Origin: Stenotrophomonas maltophilia R551-3
GTDB lineage: Bacteria; Pseudomonadota; Gammaproteobacteria; Xanthomonadales; Xanthomonadaceae
Assembly (NCBI RefSeq): GCF_000020665.1
Contig: NC_011071.1
Coordinates: 2,904,501-2,968,500, forward strand
Direction of reading: 5' to 3'
DNA: 64,000 nt
Shown here: in pieces, positions 1-64,000 of the stretch
Layout: each line of letters opens with the position of its first letter
Numbering within the stretch: position 1 is the first letter of the stretch
Position numbers and translations under genes: made by a program
Notes under the pieces: model-generated
What the model was told of the DNA's origin: nothing
The model's input: only the letters and a program-made list of their open reading frames with translations
Database searches by the model: none

Positions 1-3000
1 AGGCCTTGGCGACCTCGGCGATGGAACGGCCGGTGTCTTCCTGCATGCGCATCAGGAAGGTGGCGCCCATGCGGTTGATGGTCTGGTTGGTCACGGCCGT
101 GGCGATGATTTCGCGCTTCAGGCGGTGACGCTCCATCGCATCGGCGTACTTCTTCTGCAGCGGCGTCGGGAAGTAGCGCTGCAGTTCCTTGGACAGGTAC
201 GGATCTTCCGGGATGTCCGAATCCAGCAGCTGGGCAAACGCCACCAGCTTGGAATAGGACAGCAGCACCGACAGTTCCGGACGGGTCAGGCCCTGGCCGC
301 GCGCCTTGCGCTGGGACAACTCGGCATCGGACGGCAGGAACTCGATCTGGCGATCGAGCAGGCCCTGCTGTTCCAGGGTACGGATGAAGTGCTGCTTGGA
401 ACCCAGGCGCTTGACCGCCATCCGTTCCATCAGGCTCAGGGCCTGGTTCTGGCGGTAGTTGTCGTTGAGCACCAGCGCGGCCACTTCGTCGGTCATCGAC
501 GCCAGCAGCTTGTTGCGCTGTTCAACGGTCAGCTTCTTTGCCCGCACCACATCGTTGAGCAGGATCTTGATGTTAACTTCATGGTCGGAGGTATCCACAC
601 CGGCCGAATTGTCGATGAAGTCGGTGTTGAGCAGCACGCCGGCCTGGGCAGCTTCGATGCGGCCAAGCTGGGTCATGCCCAGGTTGCCGCCCTCGCCCAC
701 CACCTTGCAGCGCAGCTCACCACCGTTCACGCGCAGTGCGTTGTTGGCACGGTCGCCGACATCGCTGTGCTGCTCGCTGGCCGCCTTGACGTAGGTACCG
801 ATGCCGCCGTTCCACAGCAGGTCGACCGGCGCCTTCAGGATCGCGCTCATCAGATCGTTCGGCGACAGCGCCTTGACACTCTCGTCCAGGCCCAGCACGT
901 CACGCACCTGCGGGGTGATCTCGATCGACTTCAGGCTGCGCGGGTACACGCCGCCGCCCTTGCTGATCAGCTTGGCATCGTAGTCCGCCCAACTCGAACG
1001 CGGCACGGTGAACAGGCGCTCACGCTCGACGAACGTGGTGGCCGCATCCGGGTTCGGGTCCAGGAAGATGTGGCGGTGGTCGAACGCAGCCAGCAGGCGG
1101 ATGTGGCGCGACAGCAGCATGCCGTTGCCGAACACGTCGCCGGACATGTCGCCGACGCCGACCGCAGTGAAGTCCTGGCTCTGGCTGTCACGGCCCAGCG
1201 CACGGAAGTGGCGCTTGACCGACTCCCACGCACCGCGAGCGGTGATGCCCATGCCCTTGTGGTCGTAACCGACCGAACCACCGGAGGCGAAGGCATCGCC
1301 CATCCAGAAGCCGTGCGCGATGGCCAGGCCGTTGGCGATGTCGGAGAAGGTCGCGGTGCCCTTGTCGGCGGCCACCACCAGGTACGGATCGTCCATGTCG
1401 TGACGGACCACATCCACCGGCGGCACGATCTTGTTGTTGACGATGTTGTCGGTGATGTCCAGCAGGCCCTGGATGAACAGCTTGTAGCAGGCCACGCCGT
1501 TGGCGAAGATCGCATCGCGATCGCCGTTCACCGGCGGCATCTTGGCGAAGAAGCCGCCCTTCGCGCCGACCGGCACGATGACGGTGTTCTTGACCATCTG
1601 CGCCTTGACCAGGCCCAGCACCTCGGTGCGGAAGTCTTCGCGACGATCCGACCAGCGCAGGCCACCACGGGCCACCGCACCAAAGCGCAGGTGGGTACCT
1701 TCCACGCGCGGGCCGTACACGAAGATTTCGCGGTACGGACGCGGCTTGGGCAGGTCCGGCACCAGCGCCGAATCGAACTTGAAGCTGATGACATGGCCGT
1801 GCTGGCCATTGGCATCGGTCTGGTAGTAGCTGGTACGCAGGGTCGCATCGATCACGCCCATGAACGAGCGCAGGATGCGGTCCTCGTCCAGGCTCGACAC
1901 GCGGTCCATCAGCTTCAGCAGCGCATCGCGCGCGGCCTGCATCTGCGCATCGCGGTCACCCTTGCGGGCATCGACCACGGTCTTGAGCACCTTCAGCGTG
2001 GCCTCGTCACCTGCAGCCAGCACATCCAGGTGTGCCTTCAGCTGGGCCTGGCCGGCGGCGATGTCGTCCTTGCTTTCGTGGCCGGTGGCCGGATCGAAGC
2101 GGGCTTCGAACAGCTCCACCAGCAGGCGTGCCAGCAGCGGGTAACGGGTGAAGGTGCCTTCCACGTAGGCCTGCGAGAACGGCACGCCGGTCTGCAGCAG
2201 GTACTTGCAGTAGCCACGCAGCATGGCGACCTGGCGCCAGTGCAGGCCGGCAGCCAGCACCAGGCGGTTGAACGCATCGTTCTCGGCATCGCCGTGCCAG
2301 ACGCGGGCGAAGGTCTCGCCGAAGGCTTCATCGACGCTGGCGGCATCGATCGCACCAGCGGTCGATTCGACCTCGAAGTCCTGCACGTACACCGGCGCGT
2401 TGTCCACCGACAGGCGGTAAGGACGCTCGGCGATCACGCGCAGGCCCATGTTTTCCATCATCGGCAGCGCGTCCGACAGCGGGATGTCATCCAGCTGGCG
2501 ATACAATTTCAGGCGCAGGCCATCACCGGATTCACGCGGCACCGCCTGCAGGCTCAGGCGCAGGTCGTCCGGGCCGGTCAGAGCATCGAGCTGGCTGACA
2601 TCGTTGGCGGCAACAGCGGTGCTGTTGTCTTCGATGTAACCGGCCGGCAGCGCCTTGCCGATACGCGCAGCGATACGCAGGCCTTCGGCTTCACCATGGC
2701 GGGTAACCAGCGCTTCGCGCAGATCGTCCTGCCAGTTGCGCAGCACCTGGGCCAGCTTCTGCTCCAGTTCGGCGGTATCGACGTCGAGCATCTGGCCCGG
2801 CTTCGGGCGCACGATCAGGTGCACCTGGGCCAGCGGCGATTCGCCCAGCACCACCGAGCTGTCCACGTACTCACCGTGCAGCGCTTCCTTCAGCATCGCT
2901 TCGATGCGCAGGCGCACGTCGGTGTTGAAACGCTCGCGCGGCAGGTAGACCAGCGCGGAAATGAAACGGCTGTACTTGTCACGGCGCAGGAACAGGCGGC

Positions 3001-4246
3001 TGCGCACGCGCTCCTGCAGGCCCAGCACGCCCATTGCGGTGCGGAACAGTTCGTCCTCGCTGGACTGGAACAGTTCTTCGCGCGGCAGGGTTTCCAGGAT
3101 ATGGCGCAGCGCCTTGCCGCTGTGGCTCGAGCCGGCCAGGCCGGACTGCTTCATCACGTGTTCGTAGCGCTGGCGCACCAGCGGAATTTCCCACGGGCGA
3201 CGGTTGTAGGCGCTGGAGGTGAACAGGCCGAGGAAGCGCTGCTCGCCGATGATCTTGCCCTTGGCGTCGAATTCCAGCACGCCGATATAGTCCATATAAC
3301 CGGCGCGGTGCACGCGCGAACGGGCATTGGTCTTGGTCAGGATCAGCGCGTCCTTCAGCCCGGACGTGGTGTTCAGGCCCTGCGCGGCCAGGGTCTTGAC
3401 CGGACGTGCGGCAGACTTGTCCTTGCCGCGCATCAGGCCCAGGCCGGTGTCGTTCAGCGGCGCCAGCACGTCTTCCTTGCCCTGCTTCTCGACGCGGTAC
3501 TCGCGGTAGCCGAAGAAGGTGAAGTGGTTATCAGCGGCCCAGCGCAGGAATTCCTGCGCTTCCTTGCGCGAGGCATCGTCGACCGGCAGCTGGCGGCTGC
3601 CAAGGTCGTCGGCCAGCGCCAGCGCCTTGTCCTGCATCGGCTGCCAGTCGCGCACGATCGCACGCACTTCATCCAGCGCCTTGTTGATCGCCTGCTCGAT
3701 GGCGGCCATGGCCTCGGCCGGCTGGCGGTCGATCTCCAGCAGCATCACCGATTCCAGCTGGCCGTCACCGACCTTGACCAGCTTGCCGGCCTTGTCGCGG
3801 GTGAAGCGCAGCACCGGGTGGCCCAGCACGTGGACGCCGACGCCCTGTTCGGCCAGCGACATGGTGACGGTGTCGACCAGGAACGGCATGTCGTCGTTGA
3901 CGATCTGCAGCACGGTGTGCGGCGATTCCCAACCGTTGACCTTGGCAGTCGGATTGAACACGCGGACGTTGGCCTTGCCGGCCTTGCGGGCACGGGCGAA
4001 CTCCAGCGTCTCAGCCGCGAGCGCGGCCCACTCTTCAGCGCTGTGGTGCGGGAACTCGTCCGCCTCCATGCGCTTGTAGAAATCAGTGGCGAAGGCCACT
4101 GCTTCGGCCTGTGCGGCCGCCGGGTAGCGCTTGCGCAAAGCCGTGTACACCGGCTCCAGGGAGAAACCAGCGGTCACTGCGACCTCCGACTCTGCTGGTT
4201 TGGTCTTGTTTTTCACGGTCTTGGCTGCGGTCTTTTGCGGTTTCAT
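1..4246 (-). CDS. gdhB: NAD-specific glutamate dehydrogenase (large, about 180 kDa class), C-terminus cut off
   Basis: Catabolic enzyme that deaminates glutamate to 2-oxoglutarate with NAD+ in the cytoplasm. From the ATG at 4246 the frame is open to the window edge, giving about 1415 residues; the family is usually about 1600-1650, so roughly 200-240 C-terminal residues lie outside. The N-terminus is a Lys-rich leader followed by the long regulatory region. The catalytic region reads clearly near 1560-1700 on the reverse strand (GGLRWSDRREDFRTEV, then KNTVIVPVGAKGGFF with the active-site lysine) and is followed by the nucleotide-binding part (VGVGDMSGDVFGNG). The last visible residues (ATAVTNQTINRMG, SIAEVAKA) match the normal C-terminal helical region, so this is truncation by the window, not a broken gene. 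It is divergent from the TetR/efflux operon. Identification is firm; the symbol follows Pseudomonas usage. Confidence 0.95.
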   Translation of the reverse strand, partial: MKPQKTAAKTVKNKTKPAESEVAVTAGFSLEPVYTALRKRYPAAAQAEAVAFATDFYKRMEADEFPHHSAEEWAALAAETLEFARARKAGKANVRVFNPTAKVNGWESPHTVLQIVNDDMPFLVDTVTMSLAEQGVGVHVLGHPVLRFTRDKAGKLVKVGDGQLESVMLLEIDRQPAEAMAAIEQAINKALDEVRAIVRDWQPMQDKALALADDLGSRQLPVDDASRKEAQEFLRWAADNHFTFFGYREYRVEKQGKEDVLAPLNDTGLGLMRGKDKSAARPVKTLAAQGLNTTSGLKDALILTKTNARSRVHRAGYMDYIGVLEFDAKGKIIGEQRFLGLFTSSAYNRRPWEIPLVRQRYEHVMKQSGLAGSSHSGKALRHILETLPREELFQSSEDELFRTAMGVLGLQERVRSRLFLRRDKYSRFISALVYLPRERFNTDVRLRIEAMLKEALHGEYVDSSVVLGESPLAQVHLIVRPKPGQMLDVDTAELEQKLAQVLRNWQDDLREALVTRHGEAEGLRIAARIGKALPAGYIEDNSTAVAANDVSQLDALTGPDDLRLSLQAVPRESGDGLRLKLYRQLDDIPLSDALPMMENMGLRVIAERPYRLSVDNAPVYVQDFEVESTAGAIDAASVDEAFGETFARVWHGDAENDAFNRLVLAAGLHWRQVAMLRGYCKYLLQTGVPFSQAYVEGTFTRYPLLARLLVELFEARFDPATGHESKDDIAAGQAQLKAHLDVLAAGDEATLKVLKTVVDARKGDRDAQMQAARDALLKLMDRVSSLDEDRILRSFMGVIDATLRTSYYQTDANGQHGHVISFKFDSALVPDLPKPRPYREIFVYGPRVEGTHLRFGAVARGGLRWSDRREDFRTEVLGLVKAQMVKNTVIVPVGAKGGFFAKMPPVNGDRDAIFANGVACYKLFIQGLLDITDNIVNNKIVPPVDVVRHDMDDPYLVVAADKGTATFSDIANGLAIAHGFWMGDAFASGGSVGYDHKGMGITARGAWESVKRHFRALGRDSQSQDFTAVGVGDMSGDVFGNGMLLSRHIRLLAAFDHRHIFLDPNPDAATTFVERERLFTVPRSSWADYDAKLISKGGGVYPRSLKSIEITPQVRDVLGLDESVKALSPNDLMSAILKAPVDLLWNGGIGTYVKAASEQHSDVGDRANNALRVNGGELRCKVVGEGGNLGMTQLGRIEAAQAGVLLNTDFIDNSAGVDTSDHEVNIKILLNDVVRAKKLTVEQRNKLLASMTDEVAALVLNDNYRQNQALSLMERMAVKRLGSKQHFIRTLEQQGLLDRQIEFLPSDAELSQRKARGQGLTRPELSVLLSYSKLVAFAQLLDSDIPEDPYLSKELQRYFPTPLQKKYADAMERHRLKREIIATAVTNQTINRMGATFLMRMQEDTGRSIAEVAKA

Positions 4247-4282
4247 GGCAGAGCGGGGCGCTTGCTCAGTTGGGAAAATGAA

Positions 4283-4288
4283 ATTGTA
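4283..4288 (-). promoter_or_regulatory. candidate -10 box for glutamate dehydrogenase
   Basis: The reverse strand reads GGGCTACAAT, with TACAAT at 4288-4283, about 37 bp before the ATG at 4246. No convincing -35 box is visible at the right spacing, so this is only a candidate. Confidence 0.35.
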
Positions 4289-4460
4289 GCCCTACCGCAC
4301 GAAAAGGCCTTGCTGCAGGACGGAATAAGTAGATTCGGGTTTGCTGCGGTTTAGACGCCTATTCAGTTCGCTCCGGTATGGAGTGATCAAGGCACGCAGC
4401 ACTGCCGACAGGATCGGCAAAGCGTGTTACCGGAAGACACACGCGGCGACGACTGTGCGA

Positions 4461-4492
4461 TTCCACAATCCTGAACTGGACGGTATAGTCCA
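4461..4492 (+). promoter_or_regulatory. promoter and putative operator of the TetR/efflux operon
   Basis: A -35-like TTCCAC (4461-4466), a 17-bp spacer and a -10 TATAGT (4484-4489) place the transcription start at about 4496-4497, on or next to the GTG start codon. A dyad TGGAC-N6-GTCCA (4477-4492) covers the -10 box. That position suits autorepression by the TetR protein, which is inference. No Shine-Dalgarno sequence precedes the GTG. Confidence 0.5.
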
Positions 4493-4496
4493 CCGC

Positions 4497-5153
4497 GTGA
4501 ATCCGGCCTACCTCCCCGTTGCCCTCGACGCGCGCGATGAGCGCGTGTTCGACGCCGTGCGCGAACTGCTGGCCCAACAGGGCATGCAGATGAGCATGGA
4601 CGCGGTGGCGCAGCACGCCGGATGCTCCAAGCAGACCCTGTATTCGCGCTACGGCAGCAAGCAGCAACTGCTGCGCCGGGTGATGCAGCGCCATGTCGGC
4701 CACGCCACCGGGGCCATGGTTCGTGCACTCCGCAGTGACGACCTGCGTGCCAGCCTGCTCCAGTTCGCCACCGACTTCCTGGAGCATTTCAACCAGCCGC
4801 ACGTAGGACAGGCCTGTCGGCTGATTGCCGCCGACGCGTCCCAGTTTCCCGAAGAGGCGCGTACGCTGTACCGGCATGGTGCCGGCGCGTTGACGCTTCA
4901 TCTTGCTGAATGGATTGAAACCGTTTGCAGGAGTGGTCAGCTCCGGCATGACGACCCGCACTTCATGGCCGAACTGCTGCTGAGCATGATCGCCGGTCAG
5001 GATTTCGACAAACAGCGCTTCCATACCCCCCATCGTGATGACGCGCAGCTGCGTCGGCGCTGGGCAGAGTTCTCCGTCGACAGCTTCCTGCGCGCCTTTG
5101 CGCCACAGCCGTCGCCGGCCCCGTCTACAAACCAACCCCGGAGTTCCTCCTGA
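4497..5153 (+). CDS. TetR/AcrR-family regulator of the adjacent RND efflux operon
   Basis: Predicted 218-residue DNA-binding repressor. An N-terminal helix-turn-helix is clear at about residues 25-70 (MSMDAVAQHAGCSKQTLYSRY), and the C-terminal ligand domain resembles the AefR/TetR_C_7 type. The frame is open upstream, but the GTG at 4497 gives a normal N-terminus, while upstream starts would add unconserved sequence. There is no ribosome site before it and the -10 box lies only 7 bp upstream, so the mRNA may be leaderless. The stop codon overlaps the start of the membrane-fusion protein gene (TGATG), so regulator and pump are one operon. Known family members are relieved by hydrophobic drugs or metabolites; the ligand here is unknown. 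Confidence 0.88.
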   Translation: MNPAYLPVALDARDERVFDAVRELLAQQGMQMSMDAVAQHAGCSKQTLYSRYGSKQQLLRRVMQRHVGHATGAMVRALRSDDLRASLLQFATDFLEHFNQPHVGQACRLIAADASQFPEEARTLYRHGAGALTLHLAEWIETVCRSGQLRHDDPHFMAELLLSMIAGQDFDKQRFHTPHRDDAQLRRRWAEFSVDSFLRAFAPQPSPAPSTNQPRSSS

Positions 5154-6421
5154 TGACCGCCCCACTCCGCACCCTTGCCCTGACGTGCGCCGTTGCTGTC
5201 GCGCTGGCTGCCTGCAAGAAGCCGGAACAGCAGATGCCCCCGCCGCCGGAGGTGGGCGTGATCGACGCCAAGCCGCAGACCTTGCCGCTGCAGCGTGAGC
5301 TGGTCGGCCGCCTGTCGCCGTTCCGCAGCGCCGACGTGCGTGCGCGCGTGCCGGGCGTGCTGCTCAAGCGCGTCTACCAGGAAGGCTCCCAGGTCAAGCA
5401 GGGCCAGACCCTGTTCCTGATCGATCCGGCCCCGTTGCGCGCCTCGCTCAATGCCTCCGAGGCGCAGCTGGCCTCTGCCCGTGCAACCTACGCCAACGCC
5501 AAGGTCGCCGCCGACCGTGCGCGCTCGCTGGCCCCGCAGCAGTTCGTTTCCAAGTCCGACCTGGACAACGCCGAATCGGCCGAACGCACCGCGCTGGCCG
5601 CGGTCAAGCAGGCCGAAGCGGCAGTGACCTCTTCGCGCATCAACCTGGGCTACACCGAAGTGACCGCGCCGATCAGTGGCGTGGCCAACAAGCAGCAGGT
5701 CACCGAAGGCGCGCTGGTCGGCCAGGGCGATGTGACCCTGCTGACCACCGTCGACCAGCTCGACCCGCTGTACGTGAACTTCTCGCTGAGCGTGGATGAG
5801 CTGACCCAGCTGCGCGCGCAGCAGGCCAAGGGCGCGCTGGCGCTGTCGGGCGACGGCAAGGCCACGGTCAACGTCAAGCTGGCCGACGGCAGCACCTACA
5901 GCGAACCGGGCACCCTGGACTTCTCCTCGACCACGGTCGACCCGGCCACCGGCGCGGTGTCGCTGCGTGCGCAGCTGCCGAACCCGCAGCAGATCCTGCT
6001 GCCGGGTGCCTTCGTCAGCTTCCAGGCCAACCTGGGCGAACGCAACAACGCCTACCTGGTGCCGCAGCAGGCGCTGCTGCGCGACACCACCGGCGGCTAC
6101 GTGATGGTGGTCGGCACCGACGGCAAGGTCGTGCGCAAGAACGTCAAGACCGATGGTGCGCAGAACGGCAGCTGGCTGGTCAGCGACGGCCTGGCCGCCG
6201 GTGACAAGGTGATCGTGGCCGGCGTGCAGAAGGTCAAGGAAGGCGCACCGGCGGTGGCCAAGCCGTGGACACCGGGCCAGGATGCCAACGGCAAGCCTGC
6301 CGCTGGCGGCGCCGCTCCGGCGGGCGCAGCACCGGCCGCAGCCAAGGCACCGGCCGCATCGGCCAAGCCCGAGCAGGCCGATGCGGCCAAGCCGGCCGCC
6401 ACCGATTCGAACAAGCAGTAA
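5153..6421 (+). CDS. RND efflux periplasmic adaptor (membrane-fusion lipoprotein), AcrA/MexA type
   Basis: 422-residue periplasmic adaptor linking the inner-membrane pump to an outer-membrane channel. A lipoprotein signal ends in LAAC with the lipidated Cys21. The order hairpin, lipoyl and beta-barrel is typical: biotinyl-lipoyl half (GRLSPFRSADVRARVPGVL), coiled hairpin from about residue 95, and a second lipoyl half (GYTEVTAPISG). The last ~60 residues are an Ala/Pro/Lys-rich tail that looks disordered. The start overlaps the TetR stop codon, and the pump gene follows after 15 bp. Stenotrophomonas carries several Sme pumps; this TetR-led two-gene layout resembles one of those without its own channel gene, but I cannot assign the name from sequence alone. 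Confidence 0.93.
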   Translation: MTAPLRTLALTCAVAVALAACKKPEQQMPPPPEVGVIDAKPQTLPLQRELVGRLSPFRSADVRARVPGVLLKRVYQEGSQVKQGQTLFLIDPAPLRASLNASEAQLASARATYANAKVAADRARSLAPQQFVSKSDLDNAESAERTALAAVKQAEAAVTSSRINLGYTEVTAPISGVANKQQVTEGALVGQGDVTLLTTVDQLDPLYVNFSLSVDELTQLRAQQAKGALALSGDGKATVNVKLADGSTYSEPGTLDFSSTTVDPATGAVSLRAQLPNPQQILLPGAFVSFQANLGERNNAYLVPQQALLRDTTGGYVMVVGTDGKVVRKNVKTDGAQNGSWLVSDGLAAGDKVIVAGVQKVKEGAPAVAKPWTPGQDANGKPAAGGAAPAGAAPAAAKAPAASAKPEQADAAKPAATDSNKQ

Positions 6422-6436
6422 CGGGAACCTTCCGTC

Positions 6437-9400
6437 ATGCCTAAATTTTTCATCGAACATCCAGTCTTCGCCTGGGTGGTTGCGATCCTGATCTCGCTCA
6501 GCGGCGTGATCGCGATCCTCAACCTCGGCGTCGAGTCCTATCCCAACATCGCCCCGCCGCAGGTGACCGTCTCGGCCACTTACCCGGGCGCCAGCGCGGA
6601 TACCACCGAAAAATCGGTCACCCAGGTGATCGAGCAGCAGCTGACCGGCATCGATCACCTGCTGTACTTCAGCTCCTCGTCCGCCTCCAACGGCCGCGCC
6701 TCGATCACCCTCACCTTCGAGACCGGTACCGATCCGGACATCGCCCAGGTGCAGGTGCAGAACAAGGTGTCGCTGGCCACGCCACGCCTGCCTTCGGAAG
6801 TGACCCAGCAGGGCGTGGTGGTGGCCAAGGCCAACGCCGGCTTCCTGATGGTCATCGCACTGCGTTCCGATACCCCGACCATCAACCGTGACGCGCTGAA
6901 CGACATCGTCGGTTCGCGCGTGCTCGACCAGGTCTCGCGTATCCCCGGCGTCGGCAGCACCCAGCAGTTCGGTTCCGAGTACGCCATGAACATCTGGCTC
7001 AACCCGGAAAAGATGCAGGGCTACGGCCTGTCGGCCAGCCAGGTGCTGGCCGCGGTACGCGCGCAGAACGTGCAGTTCGCTGCCGGTGCGCTGGGTTCGG
7101 ACCCGTCGCCGGAAGGCCAGCACTTCACCGCGACCGTCTCGGCCGAGGGCCGCTTCAGCTCGCCGCAGGAGTTCGAGGACATCATCCTGCGGGCCAATCC
7201 TGACGGCTCGCGCGTGCTGCTGAAGGACATTGCGCGCGTGGCCTTCGGCGCCAACAACTACGGCTTCGATACCCAGTACAACGGCAAGCCGACCGGCGCC
7301 TTCGCGATCCAGCTGCTGCCGGGCGCCAACGCCCTGAACGTGGCCGATGCGGTGCGCGCCAAGATGGACGAGCTGCAGCCCAGCTTCCCGTCCGGCGTGA
7401 CCTGGTTCTCGCCGTACGACAGCACCACCTTCGTCAAGATCTCGATCCAGGAAGTGGTCAAGACCCTGTTCGAAGCGGTGTTGCTGGTGTTCCTGGTGAT
7501 GCTGATCTTCCTGCAGAACTTCCGCGCCACGCTGATCCCGACCCTGGTCATCCCGGTGGCCCTGCTCGGTACCTTCCTGGGCATGTGGATGATCGGCTTC
7601 ACGATCAACCAGCTGACCCTGTTCGCGATGGTGCTGGCGATCGGCATCGTGGTCGATGACGCGATCGTGGTGATCGAGAACGTCGAGCGCATCATGACCG
7701 AGGAAGGCCTGGCGCCGAAGCCGGCCACGCAGAAGGCGATGACCCAGATCACCGGCGCGGTGGTGGCGATCACCGTCGTGCTGGCGGCGGTGTTCATCCC
7801 GTCAGCCCTGCAGGGCGGCGCCGCCGGTGAAATCTACAAGCAGTTCGCGCTGACCATCGCCATCTCGATGGCGTTCTCGGCATTCCTGGCGCTGGGCTTC
7901 ACCCCGGCGCTGTGCGCGACGTTCCTCAAGCCGACGCACAACGACAACCCGAACATCATCTACCGCACCTTCAACAAGTACTACGACAAGATCAGCCACA
8001 CCTATGTGGGCCACATCACCTCGGCGGTGCGCCACGCCCCGCGCTGGATGATCCTGTTCGTGGTGCTGACCGCGCTGTGCGGCTTCCTGTTCACCCGCAT
8101 GCCGGGCAGCTTCCTGCCCGAAGAAGACCAGGGCTATGCGCTGGCGATCGTGCAGCTGCCGCCGGGCTCGACCAAGGGCCAGACCAACGAAGTGTTCGCG
8201 CAGATGCGTGGCGTGCTGGAAAAGCAGGATGGCTATGAAGGCATGCTGCAGGTGGCCGGCTTCAGCTTCGTCGGTTCCGGCGAGAACGTGGGCATGGGCT
8301 TCATCCGCCTGAAGCCGTGGGAGGAACGCAAGTTCACCGCGCCGGAGTTCATCCAGAACATGAACGGCGCGTTCTACGGCATCAAGGAAGCGCAGATCTT
8401 CGTGGTCAACCTGCCCACCGTGCAGGGTCTGGGCCAGTTCGGCGGCTTCGACATGTGGCTGCAGGACCGCAGCGGTGCCGGCTACGAACAGCTGACCCAG
8501 GCGCGCAACATCCTGCTCGGCCAGGCCGCGCAGAAGCCGGACCATCTGGTCGGCGTGCGCCCGAACGGCCTGGAAAACGCCCCGCAGCTGCAGCTGCATG
8601 TCGACCGTGTGCAGGCACAGTCGATGGGCATGTCGGTGTCGGACGTGTACAGCACCATCCAGCTGATGCTGGCCCCGGTGTACGTCAACGACTTCTTCTA
8701 CGAAGGCCGCATCAAGCGCGTGACCATGCAGGCCGATGGCCCGTACCGCACCGGCCAGGAGTCGCTGAAGAGCTTCTACAGCCCGTCCAGCCTGGTCAAG
8801 AACGCCGATGGCACCAACTCGATGATCCCGCTCAACACGGTGGTCAAGTCCGAGTGGGTCTCGGCACCACCGTCGCTGAGCCGCTACAACGGCTACTCGG
8901 CGATCAACATCGTCGGCTCGCAGGCCCCGGGCACCAGCTCGGGTGAGGCAATGCAGACCATGGAGGCAATCGTCGCCGACGACCTGCCGGCCGGCTTCGG
9001 CTATGACTGGTCGGGCATGTCCTACCAGGAAATCCTGGCCGGCAATGCCGCGACCCTGCTGCTGGTGCTGTCCATCGTGGTGGTGTTCCTGTGCCTGGCC
9101 GCGCTGTATGAAAGCTGGTCGATCCCGGTAGCGGTGCTGCTGGTGGTTCCGCTGGGCGTGCTCGGTGCACTGGCGCTGTCGATGATGCGTGGCCTGCCCA
9201 ACGATCTGTTCTTCAAGATCGGCCTGATCACCGTGATCGGCCTGGCCGCGAAGAACGCGATCCTGATCGTCGAGTTCGCGGTGGAGCAGCGTGCCGCAGG
9301 CAAGAACCTGCGCGATGCGACCATCGAGGCCGCCCGCCTGCGCTTCCGCCCGATCCTGATGACCTCGTTCGCGTTCATCATGGGCGTGATCCCGATGGCG

Positions 9401-9610
9401 ATCTCCAGTGGCGCCGGCGCCAACTCCCGCCACGCCATCGGCACCGGTGTGATCGGCGGCATGTTGTTCGCCACCCTGCTCGGCCTGCTGATGATCCCGG
9501 TGTTCTTCGTGGTCGTGCGCCGCATGCTGGGCGACAAGCTGGATGAACCCTCCAAGGAGTTCATGGAACGCCAGCGCGACGCGGAAACCGCACACCGCCC
9601 GGATCGTTGA
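6437..9610 (+). CDS. RND multidrug efflux transporter, HAE1 family (AcrB/MexB type)
   Basis: 1057-residue proton-driven inner-membrane pump that exports hydrophobic and amphiphilic compounds from the periplasm. It has the usual plan: TM1 at residues 10-30, a large periplasmic porter domain, TM2-6, a second porter domain and TM7-12. Proton-relay residues are in place: D407 and D408 in VVDDAIVVIENVERI and K939 in GLAAKNAILIVEF. Length matches the family and no lesion is visible. It is the last gene of the TetR-adaptor-pump operon and is followed by a strong terminator. No outer-membrane factor gene follows, so it probably works with a TolC-like channel encoded elsewhere, as known for several Sme and AcrAB-type systems. 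Confidence 0.96.
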   Translation: MPKFFIEHPVFAWVVAILISLSGVIAILNLGVESYPNIAPPQVTVSATYPGASADTTEKSVTQVIEQQLTGIDHLLYFSSSSASNGRASITLTFETGTDPDIAQVQVQNKVSLATPRLPSEVTQQGVVVAKANAGFLMVIALRSDTPTINRDALNDIVGSRVLDQVSRIPGVGSTQQFGSEYAMNIWLNPEKMQGYGLSASQVLAAVRAQNVQFAAGALGSDPSPEGQHFTATVSAEGRFSSPQEFEDIILRANPDGSRVLLKDIARVAFGANNYGFDTQYNGKPTGAFAIQLLPGANALNVADAVRAKMDELQPSFPSGVTWFSPYDSTTFVKISIQEVVKTLFEAVLLVFLVMLIFLQNFRATLIPTLVIPVALLGTFLGMWMIGFTINQLTLFAMVLAIGIVVDDAIVVIENVERIMTEEGLAPKPATQKAMTQITGAVVAITVVLAAVFIPSALQGGAAGEIYKQFALTIAISMAFSAFLALGFTPALCATFLKPTHNDNPNIIYRTFNKYYDKISHTYVGHITSAVRHAPRWMILFVVLTALCGFLFTRMPGSFLPEEDQGYALAIVQLPPGSTKGQTNEVFAQMRGVLEKQDGYEGMLQVAGFSFVGSGENVGMGFIRLKPWEERKFTAPEFIQNMNGAFYGIKEAQIFVVNLPTVQGLGQFGGFDMWLQDRSGAGYEQLTQARNILLGQAAQKPDHLVGVRPNGLENAPQLQLHVDRVQAQSMGMSVSDVYSTIQLMLAPVYVNDFFYEGRIKRVTMQADGPYRTGQESLKSFYSPSSLVKNADGTNSMIPLNTVVKSEWVSAPPSLSRYNGYSAINIVGSQAPGTSSGEAMQTMEAIVADDLPAGFGYDWSGMSYQEILAGNAATLLLVLSIVVVFLCLAALYESWSIPVAVLLVVPLGVLGALALSMMRGLPNDLFFKIGLITVIGLAAKNAILIVEFAVEQRAAGKNLRDATIEAARLRFRPILMTSFAFIMGVIPMAISSGAGANSRHAIGTGVIGGMLFATLLGLLMIPVFFVVVRRMLGDKLDEPSKEFMERQRDAETAHRPDR

Positions 9611-9634
9611 TCCGATGGTGAGCTGAAATGAAAA

Positions 9635-9656
9635 GGCCCCGGAGCGATCCGGGGCC
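9635..9656 (+). terminator. rho-independent terminator after the efflux operon
   Basis: Perfect 9-bp GC stem GGCCCCGGA/TCCGGGGCC with a GCGA loop, followed by ATTTTCTTT. It lies 25 bp after the pump stop codon. The upstream run of A would also let it work for the convergent gene. Confidence 0.85.
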
Positions 9657-9673
9657 ATTTTCTTTGCTGCCTG

Positions 9674-9731
9674 GTAGATGCCAGCCTTGGTTGGCGCTCT
9701 CCGATCCGTGCCAACCAAAGTTGGCAACTAC
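9674..9731. repeat. SMAG/REP element, inverted pair
   Basis: GTAG at 9674 heads a stem of the type TGCCAGCCTTGGTTGGC, and an inverted second copy ends in CTAC at 9731. It lies between the convergent pump and acyl-CoA dehydrogenase genes. GTAG-headed palindromes of this kind are the known SMAG repeats of S. maltophilia. Confidence 0.8.
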
Positions 9732-9743
9732 CAGGGCGGTGTC

Positions 9744-10892
9744 TCAGCGCAGCCCGGTCTCGTTGCGGGCGATCACCAGGCGCTGGATCTCCGAGGTACC
9801 TTCGTAGATCTCGGTGATCTTGGCATCACGGAAGTAGCGCTCCAGCGGCATTTCCTTGGAGTAACCCATACCGCCGTGGATCTGCACGGCCTGGTGGGTG
9901 ATCCACATCGCCGCTTCCGAAGCGGTCAGCTTGGCAATGGCCGCTTCATTGCTGAAGCGCTTGCCCTGGCCCTTCACCCACGCCGCGCGCAGGGTCAGCA
10001 GCAGCGCTGCGTCCAGCTTGCACTTCATGTCGGCGATCTTGGCCTGGGTCATCTGGAAGGTGCCGATTGCGGCGCCGAATGCCTTGCGCTCCTTCACATA
10101 CTCGATCGTCGCTTCATAGGCGGCGCGGGCGATGCCGATGGCCTGCGAAGCAATGCCGATGCGGCCAGCATCGAGCACGCCCATGGCGATCTTGAAGCCC
10201 TCGCCTTCCTGGCCCAGCACGTCTTCGGCCTGTGCCACGTAATCGTTGAACTCGATCTCGCAGGTGGCCGATGCGCGGATGCCCAGCTTCGGCTCGGTCT
10301 TGCCGCGGCCGAAGCCCGCCTTGTCGGTGTCGATCATGAACGCGGTAATGCCACGCGCGCCCTTGTCCGGCTCGCTCATCGCAAACAACACGATGTACTT
10401 GGCCACCGGGCCGGAGGTGATCCAGCTCTTCTTGCCGTTGATGACGAAGGAGCCGTCGGCCTGCTTGACCGCGCGGCAGCGCATGGCAGTGGCGTCAGAC
10501 CCGGACTGCGGCTCGGTCAGCGCGAACGCGCCAATGGCCTCACCTTCGGCGATGGCACGCACGTACTTCTGCTTCTGCGCTTCATTGCCGTGGGTGAGGA
10601 TGCCGTTGCAGAACAGCGAATTGTTGACCGACATGATGGTCGAGTGCGCAGCATCACCGGCGGCGACCTCCACCATCGCCAGCACGTACGCAATCGGGTC
10701 CATGCCCGCGCCGCCGTACTCGGCCGGCACTTCGATGCCCATCAGGCCGTTCTCGCCCAGCAGGCGGATGTTGTCCAACGGGAATTCGCCGGTGCGGTCA
10801 TGGTGCTCCGCGCTGGGGGCGATCTTCTCCTGCGCGATGCGCCGCGCCACGTCCTGCAGCATCAACTGCTCTTCAGTAAAGCTGAAATCCAC
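9744..10892 (-). CDS. acyl-CoA dehydrogenase
   Basis: 382-residue FAD enzyme that oxidises an acyl-CoA to the 2-enoyl-CoA, passing electrons to ETF. The N-terminal helical domain (DFSFTEEQLMLQDVARRI), the central beta domain (FALTEPQSGSDATAM) and the C-terminal helical domain are all present. The catalytic base is E364 in IYEGTSEIQ. I place the start at GTG 10892 because GGGAGG sits a few bases upstream and the protein then begins at the usual point; an upstream in-frame ATG at 11003 would add 37 unrelated residues and run into the neighbouring operator. Chain-length preference (short, medium or isovaleryl-like) cannot be read. The gene stands alone, divergent from the SahR-like regulator. 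Confidence 0.92.
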   Translation of the reverse strand: MDFSFTEEQLMLQDVARRIAQEKIAPSAEHHDRTGEFPLDNIRLLGENGLMGIEVPAEYGGAGMDPIAYVLAMVEVAAGDAAHSTIMSVNNSLFCNGILTHGNEAQKQKYVRAIAEGEAIGAFALTEPQSGSDATAMRCRAVKQADGSFVINGKKSWITSGPVAKYIVLFAMSEPDKGARGITAFMIDTDKAGFGRGKTEPKLGIRASATCEIEFNDYVAQAEDVLGQEGEGFKIAMGVLDAGRIGIASQAIGIARAAYEATIEYVKERKAFGAAIGTFQMTQAKIADMKCKLDAALLLTLRAAWVKGQGKRFSNEAAIAKLTASEAAMWITHQAVQIHGGMGYSKEMPLERYFRDAKITEIYEGTSEIQRLVIARNETGLR

Positions 10893-11014
10893 AACACCCT
10901 CCCGGGTACATGATGATGTGGGCCGCACACGGCGCGCCCAGGTGCCCAGATTGTAACGGGGCCGAGGGCTTCCGTACGCCAGCGACTTGACCGGGACAGG
11001 CAACCTCAGCGAAT

Positions 11015-11042
11015 ATATCTCTATATCGCGATAGGTAGATAT
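11015..11042. promoter_or_regulatory. operator-like palindrome in front of the SahR-like gene
   Basis: Symmetric sequence ATATCT, 3 nt, TATCGCGATA, 3 nt, AGATAT. Apart from the two central 3-nt spacers it is a perfect dyad of 28 bp centred at 11028/11029. It ends two bases before the regulator's ATG, so a bound protein would cover its ribosome site. Autoregulation by the ArsR-type protein is inference. Confidence 0.6.
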
Positions 11043-11044
11043 TT

Positions 11045-11974
11045 ATGGATCTGGAAGACTGGTCGACACGCCTGAAGGTGTTCGCCGATGCCACCCGCGT
11101 GCGCCTGCTGGCGCTGCTGGAGCAGGAGGAGCTGACCGTGGCCGAATTGTCGGCGATTACCCGGCTGGCGCAGCCGCGCGTGTCCACTCACCTCGCGCGC
11201 CTGAAGGAAGCTGGCCTGGTGCGCGACCGCCGTGCCGGCGTGTCGGCCTACTACCGCTTCGACGAGGCCCAGTTGGACCCGGCGCAGCGTGCATTGTGGC
11301 ATGCATTGAGCAACGGAAGCGACGACCCGCTGCTGCGCCAGGATGCTGAACGGGTTGCCGCCGTGCTGGCCCACCGTGCCTCCGACCAGAACTGGGCCGA
11401 CAGCGTGGCCGGCGACATGGAGCGCCACTACTCCCCGGGTCGTACCTGGGAAGCGCTTGCACGCACCGCGCTGCCGCTGCTGGAAACCGGTGACGTGCTC
11501 GATATCGCCTCCGGTGACGGCGTGCTGGCCGAACTGGTGGCCCCGCATGCCAAGCGCTACATCTGCATCGACACCAGTGCGCGCGTGGTTGCCGCCGCCA
11601 GCGAGCGCCTGCGCCGCCTGCCCAACGTGGAAGTGCGCGAAGGCGACATGCATGCCCTGCCGTTCAAGGACCGCAGCTTCGACCTGGTGGTGCTGATGCA
11701 CGCGCTGACCTATGCCAGCAAGCCGGCGCAGGCAGTAACCGAAGCCGCGCGCGTGCTGCGCCCCGGCGGCCGCCTGCTGCTGTGCAGCCTGGCCCGGCAC
11801 GAACACAAGGCCGCGGTGGAGGCCTACGGCCACGTCAACCTCGGTTTCAGCGACAAGGAACTGCGCAAGTTCGTCGACAAGGCCGGCCTGCAGGTGTCGA
11901 GCCTGGAGACCGTCACCCGCGAGAAGCGCCCGCCGCACTTTGAAGTGATTTCGCTGATCGCCAATAAGCCCTGA
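11045..11974 (+). CDS. ArsR-type regulator fused to a SAM-methyltransferase-like domain (SahR-like)
   Basis: 309-residue two-domain protein. Residues 1-85 form an ArsR winged helix ([18 protein letters not shown] start, then [22 protein letters not shown]). Residues about 130-300 form a class I SAM-binding fold, with motif I at D153 (LDIASGDG), an acidic strand end (ICIDTS) and a later DLVVLMHAL. No ArsR metal-binding Cys pair is evident. The known family SahR has exactly this layout and represses SAM-cycle genes until S-adenosylhomocysteine binds the methylase-like domain. The two methionine synthase genes start only 13 bp downstream in the same direction, which strongly suits that role. A true methyltransferase function cannot be excluded. 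Confidence 0.85.
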
Positions 11975-11987
11975 GCCCGAGACCGCC

Positions 11988-13079
11988 ATGCCCGCCCTGC
12001 CCTGGTTGCATCCCGATCGTGCCAATGCCCTGCTCGATGCCCTGCGCGAGCGGATCCTGATCATCGATGGCGCGATGGGCACGATGATCCAGCGCCATGG
12101 GCTGCAGGAAGACGACTATCGTGGCGAGCGCTTCGCCGGTGGCTTCGACCATGCCCATGGCCCCGGCTGCGACCACGTAGCGCAGGAAGGCCATGACCTG
12201 AAGGGCAACAACGATCTGCTGCTGCTGACCCGGCCGCAGATCATCGCCGACATCCACACTGCGTACCTGGACGCTGGCGCGGATCTGGTCGAGACCAACA
12301 CCTTCAACGCCACCTCGGTCAGCCAGGCCGACTACCACCTTGAACACCTGGTGTACGAGTTGAACAAGGCCGGGGCGGCAGTCGCACGCGCCTGCTGCGA
12401 TGCCGTGGCCGCGACCACGCCGGGCAAGCCGCGCTTTGTCATCGGCGTGCTCGGGCCGACCAGCCGCACGGCCTCGATCAGCCCCGACGTGAACGATCCC
12501 GGCTTCCGCAACACCAGTTTCGACGAGCTGCGCGGCACCTATCGCGAAGCCATCGACGGCCTGATCGACGGTGGTGCAGACACCATCATGGTCGAGACCA
12601 TCTTCGACACGCTCAATGCCAAGGCCGCCCTGTATGCCGTGGAGGAAGCCTTCGATGCACGTGGTGCACGGCTGCCGGTAATGATCTCCGGCACCATCAC
12701 CGATGCATCGGGACGCACCCTGTCCGGGCAGACCGCCGAGGCCTTCCATGCCTCATTGGCGCATGCGCGGCCGCTGTCGATCGGCCTGAACTGCGCGCTG
12801 GGCGCCGATGCGATGCGCCCGCATGTGGAAACCCTGTCACAGGTGTCGGACTGCCATGTCAGTGCGCATCCCAACGCAGGCCTGCCCAACGCGTTCGGCG
12901 AGTACGACGAAACGCCTGAAGAAATGGCCGCGACCCTGCGCGGCTTCGCCGAGGCTGGGCTGTTGAACCTGGTCGGTGGCTGCTGCGGCTCCACGCCCGA
13001 CCACATCCGCGCGATCGCGCAGGCGGTGGCCGGTCTGCCGCCGCGCGCCCTGCCCGGCGCGCAGGAACAGGCTGCATGA
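11988..13079 (+). CDS. metH: methionine synthase, homocysteine S-methyltransferase module (split MetH, part 1)
   Basis: 363 residues forming the zinc-dependent homocysteine-binding barrel that is the first domain of one-piece MetH. It begins [18 protein letters not shown] and ends just after the zinc site. The three zinc ligands are C269 (GLNCALGA) and C332/C333 ([11 protein letters not shown]). It cannot make methionine alone: the folate, cobalamin and activation domains are in the next gene, 57 bp downstream. Both parts have intact starts and stops, so this is a gene split rather than a frameshift. Same layout is, as far as I know, usual in Xanthomonadaceae. Co-transcribed with the SahR-like regulator. 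Confidence 0.93.
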
Positions 13080-13136
13080 ACGTCGCCGCCACCGTCCCGC
13101 ATTTTCCGCCCTATTGCTGTTGAGCCGCCGCCAACC

Positions 13137-15821
<2,685 letters not shown>

Positions 15822-15825
15822 TCCG

Positions 15826-15883
15826 GTAGCGCCGGGCCATGCCCGGCGTCATCTCCTGTCCACCGGGCATGGCCCGGCGCTAC
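15826..15883. repeat. SMAG/REP element, inverted pair
   Basis: GTAG at 15826 heads the stem GCGCCGGGC-CAT-GCCCGGC; the inverted mate ends in CTAC at 15883. It fills the gap between metH and the transporter gene and may stabilise or terminate the metH transcript. Confidence 0.85.
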
Positions 15884-15899
15884 CGTGCATTATTCTGCG

Positions 15900-17090
15900 A
15901 TGACCGTTCCCGTTGCCCGTCTTTCCAGCTTCTACCTGTTCTACTACGCGGCGCTCGGTGCGTTCACTCCGTACTGGAGCCTGTTCCTGACCGCGCGCGG
16001 CATGAGCGTCACCGCCATCAGCGTGATGATGGGCCTGTGGTATGCCACCCGTGTGGTCGCTCCCAGCACCTGGACCACGCTGGCCGCGGCCTCGCCACGA
16101 CCGATCCGCCTGCTGCGACTGGGGTGCGTGCTGGCCCTGATCAGTTTCACCGCCTTCCTGCTGCCGCTGCCACAGCCATGGATGTACCCGGCGATGGTGG
16201 TGTTCTGCTTCTTCTACAACGCGGTGATGCCGCAGTTCGAGTCGATCACCCTCACCCACCTCGGCAGCGACAGTCATCGCTACGGCCTGATCCGGGTCTG
16301 GGGCTCGCTCGGCTTCATCGCCATCGTGACCCTGTTCGGCTGGTTGATCGAGGGCGATGGCAGCGGCAACCGCGCCGCGCTGCTGCCGTGGATGATGCTG
16401 CCGTTGTTCGTGTTGATGGTTGCCTCGGCCTTCAGCAACCACTATGCACGTGACATCAGCAAGGCCGACGGCGATGCCACTGGTTTCTGGCAGATCGTGC
16501 GCCGGCCACCAGTGCTGGCGTTCTTCCTGGCCGCGTTCATGGAGCAGCTCTCGTTCGGACCGTACTACACGTTCTTCTCGGTCTACATGGACCACCACGG
16601 CTACCGCACCTCCACCCTCGGCCTGCTGTGGACCATCGGCGTGGTATTCGAGGTCGGCGTGTTCTTCACCATCGGCCGCTTCTTCCGCCGCTACGACGCC
16701 AGCTGGATGCTGCTGATCGCCCTGGTCAGCTCCTGCCTGCGCTGGGCGGTGACCGCGTTGTTCCCGCAGAACCTGCCGGTGATGCTGGTCGCGCAGAGCG
16801 CCCATGCGCTCGGCTTTGCCGCCTTCTTCGCGGCAGCGATGCAGATGCTGGCCACTTATTTCCCGGGCCGCCTCAACGGCCATGGCCAGGGCCTGCTGTA
16901 TGGATTCTCGTCCGGCGTCGGCGGCGTGCTCGGCGCGCTCATCGCCGGCCAACTGTGGAAGATCGACGACGGCCGCACCGCGTTCCTGGCCGGCAGTGCT
17001 TTCGCCCTGATAGGTGCCCTGCTGTGCTTCTTCGCGCTGAGCCTGCCGCTGATCCGCGCACGCCGCACCGGCAGCCGCGCCCAGCAATGA
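15900..17090 (+). CDS. MFS transporter, 3-phenylpropionate permease (HcaT)-like
   Basis: 396-residue inner-membrane carrier with about 12 hydrophobic segments. It begins PVARLSSFYLFYYAALGAFTPYWSLFL, the opening typical of the HcaT / MFS_1_like group, which also includes NupG/LacY relatives. The midpoint loop lies around residues 185-205. I start at ATG 15900; an in-frame GTG at 15885 is less likely. Its substrate cannot be read; the HcaT name reflects family resemblance only, since no aromatic-degradation genes are nearby. It stands between a SMAG pair and a terminator, and is convergent with the DUF2058 gene. Confidence 0.8.
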   Translation: MTVPVARLSSFYLFYYAALGAFTPYWSLFLTARGMSVTAISVMMGLWYATRVVAPSTWTTLAAASPRPIRLLRLGCVLALISFTAFLLPLPQPWMYPAMVVFCFFYNAVMPQFESITLTHLGSDSHRYGLIRVWGSLGFIAIVTLFGWLIEGDGSGNRAALLPWMMLPLFVLMVASAFSNHYARDISKADGDATGFWQIVRRPPVLAFFLAAFMEQLSFGPYYTFFSVYMDHHGYRTSTLGLLWTIGVVFEVGVFFTIGRFFRRYDASWMLLIALVSSCLRWAVTALFPQNLPVMLVAQSAHALGFAAFFAAAMQMLATYFPGRLNGHGQGLLYGFSSGVGGVLGALIAGQLWKIDDGRTAFLAGSAFALIGALLCFFALSLPLIRARRTGSRAQQ

Positions 17091-17091
17091 A

Positions 17092-17114
17092 AACGCCGGG
17101 CATTGCCCGGCGTT
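17092..17114. terminator. bidirectional terminator between the MFS and DUF2058 genes
   Basis: Stem AACGCCGGGCA/TGCCCGGCGTT directly after the MFS stop codon, preceded by a run of A. It is placed to serve both convergent genes. Confidence 0.65.
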
Positions 17115-17135
17115 CCCATCAACCAACCGCACTCA

Positions 17136-17822
17136 TTACCAGACCAGGTCGTCCGGCACCTGGAACTGCGGGTCGGCGTACGGATCTTCCTCGGCCGGCG
17201 CATTCGGATCGACCTTCAGCGCCACCGATGCGGCAAACACCGCCTCGGACTGCGCCAGCACTTCGGCGGTGACCAGCAGGTAGCGGCCATTGAGCTGGAC
17301 CACGCCCAGTTCACCGGCATTGAGCGCAGTCAGCTGTTCGGCGGTCACGTAGATGCGCTTGATCTTGCCGCCGTACGGGAAGTGGCGGGCAATATCGGCC
17401 TCCTCGGCATTCAGGCCCTTGTCCTTCAGCAGCTCTTCCAGCTTGGCCTTCGCCTCGCGGCGCACGCGCGCTTCTTCCTGCTTCAGGCGCTCGGCCTGGA
17501 TGCGCTCTTCCTTTTCCTTCTGCGCACGGATGGCATAGGCCTTGGCCAGATCCATCTCTTCGGCACTGCGCGGCTTGCGCGGGCCCTGCTGGCCCTGGCC
17601 ACGCGCCTGGCCGCCGGGCTTGCCGGCTCCAGCGTGGTGGCCATGGCCACGGCGCTCGCCGGGCTTGTGCTCGCCCTTGCCTGCGCCCTGCGGCTTTCCA
17701 TTGCCATTGCCACCCTTGCCCTGCGGGCGGCCATCACGGCGGGGGCCATCATTCTTGCGCTCGGGCTTGGGCGCTGGCTTGAAGCCCAGGCCCATCAGCT
17801 GGTCGCGGAGGGTATCGCTCAT
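17136..17822 (-). CDS. DUF2058 (YaiL-like) protein
   Basis: 228-residue protein of the DUF2058 family. It starts SDTLRDQLMGLGF, the conserved N-terminal motif. A Lys/Gly/Pro/Arg-rich stretch (about residues 17-85) looks disordered and could contact nucleic acid. A highly charged helix of Lys, Glu and Arg follows (about 90-135), and the conserved C-terminal region contains FPYGGKIKRIYVT. The cellular role of the family is not established; older annotations call it a polynucleotide enzyme regulator. It lies 10 bp downstream of slyX and is probably in the same operon. Confidence 0.85.
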   Translation of the reverse strand: MSDTLRDQLMGLGFKPAPKPERKNDGPRRDGRPQGKGGNGNGKPQGAGKGEHKPGERRGHGHHAGAGKPGGQARGQGQQGPRKPRSAEEMDLAKAYAIRAQKEKEERIQAERLKQEEARVRREAKAKLEELLKDKGLNAEEADIARHFPYGGKIKRIYVTAEQLTALNAGELGVVQLNGRYLLVTAEVLAQSEAVFAASVALKVDPNAPAEEDPYADPQFQVPDDLVW

Positions 17823-17832
17823 AGAGTTCGGA

Positions 17833-18072
17833 TCAGTAGTGCGGCGGCGGCGGTTCGCTCGCCGGATCGGAAGAATTCAGAGCGTTGCGGACCTTGCCCA
17901 GGTCTTCCAGCAGCACGCGCAGGATGCCGGCATTGCGGCTGCCTTCCATGCGCGCGTCGGCCAGTGCATCGCTCAGTTCGGCAAGCGCGTGTTCCTGGAA
18001 GGACACGCGCATTTCCAGCTCGACCAGGCGCGCTTCCAGCGCCTGCTCGCGTTCACTCGGCAGCTCAGACAT
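17833..18072 (-). CDS. slyX: SlyX family protein
   Basis: 79-residue small acidic protein predicted to be almost entirely coiled coil ([27 protein letters not shown]), ending in the Pro-rich tail PPPPHY typical of SlyX. Function is unknown. The start ATG at 18072 overlaps the last eight bases of ugd, so translation is probably coupled; longer in-frame starts lie within ugd and would add non-homologous residues. Confidence 0.85.
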
Positions 18073-19414
18073 GCAACGAACGCCCCCGGCCGATGCCGTA
18101 GTAGGCCAGGCCTGCAGCTTCCACCTCGGCCGGCTCGTACAGATTGCGGCCATCGAACACCGCCGCGTCCTTCAACTGCTCGCGCAGCTTCTGGAAATCG
18201 GGGCTGCGGAACTGCTTCCACTCGGTCACCACGACCAGCGCGTCGGCACCCTGCAGCGCTTCGTCGGCACTGCTGCAGAACACCAGGTCGTCACGCTCGC
18301 CGAAGATGCGCTGCGATTCGTGCATCGCTTCCGGGTCATACGCCCGCACCGTCGCACCACCTTCCCACAGCTGCGCCAGCAGGCGACGGCTGGAGGCTTC
18401 GCGCATGTCGTCGGTGTTCGGCTTGAAGGCCAGGCCCCACACCGCAAACGTCTTGCCGCGCACGCCTTCGTCCTCGCCCTTGTCATAGTGGCGCTGGATG
18501 AGGGCGAACAGATGGCCCTTCTGTGCATCGTTGACCGCTTCCACCGCGTTCAGCAGCTTCGGCTCGAGGCCGTACTGCTGCGCGGTGCGGGCCAGCGCCT
18601 GCACATCCTTGGGGAAGCACGAGCCGCCGTAGCCGGCACCCGGATAGATGAAGTGCCAGCCGATACGCGGGTCCGAACCGATGCCCTGGCGGACCTGCTC
18701 GACGTCGGCACCGACACGCTCGGCGATGTTGGCGATTTCGTTCATGAACGAAATCTTGGTCGCCAGCATCGCGTTGGCCGCGTACTTGGTCAGTTCGGCC
18801 GAACGTACGTCCATTTCCACCACGCGGTCGTGGTTGCGGTTGAACGGCGCATACAGGCGACGCATCACCGCCACCGATTCTTCGCTGGTCGCACCGATGA
18901 TGATGCGGTCCGGGCGCATGCAGTCGGCAACCGCGTCGCCTTCCTTCAGGAACTCCGGGTTGGACACCACATCGAAGGCGATGTCCGCGTTACGCGCAGC
19001 CAGCTCTTCGGCAATGGCCGCGCGCACCTTGTCGGCGGTACCCACCGGCACCGTCGACTTGTTGACCACCACGGTCGGCACACTCATGTACCGGCCAATG
19101 GTGCGGGCCACGGCCAGCACGTACTGCAGATCGGCGCTGCCATCCTCGTCCGGCGGCGTGCCGACGGCGATGAAAACGACCTGGCCGTGATCGATGGCAG
19201 CCTCAGCGTCGGTGGTGAATGCCAGCCGCAAGGCGGCATGGTTGGCCTTCACCATCGGCTCCAGGCCCGGCTCATAGATCGGGATGATGCCCTGGTTGAG
19301 GCCATCCACCTTGGCCTGGTCGATGTCGACGCAGACCACCTGATGGCCGACGTCGGCCAGGCAGGTGCCGGTCACCAGTCCAACGTAGCCGGTACCAAAA
19401 ATCGCAACGCGCAT
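18065..19414 (-). CDS. ugd: UDP-glucose 6-dehydrogenase
   Basis: 449-residue cytoplasmic enzyme that oxidises UDP-glucose twice with NAD+ to UDP-glucuronate, a precursor for capsule, exopolysaccharide and lipid A or LPS sugars. The N-terminal Rossmann motif is [18 protein letters not shown], the central dimerisation helix is regular, and the catalytic cysteine is C266 in [11 protein letters not shown]. The C-terminal UDP-binding domain ([17 protein letters not shown]) is complete. Length is normal. It follows the FKBP gene by 23 bp and overlaps slyX, so it is in the middle of a four-gene operon. No glycosyltransferases are nearby. Confidence 0.96.
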
Positions 19415-19437
19415 GTCCGTGCAGGCTCCGTGGTCGC

Positions 19438-20415
19438 TTACGGCAGGACGCCCAGCAGCTCGACGTCGAAGGTCAGAGTTGCGTTCGGGCCGATCGGGCC
19501 GCCCGGGGTGCCGTTTTCGCCATAGGCCAGGTTGCCCGGGATCCAGAAGCGGTACTTCGAACCGACCGGCATCAGCGCGACGCCCTCGGTCCAGCCCTTG
19601 ATCACCTGGTCCAGGCCGAACTCGGCCGGCTGGCGGCCGTAGGAACTGTCGAACACGGTGCCGTTGAGCAGCTTGCCTTCGTAGTTCACGCGCACCTTGC
19701 TGCTCGGCAGCGGACGCTCGCCACTACCCGGGCGGATCACCTGGTACTGCAGGCCCGAGGCAGTGGTCACCACGCCCGGCTGGGTCTTGTTCTTGGACAT
19801 GAACGCATTGCCTTCCTCGCGGTTGGTCTGCGCGGCGGCGGCGGCCTTGGCCTGCATTTCGGCCTGCTTGGCGCCCATGAACGACTGGATGGTGGCGGTC
19901 GCGTCAGCTTCCGTCATCTTCGGCTGGCCCTTGCTCAGGCCGGTGCTGATCGCGTCAAACAGCGAGGCGACATCGATGTCGTCCTTCAGCTGTGCCAGCG
20001 ACGGACCGACCGAATAGGAACCGATCATCTGCGCCACCTTGACGCGGTCCACCTTCGCCGGCTGCGAACCCGGCGCCACACCCGGCACCTGCTGGCCGCT
20101 GCGGGCCATCACCACCTGGCGCAGCGCGGCATCGGTGGCCTTGGCCTGTTCCTGGGTGATCTGCGGCTGCAGGCCTTCGAAGGAGCGCTCCACGGCGGTG
20201 CGCAGGGCAGCCACGTCGATTTCATCGGCAATCGGAGTGAACGACTTGGCCACGTCCAGGCCGATGGCGTAGCCGAGCTTCTGCTTGGGGGAATTCAAGG
20301 TTGCGGTCTCCTTGGCGGCTGCAGGGGCAGCCGGTTGTTGCGACAGAGCGACACCCGAAGTGCCCATTGCCAGAATCAGAACCGACGCCGCGGCGCCGCG
20401 CATTCCCATCTTCAT
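19438..20415 (-). CDS. periplasmic FKBP-type peptidyl-prolyl isomerase (FkpA/Mip-like)
   Basis: 325-residue exported cis/trans prolyl isomerase and folding helper. A signal peptide ([25 protein letters not shown]) is followed by an N-terminal dimerisation domain of helices ([16 protein letters not shown]; about 45-200) and the FKBP domain in the last ~110 residues ([40 protein letters not shown]). I start at ATG 20415 because AGGA then lies nine bases upstream; ATG 20424 would put AGGA immediately before the start. Mip, FkpA and FklB all share the layout. It heads the operon with ugd. Confidence 0.9.
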
Positions 20416-20511
20416 TCGCTGCATTCCTGAAAGTGTCCGGGCGCCGACGTCGGCGCGAAAAGAGTCATTGTCGCACGCATGCCGTCGATGTCGAGGCATA
20501 CATGCCGGATA

Positions 20512-21099
20512 TCAATGCGTGGCGGCAGCGGCCAGCGCCTTGTCGATGGCGGCGGTGAGCTGTGCATCATCCGGCGTCACCTTGCTGGCGAACTGGGCGA
20601 TGACCTTGCCATCGCGGCCGACCAGGTACTTGTGGAAGTTCCAGGCCGGGGCTACGCCGGTGGCTGCGCTCAGCCGCTGGTAAAGCGGCGTTGCCTGCGC
20701 CCCCACCACATGCACCTTCTCGAACATCGGGAACTTGACGCCGTAGGTCAGCGTGCAGAAATCCTGGATCTGCTTCTCGTCACCCGGCTCCTGGCCCTTG
20801 AAATCATTGGACGGGAAACCAAGCACGGCGAAGCCACGCCCCGCATAGCGCTTCTGCAGCGCTTCCAGCCCTTCGTACTGCGGGGTATAGCCGCACTTGC
20901 TGGCGGTGTTGACCACCAGCAGCACCTGCCCCTGGTAGCGCTGCTGCAGGTTGACCTGCTGCTTGCCGGCCAGCGGCCGGTAATCCAGGTCGAGCAGATC
21001 GGCAGCAAGGGCACTGCCGGAACCAGCAGCGCCGGCCACCATCAGGACCAGCAGGGACAGGCCGCGCAGGCGGCGCGAGGAAACAGTCGGCAGGGGCAT
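20512..21099 (-). CDS. exported glutathione peroxidase-like thiol peroxidase
   Basis: 195-residue peroxidase that reduces hydroperoxides. The Sec signal peptide runs to about residue 33 (LLVLMVAGAAGSGSALAA), so it is periplasmic. Catalytic residue is C69 in NTASKCGYT, where animal enzymes have selenocysteine; the helper Gln (FPSNDFKGQEPG) and the Trp-Asn pair (AWNFHKYLVGRDG) are present. Non-seleno members usually use thioredoxin rather than glutathione. The start at 21099 gives a proper signal peptide; upstream in-frame starts would put 64 extra residues over the promoter region. Confidence 0.9.
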   Translation of the reverse strand: MPLPTVSSRRLRGLSLLVLMVAGAAGSGSALAADLLDLDYRPLAGKQQVNLQQRYQGQVLLVVNTASKCGYTPQYEGLEALQKRYAGRGFAVLGFPSNDFKGQEPGDEKQIQDFCTLTYGVKFPMFEKVHVVGAQATPLYQRLSAATGVAPAWNFHKYLVGRDGKVIAQFASKVTPDDAQLTAAIDKALAAAATH

Positions 21100-21162
21100 C
21101 AGGAGCGGTCCGCGGTAGCCATTCAACAGGGGCCCGGCCAGCACCGGCCGGGGATCGGCCGA

Positions 21163-21171
21163 ACTATAGCA
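21163..21171 (-). promoter_or_regulatory. candidate extended -10 for the glutathione peroxidase gene
   Basis: The reverse strand reads TGCTATAGT, an extended -10 box, about 64 bp before the start at 21099. No clear -35 is seen. The rest of the 369-bp gap 21100-21468 holds an unusually AT-rich patch (about 21314-21365) and the promoter described below, and no gene that I can support. Confidence 0.4.
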
Positions 21172-21403
21172 CCGGGCCTTTGCGGCCCAGATTGCGGCAG
21201 CCCGCCGCCACTTTGCGCGGCATGGCCTTTGGATGGAGCGTTCTTCAACCCCGGCGGAGTAATGACATGGTATGCACATCACTGAATGCAAGGTCGACCT
21301 GGGTTGCTCACCCGAATTATTTTATTTCCCTTCAAAATCAAAATCTTGAATGGATGTTTCAGCACCATGACCACCCCTGCCATCAGTTGGGGCCGGCAAG
21401 GAC

Positions 21404-21431
21404 TTGCACGACGGCGTGCCGGTGTTATAGT
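21404..21431 (+). promoter_or_regulatory. promoter of the GntR/ABC operon
   Basis: -35 TTGCAC (21404-21409), 16-bp spacer and -10 TATAGT (21426-21431). It would begin transcription around 21438, 31 bp before the first small gene. Confidence 0.65.
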
Positions 21432-21444
21432 TGCATACAACACC
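21421..21444. promoter_or_regulatory. palindromic operator for the GntR/YtrA-type regulator
   Basis: GGTGTTATA, 6 nt, TACAACACC: nine-base arms with a single mismatch, covering the -10 box and the start point. YtrA-type regulators bind such sites and repress their own operon; binding here is inferred. Confidence 0.6.
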
Positions 21445-21468
21445 AGTCACCTGAGACAGGGGGAAGCC

Positions 21469-21705
21469 ATGAACGCCCGGATACGTCGCAACCTCACCGC
21501 ACCCGCGGCCGCTGCCGTTTCGACCCTGATCGTGCTGGCCTGGCTGGCCGCGCCAACCTCCCCCGCTTCAACCGACAGTGCGCAGGACGCGACCACTTCA
21601 CCGGCAGGCAATGCTGCCCCCTCCCCCCCCCCCCCGCGTCGGCTGCACAGCTCCCTGTCCATGCCGTACTTCTCGTTCGCCCAGCCGCTGACCCCACGGA
21701 GCTGA
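21469..21705 (+). CDS. small membrane/exported protein with a C13 tract
   Basis: 78 residues, preceded by GGGGGAAG at a good distance. Basic N-terminus (MNARIRRN), then a hydrophobic segment (about residues 11-28, AAAAVSTLIVLAWLAAP) that could be a membrane anchor or signal. A run of 13 C (21623-21635) encodes the proline stretch in APSPPPPRR. The stop codon lies 2 nt before the GntR start codon, so translation is probably coupled. I do not recognise a family. A gain of one C or loss of two would join this frame to that of the GntR gene with no stop between. It could also be a leader whose main job is coupling. Confidence 0.55.
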   Translation: MNARIRRNLTAPAAAAVSTLIVLAWLAAPTSPASTDSAQDATTSPAGNAAPSPPPPRRLHSSLSMPYFSFAQPLTPRS

Positions 21706-21707
21706 AT

Positions 21708-22067
21708 ATGAGCGACATCCAGTGGAGCGACGGTGCTCCCATCTACCGTCAGTTGAAGGAGCGCGTGATCGCCATGATGCTCGACGGAATCCTCAAGCCG
21801 GGCGATGCCCTGCCTTCGGTGCGCCAGGTGGCCGCCGACTACCAGCTCAACCCCATCACCGTTTCGCGCGCTTACCAGGAACTGGCCGACGAAGGCCTGG
21901 TCGAAAAGCGCCGCGGGCTGGGCATGTTCATGACCGAACAGGCGGCCACGCAGCTGCGCAGCAGCGAACGCGAACGCTTTCTCAATGAAGAATGGCCAGC
22001 GGTCCTGGAGCGCATCCAGCGCCTGGGCCTGAGCCTCGACGAATTGCTGCCCCAGGGGAAATTCTGA
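21708..22067 (+). CDS. GntR-family regulator, YtrA subfamily
   Basis: 119-residue repressor. The N-terminal winged helix is complete (PIYRQLKERVIAMMLDG, then PSVRQVAADYQLNPITVSRAYQEL, EKRRGLGMFM), followed by the short two-helix dimerisation tail typical of YtrA-type members rather than a large ligand domain. YtrA-type genes usually sit before ABC transporter genes, as here: the ATPase gene starts within the stop codon (TGATGA). A palindrome that fits its operator lies over the operon promoter. Signals sensed by this group in other bacteria are often envelope-active antibiotics. Confidence 0.93.
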   Translation: MSDIQWSDGAPIYRQLKERVIAMMLDGILKPGDALPSVRQVAADYQLNPITVSRAYQELADEGLVEKRRGLGMFMTEQAATQLRSSERERFLNEEWPAVLERIQRLGLSLDELLPQGKF

Positions 22068-22957
22068 TGAATGCCAGTCCCACTACTGCTGCATCCGGCG
22101 ATGCCGTCATCACCGCCAAAGGCCTGCGCAAGGCCTACAAGACCACCGTCGCCCTCGACAATGCCAGCTTCAGCATTCCGAGCGGGCGCATCATCGGCCT
22201 GATCGGCCCCAACGGTGCCGGCAAGACCACTGCCCTGAAAGCCGTGCTCGGCCTGACCTCGGTGGAAGGCGAGCTGAGCGTGCTCGGCCGCGATCCGCGG
22301 CTGCATCGCGATGAGCTGATGAACGACATCTGCTTCATCGCCGATGTCGCCGTGCTGCCGCGCTGGCTGAAGGTCCGCGAGGCGATCGATTTCGTCGCCG
22401 GCGTCCATCCGCGCTTTGACCGCGCCCGCTGTGAGCGCTTCCTGGCCAACACCAAGCTGCAGCCGAAGCAGCGCGTGCGCGAACTGTCCAAGGGCATGAT
22501 CGTGCAGCTGCACCTGGCGCTGGTGATGGCCATCGATGCCCGTATCCTGGTGCTGGACGAGCCCACCCTGGGCCTCGACATCCTGTACCGCAAGGAGTTC
22601 TACCAGCGCCTGCTGGAAGACTACTTCGATGAGCAGAAGACCATCATCGTCACCACCCACCAGGTGGAAGAGATCGAACACATCCTCAGCGACGTGATGT
22701 TCATCCGTGACGGCCGCATCGTGCTTGATGCGGAAATGGACGAGGTCGGACGGCGCTACACCGAGCTGCTGGTCAACGCCGATCAGCTGGATACCGCGCG
22801 CGCCCTGAAGCCGATCGACGAACGCAGCCTGACGTTCGGCAAGACCGTGATGCTGTTCGATGGCGTGCCGCGCTCCCAGCTTTCCACCCTTGGCGAGACC
22901 CGCAGCCCGGGCCTGGCCGACCTGTTCGTCGCCATCATGAAGGGGACCTACGCATGA
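22067..22957 (+). CDS. ABC transporter ATP-binding protein
   Basis: 296-residue ATPase of a drug/antibiotic-type exporter (CcmA/YtrB-like). Walker A is GPNGAGKTT (about residue 45), the signature is the variant LSKGM, Walker B is ILVLDEPTLGLD and the H-loop is TTHQVEE. The last 70 residues form a C-terminal extension common in this group. Both ends overlap neighbours by four bases (ATGA), so it is tightly coupled to the regulator and permease. The substrate is not readable; envelope stress or peptide export is plausible from family habits. Confidence 0.93.
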   Translation: MNASPTTAASGDAVITAKGLRKAYKTTVALDNASFSIPSGRIIGLIGPNGAGKTTALKAVLGLTSVEGELSVLGRDPRLHRDELMNDICFIADVAVLPRWLKVREAIDFVAGVHPRFDRARCERFLANTKLQPKQRVRELSKGMIVQLHLALVMAIDARILVLDEPTLGLDILYRKEFYQRLLEDYFDEQKTIIVTTHQVEEIEHILSDVMFIRDGRIVLDAEMDEVGRRYTELLVNADQLDTARALKPIDERSLTFGKTVMLFDGVPRSQLSTLGETRSPGLADLFVAIMKGTYA

Positions 22958-23976
22958 ATGCCGTCAACCACCCCGTCAGCCCACTGGGCACGCTGCGCTG
23001 GCTGCTCAAGCGCGAGTACTGGGAAAACCGCGGAGGATTCCTGTATGCCCCGCTGATCGCCGGCCTGATTTCGCTGGTGATGAGTACCGTCGGCATCGCC
23101 TTCGGCCTGTTCGCGCTGAATCGCGCCGCGCGCAACGGCGGATTCCATGTCGATGGCGAAAGCGTGAACGTCAACGGCCTGGACCTGGCACTGCTCACCC
23201 GCAACATCGACAGCAAGGACCTCACCGACCTCGGCAACGGCCTCGACCTGACCCTGGTGCTGAGCTCGGCATGGCCGTTCCTGGTGCTGGCCTTCGTGGT
23301 GTTCTTCTACTGCCTGGGCGCCCTGTACGACGACCGCCGCGACCGCAGCATCCTGTTCTGGAAGTCGCTGCCGCTGTCGGACACCCAGACAGTGTTGTCC
23401 AAGGTGATCAGTGCACTGGTGGTGGCACCGCTGATCGCGGTGATCGCCGGCATCATCACCATGTTCGGCTTCATGCTGATCATCAGCATCGTGGCCCTGA
23501 TGCATGGTGGCAGCCCGATGACCCTGATCTGGGGTCCGGCCAGCCCGCTGACCCTGGCCGCCGGCCACCTGTCCTGGATTCCGGTCTATGCCCTGTGGGC
23601 ACTGCCTACCGCAGGCTGGCTGCTGCTGTGCTCGGCCTGGGCCAAGAGCAAGCCGTTCCTGTGGGCGGTAATGCTGCCGCTGTTTGCCGGCGTCATCGTC
23701 AGCACCACCAAGATCATGCCGCTGTTCGGCCTGAGCACCGGCTGGTTCTGGCAGAACATCGTCGGCCGCCTGCTGCTGGGCGGCGTGCCGGGCATGGACC
23801 TGGTGTACCGCCTCAGCGCCGGTTCGCGGCGCGACCTGGATTCGGTGGTCAGCCTGATGTCCCCGGCTTCGCAGCTGAAGTCACTGGCGATGCCGGAACT
23901 GTGGATCGGTGCTGCCGTCGGTGCAGTGTTCATCTTCCTCGCCATCCGCCTGCGCAAGCGCGCCGGCGAGATCTGA
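22954..23976 (+). CDS. ABC transporter permease
   Basis: 340-residue membrane protein with about six hydrophobic segments: one near residues 28-52, then a large soluble loop (about 55-105), and TM segments from 108 to 230 and at the C-terminus (GAAVGAVFIFLAIRL). The plan resembles ABC-2 type permeases partnered with YtrB-like ATPases. The start overlaps the ATPase stop. No extracellular MacB-like domain is seen. It completes the transporter, two subunits of each presumably making the exporter. Confidence 0.88.
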   Translation: MNAVNHPVSPLGTLRWLLKREYWENRGGFLYAPLIAGLISLVMSTVGIAFGLFALNRAARNGGFHVDGESVNVNGLDLALLTRNIDSKDLTDLGNGLDLTLVLSSAWPFLVLAFVVFFYCLGALYDDRRDRSILFWKSLPLSDTQTVLSKVISALVVAPLIAVIAGIITMFGFMLIISIVALMHGGSPMTLIWGPASPLTLAAGHLSWIPVYALWALPTAGWLLLCSAWAKSKPFLWAVMLPLFAGVIVSTTKIMPLFGLSTGWFWQNIVGRLLLGGVPGMDLVYRLSAGSRRDLDSVVSLMSPASQLKSLAMPELWIGAAVGAVFIFLAIRLRKRAGEI

Positions 23977-24001
23977 TTCCATCCACCCGGAGGCACCACC
24001 C

Positions 24002-24889
24002 ATGCGTTCCCTGCTCGCCTGTACCGCGTTGTTGCTGTTGCCGCTGTCGGCCCTTGCGACCGATGCACAGAACTGCAAGTTCACTGCCGCCCGCACGTTG
24101 AAGCTGGACGTGGCCGGTGCCAAGGCGGTGGTGTTCGAGGTCAACCAGCATGACCTGAAGGTGGTCGCCAGCGCTGGCGGCGGTCAGCTGGACGGCCGCG
24201 CCTGCGCGTCCAGCCAGGAATGGCTGGACCAGCTGGTGCTGGAGCAGCGCAAGGTCGGCGACAAACTGGTGGTGAGCCTGCGCCGCGACGGCCGCCAAAG
24301 CGGCATCAGCTTGGGCAACAGCTACGCCTGGCTGGATATCCGTGGCAGCGTGCCGGACAACATGCCGCTGCAGTTCAAGATCGGCTCGGGCGATGCCAGC
24401 GTGGAGAACGCACAGTCGCTGAGCGTGGACGTGGGTTCCGGTGACGCCGTGGTCCGCGGTACCCGGGGCAGCATCCATGCCGCGGTGGGTTCGGGCGACC
24501 TCGACATCGATGGCGGCAGCTCCCTGAATCTGCTGTCGCTCGGCTCGGGCGACGTTACGGCGCGCAACATCGGCGGCGATGCCATTGCCGGCACGGTCGG
24601 CTCCGGTGACCTGAAGATCACCGACGTGCGTGGCAACGCGCGGCTGGACACCGTCGGCTCGGGCGACATCGAGTTCAAGCGCGTGCAGGGCAATGTCGAG
24701 GTGGGCGTGGTCGGCTCCGGCGGCGTCGATCTCACCGACATCGGCGGCAATGTGCACGTCCGCAGCCATGGCTCGGGCGACATCCAGGTCGATGGCGTGC
24801 GCGGCAGCCTGACCGTCGACCACAGCGGCAGCGGTGACGTCGGCCACCGCAATGTCAGCGGCAAGGTCACCCTGCCGCGCAACAAGTAA
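24002..24889 (+). CDS. DUF2807 (GIN-domain) exported protein with GSGD repeats
   Basis: 295-residue exported protein. The signal peptide ends near residue 19 (LPLSALA). From about residue 125 to the end, a GSGD motif recurs about every 20 residues (GSGDASV, GSGDAVV, GSGDLDI, GSGDVTA, GSGDLKI, GSGDIEF, a variant GSGGVDL, GSGDIQV, GSGDVGH), which predicts a right-handed beta-solenoid. The family (DUF2807, putative auto-transporter adhesin head) has no proven function. GGAGG lies before the ATG. It follows the permease by 25 bp, so it is likely to be made with the exporter, perhaps at the outer surface of the cell envelope. Confidence 0.85.
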   Translation: MRSLLACTALLLLPLSALATDAQNCKFTAARTLKLDVAGAKAVVFEVNQHDLKVVASAGGGQLDGRACASSQEWLDQLVLEQRKVGDKLVVSLRRDGRQSGISLGNSYAWLDIRGSVPDNMPLQFKIGSGDASVENAQSLSVDVGSGDAVVRGTRGSIHAAVGSGDLDIDGGSSLNLLSLGSGDVTARNIGGDAIAGTVGSGDLKITDVRGNARLDTVGSGDIEFKRVQGNVEVGVVGSGGVDLTDIGGNVHVRSHGSGDIQVDGVRGSLTVDHSGSGDVGHRNVSGKVTLPRNK

Positions 24890-24919
24890 CTCTCAGCCAA
24901 CCGATCCCAGGGGAATACC

Positions 24920-25537
24920 ATGAACCTGTTGCGCCTGCTGCCTGCCACCCTGTTGTGCCTGCCGCTGATCGCCTGTGGCGGCACCTCTTCCTCGTCTGAC
25001 AAGACCGTCGGCAAGAGTGTTGCCGAGGCCACCAGCGGCGTCGGCGAGACCGTCAAGGACGCCATGAACGATGCCCGCAAGGACATCGCCCAGGGCAACA
25101 TCAAGATCTCCGCCGACAAGCAGCCGCGCGCGGAAATCACCCCGGACGGCCACCTGCTGATCGCGGGCAAGGACGTCGTTGCCAACGACGCGCAGCGCCG
25201 CCAGTTGCTGGAGTACCGCGGCCACGTGGTCGCCATCGCGATGGACGGCATGGACGTCGGCCTGGCCGGTGCCAAGCTTGGCGCCAGTGCCGCCGGCGAG
25301 GCGCTGAAGGGCATCTTCAGCGGTGACAGCGAAGGCGTCGAGAAGCGCATCAACGCCGAAGCCGCCAAGATCGAGGCTCAGGCCAAGCGCATCTGCGACC
25401 GCCTGCCCGCGATGCTGGCCAGCCAGCAGGCGCTGGCGCGCGAACTGCCGGCATTCAAGCCCTACGCGACGATGGACCAGAGCGACGTGGACGACTGCGG
25501 CAAGGACACCGGCAAGGGCCACACCGTCAATCTCTGA
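24920..25537 (+). CDS. YggN-like lipoprotein (DUF2884)
   Basis: 205-residue lipoprotein, lipobox LIAC with Cys19. A Ser-rich linker is followed by a region with KISADKQPRAEITPDGHLLIAGKDV and QRRQLLEYR that matches the YggN/DUF2884 family. A Gly/Ala stretch (LAGAKLGASAAGEAL) suggests a helical hairpin; the C-terminal part has paired cysteines (KRICDRL, DDCGK). Function is not known. Close spacing to the DUF2807 gene (30 bp) suggests the same operon. Confidence 0.82.
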   Translation: MNLLRLLPATLLCLPLIACGGTSSSSDKTVGKSVAEATSGVGETVKDAMNDARKDIAQGNIKISADKQPRAEITPDGHLLIAGKDVVANDAQRRQLLEYRGHVVAIAMDGMDVGLAGAKLGASAAGEALKGIFSGDSEGVEKRINAEAAKIEAQAKRICDRLPAMLASQQALARELPAFKPYATMDQSDVDDCGKDTGKGHTVNL

Positions 25538-25605
25538 CTGCGGCAAATGAGCGCACCCGGCCGGCAGCGCGCAAGCGTTGCCGGCCGACGCTGCCTGCGC
25601 GGGCT

Positions 25606-25611
25606 TACAAT
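25606..25611 (+). promoter_or_regulatory. candidate -10 box
   Basis: TACAAT in the context GGCTTACAATGG, 32 bp before the ATG of the next gene. Together with the 105-bp gap it suggests that the next lipoprotein has its own promoter. Confidence 0.4.
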
Positions 25612-25642
25612 GGCCGCCCCGGATGCACCCGATCAAACCGCC

Positions 25643-26068
25643 ATGAAGAAACTGTTCCTGCTGCTGGCCGCCCTGCTCTGCCTGGGCCTGGTTGGCTGTG
25701 ACAAGGATTACCGCAACCACCGCGCCGAGCGCGGCAAGCCCAAGATTTCCGTGAGCGAAGGCATGGTCACCGTGCGTCGCCCACCCGCGCCGAACATCAT
25801 CATCCTCGCCGATGGCACGATGAAGATGGACGAAATCCAGATTCCGCTGGACGACGCGCAGAAGCAGATGCTGCAGACCATGTTCGGCAAGCTGCAGGTG
25901 TTGCGCCAGAACACCCTGGTGGCCGCACCGGCCGATCCCAACATGCAGCCGGTGAAGATCCAGCCGCCCGAAGGCATGGAAGTGATTCCGTCTGACCTGA
26001 TCCAGCGTATCCCCGAGTTCAAGGACTACACCGACACCTTCGGCAACATCGTCGCTGACCGTCGCTGA
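25643..26068 (+). CDS. lipoprotein of unknown function
   Basis: 141 residues, lipobox LVGC with Cys19 after a clear signal (KKLFLLLAALLCLGLVG). The mature part is charged and includes KISVSEGMVTVRRPPAPN followed by a segment with ILADGTMKMDEIQIPLDDAQ that resembles the start of YggN-type proteins (KISADKQPRAEITPDGHLLIAGKDV in the previous gene). It may be a distant, shortened paralogue of its neighbour. I do not recognise a named family. Followed by a strong terminator. Confidence 0.8.
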   Translation: MKKLFLLLAALLCLGLVGCDKDYRNHRAERGKPKISVSEGMVTVRRPPAPNIIILADGTMKMDEIQIPLDDAQKQMLQTMFGKLQVLRQNTLVAAPADPNMQPVKIQPPEGMEVIPSDLIQRIPEFKDYTDTFGNIVADRR

Positions 26069-26073
26069 AAAAA

Positions 26074-26099
26074 GAAACGCCGCCCGAGGGCGGCGTTTC
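26074..26099 (+). terminator. rho-independent terminator
   Basis: 12-bp stem GAAACGCCGCCC/GGGCGGCGTTTC with a two-base loop, six bases after the lipoprotein stop codon and flanked by A and T runs. Confidence 0.8.
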
Positions 26100-26110
26100 T
26101 CATTGACCCG

Positions 26111-26183
26111 GTAGCGCCGGGCCACGCCCGGCGAGCGCAGCGCGCGGCCCTCCGGCGGTTCGCCGGGCATGGCCCGGCGCTAC
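26111..26183. repeat. SMAG/REP element, inverted pair
   Basis: GTAGCGCCGGGC at 26111 and the inverted copy ending CTAC at 26183 enclose about 30 bp of GC-rich sequence. It lies between convergent genes. Confidence 0.85.
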
Positions 26184-26195
26184 ACAACCGGTAGA

Positions 26196-27623
26196 TCAAC
26201 CGCCCGCGCCACCACCACCGGCCTGGATGCCACCGGCGGTCAGCGCGGTCGGATCCAGCAGGCGGCGCAGCTCGGCTTCGGCCAGGCCACTGTCTTCCAG
26301 CGCCACGTCCAGCACCGGGCGCTGTTCCTTGTAGGCGCGCTTGGCAATCGCCGCGGCCTTCTCGTAGCCGATGATCGGGTTCAGTGCGGTGACCAGAATC
26401 GGGTTGCGTGCCAGCGCCTCGGCCACGCGGTCCTCGCGCACCTTCAGCCCGGCAATCGCGCTGTCGGCCAGCAGGGTGGACACATTGGCCAGCAGGCCGA
26501 TGCCATCGAGCAGGTTCACCGCGATCAGCGGCAACGTGACATTGAGCTGGAAGTTGCCGGTCTGGCCGGCCACGGTAATGGCGGTGTGGTGGCCGATCAC
26601 CTGTGCACAAGCCATCACCGTCGCTTCCGGAATGACCGGATTGACCTTGCCCGGCATGATCGAGCTGCCCGGCTGCAGGGCCGGCAGTTCAATCTCGCCC
26701 AGCCCAGCCAGCGGACCGGCGTTCATCCAGCGCAGGTCATTGGCGATCTTGATCAGTGCCACCGCCAGCGCATTGAGCTGGCCGGACAGTTCCACCGCAT
26801 CGTCCTGCGCGGCCAGGCCTTCGAACTTGTTCTCGGCACTGTCGAACTTGAAACCGGTCTGCTGCTTCAGCGCCTTCGCCACCTGGGTACCGAAGCGCGG
26901 ATCGGCGTTGATACCGGTGCCGATGGCGGTGCCGCCCAGCGGCAGGCGACGCACGCGCTTGAGGCTGTCTTCGATACGCTCCTGCGCCGACGCCAGCTGT
27001 GCCGACCACGCGCCGAACTCCTGCTCGAAGGTCAGCGGCATCGCATCCATCAGGTGGGTACGGCCGGTCTTGACCACCTTGCGCAGGCTGCGGCCCTTCT
27101 TGTCCAGGGTCTTGCGCAGGTGTACCAGCGCCGGCAGCAGCTGCTCATGGGTCGCCAGCACCGCCGACACGCGCAGCGCGGTCGGGATCACGTCGTTGGA
27201 GCTCTGCCCCTGGTTGACGTGGTCGTTGGGGTGCACGCTGGTCTTGCCCGCCTTGCCGGCACGGTTGGCCAGGGTGGCGATGACCTCATTGGCATTCATG
27301 TTCGACGACGTGCCCGAACCGGTCTGGTAGACGTCGATCGGGAAATGCGCGTCCCATTCACCGGTGGCCACTTCGGCCGCGGCGGTCTGGATGGCCTTGG
27401 CCACGTTCTTCGGCAGGTGGCCCAGCTCTGCGTTGACGCCCGCGGCGGCGCCCTTGACCAGGCCCAGCGCGCGGATGAAACCGCGCGGCATGCGCTGGCC
27501 CGACACCGGGAAATTCTGCACGGCACGCTGGGTCTGTGCGCCCCACAGGGCGTCCGCAGGCACCTGCAGCTCGCCCATGCTGTCGTGTTCGATTCTGAAA
27601 CCCTTGCTTGCAGCTTTGCTCAT
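26196..27623 (-). CDS. fumC: class II fumarate hydratase
   Basis: 475-residue iron-independent fumarase of the TCA cycle, interconverting fumarate and malate. It begins with the standard substrate-site region (HDSMGELQVPADALWGAQTQRAVQNF) and has the superfamily signature GSSIMPGKVNP with its catalytic loop. The usual length is about 460-465; the last ~10 residues are a Gly-rich tail (QAGGGGAGG). It is oxidation-resistant, in contrast to the class I iron-sulfur fumarase at 58964-60481, so both enzyme classes occur in this window. Divergent from purB. Confidence 0.96.
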   Translation of the reverse strand: MSKAASKGFRIEHDSMGELQVPADALWGAQTQRAVQNFPVSGQRMPRGFIRALGLVKGAAAGVNAELGHLPKNVAKAIQTAAAEVATGEWDAHFPIDVYQTGSGTSSNMNANEVIATLANRAGKAGKTSVHPNDHVNQGQSSNDVIPTALRVSAVLATHEQLLPALVHLRKTLDKKGRSLRKVVKTGRTHLMDAMPLTFEQEFGAWSAQLASAQERIEDSLKRVRRLPLGGTAIGTGINADPRFGTQVAKALKQQTGFKFDSAENKFEGLAAQDDAVELSGQLNALAVALIKIANDLRWMNAGPLAGLGEIELPALQPGSSIMPGKVNPVIPEATVMACAQVIGHHTAITVAGQTGNFQLNVTLPLIAVNLLDGIGLLANVSTLLADSAIAGLKVREDRVAEALARNPILVTALNPIIGYEKAAAIAKRAYKEQRPVLDVALEDSGLAEAELRRLLDPTALTAGGIQAGGGGAGG

Positions 27624-27781
27624 TGCATCAACTCCGCACTACTTCAGTTGGGGAAAGGGAAGCGGCGGCTGGCAGGGTGTCGCTTCCCGGGCTGGCGGCT
27701 GCGCCAACGATACTCCCTTGCCGGTGACACGGGATGACGGGGACGGGCCAGATCGTTCCGTCCGCAGGGTCGTTTACACGG

Positions 27782-27849
27782 GTAGCGCCGGGCCATGCCC
27801 GGCGAGCGCACAGCTCGGCCACCATCCGCCGGGCATGGCCCGGCGCTAC
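27782..27849. repeat. SMAG/REP element, inverted pair
   Basis: GTAG at 27782 and CTAC at 27849 close a pair of GCGCCGGGCCAT-type palindromes. It lies between the divergent fumC and purB genes, upstream of the purB -10 candidate. The rest of the 289-bp gap shows no gene. Confidence 0.85.
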
Positions 27850-27873
27850 CGAGCATGCGAAAGCCACGCGTCG

Positions 27874-29280
<1,407 letters not shown>

Positions 29281-29382
29281 GGGGTTTCCTTTGCGGCGGC
29301 GGCCGCGGGCGCTGCCTGCGGCAGGCAACAGCAACAGCAACATCAACGTCAATAGCGGCTCTGGGTTTTTGCCGTGCTTGGC

Positions 29383-29480
29383 GGGGCGGGTTGGATTCGC
29401 GGGACACGCCGTGAACCCGTCCTTGGGGGCTCGATGGCGCCATCCATGGCGCCAACGGTCCCGCGAACCCAACCCGCCCC
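29383..29480. repeat. long hairpin element A with conserved 52-nt core
   Basis: Arms 29383-29405 and 29458-29480 (23 nt, one mismatch; sequence type GGGGCGGGTTGG...GGGAC) enclose a 52-nt core (29406-29457) that contains CTCGATGGCGCCATCCATGG. The core is 43/52 identical to the core of element B on the opposite strand, while the arms are unrelated in sequence. Part of the 722-bp gene-free region 29281-30002. Confidence 0.75.
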
Positions 29481-29539
29481 ACCTCTGACAGATTCCCGGT
29501 GACGGATCGAAGAGCGGTGGGTTGTCGGGACGGAATTTG

Positions 29540-29572
29540 AAAGAGGGACGCGGCTTCGCCGCGTCCCTCTTT
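29540..29572. terminator. strong hairpin, probable terminator
   Basis: Stem AAAGAGGGACGCGGC...CCGCGTCCCTCTTT with a stable TTCG-type loop, flanked by A and T runs. It lies between the two long hairpin elements. It is about 260 bp after purB, so it may belong to an unannotated transcript. Confidence 0.55.
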
Positions 29573-29583
29573 CGTTTGTCCGA

Positions 29584-29626
29584 TGGGGTCAGATCCCTTT
29601 TCCATTGGAAAAGGGATCTGACCCCA
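29584..29626. repeat. GGGGTC-type palindrome
   Basis: 43-bp perfect palindrome: TGGGGTCAGATCCCTTTTCC, a single central base region, and the complement. It is one of several such hairpins in the window (also at 44492-44628, 60555-60595 and 62136-62224). Confidence 0.8.
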
Positions 29627-29721
29627 CGAGCGCAGGAGCATGAGCAAGCGCAGCGCGCGACCCGCTTTTGCCTTGCTTTTCTTCTTCCATTCCGTGGCGG
29701 GCCGCGCAGGAAACTGTCAGG

Positions 29722-29825
29722 GGCCGGGCGGGTGGGCCATGCAGGGGCGTTGGCGCCATGGATGGCGCCATCGAGCTTACAAGGACGTACTTGCAGCGTC
29801 CCCTGCATGGCCCACCCGCCCGGCC
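29722..29825. repeat. long hairpin element B with conserved 52-nt core
   Basis: Perfect 26-nt arms (29722-29747 and 29800-29825; GGCCGGGCGGGTGGGCCATG...) enclose a 52-nt core in the opposite orientation to element A. The rest of the gap up to 30002 shows no gene I can support, only purine-rich and pyrimidine-rich low-complexity sequence. Confidence 0.75.
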
Positions 29826-30002
29826 AAGCGCGGCTTTTGCTTTCAGCGACCAACCCAACCACCCGCCACGAGGGGCTCCGCCGTTGGCCGGACACCCCGC
29901 GACAAACCCGCGCACGTGCGCAATCCCGGCGAACGTCGGACAATGGAGGCCTTGGCGGCCCGCCGCGCCGCCCCTCCCGCTTTCCGCTGCAAGGATTCCC
30001 CC

Positions 30003-31418
30003 ATGGCCGCCCGCAAGTCCTCCGCCCCCCTCATCGAAGTCACCGCCCGCCCCGGCCAGCCGCTGGGCATGGCGCCGGCCACCTTCCTGCGCGATTTCTG
30101 GCAGAAGCGCCCGCTGCTGATCCGCAACGCCTTCCCGGATTTCCAGACCCCGGTGCAGCCGGAAGACCTGGCCGGCCTGGCCTGCGAAGAAGGCGTGCTG
30201 GCCCGCCTGATCGAGCATGACAAGACCCAGGATGGCTGGCGCGTACGCACCGGCCCGTTCCAGGAAGAGATCTTCCCCGCCCTCCCCGACCGCGACTGGA
30301 CCCTGCTGGTGCAGGACGTGGACAAGTGGGACAAGGACGTGCGTGCGCTGATCGAGCACTTCAGCTTCCTGCCGCGCTGGCGCATGGATGACGTGATGAT
30401 CAGCTTTGCCGCCACCGGAGGCTCGGTTGGTGCCCACGTCGACCAGTACGACGTGTTCCTGCTGCAGGCCCAGGGCCACCGCCGCTGGCAGATCGATGCC
30501 AGTGAATCGATCAAGGGCAAGCAGCCGCCGCTGGGCTTCCGCCCCGACGTGGAGCTGAAGCTGCTGAAGGTATTCAAGCCGACCCACGATTGGGTGCTGG
30601 CACCGGGCGACATGCTGTACCTGCCGCCGAACGTGCCGCACCACGGCGTCGCCGAAGACCCCTGCCTGACCTTCTCGTTCGGCATGCGCGCGCCAGCGTC
30701 GGCCGAGCTGATCAGCGACTACCTGGACACCCTCATCGCCGATGCCGACGAGAACATCCGCTACCAGGATGGCGACCTGAAGGTACCGGCCGACCCGAAC
30801 GAAATCGACACGGTGGCGATGGCTCGGGTGATCACCGCGCTCAACGCCATCCGCATGAACGATCCGGACAAGCTGGGTGACTGGTTCGGCCGCTTCATCA
30901 CCACCTACCGTGCCGCCGGCGAAGTGATGCCCCACCAGGCTGCTCCGGCCCCGGAGGAAGTGATCGAGGCGCTGGCCTCCGGCCTGCTGCTGCAGCGCCA
31001 CCCGTGGGCACGCCTGGCCTGGCGCCGGGCCAAGCGTGGCGCCAGCCTGTATGTCAGCGGCCGGGACTTCGCGCTGCCGGTCAAGGACGCGCAGCGCCTG
31101 GCCGGTGCCGAACAGCTGGACGCCGCCGCTTACCGCGGCCTGTCCGACAAGGGCCGCGCTGCGGTCCAGCAGCTGCTGGTCGGCGGTGTGTTCCAGCTGA
31201 TCGACCCGAACGAGATGTATGAGGCCGAAGACGAGGACGACGGTGAGGATGCCGTGGTGCTCGGCGAAGTCGTCGAAGGCCGTGACCGCGTGGATGCGAT
31301 CGACGCTGACGCGGTGTCCGACGATGTCCACTCCGTGACCGTGCACGACGACGGCATCGAGGTTATCGTCAACTTCGAGGACGACGAGGAAGACGACAGC
31401 GGTGCTGGCCGCGCCTGA
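30003..31418 (+). CDS. roxA: cupin/JmjC ribosomal protein oxygenase, RoxA (YcfD)-like
   Basis: 471-residue Fe(II)/2-oxoglutarate dioxygenase. RoxA of E. coli hydroxylates an arginine of ribosomal protein L16. The N-terminal JmjC part contains the opening FLRDFWQKRPLLIRNAF and the iron triad H145-x-D147 (AHVDQYD) with H213 or H214 (NVPHHG). A winged-helix C-terminal domain follows (LASGLLLQRHPWARLAW). After about residue 390 there is a tail of some 80 residues rich in Asp and Glu that is not part of the usual ~370-residue enzyme. AAGGA precedes the ATG. The GNAT gene follows after 9 bp. Confidence 0.88.
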   Translation: MAARKSSAPLIEVTARPGQPLGMAPATFLRDFWQKRPLLIRNAFPDFQTPVQPEDLAGLACEEGVLARLIEHDKTQDGWRVRTGPFQEEIFPALPDRDWTLLVQDVDKWDKDVRALIEHFSFLPRWRMDDVMISFAATGGSVGAHVDQYDVFLLQAQGHRRWQIDASESIKGKQPPLGFRPDVELKLLKVFKPTHDWVLAPGDMLYLPPNVPHHGVAEDPCLTFSFGMRAPASAELISDYLDTLIADADENIRYQDGDLKVPADPNEIDTVAMARVITALNAIRMNDPDKLGDWFGRFITTYRAAGEVMPHQAAPAPEEVIEALASGLLLQRHPWARLAWRRAKRGASLYVSGRDFALPVKDAQRLAGAEQLDAAAYRGLSDKGRAAVQQLLVGGVFQLIDPNEMYEAEDEDDGEDAVVLGEVVEGRDRVDAIDADAVSDDVHSVTVHDDGIEVIVNFEDDEEDDSGAGRA

Positions 31419-31427
31419 GTCGCCACC

Positions 31428-32324
31428 ATGATCCGGGTCCAGCAGGTCAGTCACGCCGATGCCCACGTCGCCATCCACGAGGTACGCCAGCGCGTGTTCG
31501 TGCAGGAACAGGGCATCGCCGCCGAGCTGGAACGCGACGCGCTGGACCCGGTCAGCGCCCATGTGCTGGCGCTGGATGGCGACGGGCAGCCGGTCGGCAC
31601 CGGCCGGCTGGCCTCGGACGGCCGCATCGGCCGCATGGCGGTACTGGCCAGCCATCGCAGCCATGGGGTGGGCGAGGCTTTGCTGGAGGCGCTGGTCGAG
31701 GCCGGGCGGCGGCTCGGGCTGGCCGAGCTGCACCTGCACGCCCAGCTGCCCGCCCGCGATTTCTATGCCCGCCAGGGCTTCCTGCCCGAAAGCGAGGTGT
31801 TCGAGGAGGCCGGCATCGGTCACCAGCAGATGCGCCGCCGGCTGGACGCCGCCAGCGCCATCGACAGCCGCGCCGAGGCGCTGGCCATCACCACCGCCAT
31901 CATCCATCGCGCCCGCCGCCAGCTGTGGCTGCACAGCCGCCAGCTGGATCCGGGCCTGCTGGATGCGCCGCCGGTGCAGGCGGCCCTGCGTCGCTTCGCC
32001 ACCGCCCGCCACGACAAGCAGCTGCGGGTGATCGTGCACGATGCGGCTGCGATCGCCTCAGCCGGAGCGCCACTGCTGGCGCTGGCCCAGCGTCTGCCCA
32101 GCGTGATCCAGTTCCGCGAGGTCACCGACCCGGTCGACCGTGCGCTGGCTTCGGCCTGCCTGCTCAATGACGCAGGCGACTTCTACTTTCGTCTGATCGG
32201 GCATCGTCTCGACGGCGAAGCCGGCATCGCGCTACCGGCACGTTCGCAGCCGTTCGAGCAGCAATTGCAGCGCATCTGGGACCGTTCACGCGATTGCAGT
32301 GAACTGCGCGCGCTCGGCATCTGA
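31428..32324 (+). CDS. GNAT acetyltransferase fused to a C-terminal PLD-like domain
   Basis: 298-residue cytoplasmic protein. Residues 1-135 are an ElaA/GNAT-type acetyltransferase (RQRVFVQEQGI; acetyl-CoA loop near VLASHRSHGVGEAL; FYARQGFLPESEVF). Residues about 145-298 form a second domain (AITTAIIHRARRQLWLHSRQLDP ... FRLIGHRLDGEA) resembling a DUF7931/phospholipase-D-like fold in which no HKD motif is seen, so it is probably non-catalytic. Substrate is unknown. It is translated directly after roxA and may act in the same process, which is inference. Confidence 0.8.
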   Translation: MIRVQQVSHADAHVAIHEVRQRVFVQEQGIAAELERDALDPVSAHVLALDGDGQPVGTGRLASDGRIGRMAVLASHRSHGVGEALLEALVEAGRRLGLAELHLHAQLPARDFYARQGFLPESEVFEEAGIGHQQMRRRLDAASAIDSRAEALAITTAIIHRARRQLWLHSRQLDPGLLDAPPVQAALRRFATARHDKQLRVIVHDAAAIASAGAPLLALAQRLPSVIQFREVTDPVDRALASACLLNDAGDFYFRLIGHRLDGEAGIALPARSQPFEQQLQRIWDRSRDCSELRALGI

Positions 32325-32411
32325 GCCAGCGCAGCTGACCCAACCTGTCTGGAAGCGGCACCGGGGGACGCGCGATGCCCTTGGTGGTGCCCCTTCGTGT
32401 CCGGTTGGGGG

Positions 32412-32417
32412 TACAAT
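32412..32417 (+). promoter_or_regulatory. candidate -10 box for the sucAB-lpdA operon
   Basis: TACAAT in GGGGGTACAATTTG, 93 bp before the sucA start codon. No good -35 box is seen, so it may need an activator. Confidence 0.35.
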
Positions 32418-32510
32418 TTGGCTGTTTGAACGCGCCCGTGCATGGCTATTCATCTTCGTGCCGGGTCCTTCTGAAGCCATACCCCACAAAGCGAATCAGC
32501 ACCCTCCATC

Positions 32511-35342
32511 GTGGACAATCAACTGAAGCAGTTTGCGCAATCTTCGCAACTCGCCGGCGGCAACGCCTCCTATGTCGAGGACCTGTACGAGCAGTACCTG
32601 GTCTCCCCGGATAGTGTCGATCCCAAATGGAAAACCTACTTCGACGGCTTCAAGGGCCGCGAAGCAGGTGACATTCCCCACTCGGCTGTCATCTCCCACA
32701 TCGCGGACGCAGCCAAGGATGCGCTGAAAGCTGGCACCGGCACCGGTGCAGGCGACGAGCGTGAGCGCAATGTCGGTCGCCTGATCACCGCCTACCGTTC
32801 GCGCGGTCACCTGGACGCCCGCCTGGATCCGCTGGGCCTGGCTGCTCCGGTCAACACCCCGGACCTGGGCCTGCCGTTCCACAGCCTGTCCGATGGCGAC
32901 CTCAACAGCGAGTTCAGCACCGGTGGCGTCGGCGGCCAGCCGCGCATGAAGCTGCGCGACCTGCTGGCACGCCTGAAGGCGACCTACACCGGCTCGATCG
33001 GTGCGGAGTTCATGCACATCTCCGAGGTCGAGCAGCGCCAGTGGATCTACAAGAAGCTGGAACTGGCCGGCGGCAACTACCAGCTGGACGCTGACACCCA
33101 GCGCCGCACGCTGGAGCGCCTGACCGCAGCCGAAGGCCTCGAGCGCTACCTGCACACCAAGTACGTCGGCCAGAAGCGTTTCTCGCTGGAAGGCGGCGAC
33201 TCGCTGATCCCGATGATGGACACCATCATCCGCAGCGCCGGCAAGGATGGCGTCAAGGATGTGGTGGTCGGCATGGCCCACCGCGGCCGCCTGAACGTGC
33301 TGGTCAACACCCTCGGCAAGAACCCGCGCAAGCTGTTCGACGAATTCGAAGGCAAGTTCGAGCACGACGAGCACGCCTCGGCCGGTGACGTGAAGTACCA
33401 CATGGGCTTCTCGGCCGACGTGGCCACCGAAGGTGGCCCGGTGCACCTGGCGCTGGCGTTCAACCCGTCGCACCTGGAAATCGCCGACCCGGTCGTGGCC
33501 GGCTCGGTGCGTTCGCGCCAGGAACGCCGCAAGGACACCGCGCGCAAGCAGGTGATGCCGATCCTGATCCACGGCGACGCGGCCTTCTCCGGCCAGGGCG
33601 TGGTCATGGAGCTGTTCCAGATGTCGCAGGCCCGCGGCTTCGCCGTCGGCGGCACCGTGCACATCGTGGTCAACAACCAGGTCGGCTTCACCACCTCCAA
33701 CCCGCTGGATACGCGCTCCACGCGCTATGCCACCGACGTGGCGAAGATGATCGCCGCCCCGGTGCTGCACGTGAACGGCGATGATCCGGAAGCAGTGGTG
33801 TTCGCTGCACAGCTGGCCTTCGAATTCCGCCAGAAGTTCGCCAAGGACGTGGTCATCGACCTGATGTGCTACCGCCGTTGGGGCCACAACGAGGCCGACG
33901 AGCCGGCGATCACCCAGCCGCTGATGTACCAGGTGATCCGCAAGCACGCCACCACCCGCGAGATGTACGCCGAGCAGCTGGAAAAGGCGGGCGTGATCGC
34001 CGCTGGCGCAGGCAAGGCGATGGTCGATGCGTACCGCGAGAAGCTGGATGCCGGTGAAGTGACCACCGAGCTGGCGAAGGTCGAGAAGACCCCGCCGAGC
34101 AGCCCGCTGTTCGTCGATTGGCCGAAGCTGCTGGAAGGCAAGCTGTCCGATCCGATCTCGACCAAGGTCGAGAAGAACAAGCTGGTCGAACTGGCCAAGC
34201 TGATCAACACCGTGCCGGAAGAAGTGCAGCTGCACTCGCGCGTGTCCAAGGTCTACGACGACCGCCGCAAGATGGCCGCTGGCGAGATCCCGGGCGACTG
34301 GGGCTTTGCCGAGAACCTGGCCTACGCCACCCTGCTGGACGAAGGCAATGCACTGCGCCTGGTCGGCCAGGACGTCGGCCGCGGTACGTTCACCCACCGC
34401 CACGCGATCCTGCACGACCAGAAGACCGACAACTACTACCTGCCGCTGCGGCAGCTGGTGGATTCGCCGGAAAAGGCCACCATCATCGATTCGCTGCTCA
34501 GCGAAGAAGCGGTGATGGCCTACGAATACGGCTTCTCGACCACCGATCCGAACACCCTGTGCATCTGGGAAGGCCAGTTCGGCGACTTCGCCAACGGCGC
34601 CCAGGTGGTGATCGACCAGTTCATCGCCGCCGGTGAAGCCAAGTGGGGCCGCATTTCCGGCCTGACCCTGCTGCTGCCGCATGGCTATGAAGGGCAAGGC
34701 CCGGAACACAGCTCGGCGCGCCTGGAGCGCTTCCTGCAGCTGTGCGCGCTGGAGAACATGCTGGTGGTGGTGCCGTCGACCCCGGCGCAGGCCTTCCACA
34801 TGCTGCGTCGCCAGCAGCACCTGACCACCCGCAAGCCGCTGGTGGTGATGTCGCCCAAGTCGCTGCTGCGCCACAAGCTGGCCGTGTCGACCCTGGACGA
34901 GCTGGCCAATGGCGAGTTCCAGCACCTGATCGGCGATGCCAATGCCGATGCCAAGAAGGTCAAGCGCGTGGTGCTGTGCTCGGGCAAGGTCTACTACGAC
35001 CTGCTGGAAGACCAGACCAAGCGTGGCCAGGACGACGTGGCGATCATCCGCGTGGAGCAGCTGTATCCGTTCCCGCGTGCGCTGCTGGCTGCCGAACTGA
35101 AGAAGTACGGCAAGGCCACCGACGTGGTGTGGACGCAGGAAGAACCGCAGAACCAGGGTGCGTGGTACCAGATCCGCCACCACCTGCAGTTCTGCCTGGC
35201 CGATGGCCAGAACCTGCACTACGCCGGTCGCGCACGTTCGGCTTCGCCGGCTGCCGGTCACATGGCTGACCACGTCCGCGAACAGCAGCAGCTGGTCGCC
35301 GATGCACTGGTCAACCCGTTCAACGACTCGTTCGCTGAATAA
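32511..35342 (+). CDS. sucA: 2-oxoglutarate dehydrogenase E1 component
   Basis: 943-residue thiamine-diphosphate decarboxylase of the 2-oxoglutarate dehydrogenase complex (TCA cycle). It starts with GTG (GTGGACAATCAACTG) and there is no strong ribosome site. The N-terminal E2-binding peptide is NASYVEDLYEQYLVSPDSVD, followed by RGHLDARLDPLGL, the active site region VVGMAHRGRLNVL, the Mg-ThDP motif (GDAAFSGQGVVMELFQMSQ) and C-terminal transketolase-like domains (QFGDFANGAQVVIDQFI, LLLPHGYEGQGPEHSSARLERFLQ-type loop). Length matches E. coli SucA. First gene of a sucA-sucB-lpdA cluster. Confidence 0.97.
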   Translation: MDNQLKQFAQSSQLAGGNASYVEDLYEQYLVSPDSVDPKWKTYFDGFKGREAGDIPHSAVISHIADAAKDALKAGTGTGAGDERERNVGRLITAYRSRGHLDARLDPLGLAAPVNTPDLGLPFHSLSDGDLNSEFSTGGVGGQPRMKLRDLLARLKATYTGSIGAEFMHISEVEQRQWIYKKLELAGGNYQLDADTQRRTLERLTAAEGLERYLHTKYVGQKRFSLEGGDSLIPMMDTIIRSAGKDGVKDVVVGMAHRGRLNVLVNTLGKNPRKLFDEFEGKFEHDEHASAGDVKYHMGFSADVATEGGPVHLALAFNPSHLEIADPVVAGSVRSRQERRKDTARKQVMPILIHGDAAFSGQGVVMELFQMSQARGFAVGGTVHIVVNNQVGFTTSNPLDTRSTRYATDVAKMIAAPVLHVNGDDPEAVVFAAQLAFEFRQKFAKDVVIDLMCYRRWGHNEADEPAITQPLMYQVIRKHATTREMYAEQLEKAGVIAAGAGKAMVDAYREKLDAGEVTTELAKVEKTPPSSPLFVDWPKLLEGKLSDPISTKVEKNKLVELAKLINTVPEEVQLHSRVSKVYDDRRKMAAGEIPGDWGFAENLAYATLLDEGNALRLVGQDVGRGTFTHRHAILHDQKTDNYYLPLRQLVDSPEKATIIDSLLSEEAVMAYEYGFSTTDPNTLCIWEGQFGDFANGAQVVIDQFIAAGEAKWGRISGLTLLLPHGYEGQGPEHSSARLERFLQLCALENMLVVVPSTPAQAFHMLRRQQHLTTRKPLVVMSPKSLLRHKLAVSTLDELANGEFQHLIGDANADAKKVKRVVLCSGKVYYDLLEDQTKRGQDDVAIIRVEQLYPFPRALLAAELKKYGKATDVVWTQEEPQNQGAWYQIRHHLQFCLADGQNLHYAGRARSASPAAGHMADHVREQQQLVADALVNPFNDSFAE

Positions 35343-35381
35343 CTCTCCCCCTATTTAGAAGACAAACCAGGAAGCTCCCGC

Positions 35382-36584
35382 ATGGCCACCGAAGTCAAAG
35401 CCCCGGTACTGCCCGAATCCGTCGCCGACGGCACCATCGCCACCTGGCACAAGAAGGTGGGCGACGCCGTCAAGCGCGACGAAAACCTGCTTGACCTGGA
35501 AACCGACAAGGTCGTTCTGGAAGTGCCGTCGCCGGTCGATGGTGTGATCAAGGAAATCAAGTTCGCCGAAGGCGCGACCGTGACCTCCAGCCAGGTCGTG
35601 GCGATCATCGAAGAAGGCGCCGTGGCCGCTGCTCCGGCGCCGGCCGCTGAAGCCGCTCCGGCTGCTGCCGCCGCTCCGGCCGCTGCTGCGCCGGCTGCCG
35701 CCGCTGCTCCGGCTCCGGCTGCCAAGTCGGCCGCTGACGCGCTGCCGCCGGGCGCCCGCTTCACTGCCATCACTGAAGGCGTGAATCCGGCTGACGTCGA
35801 TGGCACCGGCCGTCGCGGCGCGGTGACCAAGGAAGACATCGTCAACTTCGCCCGCAACGGCGGCGCCGGCAAGGCCGGTGGCGCACGTCCGGAAGAACGC
35901 GTGCCGATGACCCGCATCCGCAAGCGCATCGCCGAGCGCCTGATGGAGTCGAAGAACTCCACCGCCATGCTGACCACCTTCAACGAAGTCGACCTGTCCA
36001 AGGTGTCGGCCGCGCGCAAGGAACTGCAGGACGAGTTCGTCAAGGCCCACGGCATCAAGCTGGGCTTCATGAGCTTCTTCGTGAAGGCCGCTGCCAACGC
36101 GCTGCAGCGCTTCCCGCTGGTCAACGCCTCGATCGACGGCGATGACATCATCTACCACGGCTACTCGGACATCTCGATCGCCGTGTCGACCGAGAAGGGC
36201 CTGGTCACGCCGGTGCTGCGCAACGTCGAGCGCATGTCGTTCGCCGACATCGAGCGCACCATCGCCGACTACGCCAAGAAGGCCCGTGACGGCAAGCTGA
36301 GCCTGGAAGAACTGCAGGGCGGCACCTTCACCGTGACCAACGGCGGCACCTTCGGTTCGCTGCTGTCGACCCCGATCATCAACCCGCCGCAGAGCGCCAT
36401 CCTGGGCATGCACGCCATCAAGGAGCGTCCGATCGCCCAGAACGGCCAGGTCGTGATCGCGCCGATGATGTACCTGGCGATGTCCTACGATCACCGCATC
36501 ATCGACGGCAAGGACTCGGTGCAGTTCCTGGTGGACATCAAGAACCAGCTGGAAAACCCGGGCCGCATGCTGTTCGGCCTGTAA
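35382..36584 (+). CDS. sucB: 2-oxoglutarate dehydrogenase E2, dihydrolipoyl succinyltransferase
   Basis: 400-residue core subunit that transfers succinyl from the lipoyl arm to CoA. Domains: one lipoyl domain (residues 1-75) with the lipoylated lysine in ETDKVVLEV (about residue 43), an Ala/Pro-rich swinging linker (about 78-118), a short E1/E3-binding domain ([23 protein letters not shown]; written here only as position about 125-150) and the catalytic domain with [11 protein letters not shown] carrying the active His and Asp near the end. Length is normal. Gap of 39 bp from sucA. Confidence 0.96.
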
Positions 36585-36595
36585 GAAACCTCCCG

Positions 36596-36619
36596 CCCCT
36601 CCGCGCCTGCGCGGAGGGG
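36596..36619 (+). promoter_or_regulatory. intergenic hairpin between sucB and lpdA
   Basis: 10-bp stem CCCCTCCGCG/CGCGGAGGGG with a four-base loop, but no T run after it. It may slow or partly terminate transcription, or protect the sucAB mRNA 3' end, to adjust lpdA level. Confidence 0.55.
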
Positions 36620-36647
36620 TTCTGGTAATGCATCAAGGAATAATTCA

Positions 36648-38084
36648 ATGGCTGAACAATTCGACGTCGTCGTCATCGGTGCCGGCCCGGCCGGTTACCA
36701 CGCTGCCATCCGCGCCGCACAGCTGGGCCTGAAGACCGCCTGCATCGACGCAGCGCTGGGCAAGGACGGCAAGCCGGCCCTGGGTGGCACCTGCCTGCGC
36801 GTGGGCTGCATCCCGTCCAAGGCGCTGCTGGATTCCTCGCGCCAGTTCTGGAACATGGGCCACATCTTTGGCGACCACGGCATCAGCTTCAAGGATGCCA
36901 AGATGGACGTCGAAGCGATGGTTGGCCGCAAGGACAAGATCGTCAAGCAGTTCACCGGCGGCATCGCCATGCTGTTCAAGGCCAACAAGGTCGCCACCTA
37001 CTACGGCTTCGGTGAACTGCAGCCGGGCAACGTGGTCAAGGTGAAGCAGCACGACGGCTCGGAAGTCGAGCTGAAGGGCACCAACGTCATCATCGCCGCC
37101 GGTTCGGATTCGATCGAACTGCCGTTCGCCAAGTTCGACGGCGATACCATCGTCGACAACGTCGGCGGCCTGGACTTCACCGAAGTGCCGAACCGCCTGG
37201 CAGTCATCGGCGCCGGCGTGATCGGCCTGGAACTGGGCAGCGTGTGGAAGCGCCTGGGCGCTGAAGTCACCATCCTCGAAGCACTGCCGGAATTCCTGGC
37301 CGTGGCCGACGCCGAAGTGGCCAAGACCGCTGCCAAGGAATTCAAGAAGCAGGGCCTGGACATCCGCCTCGGCGCCAAGGTCTCCAAGACCGAGATCACC
37401 GGCAAGGGCAAGAAGAAGGAAGTCGTTGTCACCTACACCGACAGCGAAGGCGAAAAGACCCTGACCGTGGACAAGCTGCTGGTGGCCGTTGGCCGTCGCG
37501 CCGCCACCAAGGGCCTGCTGGCCGAAGGCACCGGCGTCAAGATCAACGAGCGTGGCCAGATCGAAGTCGATGCGCATTGCCACACCGGCGTCAACGGCGT
37601 GTGGGCGGTCGGCGACTGCGTGCGCGGCCCGATGCTGGCACACAAGGGCTTCGAGGAAGGCATCGCGGTGGCTGAGCTGATCGCCGGCCTGCCGGGCCAC
37701 GTCAACTTCGACACCATCCCGTGGGTCATCTACACCGAGCCGGAACTGGCATGGGTCGGCAAGACCGAAGCCCAGCTGAAGGCCGAAGGCATCCCGTACA
37801 AGGCCGGCAGTTTCCCGTTCGCCGCCAACGGCCGTGCCGTGGCGATGATCGAGCCCGCAGGCTTCGTGAAGATCCTGGCCCATGCCGAAACCGATCGCAT
37901 CCTCGGCATGCACCTGGTCGGCGCCAACGTCTCCGAGCTGGTGCACGAAGGCGTGCTGACCATGGAGTTCAGCGGCTCGGCCGATGACCTGGCCCGCATC
38001 TGCCACGCCCACCCGTCGCTGTCGGAAGTGATCCACGACGCAGCGATGGCGGTCAGCAAGCGCGCCATCCACAAGGCGAACTGA
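36648..38084 (+). CDS. lpdA: dihydrolipoyl dehydrogenase (E3)
   Basis: 478-residue FAD enzyme that re-oxidises lipoyl groups of the 2-oxoacid dehydrogenase complexes with NAD+. The FAD site is VVIGAGPAGYHAAIRAAQLG at the N-terminus, the redox disulfide is in GGTCLRVGCIPSK (about residues 47-56), the NAD site is AVIGAGVIGLELGSVW and the C-terminal catalytic His-Glu pair is in HAHPSLSE. Intact and of normal length. Last gene of the suc cluster, and followed by a strong terminator. Confidence 0.97.
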   Translation: MAEQFDVVVIGAGPAGYHAAIRAAQLGLKTACIDAALGKDGKPALGGTCLRVGCIPSKALLDSSRQFWNMGHIFGDHGISFKDAKMDVEAMVGRKDKIVKQFTGGIAMLFKANKVATYYGFGELQPGNVVKVKQHDGSEVELKGTNVIIAAGSDSIELPFAKFDGDTIVDNVGGLDFTEVPNRLAVIGAGVIGLELGSVWKRLGAEVTILEALPEFLAVADAEVAKTAAKEFKKQGLDIRLGAKVSKTEITGKGKKKEVVVTYTDSEGEKTLTVDKLLVAVGRRAATKGLLAEGTGVKINERGQIEVDAHCHTGVNGVWAVGDCVRGPMLAHKGFEEGIAVAELIAGLPGHVNFDTIPWVIYTEPELAWVGKTEAQLKAEGIPYKAGSFPFAANGRAVAMIEPAGFVKILAHAETDRILGMHLVGANVSELVHEGVLTMEFSGSADDLARICHAHPSLSEVIHDAAMAVSKRAIHKAN

Positions 38085-38093
38085 TCTGCATCC

Positions 38094-38124
38094 AGGTGGG
38101 TGCCGACCGTTGGTCGGCACACTC
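38094..38124. repeat. degenerate SMAG-like palindrome
   Basis: GGTGCCGACCGTTGGTCGGCAC: the stem is of SMAG type but the GTAG head has decayed to GTGG. Single unit just after lpdA. Confidence 0.5.
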
Positions 38125-38130
38125 CAGCCA

Positions 38131-38162
38131 AGAAAAAACCCCGCCTCGGCGGGGTTTTTTCT
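38131..38162. terminator. strong bidirectional terminator after lpdA
   Basis: Stem AAGAAAAAACCCCGCC/GGCGGGGTTTTTTCTT with a two-base loop: long T run on both strands. Separates lpdA from the convergent small genes. Confidence 0.9.
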
Positions 38163-38174
38163 TGGCGCTGATGA

Positions 38175-38236
38175 TGTAGAGCCGAGCCCACGCTCGGCTA
38201 TCCCGGGAGAAGAGCCGAGCATCGGCTCGGCGCTAC
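38175..38236. repeat. SMAG/REP element, inverted pair (AGCCGAGC type)
   Basis: GTAG at 38175 heads AGCCGAGCCCACGCTCGGCT; the inverted mate ends CTAC at 38236. Its last bases (38233-38235) supply the stop codon of the minus-strand gene that follows. Confidence 0.8.
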
Positions 38237-38481
38237 ACCTTTTCAGCCGGCTTCTTCGGCGGATCATCACAGATCCGGTGCTGGACCACGGTTTCACCCG
38301 CCTTCCATTCCTTCACTACCCGGCAGTGCTCCTTGGGTTTGACCGCGTTGGCCGCCGCTGCATCCGCCTCGTCGGCAGCGGCAGTCTGCTGGCGCTCCAG
38401 CCACACCGATGGCGGTGCTGGAGGTGAAGCCAGTGCCGGCCCCGCGAGCAGCGCCAGCGCGGCCAACAGCACCGCCCTCAT
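38233..38481 (-). CDS. small exported protein of unknown function
   Basis: 82 residues. A signal peptide (MRAVLLAALALLAGPALA) is followed by a Pro/Ala-rich mature part with a single pair of cysteines (KEHCRVV and HRICDDPPKK) and a Lys-rich end. The pattern (short periplasmic protein, two Cys) is common but I do not recognise a family. Its stop codon is part of a SMAG repeat. The start overlaps the stop of the next upstream gene by four bases, so the two are coupled. Confidence 0.7.
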   Translation of the reverse strand: MRAVLLAALALLAGPALASPPAPPSVWLERQQTAAADEADAAAANAVKPKEHCRVVKEWKAGETVVQHRICDDPPKKPAEKV

Positions 38482-38690
38482 GCGGCCACCGGACCGCCAC
38501 CGAGCAGGCGCGCCGGCAGCATGAACAGCGCGCGCAGGAACGCGAACAGCGCCGAGAAGGTGATGCCGACCAGGCGGAACGGCAGGCTCAGCAGCCAGAC
38601 GAACGGCCAGGCGATCAGGGCGAGGATCGCCAGCGGCCAGCACAGCACGAACAGCAGGCACCACACACCGAGCGCGAACAGGGTCTTCAT
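38478..38690 (-). CDS. small inner-membrane protein
   Basis: 70 residues, almost wholly hydrophobic. Two predicted membrane helices (about residues 4-34 and 40-60: VWCLLFVLCWPLAILALIAW and SALFAFLRALFML). AAGGAG precedes the ATG at 38690. Coupled by a four-base overlap to the small exported protein. No named family recognised. Confidence 0.72.
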   Translation of the reverse strand: MKTLFALGVWCLLFVLCWPLAILALIAWPFVWLLSLPFRLVGITFSALFAFLRALFMLPARLLGGGPVAA

Positions 38691-38827
38691 CACGGTCTCC
38701 TTGTGGCGGCACCTTGCCGCCTGCGGACACCATGGCGCCCTGCCCCCGCCGCCCGCAAACGGTTTGCGACGAAACCGGGCTGGGGGCGATGAAACCGGTG
38801 GTGGGGAAACCGGAGATTCATGAGGTT

Positions 38828-38850
38828 GCCGGCCAGCGGCCGGCACTACC
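38828..38850 (-). repeat. single SMAG/REP unit
   Basis: TGCCGGCC-AGC-GGCCGGCA followed by CTAC, one unit in reverse orientation, immediately after the phoD stop codon. The surrounding gap 38691-38858 shows no gene. Confidence 0.75.
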
Positions 38851-38858
38851 GCAGGGAT

Positions 38859-40448
38859 TTACACCGGGACCGCGCCCGGACTGCCGTGGGTCACCTGGAA
38901 ACGGGCCGCTGTACGCACCGCCGCATCCGCACGCAGCACGCTGTCGGCGAAGCGCAGCTCGGCGTCCACGGTCTGCCGGTTCAGCTGCAGCTTCCACCAG
39001 CCACGGCGGTCGCCGTCGAAATAGCGGATGTGCGGGTTCTGCGGTATCGACGGCCCGTAATACGGTCCATACGGTGTGTCGTCGCCGCCACTGTTGATCG
39101 CCGGGGCGATGAATTCGGTGGCCACGACCGACGCACTGGCCGCGTCAAAATCCAGCTTCAGATCGTTGACGAAGGTGGAATGCCAGTCGCCACCCAACAC
39201 GATGGCATTACCCTGCCCGCCCGCCTGCATTGCCTGCAGCAACCGGATACGTGCGGCAGGATAGCCATCCCAGGCGTCATTCCAGAAGCGCTCGCGTGGC
39301 GTACCACCGTCCAGCCGCAGCTGCGCCATCAGCAACTGCTGCACCACCACGTTCCAGCGCGTGCCCTGCGCGGCCGCCATCGACTGCGCGAACCACGCCT
39401 CCTGGCCCGTGCCGAGCATGCTCATGCGCGGGTCCAGTGCAGCATCACAGCGTGGCGACTCGCCCACGCCACAGGGATTGGCCGGGCGGAACTGGCGGCA
39501 ATCGAGCAGGGTCAGCTGTGCCAGATCGCCGTAGCGCAGCCGCCGGTGTACGCGCAGGCCACCATTGCCCGCCGGCGAGCTGCGCATCGGCAGGTGTTCG
39601 TAGAACGCGCGGTAGGCGGCGGCACGACGCACGATGAAGTCTTCGGTCGATACACCAGGCTTCTCCGGATGGATGCCGGAATAATCGTTCTGCACCTCGT
39701 GGTCATCCCAGATCACCGCGAACGCATGCGCGGCGTGCGCAGCCTGCAGATCCGGATCGAGCTTGTACAGCGCGTACTGGTCGCGGTAGCGCTCCAGGCT
39801 GACGGTCTCGCCGCTGAAGCGCTCGGCATCCAGTGCGCGCCCACGTGCGTTCTGCAGCGGGCTGTACTCGTACAGGTAGTCGCCAGCATGCAGCACCAGG
39901 TCGATATCGCTCTGGGCGATATCGCGCAGCACCGGGTAGTAGCCGCTGTTCCAGGCCTGGCAGGTACACAGCGCCAACCGCAGCTGCTGCAGCTGCGTGT
40001 CCGGCAGCGGCGCGGTGCGGAAATGACCGACCGCGCTTTCCTCATCGCCATCGCAGGCGAAACGATAGTAGTAGTCACGGCCCGGGCGCAGGCCGCTGAC
40101 TTCCACATGTACCGAATGGGCCAACTCGGGCACCGCTGCAGCAACACCGCGCTGCACCAGCCGGCACATGCCCGGATCTTCGGCCACGAACCAGCGCACC
40201 GGCACCGCCCGCGATGGCATGCCACCACCGTTGAGCGGGTCCGGGGCCAGCCGCGTCCACAGCACCGCGCCCTGCGGATCCGGATCGCCGGCGGCAACGC
40301 CGAGGGTGAACGGATCGCGCCCCAGCCGCGGCCGAGGGCCGGCCGTGGCCAGCCCCGGCATCGCCGCCAGCGCGATCGCCGCCCCCGTGCCCTGCCACGC
40401 CATGCGCAGCAGGCGACGACGGCTTTCCGGATCGACAGGCCCGCGCAT
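38859..40448 (-). CDS. phoD: alkaline phosphatase D (PhoD family), Tat-exported
   Basis: 529-residue secreted phosphodiesterase/phosphomonoesterase of the PhoD metallophosphoesterase family (iron/calcium). The N-terminus has a twin-arginine motif (ESRRRLLRMAW) and hydrophobic stretch to about residue 35. A PhoD N-domain follows (FTLGVAAGDPDPQGAVLWTRL), then metal motifs LHAGDYLYEY, WDDHEVQNDYSG and LGGDWHSTFVND. It begins within the stop codon of the TonB receptor gene (TGATG), so the two are one operon. The operon is preceded by a Pho box, fitting use when phosphate is scarce. Confidence 0.95.
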   Translation of the reverse strand: MRGPVDPESRRRLLRMAWQGTGAAIALAAMPGLATAGPRPRLGRDPFTLGVAAGDPDPQGAVLWTRLAPDPLNGGGMPSRAVPVRWFVAEDPGMCRLVQRGVAAAVPELAHSVHVEVSGLRPGRDYYYRFACDGDEESAVGHFRTAPLPDTQLQQLRLALCTCQAWNSGYYPVLRDIAQSDIDLVLHAGDYLYEYSPLQNARGRALDAERFSGETVSLERYRDQYALYKLDPDLQAAHAAHAFAVIWDDHEVQNDYSGIHPEKPGVSTEDFIVRRAAAYRAFYEHLPMRSSPAGNGGLRVHRRLRYGDLAQLTLLDCRQFRPANPCGVGESPRCDAALDPRMSMLGTGQEAWFAQSMAAAQGTRWNVVVQQLLMAQLRLDGGTPRERFWNDAWDGYPAARIRLLQAMQAGGQGNAIVLGGDWHSTFVNDLKLDFDAASASVVATEFIAPAINSGGDDTPYGPYYGPSIPQNPHIRYFDGDRRGWWKLQLNRQTVDAELRFADSVLRADAAVRTAARFQVTHGSPGAVPV

Positions 40449-42691
40449 CAGAAATGCACGGTGGCGGTGGCCATCACCTGGCGCGGCGCGCCGACTTGCA
40501 TGGTCGCCAGGCTGCGGGTCGGGTCAGCGGCGTAGGTGCCATTGGTGTTGATCGAGGACAGGTAGCGCTTGTCGGTCAGGTTGGTCAGGTTCAGCGCAAC
40601 AGTCAGGTTCTGCGCCGGACCCAGCTTGCCGAAGTCATAGGCCACCGAAGCGTTCACCAGCCAGTAGCTCGGCACCGACACGTCATTGGTGTAGGTCACG
40701 TAGCGCTTGCCGACGTGGTTGGCGGCCAGGCGCATGTCCCACGGGCCTGGGGTCCAGGCCAGGGTGCTGGCGAACATCCATTCCGGGGTATCGACGGTCT
40801 TCTTGCCACGGGTCGGCACCACGCCGTTGTTCACATAGTCGTTGTCGTAGGTACTGTCATTCCAGGACAGCGCATTGGACCAGGTCAGGTCCTGCATCGG
40901 CTTCAGCTGCAAGGTTGCCTCGGCGCCACGGCTGGTCACCGAACCGACGTTGGAGAACAGCGCCGGGCAACCGAGGATGCCCACGCACTGCGCGATGGCC
41001 AGCAGGCGGTTGTCGAACTTGACGTCGTACACCGCCACCGAGGCTTCATAGCCGCGGCCGTAGCCACGCCAACCGAGCTCGATGGTGCGCGACTGTTCCG
41101 GCTTCAGGTTCTTTGCGCTGCTGTCGAAGGCGGCCTGCGGCACATTGAACGGACTGCCGACACCCAGTGCATAGGCGGCGATGTTCTTGGCGAACGAGCC
41201 GAAGATCTCATTGCCTTCGTTGAGCTTGAAGTTGAAGCCGGCCTGCGGCAGCAGCCCCTTCTTCGAGGTCAGGCTGCTGTTGTTGGCGTAGCTGCCCAGC
41301 GGCGTGCGCACGCTGGTACGGGTGTGCGGCGACTTCGCACCGATGTCGATGGTCAGGCGATCATCGAACAGGCGGAAGCGATCCTGCACGTAGAACTGGC
41401 GGGTGATGGTGGTATAGCGCTGGTGCCACACACGCTGGTCCGGATTGCGCAGGAAGAAGTCGTCGGTGATCGGGCCGTCGATGTAGTAGAAGTTGCGCTG
41501 CACGCTGTGGCCGTTGTCCTCGTACCACAGGCCGGCCTCCAGCTCGTGCCCGCCCACATTCCAGGTGAACGCCGAGGTCACGCCGGTGCGGTCGATCGCG
41601 TACTCGGTGGTGCGAATCGAGATCGGAATCTCGCGGCTGGTGCCCGGGTTGGACGGATTGGACGGGCTGAACCAGTGGCCCTGGCCGCGGTTGCTGTGGT
41701 TGTAGACATTGACCTTCAACCGCATCGATTCATTCAGGCCGAAATCGCCGGCGATGCTGGACAGGTCATCGTTGCGCAGGCCGTGGCCGGAGTAGTACGC
41801 ATCCCATGGGCTGTTGACGCCGCCGCTGAATTTGCCGCGTGCGGCGGCGACCGCGCGATCCCAGTCCGGCGCGTAGTTGTCCCAGTCCCAGCCGAGGCGG
41901 TCGATCATCTCCAGCGACAGATCCTGGTAGTCGGCCTCGACGCGGCGAGACGCATTGAACAGCGCGGTGATCCTGCTGTCCACGCCGAAGTTGTAGGTGG
42001 CCTTGCCGTTGAACTGCTTCAGTTCCTGCGAGCCCTTGCCCTTCCACTTGTCGCCTTCGGAATAGACGCCTGACAGGTAGGCAGCGAAGCCTTGATGGTC
42101 GCCGGTATCCAGCCGCGCATAGCTGCGGCGCGCACTGTCGCTGCCGAAGCTCTGTGCCAGCACCACGCCGTACTCGGTGGACGGATCGATCGAATAGAAC
42201 TGGAACACGCCGCCGAGGTTGCTGGTGGACGGCGTGCCCAGCGCACCGATGCCGGTGGAGACCTCGGCACCGCCCAGGTTCTCGCTGATCACCGCGCGGC
42301 TGATATGCAGGCCGTTGCTGTTGCCGTAGGCCATGTTGCCCAGCGGGATGCCATCGAGGGTGTAGCCAAGGCGGTTCTGGTTGAAGCCGCGCAGGCTGAT
42401 GGTGGTCGACCATTCGTAGGCGCCGGTGGCATCGGCCGACTCAAAATGCACGCCCGGCTTGGTTGCCAGCAGCTTCAGCGGGTTGGCACCGGGCGGCAGC
42501 ACCTTCATGTCCTCGGCAGTGACGCGCTGCACCTGGCGTGCTTCGCCGCGGCCGATCACCGAGACCGAATCGAGGGTGGTGGCCGACTGCACGTCGGCGG
42601 CGGGGGCGGTTTCAGCGGCAGCCAGAGACGGGAGCGAAGCACAGACCAGCAGGGCCAGCAGATTGCGGCGGAGCGGAGCGCGGGACGGCAT
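40448..42691 (-). CDS. TonB-dependent outer-membrane receptor
   Basis: 747-residue outer-membrane transporter. A signal peptide (LLALLVCASLPSLAAA) is followed by the plug domain (LKLLATKPGVHFESAD, STTISLRGFNQNRLGYTLDGIPL) and a 22-strand barrel ending in an aromatic residue (ATATVHF), as usual. I start at ATG 42691 with AAGGA ten bases upstream; GTG 42712 is an alternative. The substrate is not readable from sequence, but co-transcription with phoD and the upstream Pho box suggest a phosphorus-containing compound such as a phosphate ester. Confidence 0.92.
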   Translation of the reverse strand: MPSRAPLRRNLLALLVCASLPSLAAAETAPAADVQSATTLDSVSVIGRGEARQVQRVTAEDMKVLPPGANPLKLLATKPGVHFESADATGAYEWSTTISLRGFNQNRLGYTLDGIPLGNMAYGNSNGLHISRAVISENLGGAEVSTGIGALGTPSTSNLGGVFQFYSIDPSTEYGVVLAQSFGSDSARRSYARLDTGDHQGFAAYLSGVYSEGDKWKGKGSQELKQFNGKATYNFGVDSRITALFNASRRVEADYQDLSLEMIDRLGWDWDNYAPDWDRAVAAARGKFSGGVNSPWDAYYSGHGLRNDDLSSIAGDFGLNESMRLKVNVYNHSNRGQGHWFSPSNPSNPGTSREIPISIRTTEYAIDRTGVTSAFTWNVGGHELEAGLWYEDNGHSVQRNFYYIDGPITDDFFLRNPDQRVWHQRYTTITRQFYVQDRFRLFDDRLTIDIGAKSPHTRTSVRTPLGSYANNSSLTSKKGLLPQAGFNFKLNEGNEIFGSFAKNIAAYALGVGSPFNVPQAAFDSSAKNLKPEQSRTIELGWRGYGRGYEASVAVYDVKFDNRLLAIAQCVGILGCPALFSNVGSVTSRGAEATLQLKPMQDLTWSNALSWNDSTYDNDYVNNGVVPTRGKKTVDTPEWMFASTLAWTPGPWDMRLAANHVGKRYVTYTNDVSVPSYWLVNASVAYDFGKLGPAQNLTVALNLTNLTDKRYLSSINTNGTYAADPTRSLATMQVGAPRQVMATATVHF

Positions 42692-42754
42692 GGAGGCGGA
42701 TTCCTTGGGCACGCTGGACGCCGAAGGGCGGCGTCGAAGGGCAGCAGCGGCGGA

Positions 42755-42790
42755 ATCGTAAAAGCGTCGCGTTACATGTCATTTACACGC
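42755..42790 (-). promoter_or_regulatory. Pho box and -10 of the TonB-phoD operon
   Basis: The reverse strand reads GTGTAAATGACATGTAACG: two TGTAA units 11 bp apart, the hallmark of PhoB sites (42772-42787). A -10-like TACGAT (42760-42755) starts 12 bp after the second unit, the expected geometry when PhoB replaces the -35 contact. It is 64-77 bp before the start codon. Confidence 0.65.
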
Positions 42791-42858
42791 CACATACGGA
42801 ACGTTGGCGTTCCGAATGGTTGGGGCCGGCCTGTGTCCGTGCCCCAAACGAACGTCCG

Positions 42859-44289
42859 TTACTCGAACGAACCGACCGAATCGTGGGCCAGGTTGTCGAA
42901 GCGGGTGTACTCGCCGAAGAACTTCAGCTTGCACGAGCCGGTCGGACCACCACGGTGCTTGCCGATGATGATCTCGGCCAGGCCCTTGTCCGGCGAATTT
43001 TCCTTGTTGTAGTAATCGTCGCGGTAGATGAACACGATCATGTCCGCGTCCTGCTCGATAGCGCCCGATTCGCGAAGGTCGGCCATCACCGGGCGCTTGT
43101 CGGTACGCGTTTCCAGCGAGCGGTTGAGCTGGGACAACGCGATCACCGGTACGTGCAGCTCCTTGGCCAGGCCCTTCAGCGAACGCGAGATTTCCGAGAT
43201 TTCGGTCGCGCGGTTCTCGCTGTTGCCCGGCACGCTCATCAGCTGCAGGTAGTCGATCACGATCAGGCCAAGATCATGTTCACGCTTGAGGCGGCGGCAC
43301 TTGGAACGCAGCACTTCCGGCGACACGCCCGGCGTGTCGTCGATGAAGATCTTGGTTTCCTTCAGCATCTTGATCGCGCTGGTGACGCGGCTCCAGTCCT
43401 CGTCTTCCAGCTGGCCGGTACGCAGGCGCTGCGCGTTGATGCGGCCGTTGGAGGAAATCAGGCGCATCGCCAGCTGCGAGGCCGACATTTCCATCGAGAA
43501 CACCGCCACGCCCTTCTTCGACTTGATCGCCGCATACTCGGCGATGTTCAGCGCGAAGGTGGTCTTGCCCATGGCCGGGCGCGCAGCGAGGATGATCAGG
43601 TCGGTCGGCTGCAGGCCGGCGGTCATCGCGTCGAAGTCGTTGTAACCGGTCGGCAGGCCGGTAATGTTGCCGCCGTTCTCGAAGCGGTTGCGCAGTTCCT
43701 CGAAGGCATCCTTCAGCGCGCCAGGCATGGCCACGAAGTCGGTACGGCCGCGCGCGCCCTGCTCGGCGATGGCGAACACGCTCTTTTCCGCCGAGGCCAG
43801 CAGCTCGCTGCTGTCGCGGCCTTCAGGCTGGAAGCCATCGTTGACGATGTCGGTGCCGACCTGGATCAGCTGCCGCAGCACCGCCTTGTCACGCACGATT
43901 TCGGCGTAGGCCACGATGTTGGCCGCCGACGGCGTGGTGCTGGCCAGTTCGATCAGATAGGCACCATCGCCGACCAGCTCCAGCTTGCCCTGCGATTCGA
44001 ACCACTCGCCCAGGGTCACCGCATCGAACGGACGTTCACGTTCGGACAGCTCCCGGATCGCGCGGTAGATCATCTGATGGTCGCGGCGATAGAAATCGCC
44101 CTCGGTCAGCTGGTCGTTGACCCGGTCATAGGCCTCCGGCGCCAGCATCAGCCCACCCAGCACCGCCTGCTCGGCTTCCACCGAATGCGGCGGCACACGC
44201 AACTGATCGATGCGCGACTCGTCGCGATCACGATCAAAGCCATCACCGCGCTCTCTGCGGTTGGAACGGAAGCCGGAACGGGCGGACAT
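42859..44289 (-). CDS. dnaB: replicative DNA helicase DnaB
   Basis: 476-residue hexameric 5'-3' helicase at the replication fork. The N-terminal domain begins at LRVPPHSVEAEQAVLGGLM; the RecA-like domain has Walker A in AARPAMGKTTFALN, Walker B near VIDYLQLM and DnaB motifs SQLNRSLETRTDKRP and RESGAIEQDADMIVF. An Arg/Asp-rich ~27-residue leader precedes the conserved part; the start is ATG 44289. No intein. A consensus DnaA box lies 73 bp upstream. Confidence 0.97.
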   Translation of the reverse strand: MSARSGFRSNRRERGDGFDRDRDESRIDQLRVPPHSVEAEQAVLGGLMLAPEAYDRVNDQLTEGDFYRRDHQMIYRAIRELSERERPFDAVTLGEWFESQGKLELVGDGAYLIELASTTPSAANIVAYAEIVRDKAVLRQLIQVGTDIVNDGFQPEGRDSSELLASAEKSVFAIAEQGARGRTDFVAMPGALKDAFEELRNRFENGGNITGLPTGYNDFDAMTAGLQPTDLIILAARPAMGKTTFALNIAEYAAIKSKKGVAVFSMEMSASQLAMRLISSNGRINAQRLRTGQLEDEDWSRVTSAIKMLKETKIFIDDTPGVSPEVLRSKCRRLKREHDLGLIVIDYLQLMSVPGNSENRATEISEISRSLKGLAKELHVPVIALSQLNRSLETRTDKRPVMADLRESGAIEQDADMIVFIYRDDYYNKENSPDKGLAEIIIGKHRGGPTGSCKLKFFGEYTRFDNLAHDSVGSFE

Positions 44290-44361
44290 GCTGCGGTGTT
44301 TCCTACGAAAGTGGCCAGACGAGTGTAGGCATGCACCGACCCCGGCGACCATGGACAAGCT

Positions 44362-44370
44362 TGTGGATAA
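44362..44370 (-). promoter_or_regulatory. consensus DnaA box upstream of dnaB
   Basis: TTATCCACA on the reverse strand, in the context of GCTTATCCACAAGC. It is an exact match to the E. coli high-affinity DnaA box. The rest of the 345-bp gap 44290-44634 holds the dnaB leader and the repeats listed below. Confidence 0.6.
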
Positions 44371-44491
44371 GCCGTGGAAAAACGGGGGATATCCGCCGGT
44401 GCCTGGCCAGACTGGCATGGGGGCGTCGCACTGCCTGCGATGAACGCCGTTGCGGCGCCCAAGCCGCGCATTATCGCAGATCAACGCTCCA

Positions 44492-44628
44492 GGGTCGGAT
44501 CCCGTACAACGCACGGGCTCCGGCCCGCCCAGCTGGACGTGGGGTCAGAGCCCGCCACTGCGCGACGGGATCCGACCCCGGGCATGGCTGGGGTCGGATC
44601 CCTCTGCAAAGCAGAGGGCTCTGCCCCC
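44492..44628. repeat. cluster of three GGGGTC-type hairpins
   Basis: Three consecutive stem-loops: 44492-44526, 44541-44579 and 44590-44628. Each has outer arms of the form GGGGTC(A/G)GA(T/G)CCC and GGG(A/C)TC(T/C)GACCCC with a short variable inner stem. The third is the most regular (18-bp arms, AAA loop). No gene is seen here. Confidence 0.75.
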
Positions 44629-44634
44629 TCGGTC

Positions 44635-45195
44635 TCAACCGCCCTTGGCGTGCACCGCGATCAGCGCCAGGAAGCGGTCCACGTAGCCCTGGAGGAATTT
44701 CTGCGTGCCCTCGTTGTGGACCGTGCCATCGGCATCGATCAGTCCGTCCTTGAAATGGATGAACGCCTCGGGCTGGCCGAGCACGTGCATGTCCAGGAAC
44801 GCCAGGCTGTTGCGCAGGTGCTGCTGGGCCACGGCGGTACCGATCTGGCCGATGGAGGCGCCGATCACCGCCGCCGGCTTGCCAGCAAACGCGCTGTCGC
44901 CATACGGGCGGGAGCCGATGTCGATAGCGTTCTTCAGCACGCCCGGCACCGAGCGGTTGTATTCAGGGGTCACGAACAGCACGGCTGTGGCGGCGCGTAC
45001 CTGGTCTTTCAGGCGCGTACCCTGCGCCGGATAGTGCGCATCGAAATCCTGGTCGTACAGCGGCAGATCGCCGATCTGCACGTACTGGAAGCGCGCGCGG
45101 TCGCCGGCGATCTTCTCCAGCGCATGGGCCAGCTTGCGGTTGCAGGAATCCTTGCGCAGGCTGCCAACGAACACGGCGATGGTGGGGACGGACAT
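44635..45195 (-). CDS. NAD(P)H-dependent FMN reductase (ChrR-like flavoprotein)
   Basis: 186-residue flavodoxin-like enzyme that reduces FMN, quinones or chromate. The phosphate-binding loop is VGSLRKDSCNRKLA at the N-terminus, the second flavin loop is TPEYNRSVPGVLKNAID, the third is GASIGQIGTAVAQQHLR. This is the NADPH-dependent FMN reductase (PF03358) family, with ChrR and YieF as nearest named relatives. Single gene, 66 bp after asnB-like gene start region boundary; no operon is evident. Confidence 0.88.
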   Translation of the reverse strand: MSVPTIAVFVGSLRKDSCNRKLAHALEKIAGDRARFQYVQIGDLPLYDQDFDAHYPAQGTRLKDQVRAATAVLFVTPEYNRSVPGVLKNAIDIGSRPYGDSAFAGKPAAVIGASIGQIGTAVAQQHLRNSLAFLDMHVLGQPEAFIHFKDGLIDADGTVHNEGTQKFLQGYVDRFLALIAVHAKGG

Positions 45196-45261
45196 CGGGA
45201 CAGACTCCTCACGGTGCGGGAGGCCCAGCCTAGTCGCCGGGCCCGTGCAGGCCGGTGAAGA

Positions 45262-47205
45262 TCAGCCGCCGGTGACAGTGGCGCGCACCTGCCGCCAATG
45301 CGCCTGCCACGCCTGGAACATCAGCACGTTCCACAGGTGGGTATGCCACTTGCGCTGGCCGCCGAGGAACTGCTGCCACAGCGGCTGCACGGCCGCCGCC
45401 GACAGCACGCCCTCGCGCTCCAGCCGCGCCGGCTGCAACAGATCTTCGGCCCACGGCCGCAGGTCGCCCTTCAGCCAGTCGCTGACCGGCGCGCCGAAGC
45501 CACGCTTGGGCCGGTGCACCATCGACTGCGGCACGTAACGGCCCAGCACGCGCTTGAGCAGCACCTTGCTGGTGGTTTCACTGCGCTTGAAGCCCAGCGG
45601 CAATGACCAGGCGAACTCGGCCACGCGCCAGTCCAGCAGCGGCGCGCGCGCCTCCAGGCTGACCGCCATCGAGGTGCGATCGACCTTGCACAGCAGATCG
45701 TCTGGAAGGTAGGTCACATAATCGGCCAGCATCATCGCGTCGGCCGGGGTGCCTGCACCGTGCAGCGGGTCGGCCAGGTCGTAGAAACTGCCTGCCGCCT
45801 GCGCGCCCGGCACCGCAGCGGCCGGGTCACGCCAGCGCGAAATACGGTTGCGGTACACATCGCCAATGCCACGCGCGCCGGACTCGGCCAGCAGCGCGGC
45901 CAGGCCACCGGTACGCGAGGCCTCGCCCTGCTGCTGCGCGCGTGCGCCCATCCAGCGCCGCAGCGGGCCCGGCACACGGCCCAGCATCTGCCAGTTGCGC
46001 AGCGCACGCACATAGCGGGTGTAGCCGAAGAACAGCTCGTCGCCGCCGTCACCGGACAACGCCACGGTCACGCCCTGCCGTGCCAACCGGGCGACCAGCG
46101 CGGTCGGCACCTGCGAAGCATCGGCGAAGGGTTCATCGAACATCGACGGCAGCTGCGGAACCACCGCCAGCGCATCGGCGCCACTGACGTAGAGTTCGGT
46201 GTGATCACAGCCCAGATGCGCAGCCAGCTCCCTGGCCAACGGCGCCTCGTCGTGGCCGGAGCCGGTGAAGCCGATGCTGAAGCTGTGCACCGGCTGCCCG
46301 CTCTGTGCCTGCATGAGTGCCGCCACCAGCGAGGAATCGGTGCCGCCGGACAGGAACACGCCCACTGGCACATCGGCCACCATGCGCAGCGCAACTGCAT
46401 CGCGCAGCAGCGCGTCCAGCTGTTCCTCGGCCTCTTCGATGCGGCCCTGGAACGGCGCGGCCAGCGCCGCCTGCATGCGAGCACGCGCATCCCAGTATGG
46501 GCGCTGCGCCTGCTCCGGGCGATGCGCGGCCGCACCCGCCGCTACGGCTTCGGCGTCCAGGCGCAGCACGCGGCCCGGCATCAATTTGTAGCAGCGCTGG
46601 TGGATGCTGTGCGGTGCCGGGATGTAGTCCAGCCGCAACAGCAGGGTCAGTGCGTCGCGGTCGATGTCGTTGTCGAAGGCCGGGTGCTGCCACAGCGCCT
46701 TCAGTTCCGAACCGAACACCAGGGTGTCGCCGGCCCAGCCGTAGTACAGCGGCTTCTTGCCGACGCGGTCGCGGGCCAGCCACAAGCACTGTTCCTGGCG
46801 GTCCCACAGGGCGATGGCAAACATGCCGTTACAGCGCTGCAGGGTGTCTTCGATACCCCACTGCAGGATCGACGCCAACAGCACTTCGGTATCCGAGTGG
46901 CCACGGAAGGTGTGGCCCAGCGGCTCCAGTTCGGCGCGCAGCGCGGCGAAGTTGTAGACCTCGCCGTTGTAGGCCATCACATAGCGGCCATCGGCCGAGG
47001 CCATCGGCTGATGGCCCAGCGGGGACAGGTCGAGGATGCTCAGGCGGCGGTGTGCCAGCGCGATGCCGGTACCGGCATCGACCCAGCTGCCACCATCATC
47101 CGGCCCGCGGTGGTGCAGCGCCTCGCCCATGGCCAGGACCTGCGCCTGCAGCACCTCGGCCGACGCCACCGGCGCCGGCAACAACATTCCCGCCAATCCA
47201 CACAT
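45262..47205 (-). CDS. asnB: glutamine-hydrolysing asparagine synthetase-like amidotransferase (AsnB)
   Basis: 647-residue enzyme. N-terminal class II glutamine amidotransferase: Cys2 is the nucleophile (MCGLAGML), with RRLSILDLSPLGHQPM and NGEVYNF following. The C-terminal synthetase domain has the ATP pyrophosphatase loop FLSGGTDSSLVAALM and, further on, SGDGGDELFFGYTRY. Length fits the exopolysaccharide/other AsnB-like group rather than the shorter housekeeping E. coli AsnB (554). It starts 3 bp after the fused dehydrogenase E1 gene, so the pair is co-translated. That context suggests an amide-forming step in a biosynthetic pathway rather than plain asparagine supply; this is inference. 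Confidence 0.88.
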   Translation of the reverse strand: MCGLAGMLLPAPVASAEVLQAQVLAMGEALHHRGPDDGGSWVDAGTGIALAHRRLSILDLSPLGHQPMASADGRYVMAYNGEVYNFAALRAELEPLGHTFRGHSDTEVLLASILQWGIEDTLQRCNGMFAIALWDRQEQCLWLARDRVGKKPLYYGWAGDTLVFGSELKALWQHPAFDNDIDRDALTLLLRLDYIPAPHSIHQRCYKLMPGRVLRLDAEAVAAGAAAHRPEQAQRPYWDARARMQAALAAPFQGRIEEAEEQLDALLRDAVALRMVADVPVGVFLSGGTDSSLVAALMQAQSGQPVHSFSIGFTGSGHDEAPLARELAAHLGCDHTELYVSGADALAVVPQLPSMFDEPFADASQVPTALVARLARQGVTVALSGDGGDELFFGYTRYVRALRNWQMLGRVPGPLRRWMGARAQQQGEASRTGGLAALLAESGARGIGDVYRNRISRWRDPAAAVPGAQAAGSFYDLADPLHGAGTPADAMMLADYVTYLPDDLLCKVDRTSMAVSLEARAPLLDWRVAEFAWSLPLGFKRSETTSKVLLKRVLGRYVPQSMVHRPKRGFGAPVSDWLKGDLRPWAEDLLQPARLEREGVLSAAAVQPLWQQFLGGQRKWHTHLWNVLMFQAWQAHWRQVRATVTGG

Positions 47206-47208
47206 GCA

Positions 47209-49488
<2,280 letters not shown>

Positions 49489-49518
49489 CGAACACCCTCC
49501 GTGTCGTTGTTGCATTCC

Positions 49519-49540
49519 GCCGGGCATGGCCCGGCGCTAC
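49519..49540 (-). repeat. single SMAG/REP unit
   Basis: GCCGGGCATGGCCCGGCG ending in CTAC: one unit in reverse orientation in the gap before the E1 gene. Confidence 0.7.
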
Positions 49541-49565
49541 CCTGTGGGGGTCACCTTGGCGAGAG

Positions 49566-50222
49566 TCACGCGGCCTCGAATCGTGAGCGCACTTCGGCGG
49601 TCACTGCCGGCATCGGCAGAAAGCGCGGTTGCGCGCGCACGCGCTGCAGCCAGCCGCGCACCTCCGGGAAGAGATCCAGCGCGATGCCACCCTCGCCCGC
49701 CACATCGGTGTAGGCGAACAGGGCGATGTCGGCGATGCCGTATTCGCTGCCCGTGAACCACTGCGCCTGCCGCAGGTGCTGCTCCATCACCGCCAACGCG
49801 TTGGCGGCGCGCTCGTGCAGGCGCGGCAGTTCAGCGCGGCGCGGTGAATCCAGTGCGGTCCAGCCACGGATGAAGCGCGCCACTGCCACGCAGGGCTCGT
49901 GCGTGTACTGCTCGAAGAACATCCAGCTCAACGCCTGCGCACGCTCCCAGCCGTCGCTGGGCAGGTAAGGGGTACCTTCGGCCAGCCAGAACAGGATCGC
50001 ATTGGATTCAGTCAGCACGCGGCCATCGTCGCGGACGATCAACGGCACCTTGGCGTTCGGATTCAGCGCGAGGAATTCAGCGGTGTGGGTCTGGCCATGG
50101 GCGCTGTCCACTTCCACCCAGCGGTAACGGCTGCCGAGCTGCTCCAGCAGCAGGCGGACCTTGTGGCAGTTACCCGAGACCGACATGCCATGCACCGTCA
50201 GCGGGATGCGCTCTTCCAGCAT
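49566..50222 (-). CDS. glutathione S-transferase family protein
   Basis: 218-residue cytoplasmic protein. N-terminal thioredoxin-like domain with the glutathione-site region SGNCHKVRLLLEQLGSRY, cis-Pro in NPNAKVPLIV and ESNAIL. All-helical C-terminal domain follows (from about residue 90). S and C of SGNC are in the position of the catalytic residue. Beta or zeta-type class is likely. ATG 50222 has GGAG nine bases upstream; ATG 50234 is an alternative four codons earlier. Between two SMAG loci. Confidence 0.88.
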   Translation of the reverse strand: MLEERIPLTVHGMSVSGNCHKVRLLLEQLGSRYRWVEVDSAHGQTHTAEFLALNPNAKVPLIVRDDGRVLTESNAILFWLAEGTPYLPSDGWERAQALSWMFFEQYTHEPCVAVARFIRGWTALDSPRRAELPRLHERAANALAVMEQHLRQAQWFTGSEYGIADIALFAYTDVAGEGGIALDLFPEVRGWLQRVRAQPRFLPMPAVTAEVRSRFEAA

Positions 50223-50315
50223 TGCCTGCTCCATCGAATCCGGCCGGCGGCCGGCTGCGGGCAGTCTGGCAAGCGCACCGGTGAATGCCAAGCGCGGGTG
50301 CAGCATGGCACCCTG

Positions 50316-50385
50316 GTAGTGCCGGCCGCTGGCCGGCAATCGCACGAATCCTGCCAAGAGGTTGCCGGCCAGCGGCCGGCACTAC
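50316..50385. repeat. SMAG/REP element, inverted pair (TGCCGGCC type)
   Basis: GTAGTGCCGGCC-GCT-GGCCGGCA at 50316 and its inverted copy ending CTAC at 50385, between GST and GNAT genes. Confidence 0.85.
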
Positions 50386-50395
50386 CGGGCAACGC

Positions 50396-50938
50396 TCAGC
50401 GTGCGCGCTGCCGCCACTGCTCGCGCGACTGCCCCCAGATCTGCATCGGCTTGTCGTTGTACGGCGGCGGCAGCTCACCCATGCGCAGCAGCGTGCTGCC
50501 CAGCTTGCGCGCGACCACGCGGGAGTTCTCGTTGTCCTCGGCGATGGTGTGGACCACCTCATCCCAACCCAGCGTGTCGAACGCCCAGTCGATCGCGGCC
50601 GTGGCAGCTTCCGGCGCATAGCCCTTGCCCCAGCTGGCGCGACGGATGCTCCAGCCGACCTCGGTGCCCGGCCAGTCCTGCGGCTGCCACGGTCCCATCC
50701 GGCCGACCCACTCGCCGCTGGACTTCTCGATCACGCTGAACATCGAGAAACCAAACAGCTGCCAGGCACCCGCAAGGCTGCAGAAGCCCCGCCACGCGAC
50801 CGAGGGCGGCTGCACACCGCCGAGCGTGCGCATCACCTCTTCGTCGGCGCAGAAGGCCAGGTACGGCTCATAGTCGTCACGCTGCGGTGGACGCAGGATC
50901 AGGCGCTCGGTTTCCAGGCGCAGGTCGAAGATGCTCAT
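50396..50938 (-). CDS. GNAT N-acetyltransferase, RimJ/RimL type
   Basis: 180 residues. It begins LETERLILRPPQRDDYEPYLAF, the opening of the RimJ-like Acetyltransf_3 group. The acetyl-CoA binding region is WGKGYAPEAATAAIDWAF and the C-terminal motif IAEDNENSRVVARKLG is the usual ending. Target amine is unknown. I start at ATG 50938. Stands alone. Confidence 0.88.
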   Translation of the reverse strand: MSIFDLRLETERLILRPPQRDDYEPYLAFCADEEVMRTLGGVQPPSVAWRGFCSLAGAWQLFGFSMFSVIEKSSGEWVGRMGPWQPQDWPGTEVGWSIRRASWGKGYAPEAATAAIDWAFDTLGWDEVVHTIAEDNENSRVVARKLGSTLLRMGELPPPYNDKPMQIWGQSREQWRQRAR

Positions 50939-51021
50939 GCCGATTCCATGTCGCAGTGATGGGAAGGCCCATGATGGTAGACCCACATCCGGCGCGGATG
51001 AACATCGGCGTCCCCAACGAA

Positions 51022-51045
51022 ACGGGCCGGCATGTGCCGGCCCGT
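51022..51045 (-). terminator. terminator after the glycine-zipper gene
   Basis: 11-bp stem ACGGGCCGGCA/TGCCGGCCCGT. On the reverse strand it is followed by TTTCGTT. It ends 24 bp after the stop codon of the minus-strand gene. Confidence 0.65.
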
Positions 51046-51069
51046 CAGGTACTGCGTGGTGCGGATGGA

Positions 51070-51912
51070 TTACTGGCGGGTCGCGGCGGTAGCACCGGCG
51101 GCCGCGGTCTGCGTGACCAGCTGGCCATCGACCACCGGCAGGCGATCGCTGGCCGGCTTGTTGTCCAGGCGCACGGTCTTCTCTGCACCGTCATAGCGAT
51201 AGGTCACGTTGTAACCCTTGACCACATCGTTGGTGCCCATGGCGATGCGGTTGCCCGGCTTGCTGGCCATGCGCATGGTGCCGGTGGTGCCGTCCTCGTT
51301 GCGGTAGGTCACGTTGTAGCCGGTGACGCGGCTCGACTCGGACGTTGCGGTCTCGGTGTGGCACTGGCGCTCGGTGCGGTTGACCACACGGCCACCCACA
51401 TGGCGCTTGTCGATCTGGTTGCCGATGAAGCCACCGGCCACGGCGCCAGCCGCGGTCGCGGCCTTCTTGCCGTTGCCACCACCGACCTGGTTGCCGAGCA
51501 GGCCACCGACCACGGCGCCGACCACGGTGCCACCGACGTTGCCATCACGCTCCGGCAGGCGCTCCTGCACCGTCACGTCCTGGCAGACTTCATGCGGGGT
51601 CTGTGTGGTGGAGGTCTCACGCACCGCATCGGTACCAATCACAGTGGCATAGGCCTTCTGCTTCTCAGTGATCGGGTCGACCTTCAGCACGTCGGCGTAT
51701 TCCAGGCCGCGCGGCGCCGACGGGTCGAGCGTGTCAGCACGTGCGCCATCGTCAGCGGCGTTGCCGTCGACCAGGCGCGATTCACCATTGGGGGTTCCGG
51801 CGCTGATGGAATCGGGCGACGTGTCGCCGCTCTTCATGAAGGCGGCGGTGGCGATGCCACCGACCAGCAGCGCGCCCGCTGCGACCAGGACAGTTGTAGT
51901 TGTGCTTTTCAT
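51070..51912 (-). CDS. glycine-zipper 2TM domain envelope protein
   Basis: 280 residues. An N-terminal membrane anchor (VLVAAGALLVGGIATAAF) is followed by a Ser/Asp-rich linker, a conserved region with a Cys (HEVCQDV), then the glycine zipper (GTVVGAVVGGLLGNQVGGG and AATAAGAVAGGFIGNQI; about residues 130-170), and C-terminal twin motifs (GYNVTYRNEDG, GYNVTYRYDG). Rickettsia 17-kDa-type family; SlyB/PcP lipoproteins are relatives. A protein of similar plan is at 54615-55109. Role unproven, likely envelope integrity. Confidence 0.8.
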   Translation of the reverse strand: MKSTTTTVLVAAGALLVGGIATAAFMKSGDTSPDSISAGTPNGESRLVDGNAADDGARADTLDPSAPRGLEYADVLKVDPITEKQKAYATVIGTDAVRETSTTQTPHEVCQDVTVQERLPERDGNVGGTVVGAVVGGLLGNQVGGGNGKKAATAAGAVAGGFIGNQIDKRHVGGRVVNRTERQCHTETATSESSRVTGYNVTYRNEDGTTGTMRMASKPGNRIAMGTNDVVKGYNVTYRYDGAEKTVRLDNKPASDRLPVVDGQLVTQTAAAGATAATRQ

Positions 51913-52074
51913 GACCTGCTCCTTGCGGACCGTCCGCAACGTTCTCGGGGCAGATTGCAGCATGCGCTGCCTGAACGGAATCTCCACATTTCCTGCTCAT
52001 TCTCGTAACCCATTCAGCATCGGGAAATGCTGGGCCCGTGGTAGCGTTTGCATATTCCCCACGAGGACCCCGCG

Positions 52075-52293
52075 ATGGCCAACCCGATGCTGCTGCCGGT
52101 ACTGCAATGGGCGCGCCGGCTGCGCTACCCCACCCTGTTCAAGCTGACCGCCGGGTTGTTCGTGCTGACCCTGTTCGTTCCGGACCCGATTCCGTTCATT
52201 GATGAGCTGGTGCTGGGCTTCGGCACCCTGCTGCTGGCCAACTGGAAGAGCCGCAACACCTCCACGGCGCCTCCGTCGCTGGAACAGCGTTGA
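52075..52293 (+). CDS. small membrane protein (DUF6116-like)
   Basis: 72 residues. One or two hydrophobic helices (FKLTAGLFVLTLFVPDPIPFID, then LGFGTLLLANWK). PDPIPFIDE is the typical conserved core of a short family found in Xanthomonads. GAGGA precedes ATG 52075. Its stop codon overlaps the TTG start of tatD, so the two are co-translated. Confidence 0.78.
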   Translation: MANPMLLPVLQWARRLRYPTLFKLTAGLFVLTLFVPDPIPFIDELVLGFGTLLLANWKSRNTSTAPPSLEQR

Positions 52294-53060
52294 GCCTGCT
52301 GGTCGACAGCCACTGCCACCTGGACGCCAGCGAGTTCGACCGTGACCGCGCCGCCGTGGTCGAGCGTGCGCAGGCGGCTGGCGTGCACCAGCAGGTGGTG
52401 CCGGCGGTGACCGCGGCCAGCTGGCCGAAGCTGCGCGAGGTCTGCCAGCAGGCCCCGGGGTTGTACCCCGCTTATGGCCTGCATCCGATGTTCCTGGCCG
52501 AGCACCGGCCCGGGCACCTGCCCCAGCTGCGCGAATGGATCGAGCGCGAACGCCCCTGCGCGATCGGCGAATGCGGCCTGGATTTCTTTGTCGAAGGCCT
52601 GGATGCAGAGACGCAGCAGGCGTACTTCATCGGCCAGCTGGAACTTGCCCGTGAGTTCGAGCTGCCGGTGATCGTGCATGCGCGGCGCGCGGTGGATGCG
52701 GTGATCGCCGCGATCCGTCGCATCGGCGGCCTGCGCGGCGTGGTGCACAGCTTCTCCGGCAGCCCGGAGCAGGCTGCGCAGCTGCACAAGCAAGGCTTCC
52801 TGCTCGGCCTGGGCGGGCCGCTGACCTACGAGCGCGCGCAGCGCCTGCAGCGACTGGTGCGCGAAATGCCGCTGGAACAACTGCTGCTGGAGACCGACGC
52901 CCCGGACCAGCCCGACGCCGGCATCCGCGGCCAGCGCAACGAGCCGGCGCGGCTGGCAGTCATCGCCCGCCATGTGGCGGCGCTGCGCGGAAGGGACCTG
53001 GATGCGCTGGCGCAGGCCACGACGGAAAATGCTCGGCGGCTGTTCAACCTGCCCACCTGA
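52290..53060 (+). CDS. tatD: TatD-family metal-dependent deoxyribonuclease
   Basis: 256-residue TIM-barrel hydrolase; relatives are 3'-5' exonucleases for DNA and RNA. Metal-binding SHCHLD sits at residues 7-12, the Glu motif is IGECGLDFF, the His motifs are VIVHARRAVDAV and VVHSFSG, and the C-terminal Asp motif is LLLETDAPD. The most upstream usable start is TTG at 52290, overlapping the preceding TGA by two bases; no ATG or GTG lies near. It resembles the TatD/YcfH/YjjV group. Confidence 0.88.
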   Translation: MSLLVDSHCHLDASEFDRDRAAVVERAQAAGVHQQVVPAVTAASWPKLREVCQQAPGLYPAYGLHPMFLAEHRPGHLPQLREWIERERPCAIGECGLDFFVEGLDAETQQAYFIGQLELAREFELPVIVHARRAVDAVIAAIRRIGGLRGVVHSFSGSPEQAAQLHKQGFLLGLGGPLTYERAQRLQRLVREMPLEQLLLETDAPDQPDAGIRGQRNEPARLAVIARHVAALRGRDLDALAQATTENARRLFNLPT

Positions 53061-53063
53061 CCG

Positions 53064-53134
53064 GTAGCGCCGGGCCATGCCCGGCGGCATTGTGCTGGTC
53101 GCGCTGTTCGCTCGCCGGGCATGGCCCGGCGCTA
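53064..53134. repeat. SMAG/REP element, inverted pair
   Basis: GTAGCGCCGGGC at 53064 and inverted mate ending CTAC at 53134. It fills the gap between the convergent tatD and tcdA genes, starting three bases after the tatD stop codon. Confidence 0.85.
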
Positions 53135-53138
53135 CCGA

Positions 53139-53966
53139 TCACGCGTCGGCGTGATCCTCGACCGCTTCGGCCTTGACCTTCTTCGGCTCCAGCAGCATTT
53201 CCAACGCCTTGCCCACCGCCGCGAAGGCGAACGCGCCGGTGATGTGGGTCGCCGCGCCCAGGCCGGCACCGCAATCCAGCTTCAGTGCCGCATCGGCCCC
53301 CAGGTTCGGGCGGAGGCCACAGACACTGCCGTCGGCCTGCGGGTACTTCACGTTCTCCAGCGAGTACACCGCCGGCACGCCGAAGTAGCGCTTGGCGTTC
53401 TTCGGGAAGTTGAACTCGCTGCGCAGCTTCTTGCGGATCAGCGCCAGCATGGCGTCGTGCTCGGTGCGCGAGACATCGCGGATCCGCACCAGGGTCGGAT
53501 CGGTGCGGCCACCGGCGGCGCCCACGGTCAGCAGCGGCAGCTTGCGGCGGCGGCACCAGGCGATCGTCTCGACCTTGACCCGGAAGCTGTCGCAGGCATC
53601 GATCACCAGATCGAAACCACGGTCCAGCAGCTCGGTCATGTTGGACACGGTCAGGAACGCCTGCACCGCTTCGACCTCGATCTCCGGATTGATCGCGCGG
53701 CAGCGCTCGGCCATCGCCTCGGCCTTGTTGCGCCCGTAGTTGCCTTCCATCGCCGGCAGCTGCCGGTTGGTGTTGGACACGCAGATGTCATCGGCATCGA
53801 TCAGGGTCAGGTGGCCGACCGCCGAACGTGCCAGCGCCTCCACCACCCACGAGCCGACGCCGCCCATGCCCACCACCGCCACGCGGCTGCCCTGCAGGCG
53901 CTCGAGCGCGCCCACGCCATACAGCCGTTCGATGCCGGCAAAGCGTTGTTTGACCTGTTCGTTCAT
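53139..53966 (-). CDS. tcdA: tRNA threonylcarbamoyladenosine dehydratase
   Basis: 275-residue E1-like enzyme (TcdA/CsdL) that cyclises t6A to ct6A on tRNAs. The ATP-binding motif is VVGMGGVGSWVVEALARS, followed by LIDADDICVSNTNRQ, and VIDACDSFRVKVETIAWC. The C-terminal part includes FKFPK-like NFPKNAKRYFGVPAVYS and an end with conserved GTAATHI-like AATHITGAFAFA. Length is as in E. coli (268). Single gene, convergent with tatD. Confidence 0.93.
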   Translation of the reverse strand: MNEQVKQRFAGIERLYGVGALERLQGSRVAVVGMGGVGSWVVEALARSAVGHLTLIDADDICVSNTNRQLPAMEGNYGRNKAEAMAERCRAINPEIEVEAVQAFLTVSNMTELLDRGFDLVIDACDSFRVKVETIAWCRRRKLPLLTVGAAGGRTDPTLVRIRDVSRTEHDAMLALIRKKLRSEFNFPKNAKRYFGVPAVYSLENVKYPQADGSVCGLRPNLGADAALKLDCGAGLGAATHITGAFAFAAVGKALEMLLEPKKVKAEAVEDHADA

Positions 53967-54043
53967 CGGGCTATTTTAACGTGCAGGCGCCGGTGCCTAC
54001 AGCGCGCTGGCATCGAACCCACCGTTGCACCGGAGAGCCCGCC

Positions 54044-54478
54044 ATGAACGCCAGCCCGCCCCGCCCCCCGTCCACTGCCTATCGATACCTGTTCGTGCTG
54101 TGCCTGGGCCTGCTGATCGGGCTGATTGCCACGGTGATGGTGGGCCGTGCCCTGCAGGCCCGCCGTGACCCGTTCCCGGACAGCCTCATGCAGGTGATGC
54201 AACGGCAGTCGCAGCTGCTGCAGCAGGCCCAGCAGCAGAACCGCTGCAGCCTGGCCGACAGCGTTCCGCGGCTGCAGGCCATACGCCTGTTGTCCAACGA
54301 TCTGGACCTGGCCTTTCCCGGGCTGAAGGACAGTGCGCAGTTCCAGCAGCACGCCAGCCAGCTGCGCGGCAACCTCAACAGCGCGCTGGCTGCGCCGCCC
54401 AGCGACTGCACCACCTTGGCCAAAGTGGTGGAAACACTGCAGGCGGACTGCCGTGCCTGCCACCAGGACTTCCGCTGA
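54044..54478 (+). CDS. membrane-anchored small protein with C-terminal CXXCH (cytochrome c type)
   Basis: 144 residues. One N-terminal transmembrane segment (YLFVLCLGLLIGLIATVMVG; about residues 13-33), then a helical periplasmic region with many Gln, and a C-terminal heme-c motif C136-R-A-C139-H140 four residues before the end. This is the heme position in class II cytochromes c (cytochrome c' type). Heme attachment is predicted only. The ATG at 54044 has CGGAG seven to eight bases upstream. No electron-transfer genes are adjacent. Confidence 0.7.
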   Translation: MNASPPRPPSTAYRYLFVLCLGLLIGLIATVMVGRALQARRDPFPDSLMQVMQRQSQLLQQAQQQNRCSLADSVPRLQAIRLLSNDLDLAFPGLKDSAQFQQHASQLRGNLNSALAAPPSDCTTLAKVVETLQADCRACHQDFR

Positions 54479-54614
54479 CGCGCATTCATCCTGCAGCCGG
54501 TCAGGGCACGCATGGTTGGCGCGTTGTTCACGTTCGAAAGGAGAGGATTCGTCCACCCTGCTGCATGACGCAGTACCACCCAACGCACCCGCCTTCACGG
54601 CCAGGAGACGCCCC

Positions 54615-55109
54615 ATGAAGATCCAGCTCATCGCTGCCAGTGCCATCGCAACCCTCGCCCTGGCTGGCTGTGCCACCCCCGGCGGCTACGGTGGCGGCGG
54701 TTACAACAATGGCTACAACAACGGCGGCTACGGCAACAACGGGGGCTACAACCAGGGCCGTTGCGCCGACTGCGGCATCGTCACCCGCATCAACACCGTG
54801 CAGTCCGGCCGCACCGCGCCCAGCGCCACCGGCGCGATCCTCGGCGGCATCGTCGGCGCCGTGGCCGGCCACGAGATCTCCGACCATACCGGCGGCAGCC
54901 GTGGCAACAAGAACATCGCCGCCGCTGCAGGCGCGGTCGGTGGCGCCCTGGCCGGCAACCAGATCCAGAAGAACGTGACCAGCGACACCTACGACATCAG
55001 CGTGCGCATGGACGATGGCCGCACCATCGTGGTCAATCAGCGTGACCTCGGCGGCATCCGCGAGAACACCTATGTGCGCGTGGTCAACGGCAAGGTCATC
55101 CTGCGCTGA
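54615..55109 (+). CDS. glycine-zipper outer-membrane lipoprotein
   Basis: 164 residues. Lipobox LAGC with Cys19, then a Gly/Tyr/Asn-rich low-complexity repeat (GGYNNGY type; residues 22-45), a conserved CADCGIV with two cysteines, the glycine zipper (AILGGIVGAVAGHEI and AGAVGGALAGNQI) and a small C-terminal beta domain (DISVRMDDGRTIVVNQ). SlyB/Rick_17kDa-type. Related in plan to the 51070-51912 protein, but lipidated. GGAG precedes the start. Confidence 0.83.
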   Translation: MKIQLIAASAIATLALAGCATPGGYGGGGYNNGYNNGGYGNNGGYNQGRCADCGIVTRINTVQSGRTAPSATGAILGGIVGAVAGHEISDHTGGSRGNKNIAAAAGAVGGALAGNQIQKNVTSDTYDISVRMDDGRTIVVNQRDLGGIRENTYVRVVNGKVILR

Positions 55110-55146
55110 TCCACGGCGGGCCTTGGCCAGGGAAAACCAGGCCAAC

Positions 55147-55176
55147 GAAAAAGGCCCGCTTGCGCGGGCCTTTTTC
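55147..55176. terminator. bidirectional terminator
   Basis: Stem GAAAAAGGCCCGC/GCGGGCCTTTTTC with a TTGC loop. It lies between the glycine-zipper lipoprotein and the convergent cold-shock gene. Confidence 0.88.
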
Positions 55177-55196
55177 ATGCCGACTGGCGGCGGGTA

Positions 55197-55406
55197 TTAC
55201 ACCGGCTGGACCTTGTCAGCCTGCAGGCCCTTCTGGCCCTGCACGACTTCAAAGCTCACAGCCTGGCCTTCCTTGAGGCTCTTGAAGCCCTGGGTCTCGA
55301 TGGCACGGAAGTGCACGAACACGTCCTCGCCATTCTGCCGGCTGATGAAGCCGAAGCCCTTCGCATCATTGAACCACTTTACGGTACCGGTCTCGCGATC
55401 AGCCAT
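55197..55406 (-). CDS. cold-shock domain protein
   Basis: 69-residue single OB-fold nucleic-acid chaperone of the CspA family. RNP1 is KGFGFI and RNP2 is VFVHF; the opening [15 protein letters not shown] and closing region are typical. AGGGAG precedes the ATG at 55406. The mRNA probably has a leader of about 150 nt, which in CspA-type genes controls translation at low temperature. Confidence 0.95.
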
Positions 55407-55562
55407 CTCACTAACTCCCTTTGACTCTCTCTTGTTGTTGGAAACGCCTGTTGGGCGGCTGACAAGCAAGGGGGAAGCGAGGTGCATCGATGCAGCGGAT
55501 CGGGAAGATCTTGCTTCATCAGGCCACGATCCACGGTGACCTTGCCAAGCTCAGCGACTGCA

Positions 55563-55590
55563 ACTTAACCCGCCCAAAACGAAAAAGCAA
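55563..55590 (-). promoter_or_regulatory. candidate promoter for the cold-shock gene with a long leader
   Basis: Reverse-strand TTGCTT (55590-55585), 16-bp spacer, TTAAGT (55568-55563). Transcription would begin near 55556, giving a leader of about 150 nt. The gap 55407-55641 is otherwise gene-free. Confidence 0.45.
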
Positions 55591-55641
55591 CTGGCAAAAT
55601 CTTTCACTGTCAACCCCAAAACGGCGACCATACGGGACAGC

Positions 55642-56127
55642 ATGGGACTCTCATTCATCTTATATCTGCTAGCGGTCATTTTTGTCCTCGTCGGCATCGC
55701 CGGGATCATCCTGCCGGCCCTGCCCGGCATCCCGCTGGTGTTCATCGGACTGCTGCTGGCGGCCTGGGCCGACGGCTTCGCGCACGTCGGCTGGCCCACG
55801 CTGGTCGCGCTGGGCGTACTGACCCTGCTGTCGCTGCTGGCCGACGTGCTGGCCACCGTGGTCGGCGCGCAACGGGTCGGCGCCAGCCGCAAGGCGTTGT
55901 GGGGCACCTTCTTCGGCAGCATCGTCGGCCTGTTCTTCATGCCGATCGGCCTGTTCGCCGGGCCGTTGATCGGCGCCCTGCTGGGCGAGTACTGGCACAC
56001 CCGCGAACTCGGCCGCTCAACCAAGGTCGGGCTGGCCACCTGGCTTGGCATCCTGCTCGGCCTGGCGCTGAAACTGGCCGTGGTGATCGCGATGCTGGGC
56101 CTGTTCGCCTTCGCCTGGTTCCTGTGA
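55642..56127 (+). CDS. DUF456 membrane protein
   Basis: 161 residues with about five hydrophobic segments covering nearly the whole chain (VIFVLVGIAGIILPALPGIP, LLLAAWADGF and others) and a Gly-rich loop (GTFFGSIVGLFFMPIGLFAG) typical of DUF456. Inner membrane; function unknown. It is divergent from the cold-shock gene. Start ATG 55642; a Shine-Dalgarno sequence is weak. Confidence 0.85.
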   Translation: MGLSFILYLLAVIFVLVGIAGIILPALPGIPLVFIGLLLAAWADGFAHVGWPTLVALGVLTLLSLLADVLATVVGAQRVGASRKALWGTFFGSIVGLFFMPIGLFAGPLIGALLGEYWHTRELGRSTKVGLATWLGILLGLALKLAVVIAMLGLFAFAWFL

Positions 56128-56246
56128 GCGCCTCCGTCTTCACGCCCTGCGCACGCCGTGGCCGTGCATAAACCGTGGGGGCTGGCCGTGATCCGGTGCA
56201 GCCGCCACACTGTGCGATCCCCGTATTCACCGAAGGGCCTGCTGGA

Positions 56247-57401
56247 ATGACCCTCCCCCCGCTGCTTCCCCGCCTTGCGCCGTTGGCGCTGGCCCTGGCC
56301 AGTGCTCCGCTGGCCGCGCAGGAATTCGCGCCCGGCACCGACACCTCGCCGGCTGCCTGTGCCGCCATCACCACCGACGCGGCACGCCTGGCCTGCTATG
56401 ACCGCCTGTTCGCACACACCCCGCAGGCTACCGCTGCGGCCGACGCCGCTGCCGAGGCGGCCGCGCAGGCCCGTCGCGAAGAGCGCCAGACTGCGCGTGT
56501 GAGCCAGGGCGAGGAGAAGCTGCGCGAACGTGTCAGCGACCTGTTCCGTCCGGCAACACCGGACAGCGCACTGGCCAACGCCGGCCGCGGTTCGCTGCTG
56601 GACAGCCGCTGGGAACTGGCCGAAGACTCCAAACTGGGCCCGTTCCAGCTGCGTGCGTACAAGCCGGTGTACCTGCTGCCCGCGTTCTGGACCAGCGACC
56701 GCAACACCACGCCGCATTCGCCGAACCCGGCCAACACGGTCACCACGCCGCAGGTGCTCGACAGTGCCGAGCTGAAGTTCCAGATCAGCTTCAAGACCAA
56801 GATCGCCGAGAACCTGTTCGGCGACAACGGCGACATCTGGGCCGGCTACACCCAGAGCTCGCGCTGGCAGGCCTACAACGGCGAGGATTCGCGCCCGTTC
56901 CGCGAAACCAACTACGAGCCGGAAGTGATGATGGTGTTCCGCAACGGCTACTCGATCGGTGGCTGGCGTGGGCGCATGACCGGCATCGCGCTGAATCACC
57001 AGTCCAACGGCCGTGCCGACCCACTGTCGCGCAGCTGGAACCGGGTGATGCTCAACATCGGCCTGGACCGCGAGAACTGGGCGCTGGTGCTGCGCCCGTG
57101 GTACCGCATTCCCGAGACCCGCAGCGACGACAACAATCCGGACATCGAGGACTACATGGGCCGCGGTGATGCGACCCTGACCTGGAACCGCAACGGCCAC
57201 GAAGTCTCGTTGATGGCACGCCATTCGCTGCGTACCGGCAGCCGCTCACACGGTGCCCTGCAGCTGGATTACGGCTTCCCGATCAGCAACCTGCTGCGCG
57301 GCCACGTGCAGATCTTCGACGGCTACGGCGAAAGCCTGATCGACTACAACCACAAGGCCACCTACGTGGGCGTGGGCGTGTCCCTGCTGGAGTGGTTCTG
57401 A
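56247..57401 (+). CDS. pldA: outer-membrane phospholipase A
   Basis: 384-residue outer-membrane phospholipase A1/A2 (OMPLA) that hydrolyses surface-exposed phospholipids. A signal peptide is followed by an N-terminal extension of about 130 residues with a coiled Ala/Glu/Arg segment (AAEAAAQARREERQT) not found in the 289-residue E. coli enzyme. The 12-strand barrel carries the catalytic His251 and Ser253 (ALNHQSNGRADP) and the Asn-containing SRSWNRV motif of the triad, and ends in Phe (SLLEWF). The start of the arsC-like gene overlaps its stop (TGATG). Confidence 0.92.
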   Translation: MTLPPLLPRLAPLALALASAPLAAQEFAPGTDTSPAACAAITTDAARLACYDRLFAHTPQATAAADAAAEAAAQARREERQTARVSQGEEKLRERVSDLFRPATPDSALANAGRGSLLDSRWELAEDSKLGPFQLRAYKPVYLLPAFWTSDRNTTPHSPNPANTVTTPQVLDSAELKFQISFKTKIAENLFGDNGDIWAGYTQSSRWQAYNGEDSRPFRETNYEPEVMMVFRNGYSIGGWRGRMTGIALNHQSNGRADPLSRSWNRVMLNIGLDRENWALVLRPWYRIPETRSDDNNPDIEDYMGRGDATLTWNRNGHEVSLMARHSLRTGSRSHGALQLDYGFPISNLLRGHVQIFDGYGESLIDYNHKATYVGVGVSLLEWF

Positions 57402-57742
57402 TGGACGTGACGATCTGGCACAACCCGGCCTGCAGCAATTCGCGCGGCGCACTGAAGCTGATCCGCGATGCCGGCTTCGAGCCGGAGGTGATCGAGTACC
57501 TGGGCAACCCACCCGACGTGGCCACGCTGCGCCAGGTACTGGCCGAATCCGGGCTGGACGCGCAGGCGCTGGTGCGCAGCAAGGAAGCGCAGTTCACCGA
57601 ACTGGGCCTGGAAGATGCGGACGAGGCCACGCTGCTGGCGGCGATGGCCGAGCACCCGCGGCTGATCAACCGCCCCGTGGTGCGCACACCCAAGGGCACG
57701 CGGCTGTGCCGCCCACCGGAAACGGTGCTGGAGATCCTGTAA
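57401..57742 (+). CDS. ArsC/YfgD-family arsenate reductase-like protein
   Basis: 113-residue thioredoxin-fold protein. The active-site loop is HNPACSNSRGAL with Cys11, and the C-terminal motif NRPVVRTPKG holds the conserved Arg and Pro. It belongs to the glutaredoxin-dependent ArsC group, where YfgD-type members are not always arsenate reductases. No arsenic genes (arsB, arsR, arsH) are nearby, so the YfgD-like housekeeping role is as likely. Overlap with pldA suggests one transcript. Confidence 0.88.
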   Translation: MDVTIWHNPACSNSRGALKLIRDAGFEPEVIEYLGNPPDVATLRQVLAESGLDAQALVRSKEAQFTELGLEDADEATLLAAMAEHPRLINRPVVRTPKGTRLCRPPETVLEIL

Positions 57743-57744
57743 CG

Positions 57745-57810
57745 GAAAAGGGGACGGAGGGGATTAAGTCGTTTGTGCACAAACGACTTAATCCCCTCCG
57801 TCCCCTTTTC
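57745..57810. repeat. 66-bp perfect palindrome
   Basis: Exactly self-complementary around GTGCAC (57775-57780): GAAAAGGGGACGGAGGGGAT... and its complement. It starts three bases after the arsC-like stop codon and ends three bases before the convergent GST stop codon, and could act as a terminator for both. Confidence 0.9.
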
Positions 57811-57813
57811 TGG

Positions 57814-58449
57814 TTACAGCCAGTCGGTGATGCCTTCGCGGCGGTACACCTCGGAGAACGCCGGGCGCGCCTTCATTGTCGTGGCGTGCGCCTTCAGCAC
57901 CGGCCAGGTGTCGCTGGGCCTCGGCATATTGCGCGACCAGCGCATCAGCATCACCAGCATGTAGTCGACCACGCAGGGCGTGGCACCCAGCAAGTACGGT
58001 CCGTGCGCCTGCAGGTGCGTGGCCACATGCTGCCAGGCAGCTTCCAGACGCTGCCGTGCCATCTCGCGGGTGGCCTCCACGTTTGCCTCGCCCGCCATTT
58101 CGTGCGGATAGAACCAGGCCCGATAGGCCGGCTGCAGCGTATTGGCACACCAGAACATCCAGCGGTAGGCATCGGCGCGCTGCGGCGTACCCAGTGCCGG
58201 CAGCAGGTTGGCTTCCGGATGGCGGTCAGCCAGATACAGTGCGATCGCCGCCGCTTCGGTCAGTACCAAGCCATCGATCAGCAGCGTCGGCACAACGCCG
58301 GCCGGATTCAGCGCCAGGTACTCCGCCGACTTGTGCTCGCGCGCGTCGAAATCCAGCAGCACCAGTTCGTGCTCGATACCCAGCTCGATCAGCAGCCAGT
58401 GCACCACAAGCGCGGCGGTACTGGTTGAACCATACAGCGTGGTGCTCAT
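57814..58449 (-). CDS. glutathione S-transferase family protein
   Basis: 211 residues. N-terminal thioredoxin-like domain (MSTTLYGSTSTAALVVHWLL, NPAGVVPTLLIDGLVLTEAA; here 20-residue limits respected) and an all-helical C-terminal domain with CANTLQPAYRAWFYP. The active-site Ser is in the STSTAA region. It differs from the 49566-50222 GST in length of the helical domain and in its N-terminal motif. Substrate unknown. It starts at ATG 58449. Confidence 0.87.
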   Translation of the reverse strand: MSTTLYGSTSTAALVVHWLLIELGIEHELVLLDFDAREHKSAEYLALNPAGVVPTLLIDGLVLTEAAAIALYLADRHPEANLLPALGTPQRADAYRWMFWCANTLQPAYRAWFYPHEMAGEANVEATREMARQRLEAAWQHVATHLQAHGPYLLGATPCVVDYMLVMLMRWSRNMPRPSDTWPVLKAHATTMKARPAFSEVYRREGITDWL

Positions 58450-58507
58450 GCGGAAGATCCTGTGCAGGTGGATCAGCCGATTATGCGCCCACGCGCGCAA
58501 TCGTCGC

Positions 58508-58843
58508 TCAGCCGCAGCTGCTCATGCAGGTATCGCGGCCTTCGCTACAGGACATGATCGGCGTGCGTATCGCGCAGTCGTGCGTCTTCAGTTCACAGGA
58601 ACGGCGCAGCTCGGGGTTGGCAACGTCCTTGCAGCGTTTGTCCGGCGCCGGCACCACCTGCTGTTCGCAGCTGAAGTCATTGCTGCCGATACTGCCCCGC
58701 GCCATGCAGCTGCGATAGTCGGCCTGGCACTGCATGCGGCACTGCGAGGAGGCGGAGAAATCCGCACCTTCATAGGATGAGGTTGTACTGCAGCCGGCCA
58801 GGGCCAGCAGGGTCGCAACGGCGATGAATCGATGCAGGCCCAT
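58508..58843 (-). CDS. cysteine-rich small lipoprotein
   Basis: 111 residues. Lipobox LAGC with Cys18; the mature part has ten further cysteines within about 75 residues (e.g. QCRMQC, MSSCG), an even number that could form five disulfides in the periplasm. Downstream of ATG 58843 the AGGA ribosome site lies seven bases upstream; a GTG two codons earlier is an alternative. I do not recognise a family. Confidence 0.75.
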   Translation of the reverse strand: MGLHRFIAVATLLALAGCSTTSSYEGADFSASSQCRMQCQADYRSCMARGSIGSNDFSCEQQVVPAPDKRCKDVANPELRRSCELKTHDCAIRTPIMSCSEGRDTCMSSCG

Positions 58844-58916
58844 GAACACGTCCTGTGTGAGGTCGCGCCGAGCCTAGCAGAGCAGATGCTGCAGGTTCGT
58901 TAACCCTCACCACACA

Positions 58917-58943
58917 ACAACGGCGCCACACGGGCGCCGTTGT
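58917..58943 (-). terminator. terminator after the class I fumarase
   Basis: 11-bp stem ACAACGGCGCC/GGCGCCGTTGT with a five-base loop, 20 bp after the fumarase stop codon on the reverse strand. Confidence 0.65.
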
Positions 58944-58963
58944 CTGAAACGAAACGTGCGGAA

Positions 58964-60481
58964 TTACTCCACCACCACCGGAATCTTGCCGATGCGGGCC
59001 TGCCATTCGCGCGGGCCGGTCTTGTGCACCGACTCGCCGGTGGAATCCACCGCCACGGTCACCGGCATGTCCTGCACGGTGAACTCATAGATCGCCTCCA
59101 TGCCCAGGTCAGCGAAGCCGACCACCTTGGCCGCCTTGATCGCCTTGGACACCAGGTAGGCCGAACCGCCGACCGCCATCAGGTAGGCCGACTTGTTGTC
59201 ACGGATCGCTTCGATCGCCGCCGGGCCGCGCTCGGCCTTGCCGACCATGCCCAGCAGGCCGGTCTGCTCCAGCACCTGGCGGGTGAACTTGTCCATGCGG
59301 GTCGCCGTGGTCGGACCGGCCGGGCCCACTACCTCGTCGCGCACCGGATCGACCGGGCCGACGTAGTAGATGAAGCGGCCCTTCAGATCGACCGGCAGTT
59401 CCTCGCCCTTGTTGAGCATGTCGACCATGCGCTTGTGCGCGGCGTCGCGACCGGTCAGCAGCTTGCCGTTGAGCAGCAGGGTCTGGCCCGGCTTCCAGCT
59501 GGCCACGTCCTCCGGGGTGATCGTGTCCAGGTCCACGCGGGTGCCCTTGGACGAATCGTAGGTCAGCTTCGGCCAGTCCTCCAGCGACGGCGGGTCCAGC
59601 ATCACCGGGCCGCTGCCATCCAGGGTGAAGTGCGCATGGCGGGTGGCCGCGCAGTTCGGGATCATCGCCACCGGTAGGTTGGCCGCATGGGTCGGGTAGT
59701 CGTTGATCTTGATGTCGAGCACGGTGGTCAGGCCACCCAGGCCCTGCGCACCAATACCCAGCGCGTTGACCTTCTCGTACAGCTCCAGGCGCAGCTCTTC
59801 AATGCGGTTGGACGCACCACGGGCCTGCAGCTCGGTGATGTCGATCGGCTCCATCAGCGCTTCCTTGGCCAGCAGCATCGCCTTCTCGGCGGTGCCGCCG
59901 ATGCCGATGCCGAGCATGCCCGGCGGGCACCAGCCGGCGCCCATGGTCGGCACGGTCTTCAGCACCCAGTCGACGATGGAGTCGGACGGGTTGAGCATGG
60001 CGAACTTGGTCTTGGCTTCCGAACCACCGCCCTTGGCGGCGACGATCACGTCGACAGTGTTGCCCGGCACCACCTTGACGTTGACCACGCCCGGGGTGTT
60101 GTCCTTGGTGTTGATGCGCTTGCCGGCCGGATCAGCCAGCACCGAGGCGCGCAGCTTGTTGTCCGGGTGCATGTAGGCGCGGCGCACGCCTTCATTGGCC
60201 ATGTCTTCCACGCCCATGGTGGCGTCATCCCAACGCACGTCCATGCCGATTTCCAGGAACACGGTGACGATGCCGGTGTCCTGGCAGATCGGACGGTGGC
60301 CTTCGGCGCACATGCGCGAATTGATCAGGATCTGCGCCATCGCTTCCTTCGCTGCCGGCGACTCCTCGCGCTCGTAGGCGGCGGCAAGGTTCTTGATGTA
60401 GTCGACCGGGTGGTAGTACGAGATGTACTGCAGCGCGTCGGCGATGGACTGGATGAGGTCTTCCTGCTTGATCGATGTCAC
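58964..60481 (-). CDS. fumA: class I (iron-sulfur) fumarate hydratase
   Basis: 505-residue oxygen-sensitive fumarase containing a [4Fe-4S] cluster. Cluster/substrate motifs: RPICQDTG (about residue 65), the middle region GEGGSEAKTKFAMLNPSD-like GGGSEAKTKFAML and a later NCAATRHAHF; C-terminal half has GPTTATRMDKFTRQVLE and AVGGSAYLVSKAIKAAK. The sequence runs as one chain, as in FumA/FumB, not as split TtdA/TtdB subunits. Works beside FumC in the TCA cycle. Divergent from the ECF41 gene. Confidence 0.95.
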   Translation of the reverse strand: MTSIKQEDLIQSIADALQYISYYHPVDYIKNLAAAYEREESPAAKEAMAQILINSRMCAEGHRPICQDTGIVTVFLEIGMDVRWDDATMGVEDMANEGVRRAYMHPDNKLRASVLADPAGKRINTKDNTPGVVNVKVVPGNTVDVIVAAKGGGSEAKTKFAMLNPSDSIVDWVLKTVPTMGAGWCPPGMLGIGIGGTAEKAMLLAKEALMEPIDITELQARGASNRIEELRLELYEKVNALGIGAQGLGGLTTVLDIKINDYPTHAANLPVAMIPNCAATRHAHFTLDGSGPVMLDPPSLEDWPKLTYDSSKGTRVDLDTITPEDVASWKPGQTLLLNGKLLTGRDAAHKRMVDMLNKGEELPVDLKGRFIYYVGPVDPVRDEVVGPAGPTTATRMDKFTRQVLEQTGLLGMVGKAERGPAAIEAIRDNKSAYLMAVGGSAYLVSKAIKAAKVVGFADLGMEAIYEFTVQDMPVTVAVDSTGESVHKTGPREWQARIGKIPVVVE

Positions 60482-60554
60482 GACTTGCTCGCTTGCTGGA
60501 GGCTGGCGGGGTAATCCCCCATTTTACCCCCTCCCCGGCCGCGGGTAGAGTCGG

Positions 60555-60595
60555 TGGGGTCAGATCCCTTTCCCCTGGAAAGGGATCTGACCCCA
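60555..60595. repeat. GGGGTC-type palindrome
   Basis: 19-bp stem TGGGGTCAGATCCCTTTCC and complement around a three-base loop, lying between the divergent fumarase and sigma factor genes. Confidence 0.8.
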
Positions 60596-60624
60596 ATCCC
60601 GCTGAGATCCGGCCTGTAACCCTC

Positions 60625-60649
60625 TGTCACGCCGCGCCCCGCTGGCGCG
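60625..60649 (+). promoter_or_regulatory. ECF41-type promoter
   Basis: TGTCAC (60625-60630) and CGTC (60646-60649) separated by 15 bp, matching the known ECF41 consensus (TGTCACA ... CGTC). It lies 11 bp before the sigma gene start codon, indicating autoregulation. Confidence 0.65.
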
Positions 60650-60660
60650 TCCTTGCCCAC

Positions 60661-61557
60661 ATGAACGCCGAAACCGCTTTCCAGACCCACCGCCCGCGCC
60701 TGATGGCGCTGGCCTACCGCCTGCTCGGCAGCCGCGCCGACGCCGAAGACGTGGTCCAGGATGCCTGGCTGCGCTGGTCCAGGGCGGACCCGACCAGCGT
60801 CCGCGATCCCGAGGCGTGGCTGGTCACCACCACCACCCGGCTCGGCCTGGACCGGCTGCGCGCGGCCAAGCGCGAGCGCGTGCACTACGTCGGCCCATGG
60901 CTGGCCGAGCCGCTGGCGGTCAGCCTGGAGCCGGATCCGGCGCCCGGCCCGGCGCAGCTGCATGCGCTGGCCGACGACATCTCGGTCGCCTTCCTGACCC
61001 TGCTCGAACAGCTCGGCCCCGAGGAGCGCGCCGCCTTCCTGCTGAAGGAAGCCTTCGACCACGACTACCGCGAAATCGCCGAGCTGATCGGCCACAGCGA
61101 AGCCAACTGCCGCCAGCTGGTGCACCGTGCCCGGCAGCGCCTGCAGTCTGGGCGGCCACGCTTCAATGCCGATGCCAGCCAGCACCGGCAGCTGCTGGCA
61201 CGCTTCATGGACGCCTCCCAACGCGGAGACAGCGAGGGGATCCAGGCCCTGCTGCACGCCAATGCGCAGCTGGTTTCCGATGGCGGCGGCGTGGTTACCG
61301 CCGCGGTCCGCCCGCTGCTCGGCGCCGAACGCATCGGCCGCCTGTTCTGGGCCATCGCGCGCCGCGGTGCGGTGCATCCGGCGCAGCTGGGCTACGTCAA
61401 CGGCGAGCCGGCGATCCTGCGCTTCATCGGTGATCGCCTGCACTCGGTCACCACCATCGAGGTGGTCGCTGGCCGCATCGCCAACGTGTACAGCGTGCTG
61501 AATCCGGAAAAGTTGCCGGGGGTTGTCACGCGCGGCGACACTGCGGCGTCCTGGTAG
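60661..61557 (+). CDS. ECF41-family RNA polymerase sigma factor with fused SnoaL-like domain
   Basis: 298-residue extracytoplasmic function sigma factor. Region 2 (residues 8-75: LMALAYRLLGSRADAEDVVQDAWLRW type) and region 4 (about 115-165: PEERAAFLLKEAFDHDYREIAELIGHSEANCRQLVHRAR type) are followed by a C-terminal SnoaL-like domain (about 180-298). That domain carries the ECF41 hallmarks D207-G-G-G (SDGGG) and NPEKL at 281-285, which in studied members control activity. No anti-sigma gene is needed or present. It is followed by an AhpD-like gene and preceded by an ECF41-type promoter. Confidence 0.93.
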   Translation: MNAETAFQTHRPRLMALAYRLLGSRADAEDVVQDAWLRWSRADPTSVRDPEAWLVTTTTRLGLDRLRAAKRERVHYVGPWLAEPLAVSLEPDPAPGPAQLHALADDISVAFLTLLEQLGPEERAAFLLKEAFDHDYREIAELIGHSEANCRQLVHRARQRLQSGRPRFNADASQHRQLLARFMDASQRGDSEGIQALLHANAQLVSDGGGVVTAAVRPLLGAERIGRLFWAIARRGAVHPAQLGYVNGEPAILRFIGDRLHSVTTIEVVAGRIANVYSVLNPEKLPGVVTRGDTAASW

Positions 61558-61593
61558 TGAAAGGCGGCCATCGTGGCCGCCGTGGAGCCGAAA

Positions 61594-62043
61594 ATGTCCG
61601 ACCACGCCTCTCCCCGCGTCCCTTACACCCGCTTGGCAGCCGAGGCCTTCAAGGGCCTGCTGGCCACCAGCCAGGCCGTACATGACAGCTCGATCGATCC
61701 GACCCTGATGGAACTGGTGTTCCTGCGCGTGTCGCAGCTCAACGGCTGCGGCTACTGCATGGACATGCATGCCACCACGCTGCGCAAGGGCGGCATCGAG
61801 CCGCGCAAGCTCGATACCCTGCCGGCCTGGCACGAAAGCCGCTTCTTCGATGCGCGCGAGCGTGCGGCACTGGGCTGGGCCGAGGCACTGACCCGCTTGA
61901 CCGACGGTGCGCCGTCGCAGGCGGCGTTCGATGCGCTGGCGCCGCACTTCGATGAGAAGGGCATCAGCGACTTGAGCATGGGCATTGCGGTGATCAACGC
62001 CTGGAACCGGCTGGGCGCCGGGCTGCTGCCGCCGCTGCCGTAA
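61594..62043 (+). CDS. AhpD/carboxymuconolactone decarboxylase-like protein (ECF41 partner)
   Basis: 149-residue helical protein of the CMD/AhpD alkylhydroperoxidase fold. The redox motif is C52-x-x-C55 with H59 (NGCGYCMDMHA), as in AhpD. ECF41 sigma factors are typically found next to CMD, oxidoreductase or epimerase genes, and this is the CMD type. GGAG six bases upstream supports ATG 61594. Predicted peroxidase-like, but the physiological substrate is unknown. Confidence 0.9.
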   Translation: MSDHASPRVPYTRLAAEAFKGLLATSQAVHDSSIDPTLMELVFLRVSQLNGCGYCMDMHATTLRKGGIEPRKLDTLPAWHESRFFDARERAALGWAEALTRLTDGAPSQAAFDALAPHFDEKGISDLSMGIAVINAWNRLGAGLLPPLP

Positions 62044-62082
62044 AGGGAGGCAAGCCGGGCCAGGCAGGTTCTGCAGCTGTTG

Positions 62083-62131
62083 GTAGGTGTCGACCTTGGT
62101 CGACACGGTAGATCCACGCCATGCGTGGATG
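62083..62131. repeat. two SMAG/REP units in tandem
   Basis: GTAGGTGTCGACC-TT-GGTCGACAC at 62083 is followed directly by GTAGATCCACGC-CAT-GCGTGGAT at 62108, both heads in the same direction. Different stems in each. Confidence 0.75.
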
Positions 62132-62135
62132 TGGT

Positions 62136-62224
62136 GGGTCGGATCCCTTCGCATTACGAAGGGCTCTGACCCGATCCGGGCAGATGAGGTCAGAGCCCTT
62201 TGCTCCGCAAAGGGATCTGACCCC
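62136..62224. repeat. two GGGGTC-type hairpins
   Basis: 62136-62172 (GGGTCGGATCCCTTCG... GAAGGGCTCTGACCC) and 62186-62224 (GAGGTCAGAGCCCTTTGC...CTGACCCC). Same arm pattern as the other copies in the window. They precede the ABC exporter gene. Confidence 0.75.
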
Positions 62225-62285
62225 GGTGTCGGCCACACGGCTGCACTGACCCCATCTGCACGCGTCGGGCGCGCACAATACGCGC

Positions 62286-64000
62286 ATGCCTGCTACCCCC
62301 ACCGCCGGCGCTGCCGCCGCGAAGAAGCCCAGCCTGCGACAACGCTTCAAGGCGATGCGCAACCTGCCACCGTTCCTGCGCATGGTCTGGAAGACCAGCC
62401 CCACGCTCACCCTGGCCAGCCTTGGCCTGCGCCTGATCCGTGCGCTGCTGCCGGTGGCGATGCTCTACGTCGGCAAGCTGATCATCGACAGCGCCCTGCA
62501 CCTGAGCCAGCACGACGCTGGCTTCCCGCCGCTGGGCGAGGCACTGTCCAGCGGCATACTGAATCCGCTGCTGGGCCTGCTGGCGCTGGAATTCGGCCTG
62601 GCCATCGCCTCGGATCTGCTCGGCCGGCTGGTCAGCTACGCCGATGCCCTGCTCTCGGAGCTGTTCGCCAACGTCACCAGCATCCGGCTGATGGAGCACG
62701 CTGCGACGCTGGATCTGGAGGATTTCGAAGACCCGGACCTGCAGGACAAGCTGGACCGAGCACGGCGCCAGACCATGGGCCGGATGAACCTGATGAGCCA
62801 GTTGTTCGGCCAGGTACAGGACGCGATCACCGTGGCCAGCCTCGCCATCGGCCTGCTGGTCTATGCGCCGTGGCTGATCCTGCTGCTGGTGCTGGCGCTG
62901 GTGCCGGCCTTCATCGGTGAATCGCACTTCAATGCGGCCGGCTACAGCCTCAACTTCCAGTGGACGCCGGAGCGCCGCCAGCTCGACTACCTGCGCCAGC
63001 TGGGTGCCAGCGTGGAAACGGCCAAGGAAGTGAAGATCTACAACCTGCATCGCTTCCTGGTGGAACGCTATCGCAGGTTGTCTGTAGCACTCTTCCAGGC
63101 CAACCGTGCACTGGCACGGCGGCGTGCGTTCTGGGGCACGCTGCTGGCTGCGCTGGGCACGCTGGGCTACTACACCGCGTACGCCTACATCGCGTGGCGC
63201 ACGGTGCGCGGCGACTTCTCGATCGGTGACCTGACCTTCCTCGCCGGCAGCTTCCTGCGCCTGCGCCAGCTGCTGGAAGGCCTGCTGATCGGTTTCTCGC
63301 AGGTGGCCAGCCAGGCGCTGTACCTGGATGACCTGTTCTCGTTCTTCCAGATCCAGCCGGAAATCCATTCGCGCGAGGGCGCGGTACGCGTGCCGCAGCC
63401 GATCCGCCAGGGCTTCGTGTTCGAGAACGTCGGCTTCCGCTACCCCGACGCCGAACAGTGGGCGGTACGCCACCTCGATTTCCAGCTGCAGGCCGGCGAA
63501 GTGCTGGCCCTGGTCGGCGAGAACGGCGCCGGCAAGACCACCCTGGTCAAGCTGCTGGCGCGGCTGTACGAACCGGACGAGGGCCGCATCCTGCTCGATG
63601 GCCGCGATCTGCGCGACTACGACCTGGACGACCTGCGCGCCAACCTCGGGGTGATCTTCCAGGACTTCGTGCGCTACAACCTCAGCGCCGGCGAGAACAT
63701 CGGCGTCGGCCAGGTCGAGGCGATGGACGATCAGGCACGCATCGCCGACGCCGCGCGGCGCGGCATGGCCGAGGAAGTGATCGACGACCTGCCCGGCGGC
63801 TACAACCAGCTGATTGGTCGCCGCTTCAAGCAGGGCGTGGACCTGTCCGGTGGCCAATGGCAGAAGATCGCCATCGCCCGTGCATGGATGCGCAATGCGC
63901 AGGTGATGATCCTGGATGAGCCAACGGCGGCGCTGGATGCGCGAAGTGAGTTCGAGGTGTTCCAGCGGTTCAGGGAACTGGCGGATAATCGCACCGCAGT
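62286..64000 (+). CDS. ABC exporter with fused membrane and ATPase domains, C-terminus cut off
   Basis: At least 571 residues, running to the window end. An N-terminal membrane domain of about 340 residues with the usual helices (ARVVRALLPVAMLYVGKLIID region at 45-65, WLILLLVLALVPAFI) is followed by an ATPase domain: Walker A in VGENGAGKTTLVKLL (about residue 417), Q-loop IFQDFV, ABC signature VDLSGGQWQKIAIARA and Walker B MILDEPTAALDARS. Typical half-size exporter; homodimer expected. The last ~30 residues are lacking. Substrate unknown; the neighbouring repeats and ECF41 operon do not suggest one. Confidence 0.92.
   Translation, partial: MPATPTAGAAAAKKPSLRQRFKAMRNLPPFLRMVWKTSPTLTLASLGLRLIRALLPVAMLYVGKLIIDSALHLSQHDAGFPPLGEALSSGILNPLLGLLALEFGLAIASDLLGRLVSYADALLSELFANVTSIRLMEHAATLDLEDFEDPDLQDKLDRARRQTMGRMNLMSQLFGQVQDAITVASLAIGLLVYAPWLILLLVLALVPAFIGESHFNAAGYSLNFQWTPERRQLDYLRQLGASVETAKEVKIYNLHRFLVERYRRLSVALFQANRALARRRAFWGTLLAALGTLGYYTAYAYIAWRTVRGDFSIGDLTFLAGSFLRLRQLLEGLLIGFSQVASQALYLDDLFSFFQIQPEIHSREGAVRVPQPIRQGFVFENVGFRYPDAEQWAVRHLDFQLQAGEVLALVGENGAGKTTLVKLLARLYEPDEGRILLDGRDLRDYDLDDLRANLGVIFQDFVRYNLSAGENIGVGQVEAMDDQARIADAARRGMAEEVIDDLPGGYNQLIGRRFKQGVDLSGGQWQKIAIARAWMRNAQVMILDEPTAALDARSEFEVFQRFRELADNRTA

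Follow-up and report, generated by a model that had tools for sequence, protein, structure and literature searches.

A C13 tract in the predicted exported-protein gene that leads a YtrA/HpaR1-like operon of Stenotrophomonas maltophilia R551-3

The operon and its regulator

The window analysed here, a stretch of 64,000 nucleotides from the genome of S. maltophilia R551-3, contains a row of genes on the forward strand that begins with a small ORF and continues with a GntR regulator, an ABC ATPase and an ABC-2 permease (Table 1). The original prediction had the regulator controlling an ABC exporter operon, and the gene order, together with matches to PF00392, PF00005 and PF13346, supported a GntR/ABC operon. 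The DUF4097/DUF2807 protein encoded downstream of the permease is probably part of the same operon, judging from the spacing. A G-S-G-D motif is repeated in this protein.

Table 1. Coordinates of the features at the locus (position 1 is the first nucleotide of the window).
Feature	Position	Strand	Basis or remark
Probable promoter: -35-like TTGCAC (21404-21409), 16-nt spacer, -10-like TATAGT (21426-21431)	21404-21431	+	by eye
Probable operator GGTG-N16-CACC, GGTGTTATAGTTGCATACAACACC, overlapping the -10 element	21421-21444	.	
Small ORF of 78 aa; the product has a basic N-terminus, a hydrophobic segment, a Pro-rich linker and a conserved C-terminal peptide	21469-21705	+	
Hydrophobic segment LTAPAAAAVSTLIVLAWLA, residues 9-27, signal or anchor	21493-21549	+	Kyte-Doolittle
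C13 homopolymer in the linker	21623-21635	+	codons 52-56, SPPPP
Codon 54	21628-21630	+	CCC here; interrupting codon in relatives
Conserved C-terminal peptide RRLHSSLSMPYFSFAQPLTPRS, C13 frame	21637-21702	+	
Shine-Dalgarno-like GGAG for GntR, within the final codons of the small ORF and 6 nt from the GntR ATG	21698-21701	+	by eye
GntR regulator, 119 aa, YtrA-like	21708-22067	+	PF00392, E=1.3e-14
ABC ATPase, ATG overlapping the GntR stop	22067-22957	+	PF00005, E=4.4e-21
ABC-2 permease, 4-nt overlap with the ATPase	22954-23976	+	PF13346, E=7.7e-6
DUF4097/DUF2807 protein	24002-24889	+	signal-like start, by eye

A consensus promoter scan found no promoter, and the promoter recognised by eye at 21404-21431 falls below the threshold of that scan. 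The terminator scan returned one weak terminator-like site (21300-21314), at about the shuffle level. The probable operator has counterparts in related species. Of 80 named loci, 75 had the form GGTGTT-N12-AACACC no more than 330 nt upstream, and two of the five misses were cut contigs. These named loci are the best 80 of 93 relatives recovered with the pattern SLS[ML]PYFSF, so the C-terminal peptide of the small protein is present in them by construction. They come mostly from Stenotrophomonas and Xanthomonas, and many of their assemblies also belong to our genus set, so that the two sets are not independent. Within the R551-3 genome the pattern GGTGT-N14-ACACC was found at nine sites, compared with two for the reversed control pattern, and the core of GGTGTTATAGTTGCATACAACACC was unique to 21421-21444 among the nine. 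A possible second site for the regulator, GGTGTGGTAGTAAGGTAGTACACC, lies near the start of an ORF resembling a small exported protein (L260, G000:C1:204712-204735).

The regulator resembles the YtrA subfamily in three respects. It is a protein of about 120 residues (119 aa) with an N-terminal GntR winged helix (PF00392); a candidate operator recognised by sequence at its own operon is long (about 24 bp), and its half-sites lie far apart; and ABC transporter genes are present in that operon. Its best NCBIfam match was PmtR, which scored 61 bits where the cut-off is 200. HpaR1/YtrA of Xanthomonas, which was compared by its description, is likewise a YtrA-type GntR protein, though the genome here is from Stenotrophomonas; the available part of PMC7831014 writes “HpaR1/YtrA” as one. 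The motif of X. citri YtrA, as quoted in the accessible text of PMC6746942, has the form GGTG-N16-CACC, which is also the form of the candidate operator at 21421-21444. Most of the named Xanthomonas loci shared the order of operator, small ORF and GntR gene.

HpaR1 represses its own expression according to the part of PMC4730234 that was available. In the same text HpaR1 of X. campestris is a global regulator, and the repeat at which it activates gumB has a spacing of 1 bp, unlike the spacing of the candidate operator here. Given this global role, a model restricted to simple local repression may be incomplete and too narrow. In the HpaR1/YtrA literature covered, the portions available made no mention of a small ORF upstream of the GntR gene like the one found here.

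A similar plan is found in the ytrGABCDEF operon of Bacillus subtilis. It comprises ytrG, which encodes a 45-aa membrane peptide whose role is unknown, a GntR repressor gene and ABC genes, and it is repressed by YtrA (PMC8060467 and PMC12772383, in the parts available). Both operons combine a small membrane-peptide gene, a GntR gene and ABC transporter genes, though the operon here is shorter than that of B. subtilis. The two leading genes are alike in position: each is a short ORF with a membrane segment ahead of a YtrA-type gene, and the S. maltophilia ORF is predicted to belong to the same operon as the regulator, but its product has 78 aa and a conserved C-terminal peptide, whereas YtrG has 45 aa in the accessible descriptions. 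By this analogy the small protein may be the positional counterpart of the unexplained ytrG. As the leader of a YtrA/HpaR1-type operon, it is a candidate for a missing part of that regulatory system.

The small protein and its reading frame

For the N-terminal membrane segment that the original prediction claimed for the small protein, a hydrophobic segment was recovered at residues 9-27, where the 19-residue Kyte-Doolittle mean reached its highest value (1.89). The small ORF is conserved across the genus and into Xanthomonas. Family members (loci L179-L258 and the window) are about 74-85 aa long and share a strongly conserved C-terminal peptide, and among 12 chosen sequences the residues S62, L63, P66, Y67, F68, S69, F70, A71, L74 and S78 were invariant. 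A lipobox-like motif was present in 17 of 83 regions but absent from our own, by a loose pattern of which at least one match is doubtful. Scanning 12 family members against Pfam gave no match. The same 12 gave three single-member matches in NCBIfam (E 0.17-0.31), with none at E<=1 for the small protein of the window itself. A family-wide protein search at E<=1 matched 288 of 297 genomes; most of the matches were weak, and the strong ones served only as examples and were not counted. One record titled Bacillus subtilis SK7B5 (L208, JAHREJ010000038.1) carries a Stenotrophomonas-type locus and is probably mislabelled or contaminated.

The genus set consisted of 30 loci and 60 further stretches; the GntR gene was present in 88 of these 90 regions, one per genome, and the linker was assembled in 87. 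The locus was found in 88 of 91 genus genomes, our own included, and the three that lacked it were 76, 77 and 83% complete. In all 88 regions the small ORF ended with a peptide containing the FSFA core, and its stop lay 1-5 nt ahead of the GntR ATG. The gap between stop and ATG was 2 nt in 74 regions, 3 nt in 11, 1 nt in two and 5 nt in one; in the 80 named loci it was 2-8 nt throughout. The last 18 codons, taken at a fixed distance from the ATG, were compared in 74 regions. In the small-ORF frame, minor cells fell mainly on third codon positions (157, against 62 and 52 at the other positions), and mean amino-acid entropy was 0.24 bits in this frame versus 0.65 in the regulator frame. Since the conserved peptide lies in the C13 frame, it is the conserved protein that the present C13 state encodes. 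An open frame would link the small protein to the regulator, yet it has no special amino-acid conservation.

That linking frame was central to the original prediction, which proposed a switch to a membrane-fused form of the regulator. Fusion of the small protein to GntR was absent from all 88 genus regions and all 80 named loci, and a meaningful fused regulator of this kind found no support there. The predicted topology also points the other way, as a basic start followed by a hydrophobic stretch, and the lipobox-like motif of some regions, predict N-in/C-out export, and the fused product should therefore face the periplasm. GntR also has a Shine-Dalgarno-like sequence and an ATG of its own. 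In 11 of the 88 genus regions the small ORF already shares the GntR frame and is closed by a stop before the regulator, so a frameshift could not join it to GntR there. RNA folding at the tract or the regulator start was ordinary (z -0.40). We set aside EF-P-dependent stalling at the PPPP stretch, since outside the close group the prolines are not conserved.

The C13 tract in R551-3 and its relatives

The run of 13 consecutive C that had been reported at 21623-21635 was confirmed from the sequence, with T21622 on its left and G21636 on its right. The small gene does end 2 nt ahead of the GntR start, as had been stated (stop 21705, ATG 21708-21710). Frames were computed for run lengths from 11 to 15, and C13 gave a product of 78 aa ending at 21705. 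Gain of one C or loss of two moves reading into the regulator frame, in agreement with the earlier arithmetic, and yields 199 aa (C14) or 198 aa (C11), both ending at 22067. Loss of one C leads to the early stop that had been foreseen (C12, 73 aa, ending at 21691), and C15 stops at the same place (74 aa, ending at 21691). The frame arithmetic also reproduced the 24-residue joint between the small protein and GntR and the claim that the regulator frame is open from the tract through the regulator start.

The history of the tract was examined in a close group of 42 assembled regions whose GntR proteins are at least 96% identical. One of these (G075) was left out, its contig having a chimeric end that runs into unrelated letters, which left 41 regions including our own. 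The codon-54 position, located by counting from the 3' side, was CCT in 23 regions, TCC in 11, TCT in three, and TTC, ACC, ACT and CCC in one each. The single CCC was that of R551-3, and all 40 scored close relatives had a non-C base in the codon. The commonest 13-nt segments in the close group were C7TC5 (17 regions) and C5TC7 (8 regions). Across the genus, the longest C run around the linker did not exceed 8 in any of 86 relatives, against 13 in our own genome. Six close relatives could be aligned without gaps over 602 nt; each had between 18 and 36 substitutions relative to the window and no change in length. The nearest of them (G035) had 18 differences over the 602 nt and TCC at codon 54. 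Given the non-C base in 40 out of 40 relatives and the unchanged length in six, C13 arose by substitution. A base change alone would be the expected origin of an accidental homopolymer, while a slipping locus would be expected to vary in length; as the six gap-free relatives show substitutions only, the tract shows no history of slipping.

Comparison of the tract with other strains had been put forward as a check on phase variation; the comparison made here, with close relatives in the genus, did not support that reading. The C13 run is a homopolymer in a coding frame, as in a contingency locus, and it is long enough to slip in principle; this part of the original prediction stood. Classification as a contingency locus was not supported, for the tract was interrupted in all 40 scored close relatives, none of which kept it in varying length (the sister genome G074 is unreadable at the tract and G075 was excluded). 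The observation of the tract is real, and its reading as a contingency locus is unsupported by the comparison.

In the sister genome G074 the contig breaks exactly inside the tract, with ...CCCTCCCC on the left and GCACAGC... on the right of the break. The two sides are 98% and 100% identical to the window. This break would fit a long C run in the sister as well. Near the tract, contigs of G006, G075 and G096 likewise stop or run into unrelated letters. The tracts of G006 and G096 are interrupted in spite of the nearby breaks, and for this reason such breaks are weak evidence. A Stenotrophomonas MAG (G112; L058 and L197, with the same sequence in L197) had a 1-nt deletion in the C-rich linker that frameshifted the small ORF, so that either frameshifts or assembly errors occur there. 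The pattern of the locus had no match in viral contigs. Among the literature matches listed, the parts available contained no description of the tract or the small gene, nor of homopolymer phase variation in Stenotrophomonas or Xanthomonas.

Interpretation of the tract and long runs elsewhere

We consider it most likely that the tract is an accidental, possibly slippery homopolymer in the gene of an exported small protein that leads an autoregulated YtrA/HpaR1-type operon. The operon would comprise, in order, the exported small protein, the GntR regulator, the ABC ATPase, the ABC-2 permease and the DUF4097 protein. The regulator most likely represses its own operon by binding GGTG-N16-CACC over the -10 element, by analogy with B. 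subtilis YtrA (PMC8060467) and the autorepression of HpaR1 (PMC4730234), as far as the available text of these sources goes. The basic start and hydrophobic segment of the small protein suggest export or anchoring that leaves the C-terminal peptide outside the cytoplasm. Translation of GntR is probably coupled to the small ORF, as the positions of the stop and the Shine-Dalgarno sequence near the ATG would suggest. The C13 run sits in a poorly conserved Pro-rich linker, where a base change at codon 54 removed the interruption seen in relatives. Should slippage take place, the conserved C-terminus would be lost at all lengths other than 13 ± multiples of three. It would be replaced, with an early stop, in C12 or C15, whereas the longer product of C14 (199 aa) or C11 (198 aa) would be sent to the membrane. 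GntR made from its own ATG should persist whatever the length of the tract.

An unlikely alternative is a newborn phase-variable locus, in which slippage of C13 toggles the small protein and one of the frames fuses GntR to it, altering expression of the ABC operon. The frame arithmetic permits both the switch and the fusion, but no fusion was seen among the loci examined, the fused protein would be exported, and GntR starts at its own ATG. A long poly-C in a coding frame, where a change of ±1 alters the product, is shared with contingency loci of Campylobacter and Neisseria. Their tracts differ in length among strains and cells, whereas the tract here was read in one genome only, is not uninterrupted in any of the 40 scored close relatives, and has the same length as the corresponding segment in the six gap-free ones. 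In its favour, 13 C exceeds the seven or more from which polyG/polyC tracts of Campylobacter were catalogued (PMC4965091, in the part available). No second homopolymer of any base longer than 6 occurs in the 64-kb window, the contig of sister G074 breaks at the tract, and a 1-nt deletion affects the same linker in one MAG. Nevertheless, the present frame is the conserved one. We give a slimmer chance to a contingency locus at its birth, in which one substitution would have cost the R551-3 lineage, perhaps with sister G074, a stabilising interruption, and slippage would toggle the exported peptide. If so, an occasional fusion of small protein and GntR would be lost from the cytoplasm, and autorepression of the ABC exporter would be altered.

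An error of sequencing or assembly is improbable. The true tract would then be C12 or C14, or would still contain the interrupting T. Long homopolymers are error-prone, and the contigs of four draft relatives break at or near the C-rich stretch; however, the length as assembled preserves the conserved frame exactly, where an error in length would usually break it, and the R551-3 assembly is a single contig of 100% completeness. Programmed slippage of RNA polymerase or the ribosome at the run, giving a minor fusion product from unchanged DNA, is very improbable. A slip of -1 would lead into the regulator frame, which is open, but the C run is not conserved, the frame beyond it has no special conservation (0.65 bits) and the predicted RNA structure is ordinary.

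On the preferred reading of an accidental homopolymer, the tract is probably ordinary as a switch. The comparison points to loss of a single interrupting base, and not expansion, as a way in which a long homopolymer can arise, and it cautions against calling contingency loci from one genome. The conserved leader protein of Stenotrophomonas and Xanthomonas is a more lasting point than the tract.

The rarity of such a run depends on the scale considered. Under Markov models (orders 1 to 5) fitted with the tract left out, the highest expectation was about 0.005 windows of 13 C per 64 kb (order 1), falling to 0.000008 at order 3. Dinucleotide shuffling, a weak control, produced at least as many C8 matches in 25 of 100 shuffles. 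The whole 4.57-Mb genome has four C or G runs of at least 10, with lengths of 10, 11, 13 (the tract) and 18. Runs of at least 12 were found somewhere in 60 of the 91 genus genomes, and in 18 of the 28 that are single contigs (hand tally), though several of the long runs in draft genomes lie at contig ends. C13 is thus unusual for a locus, and not for a genome.

The longest run of the R551-3 genome, a C18 (L008, G000:C1:3150166-3150183), lies in a stretch that is intergenic by eye. The G10 run (L001, G000:C1:1840462-1840471) is upstream of a gene resembling that of an efflux adaptor lipoprotein, and the C11 run (L002, G000:C1:2245066-2245076) lies 29 nt before an alkene-reductase-like gene, both genes being named by eye. 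The one homologous locus (of 12) that was read for comparison with this C11, that of G072, has a C15 in the corresponding intergenic stretch. A cluster of runs from C14 to C35 in another single-contig genome (L151, G062:C1:1374644-1374721) looked more like a sequencing artefact than biology.
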